A DNA stretch of 64,000 nucleotides. Origin: Sphingopyxis terrae subsp. terrae NBRC 15098. GTDB taxonomy: Bacteria; Pseudomonadota; Alphaproteobacteria; Sphingomonadales; Sphingomonadaceae. Positions 1 to 64,000 of this stretch are shown here, piece after piece. The notes below the pieces were generated by a model. That model had not been told where the DNA came from and made no database searches. It saw only the letters and a list, made by a program, of their open reading frames with translations. The stretch lies in the NCBI RefSeq assembly GCF_001598815.1, contig NZ_BCZQ01000003.1, forward strand, positions 372,001 through 436,000, read 5' to 3'. How positions within the stretch are numbered: position 1 is the stretch's first letter; each line of letters opens with the position of its first letter. The position numbers and the translations under genes are program-made.

Positions 1-699
1 GCGGCGGATCGCCACGCCCGTCGCGCGGCCGTTTTCGACGATGATTTTTTCGACCAGCGCGCCGGTGCGAATGGCGAAATTGGCGCGCCCGCGCAGCGGT
101 TCGACATAGGCGCGCGCCGCCGACCAACGCTCGCCGCCCTTCTGTGTCACCTGATACAGGCCAAAGCCTTCCTGCTGCGCGCCGTTGAAATCGGGGGTGC
201 GCGGCAATTGCAGCGCCGCCGCGCTCTCGACGAAGCGGCGGCTCGTCACATTGGGCCAGCGCTGGTCCATCACGTTGAGCGGACCGTCGTCACCGTGCCA
301 TTCGTCGGCGCCGCGTTCATTGCCCTCGCTGCGCTTGAAATAGGGCAGCACGTCGGCATAGCTCCAGCCGCTCGCGCCAAGCGCCGCCCATTGGTCGTAA
401 TCGAAAGCGTGCCCGCGAATATAGATCATCGCGTTGATCGCGCTCGATCCACCCAGCCCGCGCCCGCGCGGCTGGTAGCCGGTGCGGCCGTTTAGTCCCT
501 TTTGCGGAACCGTATCATATTGATAATTCGACTTCTTGGGGATGAAGGGCATGAAACCGGGCGTCTTCACCCACATATTGTCGTTCGACCCGCCGGCTTC
601 GATCAGGCAGACACGCCGCGTGCCGTCCTCGGCAAGCCGTCCCGCCGCCGCGCTCCCGGCGCTGCCGCCGCCGATGACGATGATGTCGAACTGATCCAT
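1..699 (-). CDS. GMC family oxidoreductase (choline/alcohol dehydrogenase type), 3' part outside window
   Basis: An FAD-dependent GMC oxidoreductase, the family that oxidises alcohols or choline-like substrates; the substrate cannot be read here. The visible 233 residues open with the Rossmann FAD motif GGGSAGS (about residues 10-16). The GMC signature GRGLGGSSAINAMIYIRG follows near residue 80, then the conserved DYDQWAALGASGWSY stretch. The frame stays open to base 1, so the C-terminal substrate domain with the catalytic His lies outside the window. The start at 699 follows a GAGGGGAG ribosome site. It is probably transcribed from its own promoter in the 97-base gap to the neighbouring hydroxylase gene. 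Confidence 0.9.
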   Translation of the reverse strand, partial: MDQFDIIVIGGGSAGSAAAGRLAEDGTRRVCLIEAGGSNDNMWVKTPGFMPFIPKKSNYQYDTVPQKGLNGRTGYQPRGRGLGGSSAINAMIYIRGHAFDYDQWAALGASGWSYADVLPYFKRSEGNERGADEWHGDDGPLNVMDQRWPNVTSRRFVESAAALQLPRTPDFNGAQQEGFGLYQVTQKGGERWSAARAYVEPLRGRANFAIRTGALVEKIIVENGRATGVAIRR

Positions 700-728
700 A
701 AAGCCGCTCCCCTCGCCACCCGATCGGT

Positions 729-753
729 GGTCAATTGCGACTTACATGAATGT
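729..753 (-). promoter_or_regulatory. Possible promoter and operator of the GMC oxidoreductase gene
   Basis: On the minus strand a TTGACC hexamer (729-734) lies about 30 bases before the GMC oxidoreductase start. Directly upstream of it is a short palindrome ACATTCATGT (744-753), the usual place for a TetR- or GntR-type regulator. There is no clear -10 box and the palindrome is short, so this is only a suggestion. Confidence 0.3.
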
Positions 754-795
754 CATTAGCCCGCGAGGCAAGCGCGTTGTCGCGGCGGGCGAAGA

Positions 796-1722
796 CTATT
801 CCGCAGCCGGCTCCTCGGCGGGGCGGCCGGCCGCCCATCGCTCCTTGATCATCGCACTGGTCATCCGGCTGCCGTCGTGGCTCCAGCCGGGTTCGCGCCA
901 GATATAGGACAGCTTGTGCCGCCACGGCGCGCTCCACACGTCCTTGGCGATCCCGACCCATTCATGGACCGCGGCCCACAAAAGGTTGAAGCTGCCGAGT
1001 TGCTTGACGATGCCATAGCGAACCGGATCGTCGTCGCGTTCGGGAACGAAGCTGCCGAACATCCGATCCCACACGATGAAGACCCCGGCATAGTTGGCGT
1101 CGAGGTAGCGCGGGTTGACGCCGTGGTGAACGCGGTGGTGCGATGGCGTGTTCATCACCGCCTCGAACCAGCGCGGCATCCGCCCGATCGCCTCGGTATG
1201 AATCCAGAACTGGTAGATCAGGTTGAGCCCGCCGCAGAAAAAGACCATCGCGGGTGGAAAGCCGATCAGGAACAGCGGCAGACGGAACAGGAAGGCCAGG
1301 CTGAAAAAGCCGGTCCAGGTCTGCCGCAGCGCGGTCGACAGATTATAATGCTGGCTCGAATGATGGATGACATGGCTCGCCCAGAACCAGCGGACGCGGT
1401 GCGCGCTGCGATGAAAGGCATAATAGGCCAGATCGTCGAGGACGAAGCAGAGGATCCACGCCCACCACCATTGTTTGAGCGCGATGCCGATGTCGAACAG
1501 GTGGAATTGATAGACCCACACCGCCATGCCGACGACCGCCGCGCCGACCGCCGCACCGGCCACTTGACTACCGGTACCAAGCAGGAGCGAGGTCAGCGTG
1601 TCGCGCGTTTCGTACCGGCTCTTGTCGCGGCGCAGCGACACGATCATCTCGGCGATCAGCAACAGGATAAAGGCGGGCACCGCATAGGTTACCGGGTTGG
1701 GAAGATCATCCATGCGCCACAT
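796..1722 (-). CDS. Sterol desaturase / fatty acid hydroxylase superfamily membrane protein
   Basis: An integral-membrane di-iron oxygenase of the fatty acid hydroxylase/sterol desaturase superfamily, expected to hydroxylate or desaturate a lipid or carotenoid-like substrate. The histidine clusters that bind the two irons are visible in order: HRSAH, HHSSQHYN and HRVHHG. Hydrophobic spans surround them, for example residues 10-25, 45-65 and 80-100. The 308-residue length is normal for the family. The start overlaps the end of the 135-residue gene upstream by 17 bases, so the two are probably cotranscribed; an ATG three codons in (1713) is an alternative start. The substrate is unknown. Confidence 0.88.
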   Translation of the reverse strand: MWRMDDLPNPVTYAVPAFILLLIAEMIVSLRRDKSRYETRDTLTSLLLGTGSQVAGAAVGAAVVGMAVWVYQFHLFDIGIALKQWWWAWILCFVLDDLAYYAFHRSAHRVRWFWASHVIHHSSQHYNLSTALRQTWTGFFSLAFLFRLPLFLIGFPPAMVFFCGGLNLIYQFWIHTEAIGRMPRWFEAVMNTPSHHRVHHGVNPRYLDANYAGVFIVWDRMFGSFVPERDDDPVRYGIVKQLGSFNLLWAAVHEWVGIAKDVWSAPWRHKLSYIWREPGWSHDGSRMTSAMIKERWAAGRPAEEPAAE

Positions 1723-2113
1723 CCCGCATCCGCGCCGCCCATACCCCCGCGTCTTTCCCGAGTTGCAGCGTCACCGACCCGAAGGTTCGCTCGGGCATCG
1801 TCAATGTCAGGAAATCCTTGTCGAGCCGTCCAACCACGGCTGCGTCGACCGGCCGCGCTGCGAAATGATTGCCGTGCGCCCGCACCAGCATCATCTGCCC
1901 CGCGGCGTTGCGGACGATCGCGGCAAAGCCCGCGCGGTCGCGCGCGACCTCTATCCCCCCGAACCCCGTCTCGGCCTCGTCGGCAAGGCGGATCGCATGC
2001 GCGGCGTCGGCAATCCGCGGATCGGCGCCCAGGCCCATGCGCTTGACCAGCCAGGCGACGACCAAGACCGCCACCAGCGATCCCGCGAGCTGGATAAGGT
2101 CGCTCACCGTCAT
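1706..2113 (-). CDS. Small membrane-anchored protein of unknown function
   Basis: I do not recognise this 135-residue protein. It begins with one hydrophobic segment (about residues 8-24, LAGSLVAVLVVAWLV) followed by a soluble domain, so it is probably anchored in the inner membrane by its N-terminus. The soluble part has an even mix of charged and hydrophobic residues and no catalytic motif I can name. It lies two bases after the DUF442-type phosphatase gene and overlaps the hydroxylase gene downstream, which suggests a three-gene transcript. Codon use matches its neighbours, so it is very likely a real gene. Confidence 0.75.
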   Translation of the reverse strand: MTVSDLIQLAGSLVAVLVVAWLVKRMGLGADPRIADAAHAIRLADEAETGFGGIEVARDRAGFAAIVRNAAGQMMLVRAHGNHFAARPVDAAVVGRLDKDFLTLTMPERTFGSVTLQLGKDAGVWAARMRDVAHG

Positions 2114-2115
2114 GG

Positions 2116-2544
2116 CTAACCTGCGAGCGCGTCCATCATCGGCCGCAGCGCCGACAGATCATAGCCGCCGTTCGCGGCCGCATCGCACAGCATGTCGATA
2201 TCGTCGCCGGCCCGCGCGCGCGTCAGCGCCCACAAATGCGTTGAGCGCGTACCCGACCGGCAATAGGCGAGCACGGGCCCGGTCGCATCGCCCAGCAACG
2301 TATCGAGCGCGTCGAGCTGCGGATGGCTGAACCCCGAATGGCCGATCGGGATGGCGGCATAGGCCATTCCCTCGGCGGCGCAGGCATGCGCGATGGCATC
2401 GCCCTGCGGCGCGCCCGGGTCCTCTCCGTCGGGGCGGTTGTTGACGATCATCGCAAAGCCTGCCGCCTTCGCCGCGGCGACATCCTCGATGCTGATTTGC
2501 GGCGCGACCGAATAGGTCGGGGTCAAGGCTCGAAAGTCGCTCAT
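2116..2544 (-). CDS. TIGR01244 / DUF442 family phosphatase-like sulfur transferase
   Basis: A 142-residue protein of the DUF442 (TIGR01244) family, which has a dual-specificity-phosphatase fold and is also found fused to beta-lactamase-like or rhodanese domains. The P-loop-like cysteine motif AYCRSGTRS is present near residue 95, and the N-terminal IVNNRPDGEDPG stretch is typical. The family is linked to sulfide or persulfide handling and to phosphatase activity; which applies here cannot be read from sequence. It is the first gene of a compact minus-strand group with the two downstream genes, after a 75-base gap from recQ. Confidence 0.85.
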   Translation of the reverse strand: MSDFRALTPTYSVAPQISIEDVAAAKAAGFAMIVNNRPDGEDPGAPQGDAIAHACAAEGMAYAAIPIGHSGFSHPQLDALDTLLGDATGPVLAYCRSGTRSTHLWALTRARAGDDIDMLCDAAANGGYDLSALRPMMDALAG

Positions 2545-2619
2545 GCCGCGATCTATAAACCTGCGCTGATTGCTGACAAGCGTGAAGGTGCCAACAAGGT
2601 TGCGCGATAGCGATCTTTC

Positions 2620-4395
2620 CTAGAACTGCCGGATCACCTCCAGAAAGGCATCGCCCCATGCCTCCAGCTTCTTGGCGCCGACGCCGGGAATCGACGCAAG
2701 GTCGGCGCGCGAGGCGGGACGCTCGCTCGCCATCGCGCGCAGCACCGCGTCGTGAAAGATCACATAGGGCGGCACGCCCGCCTCGCTCGCAAGGTCGCGC
2801 CGCGTCGCACGCAGCGCATCGAACAGGGGGTCGCCGACCGGGTTTGCCGCCGCACCATCGCCGCGCCCGGCGCGCGACAGGCGGCGGGCAGGCGGCTCGG
2901 CCATCAGCACGGGCACCTCGCCCTTCATCACCGCGCGCCCGGCGGGGCCGAACATCAGCCCGCCATGCTCGGTCGCGGCGAGCGCCTCGCGTGCCATCAG
3001 GCTGCGCACCAGCGGCTTGATCAGCCGCGCATCCTCCCCCTCGACGATGCCGAACACCGACAATTTGTCGTGGCCGCGCGCGGCGATCCGTTCGTCACGC
3101 CGCCCCGTCAGCACCGCCTCGACGTGCCCCGCGCCATAGCTTTGTCCGGTGCGATAGACCGCCGACAAAAGCTTTTGCGCCAACACCGTCGCATCGACCT
3201 GCTTCGGCGGGTCGAGGCAATTGTCGCAATTGCCGCAGCGCGTCGGCGGGTCTTCGCCGAAGTGGCGCAGCAGCAGCGCGCGGCGGCACTCGACCGTCTC
3301 GACCAACGCCGCGAGCGCATTCAACCGGGCGCGCTCGCCTGCCAGCCGGTCCTCGGGCAGATCGCCCAGCCGCATCCGCGCCCGCGCGAAATCTTCGGCG
3401 CCCCACAGCATCAACGCCTCGGCGGGATCGCCGTCGCGCCCCGCGCGCCCGGTCTCCTGATAATAGCTCTCGATCGATTTCGGCAGCCCGGCATGCGCGA
3501 CGAAACGTACGTCGGGCTTGTCGATCCCCATGCCGAAGGCGACCGTCGCGGTGACGATGCCATCTTCGGAGGCGACGAAATCATGCTGCACCCGCGCGCG
3601 CCGTTCGGGGTCGAGCCCGGCATGATAGGCCGCCACGCTGCGCCCGGTGGCGGCGGCGAGCTTCGCAGCCATCCGTTCGGTCCCGTCGCGCGTCGGACAA
3701 TAGACGATCCCGGGCCCCGGATTGGCGGCGATGAATTCGGTAAGCTGTTTTGCCGGCGCCCCGCGCGGCGCGATGCGATAGCGGATGTTCGGCCGGTCGA
3801 ACCCCGCGAGGATCAGCCCTTCGGCGGGGATGCCGAGCTGGACCAATATATCCTCGCGCGTGTGCTTGTCGGCCGTCGCGGTCAGCGCGAGCCGCGGTAC
3901 CGCCGGAAAGGCGTCGAGCAGCGGGCGGAGCAGGCGATAGTCGGGGCGGAAATCATGCCCCCATTCCGAAACGCAATGCGCTTCGTCGATCGCGAACAGC
4001 GCGGGCGCGCGCACCGCCATCAGCGACCGGAACCCCTCGCCCGTCGCCCGTTCGGGCGCAATGTAGAGGAGGTCGAGCTGTCCGTCACGATAGGCCTGGC
4101 GCGTGTCGGCGAAATCGGCATCGACGCTGGTCAGACTGGCGGCGCGAATCCCCGCCGCGCGCGCACCGCGCAGCTGATCATGCATCAGCGCGATCAGCGG
4201 CGATACGACGACGACACAGCCGTCGAGGGCCACGGCGGGAAGCTGGTAGGTCAGCGACTTGCCCGCCCCCGTCGGCATCACCGCCAGCGTATGCGCACCC
4301 GCCATCACCCGCGCAACGACATCGGCCTGCCGCCCGCTAAAGGCGTCGAAACCGAATGTGGATTTGAGCAGGGGGAGAAGAGCGTCGGGGGACAT
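2620..4395 (-). CDS. recQ: ATP-dependent DNA helicase RecQ
   Basis: A 3'-5' DNA helicase acting in recombination repair and replication-fork rescue. In order: helicase motif I MPTGAGKS (residues 40-47), DEAH box near 137, TATAD motif, helicase C domain with the QETGRAGRDG motif, the four-cysteine zinc site (CRRALLLRHFGED then RCGNCDNC, about 370-392), winged helix, and one HRDC domain at the C-terminus (GVGAKKLEAWGDAFLEVI). The 591-residue length is standard. The frame is open to 4497, but the start at 4395 gives the canonical N-terminus; the longer form would run into the preceding ABC exporter gene. Confidence 0.95.
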   Translation of the reverse strand: MSPDALLPLLKSTFGFDAFSGRQADVVARVMAGAHTLAVMPTGAGKSLTYQLPAVALDGCVVVVSPLIALMHDQLRGARAAGIRAASLTSVDADFADTRQAYRDGQLDLLYIAPERATGEGFRSLMAVRAPALFAIDEAHCVSEWGHDFRPDYRLLRPLLDAFPAVPRLALTATADKHTREDILVQLGIPAEGLILAGFDRPNIRYRIAPRGAPAKQLTEFIAANPGPGIVYCPTRDGTERMAAKLAAATGRSVAAYHAGLDPERRARVQHDFVASEDGIVTATVAFGMGIDKPDVRFVAHAGLPKSIESYYQETGRAGRDGDPAEALMLWGAEDFARARMRLGDLPEDRLAGERARLNALAALVETVECRRALLLRHFGEDPPTRCGNCDNCLDPPKQVDATVLAQKLLSAVYRTGQSYGAGHVEAVLTGRRDERIAARGHDKLSVFGIVEGEDARLIKPLVRSLMAREALAATEHGGLMFGPAGRAVMKGEVPVLMAEPPARRLSRAGRGDGAAANPVGDPLFDALRATRRDLASEAGVPPYVIFHDAVLRAMASERPASRADLASIPGVGAKKLEAWGDAFLEVIRQF

Positions 4396-4454
4396 CGCTC
4401 GGGGCGATAGGGGAGTCGAGCCCGCGACGGAACCCCCCTCCACGCGGATGCGGA

Positions 4455-6269
4455 CTAAACCGTGCCCTCTTCCCTCTCCGCCTGCTGACGCGCCCACATG
4501 TCGGCGTAGAGCCCGCGCATCGCCAGCAGTTGGTCGTGGGTGCCCGTTTCGGCGACGCGGCCGCGGTCGAGGACGATGATGCGGTCGGCGCTCGTGACGG
4601 TCGACAGGCGGTGCGCGATCACCAGCGTCGTGCGCCGTTCGGCGATCCGTTCCAGCGTGTCCTGAATCGCCGCCTCGGTCCGGCTGTCGAGTGCGCTCGT
4701 TGCTTCGTCGAGGATCAGGACCGGCGGATTCTTGAGCAGGGTGCGCGCGATCGCGACGCGCTGTTTCTCGCCGCCCGACAGTTTGAGCCCGCGCTCGCCG
4801 ACTTCGGTCTCATAGCCCTGCGGCAGCATCGCAATGAAGCCGTCGATCGCCGCGCCTTTCGCCGCCTCGGCAATCTCTTCGACGCGCGCATCGGCGCGGC
4901 CATAGGCGATATTATATCCGATGCTGTCGTTGAACAGCACCGTATCCTGCGGGACGATCCCGATTGCGGCGCGCAGGCTCTGCTGCGTCACCGCGCGGAT
5001 GTCCTGCCCGTCGATCAGGATGCGGCCGCCCTGCGGATCGTAGAAGCGGAAGAGCAGCCGCGCGATCGTCGATTTGCCCGCGCCCGAAGGGCCGACAATG
5101 GCCAGCGTCTCGCCCGCGCCCACCGCAAAGCTGACGCCGTTCAAAATGGTTCGGTCGGCCTCATAGCCGAAGACGACATCCTCGAACGCCACGGCACCGC
5201 CCGCGACGTGCAGCGCGGGGGCGCCGGGCGCGTCGGTGATCTCGCTTGGCGTGTCGATCAGGCGGAACATCGCCTCCATGTCGATCAGCCCCTGCCGGAT
5301 CGTGCGATAGACCATGCCGAGCATGTCGAGCGGGCGGAAAAGCTGCGCGAGCAACGTGTTGACGAGCACCACGTCGCCGACCGCGAAGATGCCGCGCGAC
5401 CAGCCCCACACCGTATAGCCCATCGCGCCGGCCATGGCGGCATTGGTGATGAAGCTCTGCCCGATATTGAGCCAGGCGAGGCTGTTCTCGCTCTTGACCG
5501 CGGCGCTCGCATATTGACCCGCAACCTCGCGGTAGCGCGCCGTCTCGCGCTCCTCGGCGCCGAAATATTTGACCGTCTCGTAATTGAGCAGGCTGTCGAC
5601 GCTGCGCCCGACGGTCAGCGTGTCGAGGTCGTTCATCCGCATCCTGAGCGCGGTGCGCCAGTCGGTCACCTTGCGCGTGAAGGCGATGTAGACGACGACC
5701 ATCAGCGCGGTCGCCGCGGCCAGACCGAGGCTGAATTTGGTCCAGAAGATGACGATGACCGCGGTCAGTTCGATGATCGTCGGCGCGATATTGAACAACA
5801 GGAAATAGAGCATGGTGTCGATGCTCTTGGTTCCGCGCTCGATCACCTTGGTCACCTCGCCCGTCCGCCGCGCGAGGTGAAAACGCAGCGATAAGGCATG
5901 CAGGTGGGTGAAGGTGGCGATCGCGAGTTCGCGCGTCGCATCCTGTCCGACGCGTTCGAAAACGACATTGCGCAGATTGTCGAACAGCACCCCGGCAAAG
6001 CGCGCACCGGCATAGGCGACCACCAACCCGATGGTCAGCGCGACGCCTTCCTGCATCCCCGGCGCCATGCGGTTGATCGCCGCGCCATAGACGAAGCCCA
6101 TCGACAGCTGCACCGCCTTCGACGCCAGCACCAGCAGCCCGGCCCCGATAATGCGCAACTTGTGCTCGCGATGCCCCGCCGGCCACAGATAGGGCAGGAA
6201 GCGCCGCAGCGTCGCCAGAATCGGCGGCTCGCTGCGCGGGCTGGCGGAAGAAGCGGTGTCAGGCGGCAT
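4455..6269 (-). CDS. Atm1/HMT1-type ABC exporter (fused permease and ATPase)
   Basis: A 604-residue half-transporter of the ABCB7/Atm1 family, which in alphaproteobacteria exports glutathione-bound metals or glutathione persulfide. Residues 1-340 hold six membrane spans; the strip LNYETVKYFGAEERE in the cytoplasmic loop is diagnostic of the Atm1 branch. The nucleotide-binding domain shows Walker A GPSGAGKST (about 391), signature LSGGEKQR (about 495), Walker B/D-loop LILDEATSALD (about 520) and the H-loop IAHRLSTV. It would work as a homodimer in the inner membrane. The gene stops 60 bases before recQ, in the same orientation. The metal-export role is inferred from the family. Confidence 0.9.
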   Translation of the reverse strand: MPPDTASSASPRSEPPILATLRRFLPYLWPAGHREHKLRIIGAGLLVLASKAVQLSMGFVYGAAINRMAPGMQEGVALTIGLVVAYAGARFAGVLFDNLRNVVFERVGQDATRELAIATFTHLHALSLRFHLARRTGEVTKVIERGTKSIDTMLYFLLFNIAPTIIELTAVIVIFWTKFSLGLAAATALMVVVYIAFTRKVTDWRTALRMRMNDLDTLTVGRSVDSLLNYETVKYFGAEERETARYREVAGQYASAAVKSENSLAWLNIGQSFITNAAMAGAMGYTVWGWSRGIFAVGDVVLVNTLLAQLFRPLDMLGMVYRTIRQGLIDMEAMFRLIDTPSEITDAPGAPALHVAGGAVAFEDVVFGYEADRTILNGVSFAVGAGETLAIVGPSGAGKSTIARLLFRFYDPQGGRILIDGQDIRAVTQQSLRAAIGIVPQDTVLFNDSIGYNIAYGRADARVEEIAEAAKGAAIDGFIAMLPQGYETEVGERGLKLSGGEKQRVAIARTLLKNPPVLILDEATSALDSRTEAAIQDTLERIAERRTTLVIAHRLSTVTSADRIIVLDRGRVAETGTHDQLLAMRGLYADMWARQQAEREEGTV

Positions 6270-6367
6270 GAGCGCTCCATGTAGGGCGCCGGTCCCGCTT
6301 CGCCAAGCTTGGGCGAAGACAATGCTCCCTTTTCCGTGAAAAGCGCGTGATCCCGGTCCGCCGCCGC

Positions 6368-6401
6368 CCGATCATCAGAATCGGGCGACAGGGCACCCTG
6401 T
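6368..6401 (-). terminator. Hairpins after the PHA depolymerase gene
   Basis: Directly after the phaZ stop on the minus strand are two small stems: GACAGGG/CCCTGTC next to the stop codon, and GCCCGAT/ATCGGGC at 6368-6388. No T-run follows, so if they end transcription it is probably with Rho; they may only protect the mRNA 3' end. Confidence 0.4.
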
Positions 6402-7621
6402 CAGCCGCCGTTGGCGCGGATCCATTTTTCGACGACCGGCGCAATCTCTTCGCGCCACTTGCGCCCGTTGAAAATGCCGTAGTGGCCGACACCCTTCGCC
6501 ATCAGATATTTCTTCTTGGCGGCCGGCAGTTCGGTGGCGAGGGTCAGCGCCGCCTTGGTCTGGCCGATCCCCGAAATATCGTCGCGCTCGCCTTCGATCG
6601 CGAGCAGCGCGATGTCGTCAATCTTGCCAAGGTCGACGATCTTCCCCCGATGCTCGAATTCGCGCTTGGGCAACAGGTGGCGCTGGAAAACCGCATCGAC
6701 CGTCTGGAGATAGAATTCGGCGGTCATGTCGCAGACGGCGCGATATTCGTCATAGAATTCCTTGGTCTTGTCCGCACTCTCGCCATCACCATCGACCAGA
6801 TGCTTGAACATTTCCCAATGGCTCATCATGTGATTGCCGAGGTTCATCGACATGAAACCGGCGAGCTGCAGGAAGCCGGGATAGACGCGGCGCCCGGCGC
6901 CCGGATACCAAGCCGGAACCGTTGCGATCACATTTTCCTGGAACCATGCATAAGGCCGCGTCGTCGCGTGCTGGTTGACAGCGGTGGGCGCCTTGCGCGT
7001 GTCGATCGGTCCGCCCATCATCGTCAGCGTGCGCGGGCGGCACTTGTGCTTGTCGGCCGCCATGACGGCTGCGGCGGCGAGGCTCGGAACCGAAGGCTGG
7101 CACACCGCAAGCATATGCGCGCCCGGCCCGATATGCTCGAGCCAGCCGATCAGATAGTCGATATAATCATCGAGATCGAATTTGCCTGCTTCGAGCGGGA
7201 CATTGCGGGCATCGCGCCAGTCGGTGATCCACACATCATGGTCGGGGATCATCCGCTCGACCGTGCCACGCAGCAGCGTCGCATAATGACCCGACATCGG
7301 CGCGACGATCAGCAGCTTGGGCTTGCCGGCGCTTGCCGTGTGCCGGAAATGCTTGAGCTGGCCGAAAGGCTTGCGCGCCTCGATCGCTTCACCGACGCGC
7401 AGCGTCTCGCCATCGACGACCGTCTCGTACAGTTCGAACCCCGGTTTGCCGCGCGGCGCCGAGGCGTGCGCAAAGACCTCGAGCGCCGAGGCGAACATCG
7501 GGCTCGCGCTGAAATAGCCGAGCGGATTGGCGGGATGCTGGATGACCTGCGCGCCCGCGGTCGCCAATGCGCTCGCGCCCGCGAGCCAGCTCCGCTGCAT
7601 GTCAAAAGCGTGGTACAGCAT
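6401..7621 (-). CDS. phaZ: Intracellular polyhydroxyalkanoate depolymerase
   Basis: Degrades stored poly-3-hydroxybutyrate granules in the cytoplasm. The 406-residue protein matches the PhaZa1 type throughout, beginning MLYHAFDMQRSWL. The catalytic nucleophile in this family is a cysteine; it sits in the strip AVCQPSVP (Cys 174). The C-terminal depolymerase domain carries the general-base region GVGHYGIFNGRKWR. Length and motifs are complete, so the enzyme is probably active. It stands alone, transcribed away from the gap at 7622-8000, with paired hairpins after its stop. Confidence 0.93.
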   Translation of the reverse strand: MLYHAFDMQRSWLAGASALATAGAQVIQHPANPLGYFSASPMFASALEVFAHASAPRGKPGFELYETVVDGETLRVGEAIEARKPFGQLKHFRHTASAGKPKLLIVAPMSGHYATLLRGTVERMIPDHDVWITDWRDARNVPLEAGKFDLDDYIDYLIGWLEHIGPGAHMLAVCQPSVPSLAAAAVMAADKHKCRPRTLTMMGGPIDTRKAPTAVNQHATTRPYAWFQENVIATVPAWYPGAGRRVYPGFLQLAGFMSMNLGNHMMSHWEMFKHLVDGDGESADKTKEFYDEYRAVCDMTAEFYLQTVDAVFQRHLLPKREFEHRGKIVDLGKIDDIALLAIEGERDDISGIGQTKAALTLATELPAAKKKYLMAKGVGHYGIFNGRKWREEIAPVVEKWIRANGG

Positions 7622-7731
7622 AATCTGAATTCCTTGCGTCCGGTCGGGCGCTCTTCCGGCATCCCTGTTGGTCCACAGTCTAGGGCAACATCGTCATTGT
7701 GCAATGCATCAAAATCATTGCGCGGCGCTTG

Positions 7732-7875
7732 ATGGATAATATTCCGGGACAGCGGCGGCCTCGGCCTGTTCCAGCGCCTCCGCCACCGCGGCTTCATCGC
7801 TTCGCGCGGCGGCAGCCCTATCGCATCACGCGCGCGGGCCTGCGTGCGGTGCGGGCGCAGCGCGACAACCGCTGA
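7732..7875 (+). CDS. Possible small Arg/Pro-rich protein, 47 residues
   Basis: An open frame of 47 codons runs from ATG 7732 to TGA 7873-7875 in the otherwise empty 379-base gap before the MsbA-like gene. The product would be strongly basic, starting MDNIPGQRRPRPVPAPPPPR and ending with a second Arg-rich half. Six bases after the stop is a GC-rich hairpin with a short T tail, which suggests that a transcript ends here. No Shine-Dalgarno sequence is visible, so the transcript could instead be a noncoding RNA. I do not recognise the protein. Confidence 0.42.
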   Translation: MDNIPGQRRPRPVPAPPPPRLHRFARRQPYRITRAGLRAVRAQRDNR

Positions 7876-7881
7876 GCCGAA

Positions 7882-7914
7882 GGGAGCGCGGGCGATCCGG
7901 TCCCGCGCTCCCTT
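7882..7914 (+). terminator. Intrinsic terminator-like hairpin
   Basis: A perfect 11-bp stem (GGGAGCGCGGG at 7882-7892 with CCCGCGCTCCC at 7902-7912) with a 9-base loop is followed by TTTA. The position, just after the small frame ending at 7875, suggests it ends a plus-strand transcript begun in the 7622-7730 region. Confidence 0.6.
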
Positions 7915-8000
7915 TACGCAGCCTGGCTTCATGGTCCTTGAAGCAGATCGCCATTCTGCATCGTTGAGCGGCACCGGCGCGGCTGCTAGGGCGATGACCA

Positions 8001-9803
8001 ATGGCGACCAAATCCGATAAACCGAACCCGCCCCGCAAGCTGTCGAGCCTGCGCATGGTCTGGCATCATGCCAGCCGCTATCCGCTCCAGCTGCTGATTG
8101 CGGCGATCGCGCTCGGCATCGCGGCGATCGCGACGCTCGCAATCCCCTATCAGTTCAAGGAAATGATCGATTCGGGCTTCGTCGCCGGCGGCGGCGATGT
8201 CAGCCCGCATTTCCGGTTCTTCTACGTGATCGTCCTCATCCTCGCGATTGCGACGGCGCTCCGCTTCTATTTCGTGAGCTGGCTCGGCGAACGCACCGTC
8301 GCCGATATCCGCGAGGCGGTGCAGCGTAACCTTCTGCGCCTGGCCCCCGGCTTTTTCGAAGAAAACCGCCCCTCCGAAATCGCCTCGCGCATGACGGCGG
8401 ATACGGCGATCATCGAACAGACCGTCGGCACCACGGTTTCGGTTGCGCTTCGCAACACCGTCATGGGCATCGGCGGGATCGCCTATCTCTTTTCGCTCTC
8501 GCCGAAACTTACGGGCGGAATTCTGCTCGGTATCCCGGTCATCATCATGCCGATCGTGCTGCTCGGGCGCCGCCTGCAAAATGTCTCGCGCTCGAGCCAG
8601 GATCGCGTCGCCGACATCGGTGCAACCACGGCGGAACAGCTCGGCGCCATGAAGATCGTCCAGGCCTTCGGGCAGGAAACGCGCGAGGCGGAGCGCTTCA
8701 CTAGCGCCGTCGAAGCCAATTTCGCCACCGCCAAGCGCCGCATCCGGCTCCGCGCTACGATGACCGCGATCGTCATCGGGCTGCTGTTCGGCGCCATCAC
8801 CACCTTGCTCTGGTACGGGGCCGAAGGCGTGGCCGCGGGCACGATCACGGGCGGCACCATTGCCGCCTTCGTCCTGACCGGCGGCCTTGTCGCGGGTGCG
8901 TTCGGCGCGCTGACCGAAGTCTATGGCGATCTGCTTCGCGCGGCCGGCGCCGCCGAACGCCTCAACGAACTGCTGATCGCCGAGCCGAGCATCGCCCCGC
9001 CGCCGGCCCCTCGCGCTCTGCCGGAAACCGCGACCGGCACGCTCGAATTCGATCATGTCGAATTCCGCTACCCGACGCGCCCCGACGCACCCGCGCTGCA
9101 CGATTTCAGCCTGTCCATCCGCGCGCGCGAAACGGTTGCGATCGTCGGCCCGTCGGGTGCCGGCAAATCGACGCTCTTCCAGCTCGCCGAACGCTTCTAC
9201 GATCCGCAAGGCGGTGAAATCCGCCTCGACGGCGTCGCGCTGCCCGAACTCGATCCCGCCGACCTGCGCGCCCGGATCGCGATGGTTCCGCAGGAAACGG
9301 TGATATTCGCGGCCTCGGCGCGCGACAATCTGCGCTATGGCAACTGGCTGGCCACCGATGACGAGCTATGGGCCGCCGCGCGCGCCGCCAATGCGGAAGA
9401 ATTTCTGCGCAAGCTTCCCGATGGTCTCGACACTTTCATGGGCGAAGGGGGCGCCCGCCTGTCGGGCGGCCAGCGTCAGCGTGTTGCAATCGCCCGCGCG
9501 CTGCTCCGCCGCGCGCCGCTGCTGCTGCTCGACGAGGCGACTTCGGCGCTCGACGCCGAGTCCGAAAAACTCGTTCAAGATGCGCTCGAGGCGCTGATGC
9601 ACGACCGCACCACCGTCGTCATCGCGCACCGCCTCGCGACCGTCCGCGCCGCCGACCGCATCATCGTGATGGACGAAGGCCGTATCGTCGAGGAAGGACG
9701 CCACGACGATCTCGTCGCCGCCGACGGTCTCTATGCGCGGCTCGCGCGCCTGCAGTTCCAGGATAACCTTGCCGCCGATCAGGCAGCCGTGATGGAGAAA
9801 TAG
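8001..9803 (+). CDS. MsbA-related ABC exporter (fused permease and ATPase)
   Basis: A 600-residue ABC half-transporter of the alphaproteobacterial MsbA-related branch (TIGR02204 type). The N-terminal half carries six membrane spans, beginning at about residue 30. The ATPase domain shows Walker A GPSGAGKST (about 383), signature LSGGQRQR (about 486), Walker B LLLLDEATSALD and switch IAHRLATV. By family it would act as a homodimer exporting lipid or lipophilic compounds; the substrate is not known. The DUF1993 gene starts two bases after its stop, so the two share a transcript. It is distinct from the Atm1-type exporter at 4455-6269. Confidence 0.9.
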   Translation: MATKSDKPNPPRKLSSLRMVWHHASRYPLQLLIAAIALGIAAIATLAIPYQFKEMIDSGFVAGGGDVSPHFRFFYVIVLILAIATALRFYFVSWLGERTVADIREAVQRNLLRLAPGFFEENRPSEIASRMTADTAIIEQTVGTTVSVALRNTVMGIGGIAYLFSLSPKLTGGILLGIPVIIMPIVLLGRRLQNVSRSSQDRVADIGATTAEQLGAMKIVQAFGQETREAERFTSAVEANFATAKRRIRLRATMTAIVIGLLFGAITTLLWYGAEGVAAGTITGGTIAAFVLTGGLVAGAFGALTEVYGDLLRAAGAAERLNELLIAEPSIAPPPAPRALPETATGTLEFDHVEFRYPTRPDAPALHDFSLSIRARETVAIVGPSGAGKSTLFQLAERFYDPQGGEIRLDGVALPELDPADLRARIAMVPQETVIFAASARDNLRYGNWLATDDELWAAARAANAEEFLRKLPDGLDTFMGEGGARLSGGQRQRVAIARALLRRAPLLLLDEATSALDAESEKLVQDALEALMHDRTTVVIAHRLATVRAADRIIVMDEGRIVEEGRHDDLVAADGLYARLARLQFQDNLAADQAAVMEK

Positions 9804-9805
9804 CG

Positions 9806-10345
9806 ATGTCGCTCTACGATCTCACCGTTCCCGCCTACGTCAATGCGCTCGGCGCGCTCTCGGCGCAGCTTGCAAAGGCGCAAGCGTGGGGTGCCGACAA
9901 TGCCATCGGCGAGCTGCAATTCGCCGCCGGCCGGCTGGCGCCCGACATGTTCCCCTTGCCGACGCAGATCCGTTTCGCCTGCGGCCAGGCGATCAGCGGG
10001 CTCGCCCGGCTTGGCGCCTCGGGCGGCCCCGAATTCCCCGACGACGCCGCCGACTTTGCGGGAATGCAGGATCAGATCGCCCGCACGCTGACTTTTCTGG
10101 ATACGATCGACCCCGTGTCGCTCGGCGTGGACGATGATCGACCGGTCAGCTTCGATCTGCCCAACGGCATGGTTTTCGACCTGACCGCCGCGACCTATGT
10201 TCGCGACTGGGCGCTGCCGCAATTCTACTTCCACATCGTCGCGGCCTATGCCGTCATGCGTCATCTTGGGGTGCCGCTCGGCAAGGCCGACTACGCCGGC
10301 TATATGATGCAACATCTGCGCCCCGGGACGGCGCCAACCGCCTGA
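9806..10345 (+). CDS. DUF1993 domain protein
   Basis: A 179-residue soluble protein of the DUF1993 family (start MSLYDLTVPAYVNALGAL, end region FYFHIVAAYAVMRHLGVPLGK), a group related in fold to DinB-like four-helix proteins. Its biochemical role is unknown. It starts immediately after the MsbA-like exporter gene, so it is translationally linked to it. It ends 40 bases before the convergent ExbD gene; an imperfect inverted repeat (CTGACCG at 10342 with CGGTCAG at 10383) between them may act as a shared terminator. Confidence 0.85.
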   Translation: MSLYDLTVPAYVNALGALSAQLAKAQAWGADNAIGELQFAAGRLAPDMFPLPTQIRFACGQAISGLARLGASGGPEFPDDAADFAGMQDQIARTLTFLDTIDPVSLGVDDDRPVSFDLPNGMVFDLTAATYVRDWALPQFYFHIVAAYAVMRHLGVPLGKADYAGYMMQHLRPGTAPTA

Positions 10346-10385
10346 CCGGCACTTCCGAGACGGGGCATCGGTACGAAGTCGGCGG

Positions 10386-10808
10386 TCAGACCAAGCCGCC
10401 GTACCGCTGGATACCCGGAAACGCGATCTTGCTGCCCCCGTTACGACGGATCGCGCCGATGGCCTGATCGACACGCAGATAGCGCGCCTGCGCGTCGGGT
10501 TCGAACAGCAGCGTGGCCGGAACCGCGCGCTCGGACGCTGCCTTCACCAGTTGGCCCAGTTCGGCCAAGTCGACGGCGTTGCCGTTCCAGCGAATGATGT
10601 CGCTGGTGTCGATGCTGACGCGATTTTCGTCGCGAACTTCGAAAGGCGCCGGGCCGGCGGGCAGTGTGACATCGACCTTATGCGTCGGCGGCGGAATGGT
10701 GATGACGAACATCACCAGCATCACGAGCATGACGTCGATCAGCGGCGTGGTGTTGATGTCGGGGCTGCCGTTCGGATCGGCGCGAAAGATGCTGCGGCGT
10801 CGACGCAT
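10386..10808 (-). CDS. ExbD/TolR family biopolymer transport protein
   Basis: A 140-residue ExbD/TolR-type protein: short basic cytoplasmic N-terminus, one membrane span containing the family motif INTTPLIDVMLVMLVMF with its essential aspartate, then a periplasmic domain. Such proteins pair with ExbB/TolQ to use proton flow to power TonB or Tol. The frame is open to 10892, but the ATG at 10808 has a clear GGGAGAG ribosome site, so I start there. No exbB, tolQ or tonB gene lies beside it, so its partner must be encoded elsewhere. An AT-rich palindrome upstream (10910-10921) may regulate it. Confidence 0.88.
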   Translation of the reverse strand: MRRRRSIFRADPNGSPDINTTPLIDVMLVMLVMFVITIPPPTHKVDVTLPAGPAPFEVRDENRVSIDTSDIIRWNGNAVDLAELGQLVKAASERAVPATLLFEPDAQARYLRVDQAIGAIRRNGGSKIAFPGIQRYGGLV

Positions 10809-10909
10809 TCTGTCTCTCCCTGTCATCGAGAGCGCCAACACCTCACCCTCGCGTGCCAGCGCGCCCGCCTTGTCCGAGGCCCACCCGTTCACCGCGGCGC
10901 CTCACAGAT

Positions 10910-10921
10910 ATGATATATCAT
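10910..10921 (-). promoter_or_regulatory. AT-rich palindrome upstream of the ExbD gene
   Basis: ATGATATATCAT is a perfect 12-bp palindrome in an otherwise GC-rich area, about 100 bases before the ExbD start. The AT-rich stretch could hold the -10 region and an operator; Fur would be the usual regulator of exbD genes, but the match to a Fur box is only partial. Confidence 0.3.
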
Positions 10922-11010
10922 TTATGTTGAGGAGCAAGACTCAAATTCCGCGTCGTCGCCCCGGCAAGCCCTGCCATCAGCCGGAGGTGTCATCGAAAAG
11001 CATACATAAA

Positions 11011-11046
11011 GAAAGGGCGGCACCTTGCGGTACCGCCCTTCTTTTT
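11011..11046 (-). terminator. Terminator of the OmpA-like gene (probably bidirectional)
   Basis: An 11-bp stem with one G-T mismatch (AGGGCGGCACC with GGTACCGCCCT, 11014-11039) lies 33 bases past the OmpA-like gene stop. On the minus strand it is followed by TTTCTTT, and on the plus strand by CTTTTT, so it can end transcription in either direction. Confidence 0.8.
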
Positions 11047-11078
11047 CGTCCAATCCCCGTCGGGAATGAAAACCGGTC

Positions 11079-12194
<1,116 letters not shown>

Positions 12195-12323
12195 AATGGA
12201 TTCCCCTTTCAATTGAGATTACGTCTCGACAGACGTCCTACTCGTGCCTTTGGTTCCACGCAAGTAAACAAATCGACAATCTGTTGCCAAAAAGTCGCAC
12301 TTCCTGCGCGAACAGAAACAAAA

Positions 12324-12776
12324 TCAGCCAGCGATCATAATACCATGCGCTACCATAAGCGCAAGCAGCGCGTCTATTGCCGCACGCGCTTCCAGGTCGA
12401 TCGTCGTCCCCCCTTCGGGATTCGCAATAGCCATGGGTACAGTCCATTCGGAGCCGTTGAACCACAGCGCGGCACCATCGCTGATCCGTCTTATCCGCAT
12501 TCCGGGAGAGGGCGCGACAAACCGCCAACCGCCCGCGGTCCAAAGCGCCAGCCGGCCCGCCTCGCCGGACCATTCGCCGATGGCGGCTTCATCCACGATC
12601 CAGCAATCGCCCTCGGCAGGATCTTCAGGCGGCGTCGCCAGCGGCCCATCGACGACGGCGGCGTGAAGCAGCGCGTCGATCAGGACGAGCGCCTCGTTAT
12701 GCGTCGTCTCCTTCTGCGCTTGCGCCACCGACAGCATGGGCAGGGCAAAGCGCGGGGTCTGCAGATTGTCCGACAT
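12324..12776 (-). CDS. DUF2793 protein at the end of the GTA-like cluster
   Basis: A 150-residue DUF2793 protein, a family found with phage or GTA tail genes in sphingomonads and rhodobacters and thought to belong to tail-tip or fibre structures. The N-terminus MSDNLQTPRFALPMLSVAQAQKE, with its AQAQKE helix, is typical and is followed by Trp/Gly-rich strands. It begins 27 bases after the tail-tip protein gene, with a good AAAGGATT ribosome site, and is the last gene of the minus-strand structural cluster. The role is inferred from position and family. Confidence 0.85.
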   Translation of the reverse strand: MSDNLQTPRFALPMLSVAQAQKETTHNEALVLIDALLHAAVVDGPLATPPEDPAEGDCWIVDEAAIGEWSGEAGRLALWTAGGWRFVAPSPGMRIRRISDGAALWFNGSEWTVPMAIANPEGGTTIDLEARAAIDALLALMVAHGIMIAG

Positions 12777-12803
12777 GTGGGAATCCTTTCAGAAAGCAGA
12801 GGA

Positions 12804-14978
12804 TCAGGCGAGCGGGAGGACAAGCGGCGGGGAAAGACCGAAGTCGCCGACCTGCCGAACGGAAAGCGCGCTTCGCGCCGGTATTACCGCCAGCAGCGCG
12901 GCATCCAGAACCAGTCGGGATTCAGGGCAATCCCACGGGCCGAGCCCCGGCACCGCGGGCACGAGCATGACCTGCCACAGCTCGCGGACCTCGCCGATCG
13001 GCAGATCGACCTGATCGCGCCAGCCGTGATCGGCACGGCTGCGCCGCACCCAGCGCGCCTCGATCGCGCCATCGGCAGCCGCGCGCATATATCCATGCAC
13101 CGGCGACAGCGGCCGCAGCGCCCGCGCCGCCGACGGCACCGGCACATCGACCAGTTCAACGCCGCCCCGCCGCGCCCATTCGACGCTTGCCTCGCCGCTT
13201 TCGGCCTGCCGCGCCATATCGTCGGGAAGCAGCCACAGCGCGGCATCATCGAGCAGGACGAACGGCTCGCCCGCGCCGTGCGCCATCGTATCGTCGGTCC
13301 CGGCAAGACCGCGAAGGAGCCCGGTCAGCCGCCACAATCCTCCCCCCAACGAGTCGGCGGTACCGAACTGCAGCAATTCACCGCCGACCATCGCCCTGTT
13401 TCCGCCGGCCAGCAGCGCCGCGTCGCCAATCGATTCGAGCGTCATCACGGGATTGGTCAGTACAACGTCCAGCCCGTTCACCCGGTCGAACAGGCCTACG
13501 GGCCCCGGCTCCAGCGGCGCGGCCAGCGCCCCCAACGCCAGTGCCGGCCGCGCCGTCCCGATCGCGACCGGCTCTATATCGGCGCCGCCCAGAAACCATA
13601 GATCGGCGCCGCGCCAGCCGTCATTCTCGCCGGCCGCGGCAACCAGCACCCGCGGCGCCGTGGCGGCCGCGCCCATGCTGGGCAGATCGAACAGCCGCAC
13701 CACGCCCTCGCTATCGGGCCAGTCGGGGGCAACGACGGGCGCGCCGGGGTCCGCAGCAAGCTCGGCCACGCTCGGCGGCCGATAGCGCCGCAGCTCGACG
13801 CGGACCGACGCCGCTTTCACGCTGCGCGACGCGATGCGCCAGACACCCCCGTCCGGAAGCGCGATCAGCCCGCCAACGGGCAGGGCCAGCGCCGCCAGAT
13901 CCGCTTCCCAGACGATCGTTTCGCGGCCATCGGTCGCCGAGGCCGCGAGCCGCTGCGCCAGCGCGCGGGCCGAACCGGCGGCAAGCACGGCGGGCAAATC
14001 CATCCGGTCCTCGCGCGCACCTCCGCCGGCGACGATCGCCATCTGCTGACCAAGTTGATAGTCGCGCTCGGGCTCGTAATGGCGCAGCCGGATCGAAGCA
14101 GGCAGCGCCCCCAGCGGCATGCGCCGATGCTCGACGATGTCGGACGCGCTCCAATCGCGTCGGCTTTCGGAATAGGCATCCGGTGCAAGGATGGGCTGCT
14201 CGGCCTCTGCCGGCAGAAGCCGCCAGTCCGCCGACGCGCTGCGCAGCCGGACGGCATCGGCGTCGAACAGCGGCGCCAGCGCGTCGCGCGCGCGATCGCC
14301 CGACGCGGCATAGCCGCCAAAGGGCCAAACCCCCGCCGCACGGCCTGGATCGCCCAGCAATATGTTGGCCACGCTTCCGGCATCGACGGTCCCCGCATCG
14401 GCTTCGACCTCGAAGGTCAGCGATGGAATCCGGTTGCCGAAGGCCGCCAGTTCCAGCTCCTCGAACACGACATAGGCCAATCCGCGAAGCGCCGACGCCG
14501 AAGCCGGGCCCAGCGCCGCGGCAATCAGCGGATCGACGGCCTGATCCTCGCCCCCGTCATGGCTCCTAAAGACACAGCGTTCGCGAAAGCTCCCGCTCGC
14601 CCCGCGCAGCAGATTGCCATCGGCCCAGATGCGCCGCACCGCCCGGATCGGCCGCGAGGACAGCGCGACCGCCAGCGATACCGCATAGCTATATTCGGTC
14701 ACCGAAGGCCGCCCCTTGCCGCCGCCGCTCTTCGTGCGCCGCTCGATCAGGTCGGTTGCCCAAATGACGCTGCCCGCAACGCGCATCGTGCCGAACAGCT
14801 TGGGAATCTGCTGGCCATAGGTCGATGCCTGCACCTTCAGGTCGGCCAGCCGCGGCCCCTCGCGCCCCTTGGGCTTGAAGATCGCCGCGTCGACCTGCTG
14901 GCCGACGGCGGCGCCGATCGCCGCGCCGACCGGCCCGCCAACGATGCCGCCGACGACCGTCAGCACCAGAGTCGCCAT
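12804..14978 (-). CDS. GTA-like tail tip / host-specificity protein (rcc01698 type, short form)
   Basis: Homologue of the large tail-tip (megatron) protein of the Rhodobacter capsulatus GTA. It begins MATLVLTVVGGIVGGPVGAA, a Gly/Ala-rich N-terminus shared with rcc01698, and continues with the phage tail domain (VPKLFGTMR-like strip QIPKLFGTMRVAG near residue 55). At 724 residues it is much shorter than the roughly 1,300 of the Rhodobacter protein; the TIM-barrel insert seems absent. The start at 14978 has a GGAG site and directly follows the NlpC/P60 stop; the open frame upstream is overlap with that gene. It would form the fibre-bearing tail tip. Confidence 0.85.
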   Translation of the reverse strand: MATLVLTVVGGIVGGPVGAAIGAAVGQQVDAAIFKPKGREGPRLADLKVQASTYGQQIPKLFGTMRVAGSVIWATDLIERRTKSGGGKGRPSVTEYSYAVSLAVALSSRPIRAVRRIWADGNLLRGASGSFRERCVFRSHDGGEDQAVDPLIAAALGPASASALRGLAYVVFEELELAAFGNRIPSLTFEVEADAGTVDAGSVANILLGDPGRAAGVWPFGGYAASGDRARDALAPLFDADAVRLRSASADWRLLPAEAEQPILAPDAYSESRRDWSASDIVEHRRMPLGALPASIRLRHYEPERDYQLGQQMAIVAGGGAREDRMDLPAVLAAGSARALAQRLAASATDGRETIVWEADLAALALPVGGLIALPDGGVWRIASRSVKAASVRVELRRYRPPSVAELAADPGAPVVAPDWPDSEGVVRLFDLPSMGAAATAPRVLVAAAGENDGWRGADLWFLGGADIEPVAIGTARPALALGALAAPLEPGPVGLFDRVNGLDVVLTNPVMTLESIGDAALLAGGNRAMVGGELLQFGTADSLGGGLWRLTGLLRGLAGTDDTMAHGAGEPFVLLDDAALWLLPDDMARQAESGEASVEWARRGGVELVDVPVPSAARALRPLSPVHGYMRAAADGAIEARWVRRSRADHGWRDQVDLPIGEVRELWQVMLVPAVPGLGPWDCPESRLVLDAALLAVIPARSALSVRQVGDFGLSPPLVLPLA

Positions 14979-14979
14979 A

Positions 14980-15393
14980 TCATTTCTCCAAATCAGAAAG
15001 CCGCCAGCGGCGCGCGCTCCGCACCGCCCGATCGAACGGCGCCTCGACCACGCGGCGCAGCCCGGCATGGGCATGAACGATCCCCGCCGGACCGATCAGC
15101 GCCAGGTGAAACTGCCGCGCGGGCAGCGCGATCAGCGCGACATCGCCGACCCGCGCCGCGTCGACCGTTTCGCCAAAGCCGGCCGCCGTCAGTCCCGCCG
15201 CGACCCGCCCGCCGCTCCATCCGCGCAGCGGATAGGCGGCGGGCGCAACCAGCATCCGTCCGGCTTCGGCATAGGCCGCCCAGACCAGCCCGACGCAATC
15301 GACGCCCGTGCGCGGGTCGCGCCCCTGCGGGACGAACCGCGCCCCGACCATCGCGCGCGCGGCTGCAAAGGCGCGCGCGCCAAGCTCATCCAC
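14980..15393 (-). CDS. NlpC/P60 family peptidase of the GTA-like tail
   Basis: A 137-residue NlpC/P60 cysteine peptidase, equivalent to rcc01697 of the Rhodobacter GTA, expected to cut cell-wall peptides during DNA delivery. The catalytic Cys lies in GVDCVGLVW (about residue 33) and the His in the QFHLALIGPAGIVHAH region (about 100-113). Size and order, between the DUF2163 and tail-tip genes, fit the GTA plan exactly. It overlaps the DUF2163 gene by 8 bases and ends one base before the tail-tip start. All catalytic positions are present. Confidence 0.9.
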   Translation of the reverse strand: MDELGARAFAAARAMVGARFVPQGRDPRTGVDCVGLVWAAYAEAGRMLVAPAAYPLRGWSGGRVAAGLTAAGFGETVDAARVGDVALIALPARQFHLALIGPAGIVHAHAGLRRVVEAPFDRAVRSARRWRLSDLEK

Positions 15394-16219
15394 CGGGATA
15401 GCGCGTCAGCAGATCATTGCCCGGCAGATGTGCCTCGCCGCGGAAATTGACCGCGTTGGCAAAGCGGCTGCGACAGGTCGCCAATTGCTTGTCGCACCCC
15501 TCGATCAATCGCACCCGCGCGGGCAGGGGCGGAAGCAGCGGCGGCATCTCGGCGAGCGTCAGCACCGCGCCCGCCGCCGCAATCACCGGAGTGCGCAGCC
15601 CGCACGCTGCCCCTTCCAGCCAGCACAGCTCGCCGAACGCCATCGTGCCGGGCGGCGGCGCGGCATCGATCGTTACCTCGCGCCCGTCGATCGCCACGAT
15701 GCGGCGCGCATGGGTCAGCGGCGCCAGATTGATCCGGCACGCGGGGTCGCCCAGCGCCGCGCGGCACGATGGCGATGTCGCCGGACAGACGGGCCGGTCG
15801 AGCATCTGCATAATGCCCTGCAATTCGGCCGCAAAAGCGCTCCCGCGCCGTTCGATCGCGCCCAGCGTCCCCCGCGCCACCGTCACCGGCGCCACCTCGG
15901 GCGCCGTCCAGTCGGTCACGAACAGCGTCAGTGCCGCGCCGTCCCAGCGCCCCGCATCCAGGTCGCGCGCCGCAATCGCATCGCTGCTGATCGCGCCTTC
16001 AAGGTCCATCGTCGACGCATCCAGACTGTCGCTCGTTTCGATCGCCGAGGGCTTCATCCCCGGCGCCGCGCGATAGGGAACGCTATCGATCAACAGGTCG
16101 CGGTCGTGCGACGTCAGGCCCAGCACCACCCCGTCGCGCCGGGACAGGCGCCAGCACCACGCCAGCGTCACCACTTCGGCGCGCAGCCATGCCGGCGCGG
16201 CTTCGGCCTCGCTCACCAT
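15386..16219 (-). CDS. GTA-like tail hub protein, DUF2163 (rcc01696 type)
   Basis: A 277-residue DUF2163 phage protein, equivalent to the baseplate hub protein rcc01696 of the Rhodobacter GTA. Recognisable strips are LTSHDRDL, SAIETSDSLDASTMDLEGAI and the cysteine-bearing PSCRAALGDPACRINL; the last includes conserved cysteines that bind an iron-sulfur cluster or metal in tail hub proteins. It starts inside the last codons of the DUF2460 gene (7-base overlap) and overlaps the peptidase gene downstream, the tight packing usual for this operon. Confidence 0.88.
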   Translation of the reverse strand: MVSEAEAAPAWLRAEVVTLAWCWRLSRRDGVVLGLTSHDRDLLIDSVPYRAAPGMKPSAIETSDSLDASTMDLEGAISSDAIAARDLDAGRWDGAALTLFVTDWTAPEVAPVTVARGTLGAIERRGSAFAAELQGIMQMLDRPVCPATSPSCRAALGDPACRINLAPLTHARRIVAIDGREVTIDAAPPPGTMAFGELCWLEGAACGLRTPVIAAAGAVLTLAEMPPLLPPLPARVRLIEGCDKQLATCRSRFANAVNFRGEAHLPGNDLLTRYPGG

Positions 16220-17658
16220 GGCGCCCGCACCTCGATCAGCGGCACGCTCGCAATCTCGCCCGCCAGAAAGGTCGCGCAGCTGACCTCCAGCCGGTCATCG
16301 GCAAAGCGCACCGGCACGTCGAACAGAAAGCCCGCCGTAACAGCGGCCCCAACCGCGGGGGCATCATCCAGCAGCACCGCGCCCTCGCCCGTCACAACAA
16401 AGGCCGCCGTCTCGACGCCGCCCACCGCGACGCGCACGCTTCCTGCGACGGGCAGGCGGATCGCCCGTTCCTGTTCGGCATCGCCCACGCCATAATGTTT
16501 GACGAGCGCGAACAGCCGCGTTTCGCCGTCGCCCTCTCCCAGCAACTGGTCACCCGGTCCGGGTGCGCCGCCATCGCCCGCCGAAGCATGATCGAACGGA
16601 TCACGAAAGCGAAAGGCGCGCGCCGCCCCGCGCCGCGCCCGAAAGAATTCGGCCAGCGTCCGCACATCGGCTTCGGAGCGTATGCCCGGCCCCGCGTCAT
16701 AGCGCATCCGGGCTTCCGCCCATTCGCTCGCGCGCTGTTCGTGGCCCGAAGCCGAGCTGACGATCTGCGTCGAAAATTCGGTCGCCACCATCGCCTCGCG
16801 CCCGATCGCCAGCGGAAAATCCACCGCATCGAAAGCCTGCACCGCATCCTCCCCGTCAAAACAAGTGAAGCCGTCGCGCGCGACCTGCGGCAACGCCCAG
16901 ATAAAGGCGCGCGCTACACCCGCTGCCTCTGCCGCGTCGGCGGCCGCGGCGATCGCCGCCCACTGGGCGCGGTCGTCGGCATCGAGAACGAAGCCCGCGA
17001 AATACTGCTGCGCCGACACCGGATACCCCAGCCGCACCGCCATCGCGGCGCGCGCGCCCGCACTTGCGGCGCCGCGTCCCGTCGTCACCCAGTCATAATC
17101 CTCAAGCTGCAGCACATCGAACGCCGGTGCCGCCCAGCCGAGCGGCACATTGGCGCGGCGCAGTTCGGGCGCCGCGGGATCGAGCACGCTCGGCAGATAG
17201 ACGAGCAGATGGCTCCGGAAATCGCTCGCCCCCGCCGCATCGCGCGCTGCCGCCAACAGCGCTGCAGTCGATGCCGCCAGCAGCGCCCCCAATGCGTCGA
17301 GCATCGCGCATTGCCCGGCATCGAGCGCGCCGCGGACATCGGGAATCGCGACGCTCGCGCTCCCCAATGCCGCCGTCGTCGCCGCGTCATAGACGCAGAG
17401 CCGCCCTGCGCCGGCGTCCCACCACCAGGGCTCGCCGACCTGGAACCGCACCGGCAAACCGGCCTCCACCGCCAGTGCGACAAGGGCGCGCGCCACCAGT
17501 TGCAACCACCCCATCGCCTCGGCGTGGGCGGGCGACAACAGGGTCGATGGCGGTTCCCAGCCCGTCAGCGCAGGGTTCCCCTCGCTATCGCGCTGCTTCC
17601 AGTCCGCGGGGCAATAGGCATCGAATAATTCGTAGGAGAGCGACCAGATGAGCCCCAA
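16213..17658 (-). CDS. TIM-barrel/DUF2460 tail protein, probably 5'-truncated
   Basis: The C-terminal 200 residues are a complete DUF2460 domain (STQIVSSASGHEQRASEWAEARMRYD; FFRARRGAARAFRFRDPFDH), the distal tail protein of GTAs (rcc01695 type). The N-terminal 270 residues look like part of a TIM barrel (VRFQVGEPWWW, FDVLQLEDYDWV, AFIWALPQV), as in non-contractile tail sheath proteins. There is no ATG near the start: the frame is open from a TGA at 17752-17754, the first possible start is a TTG at 17658 without a ribosome site, and family-like sequence (PLNAPCAAWH) lies upstream of it. The beginning of the gene therefore seems deleted, and it may be a pseudogene despite the long open frame. 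Confidence 0.7.
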   Translation of the reverse strand: MGLIWSLSYELFDAYCPADWKQRDSEGNPALTGWEPPSTLLSPAHAEAMGWLQLVARALVALAVEAGLPVRFQVGEPWWWDAGAGRLCVYDAATTAALGSASVAIPDVRGALDAGQCAMLDALGALLAASTAALLAAARDAAGASDFRSHLLVYLPSVLDPAAPELRRANVPLGWAAPAFDVLQLEDYDWVTTGRGAASAGARAAMAVRLGYPVSAQQYFAGFVLDADDRAQWAAIAAAADAAEAAGVARAFIWALPQVARDGFTCFDGEDAVQAFDAVDFPLAIGREAMVATEFSTQIVSSASGHEQRASEWAEARMRYDAGPGIRSEADVRTLAEFFRARRGAARAFRFRDPFDHASAGDGGAPGPGDQLLGEGDGETRLFALVKHYGVGDAEQERAIRLPVAGSVRVAVGGVETAAFVVTGEGAVLLDDAPAVGAAVTAGFLFDVPVRFADDRLEVSCATFLAGEIASVPLIEVRAPW

Positions 17659-17894
17659 CCCGGCGGCGGCACATCCGGCTGCAAAGGCGCGGTGCCATGC
17701 TGCGCACGGCGCGTTGAGCGGGCCGCCCGCGACATCATGCCGCCGCCGCCATCATCGTCGCCGCGCCAGCCGGCCAGCACTGCCGCCACCTCGGCAGGCG
17801 TCGCGGCCCAGAATTCGCCGGGGCGCCAGCCGCAGACGCGCGCCATCACGCCCGCCAGCGCCAGCGCGCCGGGGGCCAGCCGATCGTCGGCCAC
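17565..17894 (-). CDS. GTA-like tail assembly chaperone (rcc01693 type) with a foreign C-terminus
   Basis: Residues 1-45 (from GTG 17894, ADDRLAPGALALAG...CGWRPGEFWAATPAEV) match the small tail assembly chaperone made before the tape measure in GTA clusters, normally about 60 residues. After a Gly/Asp-rich junction near 17740-17755 the frame reads on for nearly 60 residues through the DUF2460 gene in the wrong frame, down to 17565. The native end and the whole tape-measure gene expected next are missing. The GTG overlaps the end of the rcc01692-type gene region with one base between. Whether the hybrid is functional is doubtful. Confidence 0.65.
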   Translation of the reverse strand: MADDRLAPGALALAGVMARVCGWRPGEFWAATPAEVAAVLAGWRGDDDGGGGMMSRAARSTRRAQHGTAPLQPDVPPPGWGSSGRSPTNYSMPIAPRTGSSAIARGTLR

Positions 17895-17895
17895 C

Positions 17896-18210
17896 TCATC
17901 GCCCCTGCAATATCTGCCCGAGCAGCAGGCGCAGCGCCGGCGTCGCACCCGCCAGCCCGGCGGCAACCACCGCCTCACCCACCGCCTCGCGGGTCAGCGC
18001 GGCGGGCCGCTCGGCGATACAGTGCCAGAACAGCGTCGCCATCTCGCCCAGCGCCAGCCGCCCGTCCGCCGCCCGCTCGACCAGCGCGAACAGCGGGCCA
18101 AGCTCCGCCTCGGCCGCGACCAGCGCGCCGAAACTCGGACGCAGCACATGGGTCGCTCCGCCGATCCGCAACTCTCCCTCGCCGCGCAAGGCGTTCGCCG
18201 CCGCGCTCAC
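17896..18210 (-). CDS. GTA-gp10 family tail protein (rcc01692 type)
   Basis: A 104-residue protein of the GTA-gp10 / phage TAC_11 family: starts MSAAANALRGEGELRIGG and contains the family strip LRPSFGALVAAEAELGPLF. It is assigned a role in tail tube formation or chaperoning. In GTA clusters it always sits between the major tail protein and the small chaperone, as here; it overlaps the major tail protein stop by four bases. The sequence looks intact. Confidence 0.85.
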   Translation of the reverse strand: MSAAANALRGEGELRIGGATHVLRPSFGALVAAEAELGPLFALVERAADGRLALGEMATLFWHCIAERPAALTREAVGEAVVAAGLAGATPALRLLLGQILQGR

Positions 18211-18614
18211 AGGCTCGCCACCGCGCCGCTCGATTCCAGGTTCAGCGTGTAATTGCGCTCACCATTATAATCGCCCGCATAGTCGAGCCGCGTGACCAGG
18301 AACCGGCCGCGCAGCCGCTCGCCGCTTTCGAAGCTCAGCTCATAATCGTCGATCGCCCCCGACAGCGCATGGCCGCGCAGCCGAATTTCGGCGTCGGAGC
18401 CGGTAAAGATTCCCGCCGCGCTCACCGACACCGATCGCACCCCGGCGCCCGACAGCAGCTCGCGCCACCCGCCCGAATCCTTGGTCGTCACATTCACCGC
18501 CTCGCCGTTCACCGACATTTGCGTCGTCCGCAAACCCGCAACGGTGCGATAGGCCGGCGGCGTTTCGCCGTCGCCGATCTTCAGCAGAAAGGCGCTCCCA
18601 TTTTCGATAGCCAT
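18207..18614 (-). CDS. Major tail protein, TP901-1 family (rcc01691 type)
   Basis: A 135-residue TP901-1-type major tail protein that would polymerise to form the tail tube. Typical strips are GSAFLLKIGDG, VAGLRTTQMSVNGEAVNVTTKDSGGWRELL cut into the usual beta pattern, and DYAGDYNGERNYTLNLESSG at the end. Length equals the family norm. The ribosome site GAGGAGATG is good. Upstream only 49 bases separate it from a gene on the opposite strand, so this and the remaining tail genes need their own promoter or can no longer be expressed with the head genes. Confidence 0.92.
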   Translation of the reverse strand: MAIENGSAFLLKIGDGETPPAYRTVAGLRTTQMSVNGEAVNVTTKDSGGWRELLSGAGVRSVSVSAAGIFTGSDAEIRLRGHALSGAIDDYELSFESGERLRGRFLVTRLDYAGDYNGERNYTLNLESSGAVASL

Positions 18615-18663
18615 CGTCTACATCTCCTCGCACATAATCATCCGCAAACTGGGGAGTCGCAGG

Positions 18664-18999
18664 ATGCTTGTTTTTTCCATTCTTCTCGCTGCCATGGCGC
18701 CGTCGCCCGCTGCCGCCGTCGACAATTCGCGCGCGGTCTTCACCAAATGCCTGCGCGACCACATGAAGAAGTCGCTCGAGGCAAAGATGGGCGAAGCCGA
18801 ATATGAACTCGCGCTCAAGGAAGCGTGCGGCACCGAACGCGATGCGTTCCGCAACGCGGTGATCGCGCTCGATCGCGCCGACGGCGACACTGCCGCCGAA
18901 GCGGCCGAGGACGCCGATTCGCAGGTCGAGGATTACCACTCGACCTTCATCGACAAGTTCAAGGACTACACCGAAACCAAGACGATGCCCGCCGACTAG
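18664..18999 (+). CDS. Secreted small protein of unknown function, inserted in the GTA-like cluster
   Basis: I do not recognise this 111-residue protein. It has a signal peptide (MLVFSILLAAMAPSPAAA), then an acidic helical domain of about 90 residues with two cysteines (TKCLRDH and KEACGTE) that could form one disulfide, so it is probably periplasmic. It has a good ribosome site (GGGGAG, 7 bases before ATG). It is the only plus-strand gene within the 15-kb structural cluster and lies between the major tail protein and the DUF3168 tail terminator, with a palindromic repeat behind it. It may be a passenger (moron) gene. Confidence 0.75.
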   Translation: MLVFSILLAAMAPSPAAAVDNSRAVFTKCLRDHMKKSLEAKMGEAEYELALKEACGTERDAFRNAVIALDRADGDTAAEAAEDADSQVEDYHSTFIDKFKDYTETKTMPAD

Positions 19000-19087
19000 G
19001 ACGGGGGATGAAGCGGGCGGACCATCGCATCGGAAATGACACGACCGGTTTCGGCCGTTTGCGGCTGTCGGCCGATCTTTCTTTCAT

Positions 19088-19165
19088 CGTCATCCCGGCG
19101 AAGACCGGGATCTCTACCTAACGGAATAGCGCACCGGAGAGATCCCGGCCTTCGCCGGGATGACG
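19088..19165. repeat. Palindromic repeat, CGTCATCCCGGCGAAG type
   Basis: Two 28-base arms (19088-19115 and 19138-19165) form an inverted repeat with one mismatch and a 22-base loop. The arm core CGTCATCCCGGCGAAG recurs widely in intergenic DNA of sphingomonads. It lies between the inserted plus-strand gene and the DUF3168 gene and could end transcription from both sides. The rest of the 19000-19223 gap shows nothing else. Confidence 0.85.
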
Positions 19166-19223
19166 AAAATGGAGGGCGGCAGCTTCCCACCCCATCCCGG
19201 CCGCATTTGATTATCCCCCCACC

Positions 19224-19619
19224 CTAACCATCGCCAACCAGGCAGCGGCATCGCAGCACCATCTCGTGCCGCCAGCCGCCGTCGCGCCCGAAGCGCGTTC
19301 GCGTCCGTTCGACCCGCGCGCCCACCACCGTCCAGCCGTCGGCGCCGCCGCGCAGCGTCGCGGCGATCGCCTCGATCCGCGCTGCCGTCGCACCATCGAC
19401 CGCGCCCGCGCCGTGCACCGCCAGCGTCAGGCGCACCTCGCGTCCCGCGCGGTCCTTGGTTCCCCAGTCACGCGCCTCGACCGCGTCGAGCGCGACGAAT
19501 GGCGCGGTCGCCCGCGCCGGCACGCCGTCGAATATCCCGTGGACCAGCCCCGCCAGCTCCGCGTCGGCCTGCAACAGCGCCAATGTCCGCGCACGCACCG
19601 CTGCCTCCGCGCCGCTCAT
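19224..19619 (-). CDS. Tail terminator, DUF3168 (rcc01690 type)
   Basis: A 131-residue DUF3168 protein, equivalent to the tail terminator of the Rhodobacter GTA, which caps the tail tube at the head end. Recognisable parts are the helix AAVRARTLALLQADAELAGLVHGI, the strip APFVALDAVEARDWGTKD and the end RTRFGRDGGWRHEMVLRCRCLV. The ATG at 19619 overlaps the connector gene stop (ATGA), so translation is coupled. The open frame upstream is the shadow of the connector gene. Normally a head-closure (stopper) gene would precede it; none is found. Confidence 0.87.
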   Translation of the reverse strand: MSGAEAAVRARTLALLQADAELAGLVHGIFDGVPARATAPFVALDAVEARDWGTKDRAGREVRLTLAVHGAGAVDGATAARIEAIAATLRGGADGWTVVGARVERTRTRFGRDGGWRHEMVLRCRCLVGDG

Positions 19620-20164
19620 GCCGCACCGCCCAGCGTCATCCGCCGCCAGGGTTGCCACAGCGCCGCGATGGCCGCCGGCGGCGTCGCCGGGGCGCCGTCG
19701 CGCGCATCGTGCAGATGCTGCGTCATGCGCACGATGCCCTGGCGGATCGCCTCGGGAATCCCGTTCGCCTCGGCGGCGATGCCGGCGCGGTAGGACAGGC
19801 GCGCGCGCACCGCGCCGCTCGTCTGGTGAAGCGTCACCCGCGCGGTGCCGTCGCGGCCGATCACCGCATCCCATGCGTCGGCCGCCAGCACCGCCTCCCC
19901 CCCGTCAATCCCGATCAGCGCGACCGCATCGACCGCCACGACGGGCCGCACCCGTGGCACCAGCGGCGCACCGTTTATCGGCAGCACTTCCTCCGCCGCG
20001 CGCTCGATCAACCACTGGCCGACAAAGGCTTCGCAGATATTGGTCGCCGCGCGCACCAGTCCGGCGACCACGGCATCGTCGATCGTCGGGCCCAGCCGCA
20101 GCCAGCCGCGCGCCTCGTTCAGGCTCACCGGGCTCTCGCCCGGCGTCACGCTCTGCATCGTCAT
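19616..20164 (-). CDS. Head-tail connector protein, gp6-like (rcc01688 type)
   Basis: A 182-residue gp6-like head-tail connector that would bind under the portal. The N-terminus (SVTPGESPVSLNEARGWLRL) and the helix AATNICEAFVGQWLIER are typical; the C-terminal extension GIPEAIRQGIVRMTQHLHDAR is also shared with GTA members. The start at 20164 follows GGAGGAG and overlaps the stop of the adaptor gene upstream (ATGA); a second ATG two codons on is possible. Its own stop overlaps the DUF3168 start. Confidence 0.87.
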   Translation of the reverse strand: MTMQSVTPGESPVSLNEARGWLRLGPTIDDAVVAGLVRAATNICEAFVGQWLIERAAEEVLPINGAPLVPRVRPVVAVDAVALIGIDGGEAVLAADAWDAVIGRDGTARVTLHQTSGAVRARLSYRAGIAAEANGIPEAIRQGIVRMTQHLHDARDGAPATPPAAIAALWQPWRRMTLGGAA

Positions 20165-20442
20165 CGCTCCTCCACCCGCACCGTCATCGATCGCTCGTCG
20201 ATCTGACCGTCGCTCAGCGTGACGCGGTTCGTCACCCGATAGACATGGCCGGCGATCCCGCCCGCCAGCGTCACCGCCGCCTGCTCCAGCTCGTGCGTCT
20301 GGGCGGCGATTGTAACCCCGCCGGGCTCGTCGGGCGTTGCCAGCCATTCGCTCGCGACCAGCGCCTGCCCCTCGGGATAGGCGGCGCCCCATTCGAATGC
20401 GAAGTCGACCCGCGTTCCGGGGTCTTTGACAATCATTGTCAC
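20161..20442 (-). CDS. Phage fibre-tail adaptor-like protein
   Basis: A 93-residue protein resembling the phage fibre-tail adaptor family: KDPGTRVDFAFEW at the N-terminus and the immunoglobulin-like end GHVYRVTNRVTLSDGQIDERSMTVRV. I start at GTG 20442, seven bases after AAGGA; ATG 20436 is an alternative. It sits directly after the fibre protein and a 50-codon gene, and overlaps the connector gene. Together these look like a fibre-attachment cassette rather than standard GTA genes. Confidence 0.72.
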   Translation of the reverse strand: MTMIVKDPGTRVDFAFEWGAAYPEGQALVASEWLATPDEPGGVTIAAQTHELEQAAVTLAGGIAGHVYRVTNRVTLSDGQIDERSMTVRVEER

Positions 20443-20458
20443 CGCAAAATCCTTTCGG

Positions 20459-20611
20459 TCAGGGCTTGCGCACGATGACGCGCCGGGGCCGGTCGCGCGC
20501 GATGGTCATTTCGGTCTGCCGCGCGGCAGGCGCGGGTCCGCCCCATGCCGCGGCAAGGTCTCGGCGCGCCGCATCGGCAATCGCGCGCGAAGCGAGGGCG
20601 CTCCCGATCAT
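20459..20611 (-). CDS. 50-residue protein coupled to the fibre gene
   Basis: A short frame starting at ATG 20611 that overlaps the fibre gene stop (ATGA) and ends 17 bases before the adaptor gene, so translation is probably coupled on both sides. The product is basic and alanine/arginine-rich, beginning MIGSALASRAIADAARRDLA and ending in an Arg-rich tail. I know no family for it; a fibre assembly chaperone would fit by position, but this is only a guess. Confidence 0.6.
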   Translation of the reverse strand: MIGSALASRAIADAARRDLAAAWGGPAPAARQTEMTIARDRPRRVIVRKP

Positions 20612-22329
20612 GCCGTCTCCATCGCGGCGATCCGCGCCTCCTGCGCGGCGATCAGGAACAGCGAAAGCTGGTCGGGGCGAATACCGAACCTGTCCCCGGC
20701 GGGCGCCGCGCCATCTGCGCCGCCATCCCAGCGGTCATAACAAAGAAAGGCATAGCGGCTGTCGGGCGTGGCCTCCGGGACCAGCGGATCGATCAGGCCC
20801 TCGTCGGCCATGATCGCCCACACCGTCTGCGCGCGCACGCCGAAATGCAGCCGCGCCCCGGCGGCGCCCTTTTCGACAATGGCCGCGTTCCATTGATAGA
20901 AGCCGAGTTCGAGGGCGATCCGGCGCGCCGCCGCCATCTCCGGCACCGTCAGCGCGCCGCGCCACGTCTTTTCGCGTGCGTCGGACGTGTTGATCGATCC
21001 GGTCGCGGCATACAGCGTGCTCGCGCGGTTCGCCGCCCCGCCCAGCGGCAGGGCATTGTCGGTCGAAGGAAAGAAGGATCCGGTCGATGCGGACACGTTC
21101 CACTGCCCGCCCGCACCGGCCTGAAGACTGAGCGCGACGCCGGAGGGCGTCACCATCTTCGACGCCCATAATTCGGACCATCGGTTGGTCGCAGATCCGA
21201 AGGACTGCGTGTTGTTTCCGGCGGGGCGCAGCGCGCCGCCGGTCTCCAGAACCACCCGCTCGACATTGTTGCACCTGAGCGCCAGCCCATGCGCGGTCGA
21301 GGTGCCGACGGTCATGCCGCTCGCGGTGGTATAGAGAAACCCCCGCACCGTGTCCGATGCGCCGTACAGGGTGATCTGCGAACCGGTCGGGCCGGTCATG
21401 TGCAGATTGCGATAGCCGCCGAAATTCTCAGGCGTTGTCGTGCCGATGCCGACATTGCCGGCGCTGCTGATCGCGACGCTGTCGACGCCATTGTTCAGAA
21501 ACTGGTGCGACGACGCCGCGCCGGTATCATATTGCATCGTCCCCGAACTGCTGATCCGCACCGATGCCGACCCGGCGCTGGCAACCCCGAACCGCCCGGC
21601 GCTCGTCTGGACGTCCAGCTTGTTGACGGGATCGATGCCGATGCCGACATTGCCCCCGGCCGTGACGCGGACGCGCTCGGTTCCGCCCGTCGCAAGCGCG
21701 ACGATATTTGCGGCGGGACGATAAAGGCCCGTGTCGGGATCGCTCGCGAACGACACCGACGGCTCGGCGGCACTTCCGTCGACACCGGCGAGGGCCGCGC
21801 CCGCAAGCACCCGTCCACCGGCATCACGATACGCAAGCGTCGCGATCGGGATGTTCACCCAATCCGCGCCCCGCCGCACCGTGATCATGTCGCCGGCTTC
21901 ACCGACGGGCACGGCCTCGTGCGTCGTCGACAGCGGTTGTTTGCCGTCCAGCGCGTCACCGAGCGCCGTCACCGCGTCGCCGACGCTCGCCATTTCGGCC
22001 GCGACCATCGCCTGGGCTTCGAACCAGTCGGCGGCAACGGTCAGCGCGATCGTCTTCAGGCCGGGGGCGAAATCGACGCGGGCACCGCCGTCCGACGACG
22101 CCGCGATCGCTGCGCGCACCAGACGTCCGGCAGAATCGAGATGGCCGGTGCCCACCTCCCACTGGTCGGGCTGCGCCACGCCGGCAATCGTATAATGGAA
22201 ATCTCTATCGACAGGCACGGTCCCCGCGAAACGGCGATGGCCGGGCACCGCGCCGCTCGGCGTCAGCGGGCCGGTCCCGCCCTCGTGGCACAGCTCGCGC
22301 ACCAGGTCGGCGAAAAAGGGGGTCGGCAT
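20608..22329 (-). CDS. Phage tail fibre protein with C-terminal S74 chaperone domain
   Basis: A 573-residue fibre/spike protein. The N-terminus (MPTPFFADLVRELCHEGGTGPLTPSG) would attach to the particle. The middle is a series of GNVGIG-type beta repeats (about 220-300), as in phage fibres. The C-terminus from about residue 450 (INTSDAREKTW, LGFYQWN, HFGVRAQTVWAIM) is a peptidase S74 intramolecular chaperone, which helps trimerise the fibre and then cuts itself off. The catalytic SDA strip is present. It lies between capsid and connector genes, an odd place for a fibre. The start at 22329 follows AAAGGATGG. Confidence 0.85.
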   Translation of the reverse strand: MPTPFFADLVRELCHEGGTGPLTPSGAVPGHRRFAGTVPVDRDFHYTIAGVAQPDQWEVGTGHLDSAGRLVRAAIAASSDGGARVDFAPGLKTIALTVAADWFEAQAMVAAEMASVGDAVTALGDALDGKQPLSTTHEAVPVGEAGDMITVRRGADWVNIPIATLAYRDAGGRVLAGAALAGVDGSAAEPSVSFASDPDTGLYRPAANIVALATGGTERVRVTAGGNVGIGIDPVNKLDVQTSAGRFGVASAGSASVRISSSGTMQYDTGAASSHQFLNNGVDSVAISSAGNVGIGTTTPENFGGYRNLHMTGPTGSQITLYGASDTVRGFLYTTASGMTVGTSTAHGLALRCNNVERVVLETGGALRPAGNNTQSFGSATNRWSELWASKMVTPSGVALSLQAGAGGQWNVSASTGSFFPSTDNALPLGGAANRASTLYAATGSINTSDAREKTWRGALTVPEMAAARRIALELGFYQWNAAIVEKGAAGARLHFGVRAQTVWAIMADEGLIDPLVPEATPDSRYAFLCYDRWDGGADGAAPAGDRFGIRPDQLSLFLIAAQEARIAAMETA

Positions 22330-22385
22330 GGCAGGGCCATCCTTTCGAATGTAGCTATAATGTCGGTGTGTCGTGCCGGCGGGTA

Positions 22386-22431
22386 GGCGCCCGGCCCGTC
22401 CCGAAAGGGAAGGGAGCCGGGACCGGGCGCC
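22386..22431 (-). terminator. Strong hairpin after the major capsid gene
   Basis: A 9-bp stem GGCGCCCGG/CCGGGCGCC (22386-22394 with 22423-22431), extended by GTCCC/GGGAC inside, lies just after the capsid gene stop. No T-run follows. It may stabilise capsid mRNA or attenuate reading into the fibre cassette. Confidence 0.55.
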
Positions 22432-22448
22432 CTCGCGCACCAGCCGCT

Positions 22449-23591
22449 TTAGCTGGCGGCGAACTTCAACAGCTTGATGGCGTTCGAATCGATGATCGCA
22501 CCGCCCACCCTTTTGGTTGCATAGAAATGCACGAAAGGCTTGTTGCTGAACGGATCGCGCAGGATCCGCGTCTCACCGCGGTCGGCGATCAGATAGCCGG
22601 CGCGAAAATTGCCGAAGGCGACCGACAGGCTGTTCGCGGCCACATCGGGCATATCCTCGGCTTCGATGACCGGATAGCCGAGCAGCGTCGCCGCCCGCCC
22701 TTCGACCATCCCCGGCTGCCAGACGAAAGCGCCGTCGCTCGTCTTGAACTTGCGGATGCGCGCCAGCGTATCGCTGTTCATCACCCAGCATGCCCCCTGC
22801 CGGTATGGCGCCTTCAGCGCATGGACCAGCTCGACCAGCTTGTCCTGCGGGTTCGACGCGGCAAAGCCGCCCGCCGCACCCGATGCCAGATATTGCAGCG
22901 TCCCGAAGGCGCGCGCGCTGTCGGTCTCGTTCGTCGCGGCATAGGACAGGAATCCCTTGGGACGGTTCGTGCCGTTGCCGGTCACGAAGGCCGCACCTTC
23001 GGCCACCGCGAACTCGCGGCCCAGCTCCCCCGCCAGCCAGTCCTCGACATCGAACATCGCATCGTCGAGCATCGCCTGGCTCGCCGCCGGATTGGCGTAG
23101 AGTTCGCCCGAAGGCGGCGCGATTTCGGCAAAGCTGCGCGTCGCCGTCTCGGGCCGCGCCGCCGTCTCGCCGACCCAGCCCGTCGCCGTCGATCCGGTCG
23201 CGACCAGCTTGCGGTATCCGCTCGTCCCCGTCTGCACGACGGTGGCGATCGACCGGATCGGCGATAGCGCCTTCAGCGTCGCCGCGATGCTGCCGTCGAT
23301 TTCGCGCGGCACCGCATAGCCGCCCTCGCCGCCGCTCGCGCCCGCCAGGCTCTTCATCTCGACGCCCGCATCGATCCCGCGCCGCAGATAGCGTTCGACA
23401 AAGGCGTCGCGCGCCGGATCGGCCGCTGCCTTCGCGCCGTCGAGCGGCAGCCGCGAGGCCGCCACCGCCTGCGCGTCGACCTGCGCCTTCAGCGCCGCTA
23501 CCGACGCCTTCAATTCGTCGACTGCCTCGGCCGCCAATACCGCATCGAACGCGCCGTCGAGCGCGTCGGCTTTCACTTCCATATCGTCCAT
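22449..23591 (-). CDS. Major capsid protein, HK97 family (rcc01687 type)
   Basis: A 380-residue HK97-fold major capsid protein that would form the icosahedral head. The first 100 residues are a charged alpha-helical delta domain (VDELKASVAALKAQVDAQ) normally removed by the prohead protease; the mature part begins near GASGGEGGYAVPREID. Typical strips follow: VGETAARPETATRSF, NRPKGFLSY and GYPVIEAEDMPDV. The start at 23591 has GAAGGAG upstream. It lies five bases after the protease gene, the standard order. Confidence 0.93.
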   Translation of the reverse strand: MDDMEVKADALDGAFDAVLAAEAVDELKASVAALKAQVDAQAVAASRLPLDGAKAAADPARDAFVERYLRRGIDAGVEMKSLAGASGGEGGYAVPREIDGSIAATLKALSPIRSIATVVQTGTSGYRKLVATGSTATGWVGETAARPETATRSFAEIAPPSGELYANPAASQAMLDDAMFDVEDWLAGELGREFAVAEGAAFVTGNGTNRPKGFLSYAATNETDSARAFGTLQYLASGAAGGFAASNPQDKLVELVHALKAPYRQGACWVMNSDTLARIRKFKTSDGAFVWQPGMVEGRAATLLGYPVIEAEDMPDVAANSLSVAFGNFRAGYLIADRGETRILRDPFSNKPFVHFYATKRVGGAIIDSNAIKLLKFAAS

Positions 23592-23596
23592 GCTTG

Positions 23597-24046
23597 TCAC
23601 TCCTTCACCAAATCCACCGCAATCACCCGCGCCAGCGGCTGCATCGGCTGGGCGACCAGGCTCACTTCGGCGAGGTCGAGCGCCAGCAGCTCGCGCGGAC
23701 GCACCCCGCGCGCCGCGCGCACCCGATAGCCAAAGCTCAATCCGGTCAGCGCGCCGCGCTCGACCAGCCGCGCCGCCGTGGGATGCGTCACCCGCCCAAC
23801 GACGCGCAGCCCGCGCGCATCCTCCGCCAGCGCCTCGATCGTCCCGACGACCGCACCGGGCCGATGCTGCCACAGCAAAGGCACCGCGCGCGCCGAACGC
23901 AAACTCGCCGCGAAAGCCCCGCTGCGCACGACATCGCCACCGCGATCGACCCGGTCGAACACCGAGGCATAGCCGGCGAAGCGTATCTCCCCCTCCCGCT
24001 CGCGGGAGGGGGTCGGGGGGAGGGAATGTTCGAAGGCCGCGCTCAC
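23597..24046 (-). CDS. HK97 family prohead protease (rcc01686 type)
   Basis: A 149-residue serine protease that trims the capsid scaffold domain. Visible are the strip RFAGYASVFDRVDRGGDVVRSGAF, the catalytic His in LLWQHRPG and the Ser in GLSFGYR. I start at GTG 24046, which overlaps the DUF6127 gene stop (GTGA); no ATG is suitable. Residues 8-20 (SLPPTPSREREGE) are encoded by a palindromic repeat that seems to have inserted in frame, just ahead of the conserved region. The core is intact, so activity may be kept. Confidence 0.85.
   Translation of the reverse strand: MSAAFEHSLPPTPSREREGEIRFAGYASVFDRVDRGGDVVRSGAFAASLRSARAVPLLWQHRPGAVVGTIEALAEDARGLRVVGRVTHPTAARLVERGALTGLSFGYRVRAARGVRPRELLALDLAEVSLVAQPMQPLARVIAVDLVKE
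23987..24024. repeat. GC-rich palindromic repeat inside the protease coding sequence
   Basis: CCCCTCCCGC and GCGGGAGGGG form a perfect 10-bp stem (23990-23999 with 24002-24011), followed by a GGGG-rich tail. The same CCCTCCCGC-type palindrome occurs twice at 27791-27911. Here it is translated as part of the prohead protease N-terminus. Confidence 0.8.
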
Positions 24047-24372
24047 TTCAGCAACCCCGGCAGCCCCATCTTCATCGCCAGCCCGACGACGAGCAGCGCC
24101 AACATCCCGCGCACCGCCCAGTCGACCGCCGCCTTCCACGCGCTCGTCTTCGCGTCGCGCCACGCGCCGAGCAGTTGGCGCAGGTCGCTAACATCGTCGC
24201 GCGCTGCCGCATCGGCGAGCCCCAGCCGCGCCAGCGCCCGCCGCGCCCCCAGCTCGCTCGCTTCCTCGACCAGCGCCCGCAGCGCCGCCGCGTCGGCGCT
24301 TCCGGCCGCACTCGTCCCAGCCCCCGTCCCAGCCAGCGCGATCAACCGCGCCAGCGCTTCATCCTCGTCCAT
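24043..24372 (-). CDS. DUF6127 family GTA-associated membrane protein
   Basis: A 109-residue DUF6127 protein. These small proteins lie between portal and prohead protease genes in GTA clusters (the position called g3.5). The N-terminal half is helical and acidic (MDEDEALARLIALAG); the C-terminus holds one membrane span (about 86-105, AVRGMLALLVVGLAMKMGL). The role is unknown. It overlaps the protease gene by four bases; 105 bases containing a palindromic repeat separate it from the portal gene. Confidence 0.85.
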   Translation of the reverse strand: MDEDEALARLIALAGTGAGTSAAGSADAAALRALVEEASELGARRALARLGLADAAARDDVSDLRQLLGAWRDAKTSAWKAAVDWAVRGMLALLVVGLAMKMGLPGLLK

Positions 24373-24388
24373 ATCGAATACTCCCGTC

Positions 24389-24408
24389 GCCCCCGCGAAG
24401 GCGGGGGC
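24389..24408. repeat. Small GC palindrome between the DUF6127 and portal genes
   Basis: GCCCCCGC-GAAG-GCGGGGGC is a perfect 8-bp stem with a GAAG loop, a variant of the CCCGGCGAAG repeats common in sphingomonads. It lies in the 105-base gap; the rest of the gap shows no feature. Confidence 0.7.
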
Positions 24409-24477
24409 CGCAATCGGCCTAACTCGGCGTCACTGGGCCCAACCACAGCGCCCCCCGCATCCGCGAGGGCGCCGATG

Positions 24478-25584
24478 TCACGCCATGCCCAAAAGCGCCT
24501 TCTTCTCGTCGGCGGTCAGCCAGTCGGCTGCCGACACTTCGCGCCACAGCGCCATGCGGTCGTCGGCGAGCGCCGGCACCCGGTCGAGATCGACGCGCAG
24601 CGCCGCGTCGGCGAACCAGTCGCCCAGTCCTTGCGCCAGCGCGCCCAATATCTTCGCGCACAAGGGCAGCACCGTCAGCCGCCACAGCGCGCGATTGGCC
24701 TCGCGATAATTGGCATAGGTCGCATCGCCCGGCAGGCCGAGCAGCATCGGCGGCACCCCGAAGGCCATGGCGATCTCGCGCGCGGCGCTATGCTTCAACT
24801 CCAGAAAATCCATGTCGGCGGGCGACAGCGACAGCGCCTGCCATTTCAGCCCGCCTTCGAGCAGCAGCGGCCGCCCCGCATTGGCCCCGCCGGCAAAACT
24901 CTCGGCCAGTTCCTCGCGCAGCCGGTCGACCTGCTCGGCCGACAATGGCATCCCCTTGTCGCCCGGATCGTGGACCAGCGCCCCCGACGGCCGCGCCGCA
25001 TTTTCGAGCAGCGCCGCATTCCACTTCGCCGCCGCATTATGCGCCGCGATGGCGCCCGCCGCCGCGCCCAGGCACCCCGCGCCATAATGATCGTCGAGCG
25101 GGTGCAGCGCCTTGATGTGGATCAGCGCGGTGCGCCCGGCGCCATCCTCGGCCGCGAGCGCCACCGCCTCGCCGCCCGCCTTGTAGCGATAGGCGACCGG
25201 CCAGCCGCGCGCATCGGCCTCGACCGTCACCCGCTCGGGCCGCAGCGCATAAAGCTCCGCCGGCCGCCCCGCGGCGTCGCGCAAAATCTGCACATAGCCA
25301 TTGCCGTGCAGCAGCAATTGCGCCGCCAGCGTCTCGACCAGCCCCTGCCCGCCCGACGTCGCGGTCACAAGCGCCGCGAGCGCAGGATCGCCCGCCGCCA
25401 AAGGCGCCGCCCCCGCCGCCTCGGCCACCAGCCGCACCGACCGCTGCACGATCGCATTGCCCAGATAACCGGCCCGCACCTGCGCCTCCCACGACAGCGG
25501 CGCCGGCGCCGACCACGCCCCATACACCCGCGACAAAGCAGGCCGCGCAGCCCCCTGCGCGGCCTTCCGGCCAAACCAATTCAT
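24478..25584 (-). CDS. Phage portal protein, HK97 family (rcc01684 type)
   Basis: A 368-residue portal protein that would form the ring through which DNA enters and leaves the head. Family strips are GNAIVQRSVRLVAEAAGAAP, LLLHGNGYVQIL, LELKHSAAREIAMAFGVPPMLLG and ATYANYREANRALWR. Length is slightly below that of other GTA portals (about 390) but the core looks intact. A good AGGAGAATATC ribosome site precedes ATG 25584. A 111-base gap with a repeat lies between it and the terminase gene. Confidence 0.93.
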   Translation of the reverse strand: MNWFGRKAAQGAARPALSRVYGAWSAPAPLSWEAQVRAGYLGNAIVQRSVRLVAEAAGAAPLAAGDPALAALVTATSGGQGLVETLAAQLLLHGNGYVQILRDAAGRPAELYALRPERVTVEADARGWPVAYRYKAGGEAVALAAEDGAGRTALIHIKALHPLDDHYGAGCLGAAAGAIAAHNAAAKWNAALLENAARPSGALVHDPGDKGMPLSAEQVDRLREELAESFAGGANAGRPLLLEGGLKWQALSLSPADMDFLELKHSAAREIAMAFGVPPMLLGLPGDATYANYREANRALWRLTVLPLCAKILGALAQGLGDWFADAALRVDLDRVPALADDRMALWREVSAADWLTADEKKALLGMA

Positions 25585-25633
25585 GATATTCTCCTGCCTT
25601 GGTTGCCTGAAGCGACCGGCTATTCCTCGCAGA

Positions 25634-25670
25634 TCGTCACCCTGGGCTTGACCCGGGGTCCCGCTTTTTA
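25634..25670. repeat. CCTGGGCTTGACCCGGG-type repeat
   Basis: The sequence around CCCTGGGCTTGACCCGGGGTCC (an imperfect palindrome) is a common alphaproteobacterial intergenic repeat and here ends in GCTTTTT. It sits in the 111-base gap between the terminase and portal genes and could act as a weak plus-strand terminator. Confidence 0.6.
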
Positions 25671-25695
25671 TGAGCCCACCGGAATCGATGCACGA

Positions 25696-27075
25696 TCACA
25701 TCCGCCGCACCCCCGGTTCCCGCCCTTTCCGCACCCCATCGAGCAGCGCCGCCAGCGCCCAAACGCACGCATCCGCCCGATCGGGCGAGCGCCCCGGCCC
25801 CGCATAGCCGCCGCCCACCTGCAGGCCGCAAAGCTGATCCTCCAGCGCGGCGAACGCCCCCGCATGCACCACCTGCCCGCGTTCGTATGCGAGCGCGACG
25901 GGTTCCGCGCGCCGCGCCTTGCCGACGCTCGCATGCACCGCCACCACGGGCAGCGTCACATCGGCCTGGCGCAGCGTCGCCGTCACCATCTCGCCGCCCA
26001 TATTGCTTTCGGCGACGATCCGGTCGGCGCCCCAGCGCGCCGCCGCAGCGGCGACCGCCTGCGCCCACAGCGCGGGCGGCGGCGTTTCGACGCTCGCATC
26101 CTCGACCACCGCCAGCCGCCCGTCGCGCAGCAGCGCCGCGACCACGATGCCGCAGGCATCGCCGTTCGTGCTCGCCGGCGGATCGACGCCGATGATCACC
26201 CGCGCCGGCTTGCCGATCGCATCGGTTTCGACCCGGCACCGCTCGATCAGCGCGCGGGTCCACAGCGCGCCCTCGACATCCTCCAGCATCTCGCCGTCCA
26301 ACTCCTGCCGACCGAGGCGCGTGCCGCCGTAATTTTCCAGCATCGCGCCAACGAAATTGGCGGGCAACCACGGATTGTCGCCTGTCCGGCCCCGCGTCTC
26401 GACCAGCCCCGACGCAGCCTTCACCCGCCGCATCGCCGCGCTGGTGCGCGGCGTCGTCGTCACCACGACGCGCGGCCGCTCGCCCAGTCGCAGTCCCATC
26501 ATCAGATTGTCCCACGCCGCCTCGCCGCGCCGCCATTTGGCGAGCTCGTCGCACCAGGCGGCATGATGTTCGGGGCCGCGAAGCTCCTCGCCCGCCTCTG
26601 CGGAATAGAGCGTCGCAATCGCGCCGCTGTGGAAACGCAGTTCGCGCCGGCCCGCAATCCAGCGCACCGGCTCGTGGCTGCGCGCCACCGCAATCAGCCC
26701 GCTCGGCCCCTCGATCATCACCCGCTGCGCGTCCGCGATCGTCGCGCCGACCAGCGCGAACCGCGCGCCGGGCGAGGATCGGGCAACCTCGCTCACCCAT
26801 TCGGCGCCCGCGCGCGTCTTGCCGAACCCGCGCCCCGCCTGGATCAGCCAGATGCGCCAATCTCCCGGCGGCTCGCGCTGGCCCTCATTCTCAAGTCCAT
26901 ACCATCGGTTTGCCATTTCACGGCGCTGTTCGACGGTCAGCGTTCGCAAAACCTGTCGGCGCTGCGCTTCCGTCAGCCGCTCCAGTTGCGACCATATCAT
27001 CTGCGACCAGGCACTCAGCCGCTGCGCCGTCCAGCCATTTGCGGCCTGCCGCCGCTTCATCTGGCGCGCCGTCAC
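25696..27075 (-). CDS. Terminase large subunit (rcc01683 type)
   Basis: A 459-residue DNA-packaging motor. The ATPase part shows Walker A AGRGFGKT (residues 80-87) and Walker B with catalytic acid AAWCDELAKW (about 170); the nuclease part shows IIGVDPPAS (about 292) and the late acidic strip RADACVWALAAL. All key residues are present. I start at GTG 27075, which overlaps the small-subunit stop (GTGA); ATG 27060 is possible. It is the second gene of the GTA-like cluster. Confidence 0.94.
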   Translation of the reverse strand: MTARQMKRRQAANGWTAQRLSAWSQMIWSQLERLTEAQRRQVLRTLTVEQRREMANRWYGLENEGQREPPGDWRIWLIQAGRGFGKTRAGAEWVSEVARSSPGARFALVGATIADAQRVMIEGPSGLIAVARSHEPVRWIAGRRELRFHSGAIATLYSAEAGEELRGPEHHAAWCDELAKWRRGEAAWDNLMMGLRLGERPRVVVTTTPRTSAAMRRVKAASGLVETRGRTGDNPWLPANFVGAMLENYGGTRLGRQELDGEMLEDVEGALWTRALIERCRVETDAIGKPARVIIGVDPPASTNGDACGIVVAALLRDGRLAVVEDASVETPPPALWAQAVAAAAARWGADRIVAESNMGGEMVTATLRQADVTLPVVAVHASVGKARRAEPVALAYERGQVVHAGAFAALEDQLCGLQVGGGYAGPGRSPDRADACVWALAALLDGVRKGREPGVRRM

Positions 27076-27611
27076 GCGGTGTCTTTCAACGTCGGCGGAT
27101 CGCCCGCCGCGCGAACGGCCCGCTGGCGCTTCACCATGCGAATCCGCCTGATCAGTATCGCATCGACCTCCTGTTGCGTCGGCACTTGATGCGCGGGCGC
27201 CCGCCGACCGCGGGCTTGGCCGCGCGCGACGCTCGCGCGATGCAGGCGCAGCAACGCGGTCGCCTCGGCGACCGTCATCTTGGCCACCGGCTCCCTGGCC
27301 TCGTCCAGTTCCAGATTATCGACAGCCTCGAGCGCGCGGCGCACCAGCGCCGTCTCCAGCCTTTCATATCCGATTTCCAGCGCCGCCTGCCATTGCGCAG
27401 CAAATTCCGGATCCCGCTGGCGCAGCCGATAGACGCCGGACGACGCCATCCCCGCGGCCTCATGCGCGCGCACCACGTTGCAGCTCGCCGCCAGTTCGGC
27501 CAAAAACGCTGCGCGCCGCGCCTTGGTCCACCCATTGGCGCGCGCCGCCCTCCGCTGTACGGGCCGCCCGTTTCCCGGTCCCATCGCATCCTCACCGCTT
27601 GCCTTGCCCAT
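27072..27611 (-). CDS. Terminase small-subunit-like protein (rcc01682 type)
   Basis: The first gene of the GTA-like cluster, encoding about 179 residues: a basic N-terminus, a helix-turn-helix-like part (WTKARRAAFLAELAASCNVVRAHEAAGMASSGVYR cut in shorter strips) and a helical C-terminus. It probably recognises DNA for the packaging motor. Possible starts are 27686 (no ribosome site), 27611 (GGGGAT) and 27584 (GAGGA); I prefer 27611. It overlaps the large-subunit gene by four bases. A stem-loop and a palindromic promoter region lie upstream. Confidence 0.82.
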   Translation of the reverse strand: MGKASGEDAMGPGNGRPVQRRAARANGWTKARRAAFLAELAASCNVVRAHEAAGMASSGVYRLRQRDPEFAAQWQAALEIGYERLETALVRRALEAVDNLELDEAREPVAKMTVAEATALLRLHRASVARGQARGRRAPAHQVPTQQEVDAILIRRIRMVKRQRAVRAAGDPPTLKDTA

Positions 27612-27630
27612 GCGCCGATCCCCAAAACAA

Positions 27631-27670
27631 CGGGCCGGAACGCCCCCCGCATCGGAAGGGCGCCGGCCCG
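27631..27670 (-). terminator. Stem-loop in the leader of the GTA-like cluster, possible attenuator
   Basis: On the minus strand CGGGCCGGCGCCC and GGGCGTTCCGGCCCG form a long GC stem followed by TTGTTTT, 20-60 bases before the first gene. A terminator this close to the cluster start would act as an attenuator if transcription begins at the TTGACA box upstream. Alternatively it may end transcription coming from further upstream. Confidence 0.5.
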
Positions 27671-27718
27671 AATCGCAATTCTTCATGATGTGATACTTGT
27701 GCCATATGAGCGTAACGA

Positions 27719-27748
27719 TGTCAATATAAAATAACCTATATGGTTATT
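27719..27748 (-). promoter_or_regulatory. Presumed promoter/operator of the GTA-like cluster
   Basis: A perfect TTGACA hexamer (27719-27724, minus strand) is preceded five bases upstream by a 19-base palindrome AATAACCATATAGGTTATT (27730-27748, 7-bp arms). This AT-rich island is conspicuous in the GC-rich surroundings. A -10 box at the right spacing is not clear, so an activator bound to the palindrome may be needed. Confidence 0.5.
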
Positions 27749-27790
27749 ACGTTGCCCAAACCAGAAAACGGCGCCAAGGTCGCACGCTGC

Positions 27791-27911
27791 CCCCCCCCTC
27801 CCGCAGGCGGGAGGGGCAGCGAGACTTGCGAGCCTGCTCGCTAGTCGCAGCGGGGTGGGCTGGTCGCACCGTCGCACCCCGCCCCCAGCCCCTCCCGCAG
27901 CGGGAGGGGAG
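27791..27911. repeat. Block of GC-rich palindromic repeats
   Basis: Two CCCCTCCCGC(A)GCGGGAGGGG palindromes (about 27795-27815 and 27889-27909) flank a looser inverted repeat GCGGGGTG/CACCCCGC (27848-27882). This composite element is the same type that is found inside the prohead protease gene. It fills most of the gap between the GTA-like cluster and the S9 peptidase gene. Confidence 0.8.
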
Positions 27912-28011
27912 AAGAAAATCACAACCCCCTACCCCATCCCCACCCGCTCGATTGACGCCCCGCGCCAGATGGTTACACCCTCAACCATCCACCGGAAAAA
28001 GGGGCACCCTT

Positions 28012-30156
28012 ATGATGCGCAAACTCGCCTTGCTCGGCGCGAGCCTTCTCACCCTCGCAGCGCAGCCGCTTTACGCGCAGCAAAGCACCGCCCCCGAGCC
28101 CGCAAGCGCCCCCGCCGCAACAACCGCCGCGCAGGATGACGCGACCGGCAGCGCGCAGACCGGGCCGCAGCGCCGCCTCACCGGCGAGGATCTTTTCGGC
28201 CTCGCCGCCGCATCGGACCCGCAGATCAGCCCCGATGGGCGCCACATCGCCTATGTCCGCCGCGCGAACGACATCATGTCCGACCGCGCGGTCAGCACGA
28301 TCTGGCTGATCGACACGCAAACCGGCGCCGAAGTCCCCGTCGCGGGACGCGGCGGCGATGCTTTTTCGCCGCGCTGGTCGCCCGACGGCAAGCGGCTCGC
28401 CTATGCCTCGACCGAGGGCGGCAGCGTCCAGCTCTGGGTGCGCTGGATGGACGGGGGTGAGGCGGTGAAGCTCACCGGCCTGCCGACCAGCCCGTCGAGC
28501 ATCGCATGGTCGCCCGACGGCCGGTCGATCGCCTATACGATGCTCGTCAAGGACGATGCGCCGCGGTTCGGCAAGGCCCCCTCGAACAAGCCCGAAGGCG
28601 CCAAATGGGCCGAGCCGCTGGAGGTCCACGACCTGCTCACCTACCGCGCCGACGGCCAGGGCTATATCGAGCCGGGGTTCGAAAAGATCTTCCTCGTCTC
28701 GGCAACCGGCGGCGCGCCGCGTCAGCTCACCTTCGGCCCCTATCATGACGGCGGTCCGCTCAGCTGGTCGCGCGACGGCGCAATGCTCTATTTCAGCGCC
28801 GACCGCCGCCCCGACTGGGAAAGCGATCCGCTCGAAAGCAACATCTATGCGCTCGACGTCGCGAGCGGCTCGATCACCCAGCTCACGACGCGCAAGGGCC
28901 CCGATGCCAATCCGCTGGTGTCGCCCGACGGCCGGATGATCGCCTATCTGGGGTTCGACGACCGGCTGCGCGCGTATGAAAACACCGGCCTCTACGTGAT
29001 GAACCGCGACGGATCGAACAGCCGCCGCATCGCTCCCGACTGGGATTTCAGCGTCGACGGCCTCGCGTGGGACGCCGACGGACGCGGCCTTTATGCCCAA
29101 TATGACGAGCATGGCGAAACCAAGGTTGCGCGCATCGGTCTCGACGGATCGGTCCGCACCGTCGCCAGCGGGCTGACGAGCAGCGGGCTCGACCGACCCT
29201 ATTCGGGGGGCAGCTTTTCGGTCGCCGACAATGACGCGATCGCCTTCACCGGCGGCGGCCCGGCGCGGCCGGCCGAGGTCGAACTCGCGGCCGCCGGCAA
29301 GACGCGCATCCTGACCGATCTCAACCGCACGCTGCGCGAGGTGAAAGCGCTGGGCGAGGTGCGCAAGATCACCGCCGCGTCGATCGTCGACGGCCTGTCG
29401 ATCGACGGCTGGCTCACCTTGCCGCCGGGCTATCGCGAGGGGCAGCGCGTGCCGCTGATCCTCGAAATCCACGGCGGGCCGTTCGCCGCTTATGGGCCGC
29501 ATTTTTCGACCGATAACCAGCTTTATGCCGCGGCGGGCTATGCCGTCCTCTCGTCCAACCCGCGCGGGTCGACCAGCTATGGCGCGTCCTTCGCCAATGC
29601 GATCGACAAAAATTATCCCGGCAACGATTATTTCGACCTGATGAGCATCGTCGACCGCGCGATCGACCTCGGCATTGCCGATCCCGACGCGCTCTTCGTC
29701 ACCGGCGGGTCGGGCGGCGGCGTGCTGACGAGCTGGATTGTCGGCAAGACCGACCGCTTCAAGGCCGCGGTCGCCCAAAAGCCCGTCATCAACTGGACGA
29801 CGCAGGCGCTCACCGCCGACGGTCCCGCCTTCTTCGGCCGCTACTGGATCGGCGCGATGCCGTGGGAGGATCAGACGCCGTTCTGGAGCCATTCGCCGCT
29901 GTCGCTGGTCGGCAACGTCAAGACCCCGACGATGGTCGTCGTCGGCAGCGAGGATTATCGCACCCCGGTCAGCGAGTCGGAGCAATATTATACCGCGCTG
30001 CGTCTGCGCGGCGTCCCGACGGTGCTGGTGAAGGTGCCGGGCGCCAGCCACGGCGGCATCGCCGCCCGCCCGTCGCAGGCCGCGGCAAAGGCGTCGGCGA
30101 TCCTCGCCTGGTTCGAAAAATACAAGAAAGGATGGACGCCGGCCGCCAAGGATTGA
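28012..30156 (+). CDS. Secreted S9 family peptidase (dipeptidyl/acylaminoacyl peptidase type)
   Basis: A 714-residue prolyl-oligopeptidase-type serine peptidase, exported to the periplasm (signal peptide MMRKLALLGASLLTLAAQPLYAQ). Residues 60-400 form a WD40/TolB-like beta propeller (repeated SPDGRxIAY strips). The C-terminal alpha/beta hydrolase holds the triad: Ser about 567 in TGGSGGGVLTSW, Asp about 647 in GSEDYRTP, His about 679 in GASHGG. It would release dipeptides or small peptides. The start at 28012 follows AAAGGGG; the open frame upstream is only the repeat region. Confidence 0.93.
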   Translation: MMRKLALLGASLLTLAAQPLYAQQSTAPEPASAPAATTAAQDDATGSAQTGPQRRLTGEDLFGLAAASDPQISPDGRHIAYVRRANDIMSDRAVSTIWLIDTQTGAEVPVAGRGGDAFSPRWSPDGKRLAYASTEGGSVQLWVRWMDGGEAVKLTGLPTSPSSIAWSPDGRSIAYTMLVKDDAPRFGKAPSNKPEGAKWAEPLEVHDLLTYRADGQGYIEPGFEKIFLVSATGGAPRQLTFGPYHDGGPLSWSRDGAMLYFSADRRPDWESDPLESNIYALDVASGSITQLTTRKGPDANPLVSPDGRMIAYLGFDDRLRAYENTGLYVMNRDGSNSRRIAPDWDFSVDGLAWDADGRGLYAQYDEHGETKVARIGLDGSVRTVASGLTSSGLDRPYSGGSFSVADNDAIAFTGGGPARPAEVELAAAGKTRILTDLNRTLREVKALGEVRKITAASIVDGLSIDGWLTLPPGYREGQRVPLILEIHGGPFAAYGPHFSTDNQLYAAAGYAVLSSNPRGSTSYGASFANAIDKNYPGNDYFDLMSIVDRAIDLGIADPDALFVTGGSGGGVLTSWIVGKTDRFKAAVAQKPVINWTTQALTADGPAFFGRYWIGAMPWEDQTPFWSHSPLSLVGNVKTPTMVVVGSEDYRTPVSESEQYYTALRLRGVPTVLVKVPGASHGGIAARPSQAAAKASAILAWFEKYKKGWTPAAKD

Positions 30157-30181
30157 AGGCCGGCCGGCGCCCGCGCGCGCC

Positions 30182-30955
30182 TTATTTGGTCGTATAGCCG
30201 CCATTCACCAGGATCGTCTGCCCGGTCATCCACCACCCGTCGGACACCAGCATGCGGATCCACGGAACGATGTCGGCGATGTCGGTCAGGCCCGTCTTGG
30301 TAAAGGCCGACAGCGCCGCCGCCGACTTGTGATACGCCTGCGCATCGGCGGCTTCGGCGGGATAGAAGAAGGGCGTGTCCATCGGCCCCGGACCGATGGC
30401 GGTCACCGAAATGCCGCGCGCCCCGAACTCCTTCGATGCCGCGCGGGTGAAATGCTCGACCGGCGCCTTCGTCCCGGCATAGGCGGCATAGAAGGGCGTG
30501 TAGGCGCCGAGCAGCGACGTGACGAGCGTGCAGATCTTGCCATTGTCGTTGAGGTGCTTGCCCGCTTCCTTCAGAAAGAAAAAGGCGGTCTTGCTGTTGA
30601 CCGCGCTCATCGCGTCATATTCTTCCTCGCTGATCTCGACGAACGGCTTCTTCAGCACCTTGCCGACCGTGTTGATCGCGATGTCGGGCCGGCCGATCGC
30701 CGCGATGGTATCGGCGAACAATTTTTCCATGGCGCCCGCGGGGGTCAGGTCGGCCTGAAAGGCCACCGCTTCGGCACCGGCGGCGCGGATCGCCGCGACC
30801 GTCGCCTCGGTTTCGGCCGCCGCACCCGCGCTGTTATAGTGAACCGCAATCGCCTTGGCGCCCTGCTCGGCCAGATCGCGCGCGACCAGCGCGCCCAGAT
30901 TCTTGCCGCCGCCGGCGATCAGCACGGTCTTTCCCTTGATGCTGTGGTCGACCAT
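30182..30955 (-). CDS. SDR family oxidoreductase
   Basis: A 257-residue short-chain dehydrogenase. It has a modified cofactor motif AGGGKNLGALVARDLAE (residues 14-30) instead of the usual TGxxxGIG, the NTVG strip (about 96), a catalytic Ser region VTSLLGAYTPFYAAYAGTKA with Tyr and Lys in YAGTK, and GPGPMDTPFF after it. The KNLG form is seen in a distinct SDR group and suggests a specific but unknown substrate. The AraC regulator gene is divergent from it across a 145-base gap and is the likely regulator. Confidence 0.9.
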   Translation of the reverse strand: MVDHSIKGKTVLIAGGGKNLGALVARDLAEQGAKAIAVHYNSAGAAAETEATVAAIRAAGAEAVAFQADLTPAGAMEKLFADTIAAIGRPDIAINTVGKVLKKPFVEISEEEYDAMSAVNSKTAFFFLKEAGKHLNDNGKICTLVTSLLGAYTPFYAAYAGTKAPVEHFTRAASKEFGARGISVTAIGPGPMDTPFFYPAEAADAQAYHKSAAALSAFTKTGLTDIADIVPWIRMLVSDGWWMTGQTILVNGGYTTK

Positions 30956-31100
30956 AGCCTTGTCCTTTCAGTCTGTTGGGCGGAGCTCCGCCCAGGAGGA
31001 GGGACGATCAGCTAGGCATGTTCGACCTTGCCCGCTTCCCGAATCCGGCGCAGTTTTCAAATCGGGCACATCGAGTCGTGGGGACTCGCAAGGAGCTTGA

Positions 31101-31970
31101 TTGACCAACCAGCACCCCGGTCCATGGGACGGCAGCCGGCCGCTTTCACCGCGGCATGTGGTGCGGCGTGCGCACGCGATGCTTGGCCGGATGGACGTCG
31201 TCGCGGCCACCGAACAACTGGCTCTGCCGACCGATTGGACCATCGAACAGGATCGTCACACGATCATCGTCCACCTCGACGGCCGGCTCGACCGCATGGA
31301 ATGCGTCTTTTCCAACGGACCGTCGGGGCGCGCGTTGCCCGCTCCCGGCGACATCTGGATGGTGCCGGCCGCTTCGCGCTACGCCGCCCTCGCGCAGGGC
31401 GGGTTCGCACGGTTCGTCGAAATCGGCCTGCCGCCGCCGCTCCTTGCCGGCGGCGAATTTCCCGCCCGCGTCCGGCACCGCGATCCCTTTCTTGCTGCCG
31501 CCGCAGCGCGGCTTGCCGAATTGATCGCCGATCCGGCCGACGATGTCGGCGCCATGGCCGCGCACGCGATCGCGCAAGCGATCGAACTGCATCTCCGCCA
31601 CCAATATGGGCGTCCGGCGGCCCCGTCCCCGCGCCGGCTCGCATTCGATACGCAAGTGCGCCGCTTTCTGGCCGACGCCATCCATGCCACGCTCGACGAT
31701 CCGCACGATCTGGAAAGCCTCGCGGCGCTCGTCGGGATGGACGTGCGGCGCTTCACCGCCGCCTTCCGCACCGCCTTCGGCTGCTCGCCCTGGCAATATA
31801 TTCTCGATGCCCGCCTCGCTGCGGGCGCGCGGCTGCTGCGCGAAAGCGACCGGACGATCACTGACATCGCGCTATCCACCGGCTTTGCCACGCCAAGTCA
31901 TTTCACCACGCGCTTCACGCGCCATTTTGGCGTCCCGCCCTCGCGCTATCGCAAGCTGGCGGCCGGATAG
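31101..31970 (+). CDS. AraC family transcriptional regulator
   Basis: A 289-residue AraC-type regulator: N-terminal cupin-like sensing domain and C-terminal double helix-turn-helix (about 185-285; LESLAALVGMDVRRFTAAFRTAFG, TITDIALSTGFATPSHFTTRFTRHFGVPPSRYR). I use TTG 31101 as the start because AAGGAG lies five bases before it; the first ATG is 78 bases in and would cut the sensing domain. It is divergent from the SDR gene, which it probably controls. The inducer is unknown. Confidence 0.9.
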   Translation: MTNQHPGPWDGSRPLSPRHVVRRAHAMLGRMDVVAATEQLALPTDWTIEQDRHTIIVHLDGRLDRMECVFSNGPSGRALPAPGDIWMVPAASRYAALAQGGFARFVEIGLPPPLLAGGEFPARVRHRDPFLAAAAARLAELIADPADDVGAMAAHAIAQAIELHLRHQYGRPAAPSPRRLAFDTQVRRFLADAIHATLDDPHDLESLAALVGMDVRRFTAAFRTAFGCSPWQYILDARLAAGARLLRESDRTITDIALSTGFATPSHFTTRFTRHFGVPPSRYRKLAAG

Positions 31971-32067
31971 GCGGGCGCCTCTCGCCCTCGCTGCTCCATG
32001 GCGGTTCCAATTGCCGCGCATCCTGCTAGGGTCGGCGCTTCCCCAACCAACGGAGCCCGCTCCCCTG

Positions 32068-33717
32068 ATGTTTCTGCGCCCTCTCGCCGCCCTGCTCGCT
32101 GCCGCCCTTGCCGTCCCCGCGCTTGCGCAGGATATCAGCACCGCCAATCTGACCGAGACGGTCCGCACCCTCGCGTCGGACCAGTTTCAGGGCCGCGCCC
32201 CCGGAACGGTCGGCGAAGAACGCACCGTCGGCTATCTGATCGGCCGGCTTCAGGCGCTCGGGCTCGAACCCGCCGGCCCGAACGGCGAATGGACGCAGCC
32301 CGTGCCGCTGCTCCATACCCGCCTCGGCACCCCGACCGCGCTCGCCTTCGACCGGCAGGGCAGCGCCACCCCGCTCACCCTCGGCACCGATATCTATGTG
32401 TCGAGCCAGCAGGACAAGGATGTGGCGGCGATCGCCGATGCGCCGATGGTCTTCGTCGGCTATGGCGTCCACGCGCCCGAACGCGGCTGGGACGACTTCA
32501 AGGGCGTCGATCTCAAGGGCAAGGTCGCGGTCTTTCTGGTCAACGACCCCGATTTCGTCGCGACGAAGGGCGAAGACAGCTTCGGCAAATTCGGCGGCCG
32601 CACGATGACCTACTATGGCCGCTGGACCTACAAGTTCGAAGAAGCGGCCCGCCGCGGCGCCATCGCAGCGCTGATCGTCCACGACACCGACGGCGCAGGC
32701 TATGGCTGGAACGTCGTGAAAAGCCCCGGCGGCGAAAACTACAGCCTCGTCGTACCGCCCGAAAAGGCCACCAGCCTCGCGCTTCAGGGCTGGATTTCGG
32801 GCGAAGCCTCGACCCGGCTGTTTGCATCCGCCGGTCGGGATCTCGCAAAGCTGCGCATTGCCGCCCGGCGCAAGGATTTTCGTCCCGTCGACCTCGGCAC
32901 CGGCTTTCGGGCGTCGATTCCGGTCACGCATGAAGTCGTGCGCAGTCAGAATGTCCTCGCCAAAATCTCGGGCACCGACCGGGCCGACGAGGTCGTGATG
33001 TATGGCGCGCATTGGGATGCCTATGGCGAGGGCAAGCCCGACGAAAAGGGCCGCGTCTACCGCGCCGGTGCGAACGACGACGCGCTGGGCGTTGCGGCGC
33101 TGATCGAAATCGCGCGCGGTTTCAAGGCCGCACCGCCCACCGATCGCACGCTGCTTTTCGCCTTCTGGACCGCCGAAGAGCGCGGCCTTCTCGGGTCGGA
33201 GGCCTATGCGCAGGCGCCCGTCTATCCGGTTGAAAAGACGGTGGCGAACCTTGGCATCGACATTCTTCAGACGGCAGGCAAGTCAAAGGACGTCATTCTC
33301 GTCGGCAAGGGCCAGGGCACGCTCGAGGATGATCTTGCCCGCGTCGCCGCGATGCAGGGCCGCACCGTATCGCCCGAAAGCCTCCCCGAACGCGGCCTCT
33401 TCTTCCGCGCCGACCATTTCAGCATGGCCAAGCGCGGCGTCCCCGTGCTGCTGCTCATGGGCATCGCCGGCGTGTCCGACCTTGTCGACGGCGGCAAGGA
33501 AGCAGGGCAAAAATGGGTCGATGACTATACCGGCCGCTGTTACCATCAGGCTTGCGACGCGTGGGACGAAAGCTGGAATCTGGCGGGCGCCGCCCAGGAT
33601 ATCGCGCTCTTCTACACGATCGGCGACGAACTCGCGCGCTCGGGCAAATGGCCCGGCTGGAAGAGCGGCAGCGAGTTCAAGGCGCTGCGCGACCAGACCG
33701 CCGCCACCCGCAAATAG
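32068..33717 (+). CDS. Secreted M28 family metallopeptidase
   Basis: A 549-residue zinc aminopeptidase of family M28, exported by a signal peptide (MFLRPLAALLAAALAVPALAQ). A PA-type insert (about 110-270) precedes the catalytic domain. Zinc ligands and catalytic residues are in place: His 315 and Asp 317 (GAHWDAYG), Asp near 337 (GANDDALG), Glu pair 370-371 (AEERGLLG), Asp about 396, and His about 450 (DHFSMA). It probably trims peptides in the periplasm, alongside the S9 peptidase 2 kb upstream. It begins 97 bases after the AraC gene. Confidence 0.93.
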   Translation: MFLRPLAALLAAALAVPALAQDISTANLTETVRTLASDQFQGRAPGTVGEERTVGYLIGRLQALGLEPAGPNGEWTQPVPLLHTRLGTPTALAFDRQGSATPLTLGTDIYVSSQQDKDVAAIADAPMVFVGYGVHAPERGWDDFKGVDLKGKVAVFLVNDPDFVATKGEDSFGKFGGRTMTYYGRWTYKFEEAARRGAIAALIVHDTDGAGYGWNVVKSPGGENYSLVVPPEKATSLALQGWISGEASTRLFASAGRDLAKLRIAARRKDFRPVDLGTGFRASIPVTHEVVRSQNVLAKISGTDRADEVVMYGAHWDAYGEGKPDEKGRVYRAGANDDALGVAALIEIARGFKAAPPTDRTLLFAFWTAEERGLLGSEAYAQAPVYPVEKTVANLGIDILQTAGKSKDVILVGKGQGTLEDDLARVAAMQGRTVSPESLPERGLFFRADHFSMAKRGVPVLLLMGIAGVSDLVDGGKEAGQKWVDDYTGRCYHQACDAWDESWNLAGAAQDIALFYTIGDELARSGKWPGWKSGSEFKALRDQTAATRK

Positions 33718-33811
33718 CATCTTGGCTGCGGGGCGGCCCGGGCGGCCGGGGGGAGAGGACGCCCCGTCGCCGCGCCTTGCCCGGCGCTTCGCCTGCGTAT
33801 AACTCCGGCCC

Positions 33812-35411
<1,600 letters not shown>

Positions 35412-35412
35412 A

Positions 35413-35456
35413 GCATTTTCCAGTCAGGTGGAATCACCTGACGATCCAGAAAATGC
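35413..35456 (+). terminator. Cruciform repeat after adenosine deaminase
   Basis: GCATTTTC (35413-35420) pairs with GAAAATGC (35449-35456), and inside it GTCAGGTG pairs with CACCTGAC, giving a nested stem beginning just past the add stop. This AGCATTTTC...GAAAATGC element is a known type of alphaproteobacterial intergenic repeat and probably ends add transcription. Confidence 0.65.
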
Positions 35457-35470
35457 GGAAAAACAAGAAT

Positions 35471-35511
35471 CTAGAGCGGGCGATCCGATGCAATCGGATC
35501 GCCCGCTCTAG
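35471..35511. terminator. Perfect 19-bp inverted repeat at the end of the TonB receptor gene
   Basis: CTAGAGCGGGCGATCCGAT (35471-35489) and its exact complement (35493-35511) flank a 3-base loop. The right arm includes the TAG stop codon and last codon of the minus-strand receptor gene. It probably terminates both converging transcripts. Confidence 0.75.
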
Positions 35512-37616
35512 AATTTCCCGCGAACCGAGAAAGCGAAGATCGGCCCGATCAACCGATCGCGCTTTTCGACGAAGGCAATCGGGCTTTCGCCGCGCAATCC
35601 CGTCCACACCGTACGGTCGCGCTTCGACCTTGCATTGAGGATGTTCGCCACCGTCGCACGGACCGTCAGGCCGAACACATCCTTGTTTTCGACAAAGATG
35701 TTGGCGAACACAGGCCCCTCCCACGCGGTGTCGATCTGGTTGCGGCGATAGACCGGCTGGTAATGCGAATGGTTGGCGCTCGTGCCCCAGGCCCAGTCGC
35801 TGCCGGGAATATCGTGGCGCAGGCTCAGCTCGACGACCCGGTCGGTAAAGCCGTTCCACTGGCGCGTCTCGCCGGTGAAGGGATCGCGCAGCGAACTTTT
35901 CTGAAGCAGCAGCCGCGCTTCGATCTTCATGCCCTTGATGCCGGCCGGATCGAGATTGATCGTCGAGGTCCAGTCGATCGCGCCGGCGCGCGCCTTGGCA
36001 ATGTTACCGACGCCTTCGCCATCGCCGATCGGGATCACATCGACCCGGTCTTCGACGTCGCGGTACACGAAGAACAGCTTCGTCGATCCCCACGCCCCGA
36101 ACCGCTTGTTGACCTCCAGTTCATAGCTCCAGTCCTGCTGCGGCCGCAGATCGGTGTTGCTTCCATTCTGGTTGTCGTCGTTCAGAAAAGCGCGTGCGAG
36201 GAAATCGTAGAAGCTCAGCTGCAGCACGCGGCGCCGGATCTTGAGCGACATGTCGAAATCGGGCGCCGGCGCCCAGGCGATCGACAGCGATCCCTTCGGT
36301 CGGAAGAAGCTGCGGGTCAGGCCGTTCACGCCGCTTTGCGTGATCGTCGACCGTTCGGCGCCCGCAACGACCTGCACGTTCAGTTTGTCGGTGATCTTGC
36401 GGCCAAAACTCAATAGGCTTTCGTAGCGATCCTCCTTCACGCCGCCGGTGCCGCCCGGGAACGGAAGCTCGACGAACGTCCCGGTCGGATCGAGCGTATA
36501 AAGCGCCGCGACATTGTCGAGCGTGTTGAAGGCCGCCTCCCCCGACAACTCCCAATCGCCGCCCAGCATCTTCCACTGATATTCGCCGCGCGCGATCGTC
36601 TCGCCGATATCGCCCGTCTGGGTGAAGCGATCGCCCACCGCAGGCGATCCGTCCGAAAAGCTGGTGATCACTTCCTGCGAATAGGGTTCATGGCTGAAGC
36701 GCCGCAGCCCGATCAGCTTCAGTTTTCCGGGGCCGACCCCGAACTGGTAATCGCCGTTGATTTCGTAATTCCAGCTGTTCGGATTTTCGCGAACGGTGCG
36801 ATATTCCTCTGGGGCGCCGTCGCGCGTCCGACGTCCGAATTCGACATAGGGATTATAGATGCGCTGATAATGGGCGCCCAGATGGCCCACCGTATCGGCG
36901 GGGCCGTCCCAGGTCAGCCGCCCTGAAAGCTTCGGCGTGTCATAGGGACTGCGCCAGACATCGTGGCGGCGCTCGATGATGTTGCCGTCGCCGTCGGTGA
37001 TGATCGTCGGCCCACCCGCGGAACTGCGCGCCGAATCATTGTTATAGAGACCCAGTTCATATTCGATCGTTCCCTTGCGGCCACGGACCGAAATGTCGCC
37101 GCGCGTGTAGAGCGGATGCGCATAATGAGCGCGAAACTCGGGCTTCCACGCAAATTGGCCCGAAAAATCGTCGGCGCGATAAACGATATTCGCAACCTGC
37201 CCCGACAAGCCGGGAATATCGAGCGAGGCGCCATCGACGATTTCGATGCGCTCGACATTTCCGGCGGGAATGCGCGACAGCAATGTCACCATATCGTCCG
37301 ACTTCGTCGAGGGACGCTCGCCGTTGAACAGGACATTGCCCGTCGCCTGCCCCAGCCCGCGGAGCTGTTCATTGTCGCGGATCGAAAAGCCCGGAACCTG
37401 ATTGAGCATGTCGTAGGCGTTCTTGGGCGCGTAGCGGACGAAGTCGGCGGGGGTAAAGACCTGCCGCGCGCTGCCGCCACTCGCCGGAGCGGCGGTCGGA
37501 GCCGGAACCGGCGGCGGGGCGGCGCTGTCGACCGCGGCATCCTGCGCGCTCGCCGTCGTCGCCGTCATCGATGCGGCAAGGGCGGCCGCCAACGCGAGTC
37601 CACTTGTCATCCGCAT
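35508..37616 (-). CDS. TonB-dependent receptor
   Basis: A 702-residue outer-membrane receptor: signal peptide (MRMTSGLALAAALAASMTATTASA), a Pro/Ala-rich stretch, a plug domain (AYDMLNQVPGFSIRDNEQLRGLGQATGNVLFNGERP in short strips, then RIPAGNVERIEIVDG) and a C-terminal beta barrel ending in Phe, as outer-membrane proteins do. It imports a substrate by TonB energy; which one is unknown. It overlaps the repeat-protein gene by one base (TGATG) and is the last of four genes headed by BlaI and a BlaR1-like protease, an unusual setting for such a receptor. Confidence 0.9.
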   Translation of the reverse strand: MRMTSGLALAAALAASMTATTASAQDAAVDSAAPPPVPAPTAAPASGGSARQVFTPADFVRYAPKNAYDMLNQVPGFSIRDNEQLRGLGQATGNVLFNGERPSTKSDDMVTLLSRIPAGNVERIEIVDGASLDIPGLSGQVANIVYRADDFSGQFAWKPEFRAHYAHPLYTRGDISVRGRKGTIEYELGLYNNDSARSSAGGPTIITDGDGNIIERRHDVWRSPYDTPKLSGRLTWDGPADTVGHLGAHYQRIYNPYVEFGRRTRDGAPEEYRTVRENPNSWNYEINGDYQFGVGPGKLKLIGLRRFSHEPYSQEVITSFSDGSPAVGDRFTQTGDIGETIARGEYQWKMLGGDWELSGEAAFNTLDNVAALYTLDPTGTFVELPFPGGTGGVKEDRYESLLSFGRKITDKLNVQVVAGAERSTITQSGVNGLTRSFFRPKGSLSIAWAPAPDFDMSLKIRRRVLQLSFYDFLARAFLNDDNQNGSNTDLRPQQDWSYELEVNKRFGAWGSTKLFFVYRDVEDRVDVIPIGDGEGVGNIAKARAGAIDWTSTINLDPAGIKGMKIEARLLLQKSSLRDPFTGETRQWNGFTDRVVELSLRHDIPGSDWAWGTSANHSHYQPVYRRNQIDTAWEGPVFANIFVENKDVFGLTVRATVANILNARSKRDRTVWTGLRGESPIAFVEKRDRLIGPIFAFSVRGKF

Positions 37617-38371
37617 CACTGCGTGCCTCCGGCTGCCGCATTCATCGAGCGCGCATAGTCGGGGGTAATCCCCAACGCCTTCATGCTGATCACCTGGTCG
37701 GAGGTCAGCTTTGCGTAACCGGCCTCTGCCAGCCCGCGCACATAGTCGCGGTCGACGCCCAGCGCCTTGCACGCGATCGCATCGTTGATCGAGGTGAGCC
37801 GAAGCGCGCCTGACTGGAGGTCGCGGACATAAGCGGGCGTCACCTTCAACGCTGCCGCCGCGACAAGTTCGCCGATGTGCGGACGAAGCCCCGCGTCGAT
37901 CAGGCCGTCGGCCAGTTCCACCGTCGCATCGACCATCAACATGGCGAGTTGTTCCTTGCGCGTCGGCGTGCCGACACCGCGGCTCTCCAGCGCGGTCGCG
38001 AAGCCGGCATCGGGCGCAAAGCGGCATTGTCCCTCGCCCTCATAGGCTGCGTGCAGACTGCCCGTGCAATCGAGGCGGCCCGCCGCGTGCACCACGCTGA
38101 AGCTGACCGGACCGCGCCCGCCGCCCAGCGTGTCCCGCGCCGCGGAAAATTCCGCGCGGGCACCGTCGAGAGCAACGCTGCTGGTCGATTGCTTGGCACG
38201 AAGCTGCAGGCGCGGATCGCCGTCGCCGTCGTCGGGTTGCGAAACATCCCAGCGGATCGCGCTGCTCTCCTGGGCCGAGGCCGCGGTCGGCTGCGCAGGG
38301 GCAGCGCAGGCGATCAGGGTCAACAGTACGCTGCCGGCGGCGACAAATAATGTCTTCGATTGTGGTTTCAT
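37616..38371 (-). CDS. Lipoprotein-like protein with repeats shared with the BlaR1-like sensor
   Basis: A 251-residue exported protein; the N-terminus (KTLFVAAGSVLLTLIACAAP) contains a lipobox-like LIAC, so it may be lipid-anchored. The middle is a beta-rich domain (FSVVHAAGRLDCTGSL). The last 90 residues are three copies of a roughly 25-residue repeat (core KALGVxxxYVRxL), the same as in the M56 protease gene directly upstream. The ATG at 38371 follows GGAGGAG with eight bases between; GTG 38380 is possible. It sits between sensor and receptor genes, so it may pass a signal between them. No known function. Confidence 0.75.
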   Translation of the reverse strand: MKPQSKTLFVAAGSVLLTLIACAAPAQPTAASAQESSAIRWDVSQPDDGDGDPRLQLRAKQSTSSVALDGARAEFSAARDTLGGGRGPVSFSVVHAAGRLDCTGSLHAAYEGEGQCRFAPDAGFATALESRGVGTPTRKEQLAMLMVDATVELADGLIDAGLRPHIGELVAAAALKVTPAYVRDLQSGALRLTSINDAIACKALGVDRDYVRGLAEAGYAKLTSDQVISMKALGITPDYARSMNAAAGGTQ

Positions 38372-38484
38372 TGGGGGCACTCCTCCTCCGTGCGCCGGGC
38401 GAGCGTCATCGCTCGCCGCCGCAGCGGCGCTTCAAAATCAGGCTTCGATGAGCGGCGGCTTGGCTTCGGCCAGTGGCCGAAGGG

Positions 38485-40185
38485 TCAGTCCTGCGGCGCT
38501 GCGGGATTTTCAGGCGGTGCTGGCGGGCGCGGCGGACTTATCCGCGCGACCCTGCCGTCGGCGCTGCGCGCCTCGAGCGTTCCGTCCGGTCCGATGCGTG
38601 CGGTCGCGCCCGAGCTGGACCGGACTTCGCTATAGGCCCCGCCCCAATTGCCCAGCGCGCGCGCCTCGATCGCATCGTCGGGGTCGCGCATCGCGCGGCC
38701 CGCGGCACGCATCTGGCGGACATAGTCGCCGGTGACGCCCATGGCGCGCATCGCCGTCAGATCGTCGAGATTCACATCGGGGAAATAGCGCCGCATGTCG
38801 CGGGCATAGGCCGGGTCGATGCCCACCGCTTTCGCGCCAACCAGATCGCCGACATCGGCGTTCGGAAAGACACGGCGCATCGCGTTGATATAGGCCGGGT
38901 CGACGCCGGTCGCCTTGGCCGCGATAATGTCGTCGGCATCGGCATGGCCGCTTTCGCGCATCTTGCGGACATCGTCGGGCGTCACGCCGACCGCGCGCAT
39001 GCCGACAAGATCGTCGGGCGACAGCGGCTTGCCGGCAGCAGCAGAGGCCGGCTTGTCGGTCCGCTCGGCCGCCGAACCCACGGCCGCGGCGGACTGCAAT
39101 GCCGCGGCCGGGGCGGTTGCGACGGGGGTGTGGACAGGCCCCGACGCGGACGGTGTGGCGGTCGCGGAAAAGGCGGCAAGCGGCGCCGATACGCCGGCGA
39201 GCAGCACCAGGCTCATCAGAACCCAGCTCGCACTGGCGGGTCCGCGCTTCAGGCTGCCGTCGAGCACGCGGGTGATCCGGCGCTTCAGGCTGTTCTGCGC
39301 CGGCGCGACGCCGTGGGCGGCAAGCAGCGCGCCCTGATTGTCGTGACGCGCCGCACCGACGAGCAGCGAGGCATAGTCGGGACCGTCGATGTCGGCGAGC
39401 AGGACGGCATCATCGGCCGCTTCCTCGCGCAATTGATGGCTTTCGCGCGCCAGCATCCAGACGAGCGGATTGAACCAGAACAGCGCGCAGGCAAGGCGCG
39501 CCGCGAGCAGCTTCGCCCAGTCGAGCCGCGCGACATGCGCCAGTTCGTGCGCGATAATCGCTTCGGCCTCGGCCACGGCATCGACCGCGGCGGGGTTGAG
39601 CACGATCGTCGGGCGGACCACGCCCCAACTGATCGGCGAGCGCAGTTCGTTGCTGACCAACAGCGCGGTCCCGTGCTTGAAGCCCATCCGCCGCTGCGCT
39701 TCGGCGAGGGCCGACAGCCACGAAGGCTGAACCAGCACATCGGCCCGGCCGCGCATCGCGAACAGGCGCACCACGGCAACGGTCATCAAAAGGGCAAGCA
39801 GGAACAGGGGAAAGCTGTACACCCATATGGCAAGGTCGGCCATCGCGGGCAGCGTCCAACCGGCATCGGCTTTGCGATCCGCAGCCATCGCCGACGCCGC
39901 AGCGCCGGGCTGAGTCGCCGCCGCGGGAGGCGCCTCGACAACCGTCGGTGGCGCCGACATTGCAGGCGCAGACGCTTCCACCCAGCCGGCGGGCAGCGGG
40001 GCCCATTCGGGAAGCGCCAGCGTCGCCACGGGCAGCAGCAGCAGCGCCGCCAGCCCGGCATGCGCGATAAGCGAACGCTCGCCTGCCGAACGCGACCGCG
40101 CGAGGCGCAGCAACACCAGCGTCAGCCCGGCGATGATCGCCGATTTCCAGGCAAGACCCAGCAGGGTCGCGGCGGTGATCATCAT
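38485..40185 (-). CDS. BlaR1/MecR1-like M56 family membrane metalloprotease with C-terminal repeats
   Basis: A 566-residue membrane-embedded zinc protease. Hydrophobic segments at about 5-26, 40-58, 115-140 and 322-340 surround the M56 catalytic motif HELAH (213-217) with a second Glu near 254 (REEAADDA). In BlaR1 this domain cuts BlaI after a signal is sensed. In place of a penicillin-binding domain the C-terminus (about 389-505) has four copies of a 26-28-residue repeat (DDLxxxRAxGVxPxYVRxMR). It overlaps blaI (ATGA), so translation is coupled. The signal it senses is unknown. Confidence 0.88.
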   Translation of the reverse strand: MMITAATLLGLAWKSAIIAGLTLVLLRLARSRSAGERSLIAHAGLAALLLLPVATLALPEWAPLPAGWVEASAPAMSAPPTVVEAPPAAATQPGAAASAMAADRKADAGWTLPAMADLAIWVYSFPLFLLALLMTVAVVRLFAMRGRADVLVQPSWLSALAEAQRRMGFKHGTALLVSNELRSPISWGVVRPTIVLNPAAVDAVAEAEAIIAHELAHVARLDWAKLLAARLACALFWFNPLVWMLARESHQLREEAADDAVLLADIDGPDYASLLVGAARHDNQGALLAAHGVAPAQNSLKRRITRVLDGSLKRGPASASWVLMSLVLLAGVSAPLAAFSATATPSASGPVHTPVATAPAAALQSAAAVGSAAERTDKPASAAAGKPLSPDDLVGMRAVGVTPDDVRKMRESGHADADDIIAAKATGVDPAYINAMRRVFPNADVGDLVGAKAVGIDPAYARDMRRYFPDVNLDDLTAMRAMGVTGDYVRQMRAAGRAMRDPDDAIEARALGNWGGAYSEVRSSSGATARIGPDGTLEARSADGRVARISPPRPPAPPENPAAPQD

Positions 40186-40559
40186 TTCGTCCTCCCTTCG
40201 CGCGCTTCAGCGATCAGCTTTTCCAGCTCATCGAGATCGCCCGCACTCATCTTGTCCTGCATGCCGAGCAGAGCCGCGGCGGCGCTGGTCGCCGATCCGT
40301 TGAAAAAGACGCGCACCACCTGGGTCAGCGCCGATTTGCTCGCCGTCTTCTCTTCGACGCTCGGCGCATAGAGAAAGCCGCGATCCGAGGCCTCGCGAAC
40401 GACGAAGCCCTTGGCCTCGAGCCGCTTGAGCATTGCGCGAATCGCCGATCCGGACAGTTCGGCGGGCAAAGCCTCGCCGATTTCGGTCACGGTCGACGCA
40501 CCACGTTCGTAAAGAATATCGACAATTTCGCGTTCCCGCGGGGGCAAGCTCGACAACAT
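40182..40559 (-). CDS. BlaI/MecI/CopY family transcriptional repressor
   Basis: A 125-residue winged-helix repressor of the BlaI group: N-terminal DNA-binding domain (REREIVDILYERGASTVTEIGEAL, AIRAMLKRLEAKGFV) and a C-terminal dimer helix part (MSAGDLDELEKLIAEAREG). The ATG at 40559 follows AAAAGG; a GTG three codons upstream is possible. Two TACA-TT-TGTA palindromes directly upstream are its likely operators, giving autoregulation. It is cotranscribed with the M56 protease that would inactivate it, the repeat protein and the TonB receptor. Confidence 0.92.
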   Translation of the reverse strand: MLSSLPPREREIVDILYERGASTVTEIGEALPAELSGSAIRAMLKRLEAKGFVVREASDRGFLYAPSVEEKTASKSALTQVVRVFFNGSATSAAAALLGMQDKMSAGDLDELEKLIAEAREGRTK

Positions 40560-40575
40560 GCGAATCACCTTTTGC

Positions 40576-40605
40576 GCTACATTTGTAGCGTGCTACATTT
40601 GTAGC
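40576..40605. promoter_or_regulatory. Tandem BlaI-type operators
   Basis: Two identical 14-base palindromes GCTACATTTGTAGC (40576-40589 and 40592-40605), 16 bases apart, match the TACA/TGTA plan of BlaI/MecI operators. They lie 17-46 bases upstream of blaI and about 95 bases from the divergent DUF885 gene, so both directions may be controlled. Confidence 0.88.
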
Positions 40606-40698
40606 GCATGCTTGGCAAGGGGTTTTATTCGACCAATACACATGCTTGCGGCAAAGCCCCCGAAACCATAGGGTCCGCGGCATGACAGGAGGACAAAT

Positions 40699-42513
40699 AT
40701 GATCGATTTCGCGCTGGATCGCCGGACGCTGCTAGCGGGCATGGGCATGGCGTCGGCGGGGCTTGCGATGCCGGCATGGGGTGCGGACAGCGCCGACGCG
40801 CGCCTCGATGCACTGCTCACCCGCCAGTTCGATCAGGCGCTGATTGACGACCCGACCCGCGCCGCGAGCCTGGGCCTCGATATCGGTGCGCGCGCCGGGC
40901 TGCGAGCGCGATTTCCCGACTGGTCGGCCGCCGCGCGGACCGCACGCGACCGCCGGATCGACACCGACCTTGCCGCACTGCACGCGATCGATCGCGGTGC
41001 GCTCGGCGATAATGCGCGAGTGGCCTATGACAGCGCCGAATTCGATCTTGTGGCCCGCCAGCGACTGGCCCGCTTCCCCTATCACACCGGCGGCTTTGCG
41101 CACCGCGCCGGTCCCTATGCGATCACGCAGCTCGGCGGCTTCTATACCGGCGTCAGCACCTTTCTCGACAGCCAGCATCCGGTGAAGACCAAGGCCGACG
41201 CCGATGCCTATATCGCGCGAATGGAGGCAACGCCGGCGCTCCTCGACGATGATAGCGCGATCGTGCGCGCCAATGCCGCGATGGGCGTCGTCGCGCCGCG
41301 CTTCATCATCGAACAGGCCCTGCAACAGCTCGGCCGTTTACGCGACGGCGATGCGGCATCGAAGACGATCGTCGCCTCGCTCACGCGCCGCGCCAAAGCC
41401 ACCGGCCTCACCGGCTATGATGCACGTGCGCAGGCAATATTCGAAGGGCCGATCCGCGCCGCGCTGACGCGTCAGATCGACCTGCTGACGGCGCTGCTGC
41501 CCAAGGCTGGTGACGACGCAGGCGTATCGCGCCTTCCGGACGGTCCCGCCTATTATGCGGCGACGCTGGCGCAGCACACGACCACCGACATGACCGCCGA
41601 GCAGATCCATCAATTGGGACTCGACCAGCTTGCCGATCTGCACGCGCGCATGGACCAGCTGCTGACGGCGCAGGGGTTTAAAGAGGGCAGCTTGCGCCAG
41701 CGGCTCGACGCGCTGACCGCGACCGAGGGCCAGTTGTTCGCCAATGACGATACGGGGCGCGCGGCGCTGCTCGCCTATCTCAACGATCGGCTCACCACGA
41801 TTCGCGCGCGACTGCCGCAAGTTTTCAGCCGGATGCCGCGCGCGCCCTACGAAATCCGCCGCGTGCCGCCCGAGATCGAGATCGGCGCCCCCGGCGGTTC
41901 GGCGCAGGCGGGTACGCCCGACGGGTCGCGCCCGGGCATTTTCTTCATCAATCTGCGCGATACGCACGAATGGCCGCGATACACGCTGCCGACGCTCGCC
42001 TTTCACGAGGGGGCACCGGGGCATCTGTTCGAAAATGCCCTTAAGTTCGAAGACGCGGCCTTGCCGCTTTACCGCCAATCCTCTTACGTCACGGCCTATG
42101 GCGAAGGCTGGGGGCTGTATGCCGAGCAGGTTGCGGCCGAGCTCGGGATGTACGACGACGATCCGCTCGGCGAGATCGGCTATCTGGCGTCCTATGCGTT
42201 TCGCGCGTCGCGCCTCGTCGTCGATACCGGGCTGCACGCCAAGGGCTGGAATCGCCAGCAGGCGATCGACTTCATGGTCGAAAACTCGTCCGAAACGCCA
42301 AGTTCGGCGCGAACCGAGATCGACCGCTACATCGTCTATCCGGGGCAAGCCTGTTCGTACAAGGTCGGTCAGACCGCGATCAGCCGGCTGCGTGACGAGG
42401 TTTCGTCGCACCGCGATTACGACATCAAGCGTTTCCACGACGTCGTGCTCGGTGCCGGACGCATCCCGCTTGCGGTGCTCGAACGCCGCGTACGCGACGC
42501 CTTTCCGGCTTGA
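40699..42513 (+). CDS. DUF885 family putative hydrolase/peptidase with Tat-like signal
   Basis: A 604-residue DUF885 protein, a family with a zinc-peptidase-like fold. The N-terminus DRRTLLAGMGMASAGLAMPAWG has twin arginines and a hydrophobic stretch, so it is probably exported by the Tat route. The family motif FHEGAPGH, with two His and one Glu as likely metal ligands, is at about 434-441. The substrate is unknown; peptidase activity is the usual proposal. It is divergent from the blaI operon, with BlaI-type operators between, so it may be part of the same response. Confidence 0.88.
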   Translation: MIDFALDRRTLLAGMGMASAGLAMPAWGADSADARLDALLTRQFDQALIDDPTRAASLGLDIGARAGLRARFPDWSAAARTARDRRIDTDLAALHAIDRGALGDNARVAYDSAEFDLVARQRLARFPYHTGGFAHRAGPYAITQLGGFYTGVSTFLDSQHPVKTKADADAYIARMEATPALLDDDSAIVRANAAMGVVAPRFIIEQALQQLGRLRDGDAASKTIVASLTRRAKATGLTGYDARAQAIFEGPIRAALTRQIDLLTALLPKAGDDAGVSRLPDGPAYYAATLAQHTTTDMTAEQIHQLGLDQLADLHARMDQLLTAQGFKEGSLRQRLDALTATEGQLFANDDTGRAALLAYLNDRLTTIRARLPQVFSRMPRAPYEIRRVPPEIEIGAPGGSAQAGTPDGSRPGIFFINLRDTHEWPRYTLPTLAFHEGAPGHLFENALKFEDAALPLYRQSSYVTAYGEGWGLYAEQVAAELGMYDDDPLGEIGYLASYAFRASRLVVDTGLHAKGWNRQQAIDFMVENSSETPSSARTEIDRYIVYPGQACSYKVGQTAISRLRDEVSSHRDYDIKRFHDVVLGAGRIPLAVLERRVRDAFPA

Positions 42514-42572
42514 GTTATTTCCCTCGGCCGTCCGGGCCGCTATCTGCAGCGGGCAGTCGAGGGAGTTTGACG

Positions 42573-43544
42573 ATGCCGATCAAGGCCGCCCGCCTCTATA
42601 ATGATGGCAAGCTCGTGCGCGAGCTGGGCCCGAACGAGGCCATTCCCGACCATTGCGATCCCGGCGACTTCTTCTGGCTTTGCCTGTTCGAGCCGACCCC
42701 CGGCGAGCTTGAGGGGATCGCCAGGCGCTTCGGCCTGCATCCGCTGGCGGTCGAAGATGCGCTGAAGGCCAACCAGCTCCCAAAGGTCGAAGCCTATGGC
42801 GAGCAATTGTTCGTCGTCGCCAGCACCGGCAATCGCGATGGCGATACGATCCAGTCGGGCGAAACCGCCTTCTTCCTTGGCCGTCACTTCATCGTGAGTG
42901 TCCGTCACGGGTCGGCGCGGACGCACAGCGAGGTGCGCGCACGGCTCGAATCCTTGCCGGCGAAACTGGCGCACGGCCCCGATTATGTTCTCTATGCGGT
43001 GCTCGATTTCATCGTCGACGGCTATTTCCCCGTGATCGACGCGATCGAGGACCGGCTGCTCACGGTCGAGGAAAGCGTCATGGACACGCCGCTCGACGCT
43101 GACGACATCCGGCATCTTTACGGCCAGCGGCACGAGATCATCCGTTTTCAACGCCTGGTCGGATTGATGAAGGATGTTGCATCGCGCCTGACCAGCGATG
43201 CCGACCTGCCGTGCATCGACGATGCCGTGCGCCCCTTTTTCCGCGACATCTGGGACCATGTGCAGCGCGCCGAATTCCGCCTCGTCGGATTGCGCGATGT
43301 CGCGGCGTCGGTCGTCGACACCAACAATCTGCTCGAACAGCAGCGGCAGGGCGCGATCACGCGCCAGCTTGCGGCCTGGGCCGCAATTCTGGCCGTGCCC
43401 ACCGCGATCGCGGGCATCTACGGCATGAATTTCGAGCATATGCCCGAACTCGGCTGGACTTTCGGCTATCCCTTCGCGCTCGGGCTGATGGGCAGCGTAT
43501 GTGCGCTCCTCTATTGGCGCTTCAAGCGGATCGGCTGGCTCTAA
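42573..43544 (+). CDS. corA: CorA family magnesium/cobalt transporter
   Basis: A 323-residue CorA channel: a large cytoplasmic N-terminal domain with long helices and two C-terminal membrane spans. The signature YGMNFEHMPEL (GMN at about 285-287) ends the first span and forms the ion-selective mouth; the short linker and second span follow, then a basic tail RFKRIGWL. It works as a pentamer in the inner membrane. The start at 42573 follows GAGGGAG; the open frame from 42510 overlaps the DUF885 gene and has no ribosome site. Confidence 0.93.
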   Translation: MPIKAARLYNDGKLVRELGPNEAIPDHCDPGDFFWLCLFEPTPGELEGIARRFGLHPLAVEDALKANQLPKVEAYGEQLFVVASTGNRDGDTIQSGETAFFLGRHFIVSVRHGSARTHSEVRARLESLPAKLAHGPDYVLYAVLDFIVDGYFPVIDAIEDRLLTVEESVMDTPLDADDIRHLYGQRHEIIRFQRLVGLMKDVASRLTSDADLPCIDDAVRPFFRDIWDHVQRAEFRLVGLRDVAASVVDTNNLLEQQRQGAITRQLAAWAAILAVPTAIAGIYGMNFEHMPELGWTFGYPFALGLMGSVCALLYWRFKRIGWL

Positions 43545-43675
43545 TATCGGCCCCGCTCTTGCCCCGTCGCCACCGGGGCGCTATCTGTCATCCGTCATCT
43601 TTTAGAGGAGTCAGAGGATCATGGACCGCAACTGAACGCATCGCCCCTAGCCTTGCCTTCAGGAAAGCCTTGTCC

Positions 43676-45280
43676 ATGTCTACGATAACCCTCTCTCGCC
43701 TCGGCTGGTCGACCCCCGACGGTCGCCGCATATTTTCCGATCTCGACCTTCAGTTTCGCCCCGAACGCACGGGTATCGTCGGGCGCAACGGCGTCGGCAA
43801 ATCGACCCTGTTGCGCCTGATCGCGGGTGAGGCAACGCCGACGAACGGCGCGATCAGCCGCGGCGCGCACATCGCCATGCTGCACCAGACGGTGCAGGTT
43901 GCCGCCGATGCGACGATTGCCGATCTGTTCGGCGCGCGCACGGCGCTGGCCCTGCTCGCGCGCGCCGAAGCGGGGACGGCGTCGCTCGACGATATCGCAG
44001 AGGCCGACTGGACGCTGGCGTCGCGGATCAACGAGGCGCTGGCCGGTGTCGACCTGCCACTCGATGCCGCAACCCCGCTTGTGCATCTTTCGGGTGGGCA
44101 ACGCACGCGCGCCGCGCTCGCCGGCGCAATATTCGCGCGGCCCGATTTTCTGCTGCTCGACGAACCGACCAACAATCTCGATCGTCAAGGCCGTGAAACG
44201 GTGCGCGCAATCCTGCACGACTGGCAGGGCGGCGCGATCGTCGTCAGTCACGACCGCGAACTGCTCGAGGAAATGGATGCGATCGTCGAACTGACCGCGA
44301 CGGGCGCCGCCCGCTATGGCGGCGGCTGGAGCGCCTATCGCGCGCGCAAGGCGGTCGAACAGGCGGCCGTCGAGGCCGACCTTGCCACCGCAGAGAAGCG
44401 CGTCGATCAGGCCCATCGCCAGGCGCAGGCCGCCGCCGAGCGGCAGGATCGCCGCGATTCGCGGGGCCGGAAGAATGCGGCACGCGGCGACATGCCGCGC
44501 ATCGTGATGGGGGCAATGCAGCGCCGCGCCGAAGAATCACGCGCTGCCGCCGGGCGGCTGGCCGAACGCCAGCAGGGACAGGCCGAGCAGGCGCTCGCCG
44601 CGGCGCGCAGCCGGATCGAGATCGGAGATCCGCTGGCGATCGCGCTGCCGTCGACGGGCCTCCCGGCTTCGCGGACAGTCGTAGCGTTGGAGCATGTCCG
44701 CGCGGGCTATGACGGCGGCGCACCCGTCATCGATGATTTGTCGCTCACGATCACGGGACCCGAGCGATTGGCAATCACCGGCCCAAACGGATCGGGCAAA
44801 TCGACGCTGCTCGCGCTGATCGCCGGAACACTGACGCCCTGGTCGGGGAGCGTGCGCGTCGGTGTGCCGTTCGCGCTGTTCGATCAGCGCGTCGCGCTGC
44901 TCGATCCGCTACTTTCGATCGCCGACAATTTCCTGCGGCGCAACCCCGGGGTCGGCAACAATGCCTGCCGCGCCGCGCTCGCACGCTTCCGCTTTCGCGC
45001 CGACGCCGCCGACCGCATCGTCGGCACGCTCAGCGGCGGGCAGATGCTTCGCGCCGGGCTTGCCTGCGTGCTCGGCGCGCCGCAGCCGCCGCAAATGCTG
45101 ATCCTCGACGAACCCGGCAATCATCTCGATCTCGATTCGCTCGCCGCGATCGAAACCGGGCTTGCGGCCTATGACGGCGCGCTGATCGTCGTCAGCCACG
45201 ATCCCGCCTTTCTGGACGCGATCGGGGTGAGCCGCGAACTGGCGCTGGGAGACGACCGCGATCACCCCCCACCCGGCTGA
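43676..45280 (+). CDS. ABC-F family ATPase
   Basis: A 534-residue protein with two ABC ATPase domains and no membrane part, so a ribosome-associated ABC-F protein rather than a transporter. Domain 1: Walker A GRNGVGKST (about 35-43), signature LSGGQRTR (about 138). A charged linker (about 235-310, Gln/Arg/Ala-rich) follows, then domain 2: Walker A GPNGSGKST (about 369-377), signature LSGGQMLR (about 452). These proteins ease stalled or antibiotic-bound ribosomes; the exact subgroup cannot be told. The start at 43676 follows AGGAAAG. A four-codon frame (43621-43635) lies in its leader. Confidence 0.9.
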   Translation: MSTITLSRLGWSTPDGRRIFSDLDLQFRPERTGIVGRNGVGKSTLLRLIAGEATPTNGAISRGAHIAMLHQTVQVAADATIADLFGARTALALLARAEAGTASLDDIAEADWTLASRINEALAGVDLPLDAATPLVHLSGGQRTRAALAGAIFARPDFLLLDEPTNNLDRQGRETVRAILHDWQGGAIVVSHDRELLEEMDAIVELTATGAARYGGGWSAYRARKAVEQAAVEADLATAEKRVDQAHRQAQAAAERQDRRDSRGRKNAARGDMPRIVMGAMQRRAEESRAAAGRLAERQQGQAEQALAAARSRIEIGDPLAIALPSTGLPASRTVVALEHVRAGYDGGAPVIDDLSLTITGPERLAITGPNGSGKSTLLALIAGTLTPWSGSVRVGVPFALFDQRVALLDPLLSIADNFLRRNPGVGNNACRAALARFRFRADAADRIVGTLSGGQMLRAGLACVLGAPQPPQMLILDEPGNHLDLDSLAAIETGLAAYDGALIVVSHDPAFLDAIGVSRELALGDDRDHPPPG

Positions 45281-45339
45281 CACGCCAGCGACTTGCCAGC
45301 GGCGTCTGGCTGTGGCAGGGGCGCCGCTCCCACGCGATG

Positions 45340-45415
45340 GGGCGCTTAGCTCAGTTGGTAGAGCATCTCGTTTACACCGAGAGGGTCGGCGGTTCGAGCC
45401 CGTCAGCGCCCACCA
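45340..45415 (+). tRNA. tRNA-Val (anticodon TAC)
   Basis: A complete 76-base cloverleaf: acceptor GGGCGCT with AGCGCCC, D-arm GCTC/GAGC, anticodon stem TCTCG/CGAGA with loop TTTACAC (anticodon TAC at 45373-45375), T-arm with GGTTCGAGCC, and an encoded CCA end. It reads valine codons GTA and related ones. No integrase or duplicated 3' end is nearby. Confidence 0.96.
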
Positions 45416-45527
45416 TCCCGCCGCCCGGCCCGAAAGGGGCGGGCCGCGTCTCTTGATCCAGCGCAATGACCGCGCGCCGCGCGCGCGTCAAAACTTCCGT
45501 GTCGCACCTGCAATCGGGAGTCTGGAT

Positions 45528-45719
45528 ATGTTTGCACGCAATGTTGGCACCATCGACCGCCTGCTGCGGATCGTCGTTGGCGTAATGCTGATCGTTCTCG
45601 CCGCGTACGGACGCATCGGCCCGTGGGGCTATATCGGGGTGGTGCCGCTGCTCACCGGCCTGTCGAGCCGCTGCCCCGCCTATTCGCTGCTTGGGGTCAG
45701 CACCTGTCCGCGCGGCTGA
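45528..45719 (+). CDS. DUF2892 family small inner-membrane protein
   Basis: A 63-residue DUF2892 (YgaP-like membrane part) protein: starts MFARNVGTIDRLLRIVVG, then two membrane spans (about 12-30 and 35-50), ending CPAYSLLGVSTCPRG with two cysteines. In rhodanese fusions the family is linked to sulfur or metal handling, but alone its role is unknown. ATG 45528 follows a GGGAG site. Its last 23 bases overlap the end of the convergent gene. Confidence 0.88.
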   Translation: MFARNVGTIDRLLRIVVGVMLIVLAAYGRIGPWGYIGVVPLLTGLSSRCPAYSLLGVSTCPRG

Positions 45720-45963
45720 GACGGCGCACGTTCCACAGGGTAAAAAGGCCGATCGCGGCCCAGATGATGTTGAGGCCGGCGGACGGCAAGGCACCGTTAT
45801 AGCCCGAATTGATGACGAAGCCGGTGGCGCCGACGACGTTCATCCATTGATAGGCCGCGCCGCGCGGTTCGAGCTTGCCGAGCGAGAGCAGCACATAGCT
45901 TGCCAGAATGATCGCGGCCGCGGTCCAGCCGATCACCTCGATCATGATCTGAAGCAGGTTCAT
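45697..45963 (-). CDS. Small membrane protein, CBU_0592-like
   Basis: An 88-residue membrane protein with three hydrophobic spans (about 7-27, 42-55 and 62-78), resembling the CBU_0592-like group (EVIGWTAAAIILASYVLLS at the start, GLNIIWAAIGLFTLWN at the end). The function is unknown. It is read convergently with the DUF2892 gene and overlaps its end by 23 bases, leaving no room for a terminator between them. The aconitase terminator lies just upstream of its start, so it needs its own promoter or read-through. Confidence 0.82.
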   Translation of the reverse strand: MNLLQIMIEVIGWTAAAIILASYVLLSLGKLEPRGAAYQWMNVVGATGFVINSGYNGALPSAGLNIIWAAIGLFTLWNVRRLSRADRC

Positions 45964-45974
45964 CGCCCTATCCC

Positions 45975-46010
45975 CAAAGAAAACGCCCGCCCCGGTAAGG
46001 GGGCGGGCGC
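45975..46010 (-). terminator. Terminator of aconitase
   Basis: On the minus strand CGCCCGCCCC and GGGGCGGGCG (45984-45993 with 46000-46009) form a perfect 10-bp stem with a six-base loop, followed by TTTTCTTT, 26 bases past the acnA stop. This is a standard intrinsic terminator. Confidence 0.9.
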
Positions 46011-46034
46011 GTGTTGCCGATTATCCTGCGGCAA

Positions 46035-48707
<2,673 letters not shown>

Positions 48708-48946
48708 AGGTCAGCAGTCCCCATGTTGGCGCGGCGGGGAATGACGGCCGGCCGCCCAAGCCAGGAGAGCGGGGCAAGCGGAGTCGCACGCGCGGGTTTA
48801 TGTCCGCGCCGCCTTACGCCGGAAGGCAGGAATTGCAAGGGGGTGGCGGCGGATGATGCACGCGAACCCGGCCATTCGTCCGCGGGCGGCGCACGAAATT
48901 TTCCCGGACAAGGACACAAACGCCGCGGTCCCGAAGCTTTGTTATT

Positions 48947-48962
48947 CGGGATGACGATCCCG
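48947..48962 (-). terminator. Possible terminator of the LacI-type gene
   Basis: CGGGAT-GACG-ATCCCG forms a 6-bp stem 15 bases after the LacI-type gene stop, followed on the minus strand by AATAACAAAG rather than a T-run. It is weak, but it is the only candidate in the gap before acnA. Confidence 0.35.
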
Positions 48963-48976
48963 CCCGAACAATCGCG

Positions 48977-49987
48977 TCAGGCGGTACCGCGCACCGCGAG
49001 GCGGACGGGTATGCGGGTGCCGTCGCGGGCGTGGGCATCATCCTCCAGCGCCATGGCGACGAGCGCCTCGCCCGCGGCGTCGAGATCGGGCTCGATCGTG
49101 GTGAGCGCAGGGTCGGCGAGCGTGCCGGCGCGGATGCCGTCGAAGCCGATCAGCGCGACGTCGCCGGGCACGCTGCGCCCCATATCCTTGATCCCCTGAA
49201 GCACCCCCAGCGCGAGCATGTCGCTGGCGGCGAAAATACCCTCGATGTCGGGATGCGCGGCGAGCAGCGCGCGTGCCGCGGCGATACCCTGGGCATGGCG
49301 ATCTTCCGCCGGCGGCGGCTCGGCGAGGACGGGGGCGAGGCCGTGCGCAGCGAGCGCGGCGGTGAAGCCGTCGCGGCGCTCGTCGAACTGGCGCTGCGGC
49401 GAGCGCTGCGGTCCGACGAAGGCGAGGCGGCGGCGGCCGGTGGCGACGAGATGATCGGCGGCGAGGCGCCCGCCCACCTCATTATCGCTGCGCATCCAGT
49501 GGAAGTCGCCGCCGGGGCTGCCCCAGCAGGTGAAATCATGCCCCGATGCCTGCGCCGCGGCGAAATAATCCCACGCGGCGCGGTTGCTGGTCGTGCCGAT
49601 GACGATCATCGCGTCGGCGAGCCCCGAGCGAACGAAATCGGCGCGGAAATTGGCTTCGCTCTCCTGAAAGGAAACGAGCAAATTGAAACCGCGTGCCGAG
49701 GTGGCGGCGGCGATGCTGCCGAGAAGCGCGAAATAAAAGGGGTTGATCGCGCTGCGGTCCTCGCCAGGGCGGCAGATGGTCACGAGCGCGATCGTCTCGC
49801 TGCTCTTGAGGCGCAGCGACGAGGCGTGGCGATCGACGACATAGCCAAGCTCGGCCGCCGCCTGCGCGACGCGGGCACGCGTTTCGGCGTTGACGCCGGG
49901 GCTGCTGCGCAGCGCGCGCGAGACGGTCGACTGCGACACGCCCGCGCGCTCGGCGACGTCGAACGATGTCGGGCGCAGGGTTTTCAT
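48977..49987 (-). CDS. LacI family transcriptional regulator
   Basis: A 336-residue LacI/GalR-type regulator: helix-turn-helix at residues 7-27 (SFDVAERAGVSQSTVSRAL), the hinge helix region (VVDRHASSLRLKSSETIALV) and a periplasmic-binding-protein-like sensing domain. It is the last gene of the minus-strand group with DUF2891, DUF979, DUF969 and the 5-oxoprolinase, so it probably controls that group in response to the compound imported. A few codons upstream of the chosen ATG 49987 there is no better start. Confidence 0.92.
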   Translation of the reverse strand: MKTLRPTSFDVAERAGVSQSTVSRALRSSPGVNAETRARVAQAAAELGYVVDRHASSLRLKSSETIALVTICRPGEDRSAINPFYFALLGSIAAATSARGFNLLVSFQESEANFRADFVRSGLADAMIVIGTTSNRAAWDYFAAAQASGHDFTCWGSPGGDFHWMRSDNEVGGRLAADHLVATGRRRLAFVGPQRSPQRQFDERRDGFTAALAAHGLAPVLAEPPPAEDRHAQGIAAARALLAAHPDIEGIFAASDMLALGVLQGIKDMGRSVPGDVALIGFDGIRAGTLADPALTTIEPDLDAAGEALVAMALEDDAHARDGTRIPVRLAVRGTA

Positions 49988-50039
49988 GTGCAGTCCGTCT
50001 CCCCTCTTACGCCGTCTCTTGCGTCCACGCGGGGGCTTG

Positions 50040-51038
50040 TCAATCGGCGAGGCCGTCCAATGCCAGGAGCGCGAAGCTCGCGAGCCAATGTTCGCCCATA
50101 TAGTCGCCGGTGACGTGCGGGAGCGCGGCGGCGAGGTGCTGCTCGGCGGCGGCTTCGGCGACGGGGGTAACGGGGTGCGCGGCGCCGAGCTTGGCGGCGA
50201 TCGCACGCCAGCACCAAGCGCGGCTGAGATTGAGGCCGTCGAGATGCGCGATCTTACCGTCGCTGCGGTCCGACACGGTCGCGGGGGCGAAGAGCGTTGC
50301 GGGTTGATGCGCAGCTGCGCGGGGCAGAAAGGCGTCGAACCACGCCGGGAAGGCATCGCCGAGCACGACCGCCATCAGATGCGCCTCGGTCAGCGCCGAG
50401 GAGAGAAATTCGTCGCCGCCGGGCTCCCATGCCTGACAATCGCGGTCGCCGGCGAACCAGTCGCGCGCGCAGGCATCGACCAGGGCGACGAGCGCGGGGT
50501 CGCGGAGCGCGGCCCAGTGGCGCGCGAGGAGCAGCGCGAAAGCGATGTTGAAATGGGTGCCGACGCGCAAGGGATAGGTGAGCTTGGGCAGGAAGGCATG
50601 GAAGCGCGCCGCAAAGGCGAGCGCGAGCGGTTCGAGCGCGACGGCCCAGGGGGCGTTGTGCTGTTTGGCCTCTGCATGCAGCGCGAGGAGCCACGCCCAG
50701 CCATAAGGCCGTTCGAAACCCGCCGACATCGGCCGGCCCAGAAAGGCAAGCTCGCCCGCGACCTTATCCGGCACGAGCATCGCATCGGCGCGCGCGCGGA
50801 TCTCGGCCGCGACGGGCAGATCGGGATAGAGGCGCGCAAGGCGAAGGATCTGCCACCAACCATGGACGCAGCTATGCCAGTCGAAACTGCCGTGAAAGAT
50901 CGGGTGATGCTCGCACGGGGGCCGTGCGTCCTCCGGCCCGTTCAGCACCAGGTCCATCTTGTAGGGATATTCGCGGCCGAGATGCGACAGGGTCGCGGTG
51001 GCAAAGCGGACGGCGTGGTCGGGGGTGAGGTCGGTCAT
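50040..51038 (-). CDS. DUF2891 domain protein
   Basis: A 332-residue soluble protein of the DUF2891 family, probably an all-helical toroid (many helices with Trp and His: FDWHSCVHGWWQILRLARLY, GTHFNIAFALLLARHW, CQAWEPGGDEFLSSALTEAHLM). Several conserved His and Asp/Glu suggest an enzyme, but the reaction is unknown. No signal peptide is seen, so it is likely cytoplasmic. It lies between the transporter-like DUF979/DUF969 pair and the LacI regulator, separated from DUF979 by a palindromic repeat. It may take part in the breakdown of the imported compound. Confidence 0.85.
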   Translation of the reverse strand: MTDLTPDHAVRFATATLSHLGREYPYKMDLVLNGPEDARPPCEHHPIFHGSFDWHSCVHGWWQILRLARLYPDLPVAAEIRARADAMLVPDKVAGELAFLGRPMSAGFERPYGWAWLLALHAEAKQHNAPWAVALEPLALAFAARFHAFLPKLTYPLRVGTHFNIAFALLLARHWAALRDPALVALVDACARDWFAGDRDCQAWEPGGDEFLSSALTEAHLMAVVLGDAFPAWFDAFLPRAAAHQPATLFAPATVSDRSDGKIAHLDGLNLSRAWCWRAIAAKLGAAHPVTPVAEAAAEQHLAAALPHVTGDYMGEHWLASFALLALDGLAD

Positions 51039-51056
51039 TACCGGAATTTCTCTATC

Positions 51057-51144
51057 CGTTTGTGCTGAGCTTGTCGAAGCGCCGTTCTTCTCTTTCGACG
51101 CTGCAGAAGCAAGAACGGCCCTTCGACAAGCTCAGGGCGAACGG
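51057..51144. repeat. Inverted repeat of CTGAGCTTGTCGAAG type
   Basis: Two 34-base arms (51057-51090 and 51111-51144) pair with only a few mismatches around a 20-base loop. The core CTGAGCTTGTCGAAG is among the commonest intergenic repeats of sphingomonads. It fills the gap between the DUF979 and DUF2891 genes and may uncouple their expression. Confidence 0.88.
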
Positions 51145-51160
51145 AAATTTGAAGGCGGCG

Positions 51161-52099
51161 CTAAAACGCAAAGAGCCAGATGAAGAGGATATTGACCGCG
51201 AGCAGCGGGATCGCGGTGCCGATCTGCACCTTGATGACCCCATAGGGGTTTTTGAGCTCGAGCAGCGCGGCGGGGACAAGGTTGAAGTTCGCCGCCATCG
51301 GGGTCATCAGCGTGCCGCAGAAGCCTGCGAGCATGCCGATCGCGGCGACGACCGCGGGATTGCCATCATATTGCTTGATGAGCAGCGGCATGCCGACCGC
51401 CGCGATCATCACCGGAAAGGCGGCGAAGGCGTTGCCCATCACCATGGTGAAGAGCGCCATGCCGAGCCCGAAGGCGACGACGGCGCCGAACAGGCTGCCT
51501 TGCGGGATCGCGGCGCCGATAAGGTCGCCGACGACTTCGCCGACCCCGGCGAGCGCGAACACCGCGCCGAGGCTGGCGAGCATCTGCGGCAGGATCGCCG
51601 CCCAGCCGACCGCGTCGAGCAAGCGCCGCCCCTGCTGCGCCGGGAGCAGGAGCGCGGGCCGCAGCCGCGCCATGCCGACGGCAAGCGCGATCAGCACGCC
51701 GATACCGAGCGAGATCAACGTCGCCTGCTTCGGATCGGCAAGCCCCGGCACCCATTTGAAGAGGAAGGTGCCGGCGAGCGCGACCGCCGGGATGATGAGC
51801 GCGACGACAAGCAGGAAATTTCCGTATTTCGCTGCGCGTTCGGCCTGCACGGCCGCCGCCACCTCGCCGCCCGGCGCGCGGCCGATCTGGCCCGTCCCGG
51901 CGATGGCGACAAGTGCGAGCACGAGCAGCCCGTTGCCGAAATCGCCGAGGCGGTCGCCCGCGAGCATCGACAGCGCGAGCAGCCCCCAGAAGGCGGCGTT
52001 GCCGAAGCGTTTGGGATTGCTGCGATCACCGAGGCCGAGCGCGGCGAAGATCGCGAAGGTCAGTCCGGCGAGGACATAGACGAAACCGAGCGTGATCAT
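51161..52099 (-). CDS. DUF979 family membrane protein
   Basis: A 312-residue protein with about nine membrane spans, of the DUF979 family. It always occurs with DUF969, and the pair probably forms one transporter; association with pyroglutamyl peptidase and 5-oxoprolinase genes in many bacteria points to 5-oxoproline or a similar lactam as substrate. It overlaps the DUF969 gene stop (ATGA), and the 5-oxoprolinase gene lies just beyond. The transport role is inference. Confidence 0.88.
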   Translation of the reverse strand: MITLGFVYVLAGLTFAIFAALGLGDRSNPKRFGNAAFWGLLALSMLAGDRLGDFGNGLLVLALVAIAGTGQIGRAPGGEVAAAVQAERAAKYGNFLLVVALIIPAVALAGTFLFKWVPGLADPKQATLISLGIGVLIALAVGMARLRPALLLPAQQGRRLLDAVGWAAILPQMLASLGAVFALAGVGEVVGDLIGAAIPQGSLFGAVVAFGLGMALFTMVMGNAFAAFPVMIAAVGMPLLIKQYDGNPAVVAAIGMLAGFCGTLMTPMAANFNLVPAALLELKNPYGVIKVQIGTAIPLLAVNILFIWLFAF

Positions 52100-52776
52100 G
52101 CGCCGGTCCCTTGCCCCGGCGCGCGCAGCATCCGCTTTTCGAGCAGCCGCAGCCGGAAGCCGTGGATCAAAAAGGCCGCGATCGCGGTCGGGATCGCCCA
52201 GACCGAGAAATGCAGCGGTTCGATGACATAGCCATAGCCTTCGAGCAGCCCCTTCATCAGCAGGATCGACCCGATGGCGAGGAAGATGTCTTCGCCGAAA
52301 AACAGCCCGACATTGTCGGTCGCGGCGGCATAGGCCCGAATCTCGTCGCGCTGCGTATCGCTCAGCGCGACGCCCTGCGCCTCCGCGGCGGCTTCCGCCA
52401 TCGGCGCGACGAGCGGACGCACCGTCTGCGGATGCCCGGCCACCGACGTCAGCCCGACCGCCGACATCGCCTGGCGCAGTAGCAGATAGGAGGCGAGCAG
52501 CCGGGCGAGCGTCGCGCCCTTGATCCGCCCGATCAGCGAGCGTGCATGCTGCTGAAGCCCATAGGCTTCGAGCAGGCCGATGACGGGGAGCACGATCCAG
52601 ACGATGCTGACATAGCGCGTATCGTTGAACGCCTTGCCAAAGGCGGCGATGATCGCGGTAACGTCAAGCCCGGCGGCCAGACCCGTCGCGAGCGCCGACG
52701 CCATGATGACGAGCAGCGGATTGAAGCGGAGCAGGAAGCCCGCGATGATGATGGCAATCCCGATCAGGACAAGCAT
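52096..52776 (-). CDS. DUF969 family membrane protein
   Basis: A 226-residue membrane protein of the DUF969 family with about six spans (IGIAIIIAGFLLRFNPLLVIMASA at the N-terminus). Conserved strips are SVAGHPQTVRPLVAPMAEAAAE in shorter parts, and TDNVGLFFGEDIFLAIGSILLMKG. It is the partner of DUF979, whose gene overlaps its stop, and begins right after the 5-oxoprolinase stop, so all three are one transcript. The proposed role is uptake of the substrate of that enzyme. Confidence 0.88.
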   Translation of the reverse strand: MLVLIGIAIIIAGFLLRFNPLLVIMASALATGLAAGLDVTAIIAAFGKAFNDTRYVSIVWIVLPVIGLLEAYGLQQHARSLIGRIKGATLARLLASYLLLRQAMSAVGLTSVAGHPQTVRPLVAPMAEAAAEAQGVALSDTQRDEIRAYAAATDNVGLFFGEDIFLAIGSILLMKGLLEGYGYVIEPLHFSVWAIPTAIAAFLIHGFRLRLLEKRMLRAPGQGTGA

Positions 52777-55700
52777 CTAATCCCCCTCCGCTTCGCCATA
52801 ACCGCCGCCGCCGGGGGTTTCGATGACGAAGGCGTCGCCCGCGCCCAGGTCCGCGCTTGCGGTCGCGCCCAGTTCTTCGGTCGTCCCGTCCGCACGCTCG
52901 ATCCAGTTACGGCCCGGTGCGCCGTCGGCGCCGCCCGCAAGGCCGCTGGGCGCGATCCGGCGACGATTAGCGAGAATGTTCGCAGCCATCGGTTCGCGGA
53001 ACCGGATGCGGCGCGTCGCGCCGTCGCCGCCGCGCCAGCGGCCCAGACCGCCCGACCCTTTGCGGATCGAGAATTCCTCGACGATCACCGGAAAGCGCGC
53101 CTCCATCACTTCGGGATCGGTCATCCGGCTGTTGGTCATATGCGTCTGGATCACCGCAGTGCCGTCGAAGCCCGGGCCGGCGCCCGATCCGCCGGCGATC
53201 GTTTCATAATATTGGTAGGCTTCGTTGCCGAAGGTGAAATTGTTCATCGTCCCCTGCGCCCCCGCCATCGCGCCGAAGGCGGCGAACAGCGCGTCGGTGA
53301 TGACCTGGCTGGTTTCGACATTGCCCGCGACCACCGCGGCCGGATAGCGCGGCGAGAGCATCGAATCGTCGGGAACGATCAATGTCACCGGCGCCAGGCA
53401 GCCCTCGTTCATTGGGATCGGGTCGTCGAGCATCGTGCGCAGCACATAGAGCACCGCAGCGCGCACGACCGGCAGCGGCGCGTTGAAATTATCGGGGAGC
53501 GTCGCCGACGAGCCGGTAAAGTCGATGGTGACGTGGCGTGCCGCGCGATCGACCGTCACGGCCACGACGACTTCGGCGCCATTGTCCATCGCATAGCGGA
53601 AATGCCCATCGCCCAGCCGCGCGACGAGCTGACGCACCGCCGCCTCCGCCTGACGCTGACCATGTGCCATATAGGCGGCGACGGTCGCGCCGCCGTGCGC
53701 GGCGGCGAGGTCGGCAAGGCCGCTGGCGCCACGCTGGCAGGCGGCGACCTGCGCCTTCAGATCGGCGATGTTGAGCGCCGGGTTGCGCGCCGGCAGGTCG
53801 CCTGCAGTCAGATGCTCCTGCACGGCGGCGTCGCGGAAATGGCCGTCATCGACGATCAGCATATTGTCGAAGATGATGCCTTCTTCCTCGATATTGCGGC
53901 TGCCCGGCGGCATCGATCCGGGCGCGATCCCGCCGAGATCGGCGTGATGGCCCCGCGCCGCGACGAAAAAGGCGGGGGCATCGGCTTCGCTATCGACGAA
54001 CACCGGCATGATGACGGTGATGTCGGGCAGATGGGTGCCGCCGTCATAGGGAGCGTTGAGCGCATAGGCGTCGCCGCGCCGGATGCCGCGCCCGTCGCGC
54101 GGACGCCCCTCCGGGCCGGGTCCGCGCTGGCGCAGGATGGTCCGCACGCTTTCGCCCATCGACCCCAGATGCACCGGCATGTGCGGCGCATTGGCGACGA
54201 GCCGACCTTCACCGTCGAACAGCGCGCAGGAAAAATCGAGCCGTTCGCGAATATTGATCGACGAAGCGCTGTGCTGAAGCGCGCCGCCCATTTCCTCGGC
54301 AATCGCCATGAACAGGCTGTTGAAGATTTCGAGGCGGACGGGATCGGGTGCGGCCGGATCGTCACTATCGCCTTGCGATGGCGAGGCGACGGGACGGGTC
54401 GCCGATGGTTTTACGAGCCGCAGCGTCCCCTCGGGCTCGACCGTTGCGGTCCAGCCGGGTTCGACGACGGTCGTCGACAGCGGATCGACGATGATCGCGG
54501 GGCCCGCGATGCTGCGGCCGGGGGCAAGCGCGCTGCGCTGATGGAGCGGGACGGCGCAGGGTCCGCCCGCGAGCCAGGCGGTGACGGTTTCTGCCGCGAC
54601 CTCGGCCTCTGGCGCGGGGGCCGGCAGAGCCGCGGGCGCGTCGCCCGCTTCGGTCAGTTCGACACGGATGCGATCGACGACCAGATCGTCGTGCGGCGCA
54701 TAGCCGAAGCGTGCGCGGAAGGCATCGACAAAGGCGGCACGCACCGCTGCGGGGTTTCCGGTCGGCAGCTCGATCGCATTGTCGCTGTCGGCAAGACGCA
54801 CGAACAGCAGGGTTTCGTGTGTGACCGTTACGTCGGGTGCCAGATCGCCGCGCGCCTGAGCGACGAGTTCGGCCTCCGCGCGGTGCAGCGGTTCGACGCA
54901 GCCCGCGCCGAGCGGCAGCGCGAGCGTACGCTCACGGATCGCCGACGGCCGCGCGAGGCCCATGCCATAGGCCGACAGCACCCCGGCAAGCGGATGGAGC
55001 AGGATCCGGTCGATCCCCAATGCGTCGGCCACGAGGCACACATGCTGCCCCGCGGCGCCCCCGAAGCCGACGAGATGATAGCCCTGCGTCACATCATGCC
55101 CGCGCGCGATGGTGATGCGTTTGATCGCATTCGCCATCTGCTGAACCGCGATTGCGAGCAACCCCTCGGCAAGCGCCTCGGGCGTGATGTCGCCGACTTC
55201 GGCCGCCATGGCGGCAAATTTTTCGGCGACGATGGCGCGATCGAGCGGCTGGTCGCCCGCCGGACCGAAGAGCCTGGGGAAATGTTCGGGCTGAATCTTG
55301 CCGAGCAGCACGTTGCAATCGGTGACGGTCAGCGGCCCGCCGCGGCCATAGGCGGCGGGGCCGGGATTGGCGCCCGCGCTTTCGGGTCCGACGAGCAGGC
55401 GCGCACCGTCCCAGCGGCAGATCGAACCGCCCCCGGCGGCGACGGTGTGGATACGCAGCATCGGCGCCCGGATGCGCGCGCCCGCGACGATGCTTTCGTT
55501 ATCGCGTTCGAGCCGCCCGGCATAATGGCTGACGTCGGTCGAGGTGCCGCCCATGTCGAAGCCGATGAGCCGATCCTTGCCCAGCGGCGCGGCGGTGCCG
55601 ACCATGCCGACGATGCCGCCCGCGGGGCCCGAAAGAATCGCATCGCGGCCGTGGAACGCCGCGGCCGACGCGAGCCCGCCCGAGCTTTTCATGAACTGCG

Positions 55701-56406
55701 GACGGCTATCGTCGCCAAGTTGGGCGCAGAACTGGCCGACATAGTGGCGCAGCACCGGCGACAGATAGGCGTCGGCAAGCGTCGTGTCGCCGCGCCCGAC
55801 CAGCTTAATCAGCGCGCTCACTTCATGGCTGACCGAAATCTGCGCGAAGCCGAGTTCGGCGGCGATCTCTGCCAGGCGCCGTTCGTGCGCGGGGTAGCGA
55901 TAGCCATGCATCAATATGATCGCGATGCTGTCGATGCCGTCCGCGCGCGCCTTTTGCAGCGCGGCGCGCGCGGCGTCTTCGTCGAGCGGGATCAGCAACT
56001 CGCCGTCGGGACCGACGCGCTCGGCAACTTCGGCAACTTGGGCGTGCGGCGGCGGCGTGCGGTCGAGCCGGCGCGCGAACAGGTCGGGACGATCCTGATA
56101 GCCGATGGTCAGCGCATCGCCGAAGCCGCGCGTGATCGCGAGCAGGGTCGGCGCGCCCTTGCGTTCGAGCAGCGCGTTGGTCGCAACGGTCGATCCCATG
56201 CGCACCGCGAGCGGCGGCAGCGCGCCTGTCCCGGCGCCGGTCAGGTCGCGGATCGCACCCACCGCCGCGTCGCCGGGACGCGCCGGGTCTTCGGAAAGAT
56301 ATTTGGCAGTGACGACCGCCCCCGCCGGCGAGCGCGCGACGACGTCGGTGAAGGTGCCGCCGCGATCGATCCAGATATGCCAGCGCGGATCAGGCGGCGG
56401 CGACAC
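52777..56406 (-). CDS. 5-oxoprolinase / hydantoinase A-B fusion
   Basis: A 1209-residue ATP-dependent amidohydrolase, of the fused type that opens 5-oxoproline to glutamate. The N-terminal half is HyuA-like ([13 protein letters not shown] at residues 10-22, [14 protein letters not shown] near 295, and ACTOLOGY-independent strip [11 protein letters not shown] near 450); the C-terminal half, from about 685, is HyuB-like ([21 protein letters not shown]; ending [13 protein letters not shown]). Length equals eukaryotic and bacterial 5-oxoprolinases; hydantoin substrates are an alternative. It overlaps the end of the sensor kinase gene by 17 bases and abuts the DUF969 gene. Confidence 0.92.
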
Positions 56407-58015
56407 GATCGGGCCAGCGGATGACGATCGACAGGCCGTGATCGGCGGCAGCGCGGGTCCATTGCCCCTTGAGCTGGCGTTCGATCAGCGAGCGGATGAA
56501 CTGGGTTCCGAAGCTTTCGCTTTCGATGTGCGGGGTTTCGGGCAGGCCGCTCTCGATCCACGACAGCTCGACATCGCCGCCGTCGCGGCGCCAGCCGACC
56601 GCAAGATCGCCCTTACCGCCGAGCGCGCCATATTTGACGCTGTTGGTCACCAGTTCGTGCACGGCAAGGGCAATAGCCTGCGCGCCCTCTTCGTCAAGCC
56701 GCACGTCCGGGCCTTCGACCGCGGCAAGCCGCTGTGCGTCCCAGCCCGCAATGTCGAGTTCGCGCCGGACGATGCGGCCGAGGTCGACCGTATCGACCGC
56801 GCCGGTGACGAGCATCTGCTTCGAATCGGACAGCGCGCGCAGCCGCCCGTCGAACTTCGCCTCGAACGCCTCCAGACTGTCGACCTCGCGCAGCGTGATC
56901 CGCGCGAGCGCACCGATGCGCGCGAAGGCGTTTTTCATGCGGTGCGCCATTTCGCCGATCATCAGCTCGCGATCTTCGGCATGACGCTCCTTCTCCTCAG
57001 CCAGCGCCTGCGCCACGCCGAGGCGGCGATGCTGCAGGCGGTGCAATTGCACCGCGAGCCAGGCGAGCGCGGCGCCGAATAGCAGGATCGCGAGCGGACG
57101 GCCCAGCCGGTCGATGAAGCGGCCGTAGGACAGCCGCATCGTCCAGCGGCGATCGGCGACGCGCAGCGTCTCCTGATGCGCGTCCCAGCCGACCTTGCCA
57201 TGACGGAAGACGAGCGGCGCCGACGGGCCTTCGCCGGCATAGACTTCGATCCCGTCGACCGTGTCGAGCTGGTTTCCCAGCACCGCGCGCATCAGATTCT
57301 CGATGCGGAACGGCGCGTAGACAAAGGCCTCGATCGGTTGCGCTGGCGAGGGCGGCGGCACCGCAGACGGCGCGGCGTCTGCAGCCACCGGCGGGTTGGC
57401 GTAGACAGGCACATAGATCAGGAAGCCCGGCTGCTTATGCTGCGCATTACGCTCCTGGATCAGTTCGACGATCCCGCTCGCTGCCGGCTGGCCGGTCTGC
57501 CAGGCGCGGCGCATCGCCTCGCGCCGGATCGGTTCGCTGTACATGTCGTAGCCGAGCGCCCCGCGGTTGCGATCATTGTCGGGTTCGACAAGGACGATGG
57601 GAAAGCCGATCGGCTCACTTGTCCGCGGCCAGACCTTGATCTCTCTGCCGTAATTTTCGCGCAGCTGCGCCTCGGCCGCGGCGGGGGTGTCCTGCTGGAT
57701 CGCGACGGCGATGCCGACCCCCTGCATCACCGGCGCGCGCACCTGCGGCCGCAGCGCCGCGAGGAAGGCGCGGACCCCCGGCCCGCTCGCCGCCGTGTCG
57801 GACTGATAGAGCGCGCGCACCCCTTCGAGCACCGCGAGCTGATCGCGCAGCCGGACGTTGACCTGCATCGCGACGCGGGTCGCCTGCTCATCCTCCTGCG
57901 CCTTGTTGTAAAAGAAACTGGCGACCGCCGCCGCGAGGGCGGCTGCCAGGATGCCAAGCCCGACGAAGCGGACCGAAAGGGCCATCAGCCGATCTGCCCA
58001 GAGCGAAGGGCGCAT
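56390..58015 (-). CDS. CHASE-domain HWE-type sensor histidine kinase
   Basis: A 541-residue membrane sensor kinase. A first membrane span (about 12-32) and a second near 300-320 flank a periplasmic CHASE domain (GIGVAVAIQ-like strips, [26 protein letters not shown]). The cytoplasmic part has an HWE/HisKA_2 phosphoacceptor ([18 protein letters not shown], His about 355) and a C-terminal ATPase with [13 protein letters not shown]. The start at 58015 follows AGGA; the open frame upstream lacks a site. No response regulator gene is next to it. It overlaps the 5-oxoprolinase gene, so it may be cotranscribed with the uptake group. Confidence 0.88.
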
Positions 58016-58186
58016 TACACATATCCTGATGATTGCTGCCGTAGCAGCGCCCCCCTCTGTCACAAATAGGAGCATGCCAAGCGACCGATAGCAAGCAGCA
58101 TTTGTTGCGCATTGCTGTAATCATCGAACAGGTTGCAGCGAACAACCGACCGCCTATGTTCGGGCAGGAAACAGGAGGATGCCAAG

Positions 58187-58837
58187 ATGATAGTCTATGG
58201 GTCGATCGTATCGCCTTTCGTGCGCAAATTGCTCGCTTTTCTGGGTGAAAAGGGTCTTGATTTCGAGCTCAAGGGCGTGGGCATCGGCGATCCTGATCCC
58301 GGCTTTCGCGCCGCGTCGCCGCTCGGCAAGATGCCGGCGATCGACGACGACGGCTTCCTGCTCGCCGATTCGAGCGCGATCATCCACTATCTGGAAGCGA
58401 AATATCCCGAACCAGCGCTGATCCCCGCCGACCCCGAAGCGCGCGGCCGCACCGTGTGGTGGGACGAGTTCGGCGACACCGTGTTCGCCGCCTGCGGCGG
58501 CAAGATGTTCTTCAACCGCATCGTCGCCCCCAAATTCCTGGGCCGTGAAGGCGATCTCGCCGCCGCCGCCGAAGCCGAAGCCGAGGAGCTGCCAAAATTG
58601 CTCGCCTATCTGGAAAGCGCGATCCCGGCGTCGGGTTATCTGGTCGGCGACCGGCTGACCCTCGCCGATCTGGCGGCAGTGTCACCGCTGGTCAATGTCC
58701 GTCACTGCGGCGTGACGATCGATGCCGCGACCTATCCCAAAATCGCCGCGTGGAGCGAGGCGATTCTGTCGCGCCCGAGCATGGCGCCATGGATCGCCAA
58801 GGAAGAGCGGATGATGGCCAAGGTGCTGGCGGGTTGA
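58187..58837 (+). CDS. Glutathione S-transferase family protein
   Basis: A 216-residue GST: N-terminal thioredoxin-like domain (MIVYGSIVSPFVRKLLAFLGEKG, with Ser 9 as the likely glutathione-activating residue; KMPAIDDDG with the cis-proline; DSSAIIHYLE) and a C-terminal helical domain (YLVGDRLTLADLAAVSPL). It probably conjugates or reduces an unknown compound with glutathione. AGGAGG lies eight bases before ATG 58187. The stop overlaps the start of the next gene (TTGA). Confidence 0.92.
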   Translation: MIVYGSIVSPFVRKLLAFLGEKGLDFELKGVGIGDPDPGFRAASPLGKMPAIDDDGFLLADSSAIIHYLEAKYPEPALIPADPEARGRTVWWDEFGDTVFAACGGKMFFNRIVAPKFLGREGDLAAAAEAEAEELPKLLAYLESAIPASGYLVGDRLTLADLAAVSPLVNVRHCGVTIDAATYPKIAAWSEAILSRPSMAPWIAKEERMMAKVLAG

Positions 58838-59475
58838 CCCGGACCGGCGCGACGATCGCGGGCGCGCTGGCGCTGGCATCCGCGGCGGCCGCGCAACCGT
58901 CGATGCCGGTGGCGCGTGCCACCGACGCCGACCGGTTGCTCGTCGGCCTCGCGGACGAAGCGGCGGGCGAAGCGATCGTAACGCTGCGCCATGACGAAGC
59001 GAGCAACGCGGCGACGTGCAAGGCGGGAAGTGTGCCGGGCGGGCAGGCGATTGCCGATGCGTCCTGCACGCTCGCGCTCAAAAAGCTGGGCTGGGCAACG
59101 GCGGGCGTCGACCGCAACGGTAAACGGCAAGCGTTGCCGCGCCTACGCATAGCCTGGACCAAGCCCGACAAGGCGGGCGCGGACTCCGACGCCACCGACG
59201 AAGATGGTCTGACGCCAATCAGCCCCGAACGCTGGATCCTGCCTGCCGATTATCCCGGTACACGGGCGCAAGGCGCCAGCGAGTTCATACTGGATGTCGC
59301 ACCTTCGGGCCGCCCGACCGCTTGCCACATCACAAAATCGGCCGGCAGCGACATCCTTGATCGCAAGACATGCGAGGTCCTGATGCGAAGCGGGCTGTTC
59401 CTGCCCGCCCTCGACGCGCAAGGAAAGCCGCGCCCCGCGCAGTTCCGATCGCGGCTCAGCTGGGCCATCGAATAG
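58834..59475 (+). CDS. Secreted TonB C-terminal-like domain protein
   Basis: A 213-residue exported protein if read from TTG 58834, whose first residues form a signal peptide (ATIAGALALASAAAAQ). This start overlaps the GST stop (TTGA), so translation is probably coupled. The C-terminal 80 residues (EFILDVAPSGRPTACHITKSAGSDILDRKTCEVLM cut short, then FLPALDAQGKP) resemble the TonB C-terminal domain family, but no membrane anchor for TonB action is present; similar proteins are common in sphingomonads and of unknown role. Four cysteines may form disulfides. Confidence 0.75.
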   Translation: MTRTGATIAGALALASAAAAQPSMPVARATDADRLLVGLADEAAGEAIVTLRHDEASNAATCKAGSVPGGQAIADASCTLALKKLGWATAGVDRNGKRQALPRLRIAWTKPDKAGADSDATDEDGLTPISPERWILPADYPGTRAQGASEFILDVAPSGRPTACHITKSAGSDILDRKTCEVLMRSGLFLPALDAQGKPRPAQFRSRLSWAIE

Positions 59476-59595
59476 CGGCGGGTCGGCCAGCGAGACGCGG
59501 CGTGTGCCGCTTTCGTCATCCTAAGCGCCATCCAGGAAGGCGAAGCGGCAAAGGAATTGCGCTCGGCCAAATTCTGCCCTGAAACCCCTTGCATT

Positions 59596-59650
59596 TGCGA
59601 ATCAGTCGCACTAGCGGCCTGCTTAACAGGAGTTGAGAATGATTCGCAAA
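59596..59650 (+). promoter_or_regulatory. Fur-like sites at the TonB receptor start
   Basis: TGCGA-ATCAG-TCGCA (59596-59610) is a palindrome resembling alphaproteobacterial Fur boxes; a second Fur-like half, GAGAATGATTCGCAA (59636-59650), overlaps the start codon. Together with the encoded iron-type receptor they suggest iron control. This is based on pattern only. Confidence 0.4.
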
Positions 59651-61774
59651 ATTGTCGCCGCGGCGCTGGCCTGCACCGCGCTTTCCTCCCCCGCGCTCGC
59701 GCAGACCGCGGCGCCCGACACGAAGGGCGAGGATAATATCGTCGTCACCGCGGCGCGCACGATCCTGCCGCCCAACGCCCTGCCACTGACGGTCGATGTC
59801 ATCGGCAAGGACGCGCTCGACCAGCAGGTGCTGATTTCGGGATCGCTCACCGACGCGGTCGCAACGCTGACCCCCAGCTTTTCGCCGACGCGTCAGAAAT
59901 TGTCGGGCGCCGGTGAGACGTTGCGCGGGCGCTCGCCGCTCTATGCGATCAATGGCATTCCGCAATCGACCCCGCTGCGCGACGGCAGCCGCGACGGCTT
60001 CACCATCGATGGCTTCTTCATCGACCGGGTCGAGGTCATTTACGGTTCGAACGCGCTGCAGGGGATCGGCGGCACCGGCGGTATCGTCAATCAGGTGACG
60101 GTCGGTGCGCCGAAGACCGAAGGCGTCAGCGGCCGACTGCTGCTGCAGGGCACCGCCGACGACGAATTTTCCGAAGCCGGCATGGGCGGCAAGGCGGCGG
60201 GGCTGATCCAGTATCGGGCCGGTCGCTTCGACGCGTCGGTCGGCGCCGCCTATGAGGTGCGCGGCATCTTTCGCGACGGCGAAGGCCGTCCGGTCGGGAT
60301 CAATCTTACGCAGGGCGAGACGCAGGATTCCAAGACGCTCTCGCTGTTCGGGCGCTTTGGCTACGAGGTCGCGGACACGATGCGGCTCGACCTGATCGCC
60401 AGCCGTTACGAATTGAAAGGCGACGGCGATTATGTCGCGGTGGCAGGCAATCGTGCGACCGGCCTGCCGACCAGCGCGGCGCGCGGCACCCCGCCCGGCG
60501 ATCCCGCCGCGAGCCGCACCGAAAGCCTGGCGCTGTCGTTGACCGACAGCAACCTTAGCGGCGGGAATTTCGTCGGCCAGATTTTCTGGAACCGCACCCG
60601 CGACACCTTCGGCGGCGAACCCAATCCGATCGCGACCTTCCAGGACGTCCAGATCGCGCCGGTCGGAACGCTGTTCGATCAATCGCAGAACCGCAGCCGC
60701 AAATATGGCGCCAAGCTCAGCTATGAACGTGCGGTGCCCGGTTTCGAGGCACTGACGCTGATCGCCGGTTTCGACGCGCTGTGGGATTCGACCGAGCAGC
60801 GGCTGATCGCCACCGACCGCGTCTGGGTGCCGCCGACCGATTTCCGCAGCTTCGCTCCGTTCGGACAGGCCAATCTCAAATTGTTCGACGGCCTCGTCCG
60901 CCTCGCCGGCGGCGCGCGCTACGAGAATGTGAAGATCAGCATCGACGATTATACCACGCTCGCGAGCGCCGGCCGCACCTTCGTCAAGGGCGGCAGCCCG
61001 AGTTTCGACGACGTGCTGCTGAACGGCGGGGTGATCGTCGAGCCCATCCCCGGCATCCGCGCCTATGCGAGCTATGCCGAGGGCTATACCGCCCCCGACG
61101 TCGGCCGCATCACCCGCGCGGTGAGCACGCCGGGGGTCGAGATCGACAATTTCCTGAACATCCGTCCGATCGTATCGAACAATCGCGAGATCGGCGTCGA
61201 GGTGAAGCGCGGCCCGCTCGATGCGAGTGCGACCTATTTCTGGTCGTCGAGCAAGGAAGGGCAATTGCTCGTCGCCCGGCCCGACGGCATTTTCGACGTG
61301 CTGCGCCAGCGCGTCGCGATCGAGGGGCTGGAGATCAATCTGGCGGTCAAGCTGCCGATTGACGGCCTGACCGTCTCGGCAGGCTATGCCCATCTCGACG
61401 GCAAATATGATGCCGACGGCGACGACATCGTCGAAACCGACCTCGACGGTGCGAATATCTCGCCCGACCGGCTGAACCTGGCCGCCAGCTACGCCAAGGG
61501 GCCACTGTCGGCGCGCGTCCAGACGCAATTCTATCTTGCGCGCAGTTTCACCGGCCCGATGCGCGACCCGCGGAACGATTTCGAGGGCTATAATCTGACC
61601 GACGCCTTCCTGCGCTACCAGACGCGGATCGGCGGCATCAGCCTGGCGGTGCAGAATCTGTTCGACCGGCAATATATCGCCTATGCGAGCGACACCCAGC
61701 GGCCGACCGATAATTTCTTCAACTTCGCCGGGCGCGGTCGCACCTTCACCCTCGGTTGGGATTATCGCTTCTGA
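59639..61774 (+). CDS. TonB-dependent receptor (siderophore/iron type)
   Basis: A 711-residue outer-membrane receptor: signal peptide (MIRKIVAAALACTALSSPALAQ), TonB box (DNIVVTA, 32-38), plug domain (QKLSGAGETLRGRSPLYAINGIP, RVEVIYGSNALQGIGGTGGIVN) and a beta barrel ending NFAGRGRTFTLGWDYRF. The plug and barrel resemble receptors for iron-siderophores. The start at 59639 follows AGGAG by six bases. The PepSY protein gene overlaps its stop (TGATG); such pairs typically handle release of iron from siderophores after uptake. Confidence 0.92.
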   Translation: MIRKIVAAALACTALSSPALAQTAAPDTKGEDNIVVTAARTILPPNALPLTVDVIGKDALDQQVLISGSLTDAVATLTPSFSPTRQKLSGAGETLRGRSPLYAINGIPQSTPLRDGSRDGFTIDGFFIDRVEVIYGSNALQGIGGTGGIVNQVTVGAPKTEGVSGRLLLQGTADDEFSEAGMGGKAAGLIQYRAGRFDASVGAAYEVRGIFRDGEGRPVGINLTQGETQDSKTLSLFGRFGYEVADTMRLDLIASRYELKGDGDYVAVAGNRATGLPTSAARGTPPGDPAASRTESLALSLTDSNLSGGNFVGQIFWNRTRDTFGGEPNPIATFQDVQIAPVGTLFDQSQNRSRKYGAKLSYERAVPGFEALTLIAGFDALWDSTEQRLIATDRVWVPPTDFRSFAPFGQANLKLFDGLVRLAGGARYENVKISIDDYTTLASAGRTFVKGGSPSFDDVLLNGGVIVEPIPGIRAYASYAEGYTAPDVGRITRAVSTPGVEIDNFLNIRPIVSNNREIGVEVKRGPLDASATYFWSSSKEGQLLVARPDGIFDVLRQRVAIEGLEINLAVKLPIDGLTVSAGYAHLDGKYDADGDDIVETDLDGANISPDRLNLAASYAKGPLSARVQTQFYLARSFTGPMRDPRNDFEGYNLTDAFLRYQTRIGGISLAVQNLFDRQYIAYASDTQRPTDNFFNFAGRGRTFTLGWDYRF

Positions 61775-62853
61775 TGCAGTTGCTCGACACGCTGCACCGC
61801 TGGACCGGCGGGCTGATCGGGCTGGTGCTTGGCCTTCTGGGCCTCACCGGCGCGATCCTCATCCACAAGGATGCGTGGATCGGGCTGCCGCATAGCGGCG
61901 ATCCGCTGCGCACCGACCTTGGCAGCGTTACGCGGGCGACCGAGGCGATCATGGCGAAGCCGGGTGCGCAGGGCATCATCTATGCCCGCGACGGCTTTGG
62001 CCTCCACCAGACCCGCTTCGGCGAAGGCGCCGGTGCCTATGCCGACCAGACGGGGCAGATCGTCACCCGCTGGGCCAGCCAGTGGGAGCGGCCCGAGCTG
62101 TGGATCTTCGATTTCCATCACCATCTCTTCGCCGGCGACAGCGGCGAGTGGGTGATCGGCATCGCCGGCCTGTGCGGGCTGTTCTTCATCGTGTCGGGCG
62201 TCATCCTGTTGTGGCGGACGCGCCGGACCTTCCGTCTGCGCCTGTGGCCCAAGCGGATGAGCCGGCCGGCGATCGTCACGCATCACCGCGACCTGGGGAT
62301 CGTGATGGCGCCGCTGTTGCTGCTCTCGGTCGTCACCGGGACGATGATGATCTTCCGCCCCTTCGCAATGGCGGTCGTCGCACCCTTCGGTTCGATTGCC
62401 GCGGCGGAGAAGTCGATGGCACCGCCCAAATATAAGGGCGGCCCGCTCGCCGCGAGGCCCGATTATGCGGCGATGCTCGCCGAAGCGCGCCGCCGCTTTC
62501 CCGACGGCGAGTTCCGCATCCTCAGCCTGCCGCGCAAGGCGGGCGACCCGATCATGCTGCGGATGCGCCGACAGGCCGAATGGCTTCCCAACGGGCGCTC
62601 GACGCTGTGGTTCGATGCGCAGACGGGCCGGCTGCTGGGTGCGCGCGACGCGCTCGCCATGGCGCCCGCCGCACAGGCGTTCAACAACGCCTATCCGCTG
62701 CACGCCGCCAAGGTCGGCGGGCTCGGCTATCGCATCGTCATGACCTTGTCGGGGCTGACGATGGCGATGCTCGGCAGCTTTGCGGTGTGGACCTTCTGGT
62801 TCCGGCGGCCGAAGCCCGCCCGCGCCCGACCGCGCCGCATCGCCACCGCCTGA
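61774..62853 (+). CDS. PepSY-associated transmembrane protein
   Basis: A 359-residue inner-membrane protein of the PepSY TM family (FsrB/PiuB-like). Four spans are visible (about 12-32, 130-152, 175-197, 315-337) with conserved histidines near the membrane: HRWTGG at the N-terminus, FDFHHHLFAGD, and THHRDLG. These histidines can bind heme, and such proteins are proposed to reduce ferric siderophores in the periplasm. It is coupled to the TonB receptor upstream by a TGATG overlap. Confidence 0.9.
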   Translation: MQLLDTLHRWTGGLIGLVLGLLGLTGAILIHKDAWIGLPHSGDPLRTDLGSVTRATEAIMAKPGAQGIIYARDGFGLHQTRFGEGAGAYADQTGQIVTRWASQWERPELWIFDFHHHLFAGDSGEWVIGIAGLCGLFFIVSGVILLWRTRRTFRLRLWPKRMSRPAIVTHHRDLGIVMAPLLLLSVVTGTMMIFRPFAMAVVAPFGSIAAAEKSMAPPKYKGGPLAARPDYAAMLAEARRRFPDGEFRILSLPRKAGDPIMLRMRRQAEWLPNGRSTLWFDAQTGRLLGARDALAMAPAAQAFNNAYPLHAAKVGGLGYRIVMTLSGLTMAMLGSFAVWTFWFRRPKPARARPRRIATA

Positions 62854-62889
62854 CCCCCCGCTCCGCCCGCGATCGCGCGCCATATTGCG

Positions 62890-62929
62890 GCGCTCCAATA
62901 GTTAGGCATTGACCTAACTATTGGAGCGC
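62890..62929. promoter_or_regulatory. Perfect 17-bp inverted repeat, operator of the ArsR-SRPBCC pair
   Basis: GCGCTCCAATAGTTAGG (62890-62906) is repeated in exact inverse orientation at 62913-62929 around a 6-base centre. It overlaps a TTGACC hexamer (62910-62915) and lies 30 bases before the ArsR-type gene. The TTAGG...CCTAA core is what repressors of ArsR-SRPBCC pairs usually bind. Confidence 0.8.
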
Positions 62930-62958
62930 TCTAAGAGGGTTGGCGAAAGGAGACTGCG

Positions 62959-63333
62959 ATGTCGACCATCCGGCCCGACGCCCCGATTGCGCCCGAACCG
63001 GCGATGATCGACGGCATCTTCCGCGCCCTCGCCGACCCGACACGGCGGCAGGTTCTCGAACGGCTGGGCGAACGACCGGCGTCGGTCAGCGAACTTGCGG
63101 CGCACCACCCGATGGCGCTCCCCTCCTTTCTCGCGCACCTCAAGGTGCTCGAAGGCTGCGGCCTCGTCCATTCGCGCAAGCATGGCCGGGTCCGCACCTA
63201 CAGCCTTGCCCCCGACCGGCTGCGGCTGGCCGAGGACTGGCTCGCGACCCAGCGCCGCCTGTGGGAAGGCCGGCTCGACCGCATGGATGCCTATCTGCTC
63301 TCGCTCAAAAACAAGAAGGAGACCCCCGAATGA
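62959..63333 (+). CDS. ArsR family transcriptional regulator
   Basis: A 124-residue winged-helix repressor of the ArsR fold: FRALADPTRRQVLERLGERPASVSEL, then the recognition part MALPSFLAHLKVLEGCGLVHSRKHGRVRTYSL. It lacks the metal-binding cysteine pair of classic ArsR (only one Cys, in EGCGL), so it is probably of the non-metal group (SdpR/AHSA1-linked). A perfect inverted repeat lies upstream. Its stop overlaps the SRPBCC gene start (ATGA), the common two-gene arrangement. Confidence 0.92.
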   Translation: MSTIRPDAPIAPEPAMIDGIFRALADPTRRQVLERLGERPASVSELAAHHPMALPSFLAHLKVLEGCGLVHSRKHGRVRTYSLAPDRLRLAEDWLATQRRLWEGRLDRMDAYLLSLKNKKETPE

Positions 63334-63809
63334 CCTTTCCGCTCAGCCCGGTCGATCCCGACCTCGACCTTGTCCTCGAACGCGTGATCGACGTGCCCGC
63401 CGACCTTGTGTGGAAGGTCTGGACCACACCCGAGCATCTGGTGCACTGGTTCGTGCCGAAGCCCTGGACGGTCACCGCCTGCGAGATGGACCTGCGCCCC
63501 GGCGGCGTCTTCAGCACGACGATGCGCTCGCCGGAGGGCGAGGAGTTTCCCAACAGCGGCTGCTATCTGGAAGTCGTGCCGGGCGAACGGCTGATCTTCA
63601 CCGACACGCTGCTCCCCGGCTTCCGCCCCGCGCCCGCGCCCTTCTTCACCGCCGGCCTGTTCCTGACGCCGCAGGGCGACAGCACGCTCTATCGCGCGGT
63701 TGCGGTCCACGGCGACAGCGCCGCGCGCCAGAAGCATGAGGAAATGGGCTTCCACGACGGCTGGGGAACCGTGGTCGGCCAGATGGTCGACTATATCAAG
63801 GCGATGTGA
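63330..63809 (+). CDS. SRPBCC (AHSA1-like) domain protein
   Basis: A 159-residue START-like/AHSA1 protein with a deep hydrophobic pocket fold: LVLERVIDVPADLVWKVWTTPEHLVHWFVPKPW at the start (in short strips), MDLRPGGVFSTTM, YLEVVPGERLIFTDT and the C-terminal helix GFHDGWGTVVGQMVDYIK. Such proteins bind small lipophilic ligands; the ligand here is unknown. Translation is coupled to the ArsR regulator by an ATGA overlap, and both are under the inverted repeat at 62890-62929. Confidence 0.92.
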   Translation: MTFPLSPVDPDLDLVLERVIDVPADLVWKVWTTPEHLVHWFVPKPWTVTACEMDLRPGGVFSTTMRSPEGEEFPNSGCYLEVVPGERLIFTDTLLPGFRPAPAPFFTAGLFLTPQGDSTLYRAVAVHGDSAARQKHEEMGFHDGWGTVVGQMVDYIKAM

Positions 63810-63833
63810 TCGGCTGATCCCTCGGCCGGCGCT

Positions 63834-63848
63834 TTAATGTTGCTTTAA
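63834..63848 (+). promoter_or_regulatory. CtrA-type binding site upstream of kup
   Basis: TTAA-N7-TTAA with the right spacing (63834-63837 and 63845-63848), followed by C, equals the full CtrA consensus TTAA-N7-TTAAC. It lies in the loop of a GC-rich inverted repeat (GGCCGGCGC 63824-63832, GCGCCGGCC 63850-63858), about 80 bases before the kup start. Confidence 0.6.
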
Positions 63849-63928
63849 CGCGCCGGCCGCGCGATCCCCATGGCGCGCTAACACCGATACGCACCACATG
63901 CGATGCTCCAGCATATGGGGCTTTGAGT

Positions 63929-64000
63929 ATGACGGCTGCATCCAGAACATCACGCAATTCCACCCTCGCCGCATTGACGCTCGGCGCGATTGGCGTCGTT
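63929..64000 (+). CDS. kup: Kup-type potassium transporter, N-terminus only
   Basis: Only the first 24 codons are in the window: MTAASRTSRNSTLAALTLGAIGVV, open at the edge. The end matches the start of the first membrane span of Kup/TrkD potassium uptake proteins (LxLGAIGVVYGDIGTSPLY in the family). The call is from this short stretch, so it is not certain. A CtrA-type box lies upstream. Confidence 0.7.
   Translation, partial: MTAASRTSRNSTLAALTLGAIGVV

Follow-up and report, generated by a model that had tools for sequence, protein, structure and literature searches.

Gene transfer agents (GTAs) kill the bacteria that produce them, and why bacteria keep GTAs is an open question. In RcGTA, the GTA of Rhodobacter capsulatus, a TIM barrel sits in the megatron. 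The tail channel of the RcGTA particle is filled by a trimer of the tape measure protein, and cryo-EM has also shown aberrant particles without one (PMC7296036). ComEC and DprA are required for receiving RcGTA DNA and co-evolve with the GTA genes (PMC10883770). According to one proposal set out in that paper, producers are undermined by non-producing recipients, and pseudogenised GTA lineages of other Alphaproteobacteria are treated there as possible recent cheaters (Kogay et al. 2024, PMC10883770).

We analysed a stretch of 64,000 nucleotides of a Sphingopyxis genome, henceforth referred to as the window. An RcGTA-type head-tail cluster, recognized from its reading frames and from Pfam and NCBIfam matches, occupies 12.3 to 27.1 kb of the window on the minus strand. 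It comprises the terminase, portal and protease positions, the capsid, an S74 fibre, adaptors, the tail tube, gp10, the chaperone and a tail protein, followed toward the 3' end by the hub, a peptidase, a short megatron-like protein and a DUF2793 protein. The conserved head-tail gene set is present in RcGTA-like order, as judged by Pfam, NCBIfam and comparison with congeners, with some genes named by position only. Most congeners have GTA clusters, and in one of them, genome G013, the cluster has the same flanks. The features are the following:

25696-27075, minus strand: large terminase position (named by position), full length when compared with congeners
24478-25584, minus strand: portal position (named by position), full length when compared with congeners
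24043-24372, minus strand: small protein at the gp3.5 position, which lies between portal and protease (named by position), open
23597-24163, minus strand: prohead protease position (named by position), open
22449-23726, minus strand: major capsid protein, full length (Pfam and congeners)
20608-22440, minus strand: variable fibre with a C-terminal S74 chaperone of endosialidase, open (Pfam)
20161-20442, minus strand: small Gp77-like fibre-tail adaptor protein, full length (congener comparison)
19616-20317, minus strand: gp6-like adaptor position, full length (named by position, no Pfam match)
19224-19619, minus strand: tail completion gp17-like protein, open
18207-18614, minus strand: major tail tube protein, full length (Pfam and congeners)
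17896-18210, minus strand: GTA gp10 (Phage_TAC_11), full length (Pfam and congeners)
17752-17894, minus strand: what remains of the tail assembly chaperone (TAC), with 47 of about 67 codons native; beyond them the frame runs out of register to 17565 (PF09550 and congeners)
17730-17766, no strand: deletion junction, about 1.42 kb missing (ends of matches in the DNA of relatives)
16213-17751, minus strand: 3' part of the NCTSP/distal tail gene, with the TIM barrel from profile position 59 and a complete DUF2460 (Pfam)
15386-16219, minus strand: gp13 baseplate hub, full length (Pfam and congeners)
14980-15393, minus strand: gp14, full-length NlpC/P60-like peptidase (the Pfam match does not reach the cut-off)
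12804-14981, minus strand: gp15, short megatron-like tail tip protein, full length (Pfam, NCBIfam and congeners)
12324-12776, minus strand: full-length DUF2793 protein encoded by the final gene of the cluster (congener comparison)

The fibre gene (20608-22440, minus strand) lies between the capsid and adaptor genes and was matched in 24 of 40 congener loci, where its middle is often absent. Within the cluster, the opposite strand carries a 111-codon open reading frame (18664-18999, plus strand), with a start that looks signal-peptide-like and no match in Pfam or NCBIfam. It is probably a separate working gene, because G013, whose cluster is shredded, retains it at 95% identity with a dN/dS of 0.14.

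The tail tube, chaperone, distal tail, hub and tail tip genes belong to the same families as those of RcGTA. As in RcGTA, where the tape measure Rcc01694 and the distal tail protein Rcc01695 are encoded one after the other, the congeners have a short tape measure gene directly before the distal tail gene. Unlike RcGTA, this genus has NCTSP_N, a TIM barrel and the distal tail domain in one fused protein, a gp15 that matches the 1299-position megatron model in parts only, and a variable S74 fibre gene after that of the capsid. In the tail region of the window (12804-17751, minus strand), the TIM barrel is found in the distal tail protein, behind NCTSP_N in the full gene of the congeners, and the megatron-like gp15 has no TIM-barrel match in Pfam or NCBIfam. 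No paper on NCTSP with a TIM barrel was listed in our literature search. A further difference from RcGTA concerns this genome itself, in which the tape measure gene and the start of the NCTSP gene are deleted.

The lesion joins two broken genes, those of the chaperone and of the NCTSP/distal tail protein, out of frame. A preliminary description of this DNA had proposed that the chaperone frame passes directly into tail-gene sequence that is read in another frame, and this was confirmed by the reading frames and Pfam. From GTG 17894, the first 47 codons encode the chaperone (PF09550 is matched at positions 6-36 of 58 only), and the frame then continues out of register, through the TIM-barrel sequence, to a stop ending at 17565. 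The tail gene frame was likewise correctly described as open only from a TGA (17754-17752), with no ATG start and with family-like sequence upstream of its first possible start. The earliest ATG, GTG or TTG codon is TTG 17658, and the homology upstream of it corresponds to residues 266-320 of A2, our profile of the lost part of the tail protein. In Pfam searches this frame contains TIM-barrel_NCTSP (PF23845) from position 59 of 348 to the end and a complete DUF2460.

In the DNA of relatives, matches on the left side mostly extend as far as 17766-17736 and those on the right side mostly start from 17736-17730. A GGC run, a candidate microhomology, lies at the junction, and several relatives have GGC runs on both sides. 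For want of a very close intact relative, the breakpoints are placed within this range rather than to the base. Comparison with the congeners upholds the single deletion that had been proposed, although its position is slightly to the right of the suggested 17740-17755. The proposed loss of the chaperone end and of the whole tape measure gene also stands, but the "first half of the next gene" has to be replaced by NCTSP_N and TIM-barrel positions 1-58, with DUF2460 intact. Comparison with the congeners shows what the window lacks: the final third of the chaperone, all of the short tape measure gene, and the NCTSP_N domain with the first 58 of the 348 TIM-barrel positions.

We compared 40 congener cluster regions, all selected for a match to the tail protein. 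They have the order of chaperone, tape measure and DUF2460 gene that the preliminary description had given for GTA clusters: a complete chaperone (median 67 aa, n = 34 of 40 loci) is followed by the tape measure and then by the tail protein. A complete tape measure of 176 to ~200 aa (about 190) lies between the chaperone and tail genes at 34 of the 40 loci (33 recognized by sequence pattern, plus L062). The other six comprise two broken clusters (G005 and G039) and four loci that run off contig ends. At the loci compared, the tape measure start overlaps the chaperone end. The protein was identified using PHROGs tape-measure profiles (best named family E 1.8e-11; the best PHROG is unannotated), and its match to the lambda tape-measure Pfam family is just under the cut-off. 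The full congener tail protein has about 775 aa and combines NCTSP_N (PF23844), the TIM barrel (PF23845) and DUF2460. At the 21 of 40 loci with both anchor motifs matched, the anchor-to-anchor length exceeds that of the window by a median of 1420 bp (range 1378-1720, including loci with an extra insert). Four loci (L032, L040, L045 and L048) carry an insert of about 175 bp between the tape measure and tail genes that looks like a dispersed repeat.

The preliminary description had also considered that close relatives might share the arrangement. A shared ancestral arrangement was ruled out by searching 79 congeners with a 761-bp query across the junction: among the matches listed, none joins both sides. 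The query has matches in 75 of 80 genomes, short chance matches included, and its halves match apart among the matches listed. Matches that overrun the junction coordinate without joining the sides were found in G017 (query 63-484), G048 (446-495) and G076 (446-504), the latter two being short and at unrelated places.

We searched the assembly for a replacement using a tape-measure profile (A1) built from 17 sequences. This profile has matches in 64 of 80 genus genomes, a set that includes the present one. In other genomes it also picks up distant frames resembling tape measures, and several have additional weak matches that look like prophage tape measures. It has no match in the assembly of this genome, which rules out, for the assembly, the tape-measure gene elsewhere that had been raised as a possibility. 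Another copy of the lost N-terminal part of the tail protein was not found in the assembly, in which profile A2 matches only at the residues adjoining the junction.

On the assembly, the GTA production genes of this genome are broken. We consider it very likely that the locus is an RcGTA-type GTA which a single deletion of about 1.42 kb has disabled recently, leaving a non-producer. The deletion would have removed the end of the chaperone, the whole tape measure gene and the start of the NCTSP/distal tail gene. Tails would then be unmade or non-functional, and DNA-transferring particles would not be expected. The break would have occurred late on this branch, and with comEC and dprA open the strain may still receive DNA. 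Particles with normal tails presumably cannot form. Particles of some kind may still assemble, since aberrant RcGTA particles without a tape measure have been seen (PMC7296036). We would place this state early in a course of decay that is already known.

An unlikely alternative is that the missing 1.4 kb are present in the strain and were lost in the assembly at a short GGC-rich sequence. The genome is a 62-contig draft with a GGC run at the junction, and the remaining genes look constrained, as they would in an intact cluster, so that the absence of stops reported below fits this explanation too. However, the junction lies within a 566-kb contig, the GGC run is just about a dozen bases long, and the assembly contains no other tape measure or NCTSP_N fragment.

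The age of the break was assessed by comparison with G013, a two-contig genome that is the nearest congener in an rpoB tree (68 genomes, FastTree, rpoB picked by an RpoB motif; some nodes are weakly supported). The rpoB regions are 99.5% identical and the cluster flanks about 95% identical at the nucleotide level. In G013, only scraps of the capsid, fibre, gp7/8, gp15 and DUF2793 genes are left; the cluster was broken by other deletions, and the whole stretch around the junction is gone. Flanking genes differ by a dS of 0.13-0.165, or about 0.075 per branch. We simulated neutral decay at this distance (d 0.075) for the 16 remaining cluster frames (13.8 kb, truncated tail frame included). The simulations gave 20 or 26 stops on average, depending on the model, and never fell below 10 in 200 runs, versus 0 observed. 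Fourteen frames (without the tail gene and gp7/8) have lengths as in relatives, the fibre being variable. We also polarised the amino-acid changes using 26-36 outgroup loci, with 30 of 74 differences remaining ambiguous. Fewer changes fall on the branch of this genome than on that of G013 for gp15 (3 vs 12), gp7/8 (1 vs 7) and the fibre (1 vs 12), and DUF2793 goes against this trend (5 vs 3).

Because there are no stops and most polarised changes lie on the G013 branch, the cluster was probably still constrained after the split from G013, and the loss in G013 looks separate from this one. The alternative of an inactivation dating back to the common ancestor, with the deletion as later damage, is very improbable. 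It would suit the fact that the clusters are broken in both genomes of the pair, for which parsimony on the rpoB tree alone counts one loss, and the absence of the junction stretch from G013 makes any former sharing unreadable; but it would require 13.8 kb of frames to have escaped the 20-26 expected stops and leaves the concentration of gp15, gp7/8 and fibre changes on the G013 branch unaccounted for. Returning to inactivation by the deletion itself, the break looks young, which agrees with the earlier view of a recently broken cluster whose other genes remain open. If all constraint ended with the deletion, the count of zero stops would confine it to roughly the final 15% of this branch (exp(-20.4 f) = 0.05), a bound that assumes equal branches and ignores indels.

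That the truncated cluster still works, with the DUF2460 part as a minimal distal tail protein resembling the short one of RcGTA and particles made without a tape measure, is hardly credible: DUF2460 is complete and its NCBIfam name is that of the Rcc01695 distal tail family, aberrant RcGTA particles without a tape measure exist (PMC7296036), and a cluster that is still useful would likewise show no stops, but a tape measure match is found in all 52 unbroken genomes among the 70 good ones (completeness ≥90%, contamination ≤5%; some matches are partial or interrupted), the truncated tail gene offers no ATG, GTG or TTG before TTG 17658, and the chaperone is truncated too.

At least 18 of the 70 good genomes have a cluster that is missing or interrupted by a large deletion (this genome, G005, G007, G010, G013, G014, G015, G020, G021, G030, G033, G034, G035, G039, G041, G064, G066 and G070). 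Genomes were called broken using five genome-wide queries (the tail protein, its N-terminal part, the tape measure, the portal and gp15) together with fetched loci; G015, G021 (a draft in 220 contigs), G035 and G066 were called from these searches only. Genomes with a frameshift or a single stop in a queried gene, which could be sequencing errors, were kept as unbroken (e.g., G029, G048, G067, G073 and G076 and, for gp15, G019, G042, G052, G054 and G060), as was G079, in which the tail gene stops at a contig end and gp15 was not found. In the rpoB tree, 17 of the broken genomes form 14 all-broken clades, to which G021 is added; this count takes loss as irreversible.

The broken clusters of congeners (G033, G039, G005, G041, G064, G070 and others) also carry large internal deletions, but their breakpoints differ from that described here and, in those mapped, more has been lost. 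In G070 (L129 12384-17223), portal to gp7/8 are gone and the tail genes are present. In G064 (L130 1-10496), terminase to capsid were not found upstream of the fibre, and the tail genes are present. The deletion in G033 (L119 2672-4132) has produced one 493-codon frame, in which residues 1-164 of the tape measure are joined in frame with the last part of gp15. The DUF2793 gene (12324-12776, minus strand), the last of the cluster, outlives most of it: matches occur in 73 of the 80 genomes. Of the 18 broken genomes, 16 have a match (only a weak one in G015), and in 11 the gene is free of stops over nearly its full length. Its persistence may reflect a function of its own or the OmpA-family gene next to it.

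Regarding the recipient genes, this genome has a ComEC domain in an open 792-codon frame and a DprA domain in an open 381-codon frame. In a search of the genus, the ComEC domain is absent from G010, G034, G035, G066 and the incomplete G072, and it is split over frames in G039 and in G056 (87% complete, with many split frames); in G037 it is split by contig ends, which was counted as intact. No DprA occurs in G013, G034, G035 or the incomplete G049 and G072. G066 has only a divergent relative of it. DprA is split in G010 and in the incomplete G074, and a stop interrupts it in G068, a genome with an unbroken GTA. In G039 it matches the DprA of this genome only to residue 232 of 298. The absence of dprA from G013 rests on the genome search, the dprA flanks of this genome having no match in 419 kb of G013. 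The ComEC of G013 has a stop 20 residues before its end.

At the level of these searches, a defect in comEC or dprA is found in 6 of the 18 broken genomes (G010, G013, G034, G035, G039 and G066) versus 1 of the 52 others (G068; Fisher p 0.0008, 70 good genomes). Counted by clade, with G021 as one, the proportions are 4 of 15 versus 1 of 52 (p 0.008). Kinship is only partly corrected in these tests, and the choice of genes followed the literature. Both genes are kept, at the same level, by 12 of the 18 broken genomes, including this one and G033. A frameshift in the ComEC of G033 was found in a closer look only and was left out of the 6; the frame-by-frame check of ComEC covered 20 of the 80 genomes, 12 of them broken.

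The decay of GTA clusters in the genus might follow a fixed order, with an internal deletion first, then shredding, and finally the loss of dprA or comEC, which would have little other use. This is a tentative reading, and we lean slightly against it. This genome would then stand at the first step, with about 1.4 kb lost and the rest intact. If the order holds, the maintenance of comEC and dprA here would depend on GTA reception, and the genus would provide a natural time series for testing cheater models.

Like the pseudogenised alphaproteobacterial clusters reported previously (PMC10883770), this broken cluster belongs to a lineage that has producers among its relatives; here, the lesion, an age bound and a shredded sister cluster are described in addition. 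None of the papers listed in our literature search deals with the decay of GTAs in Sphingopyxis. The cheater idea and broken GTA clusters have been published before, and the present analysis adds the closely bounded event, the ruined sister and the pattern of co-loss. The tally for the genus (at least 18 of 70 genomes broken, in 14 clades plus G021, and recipient-gene defects in 6 of 18 versus 1 of 52) is a first quantitative version of this idea for one genus. A lineage apparently caught just after losing production, with a shredded sister and congeners in many states, makes the proposal testable with respect to the frequency at which production is lost, the persistence of receiving and the later decay of the recipient genes.
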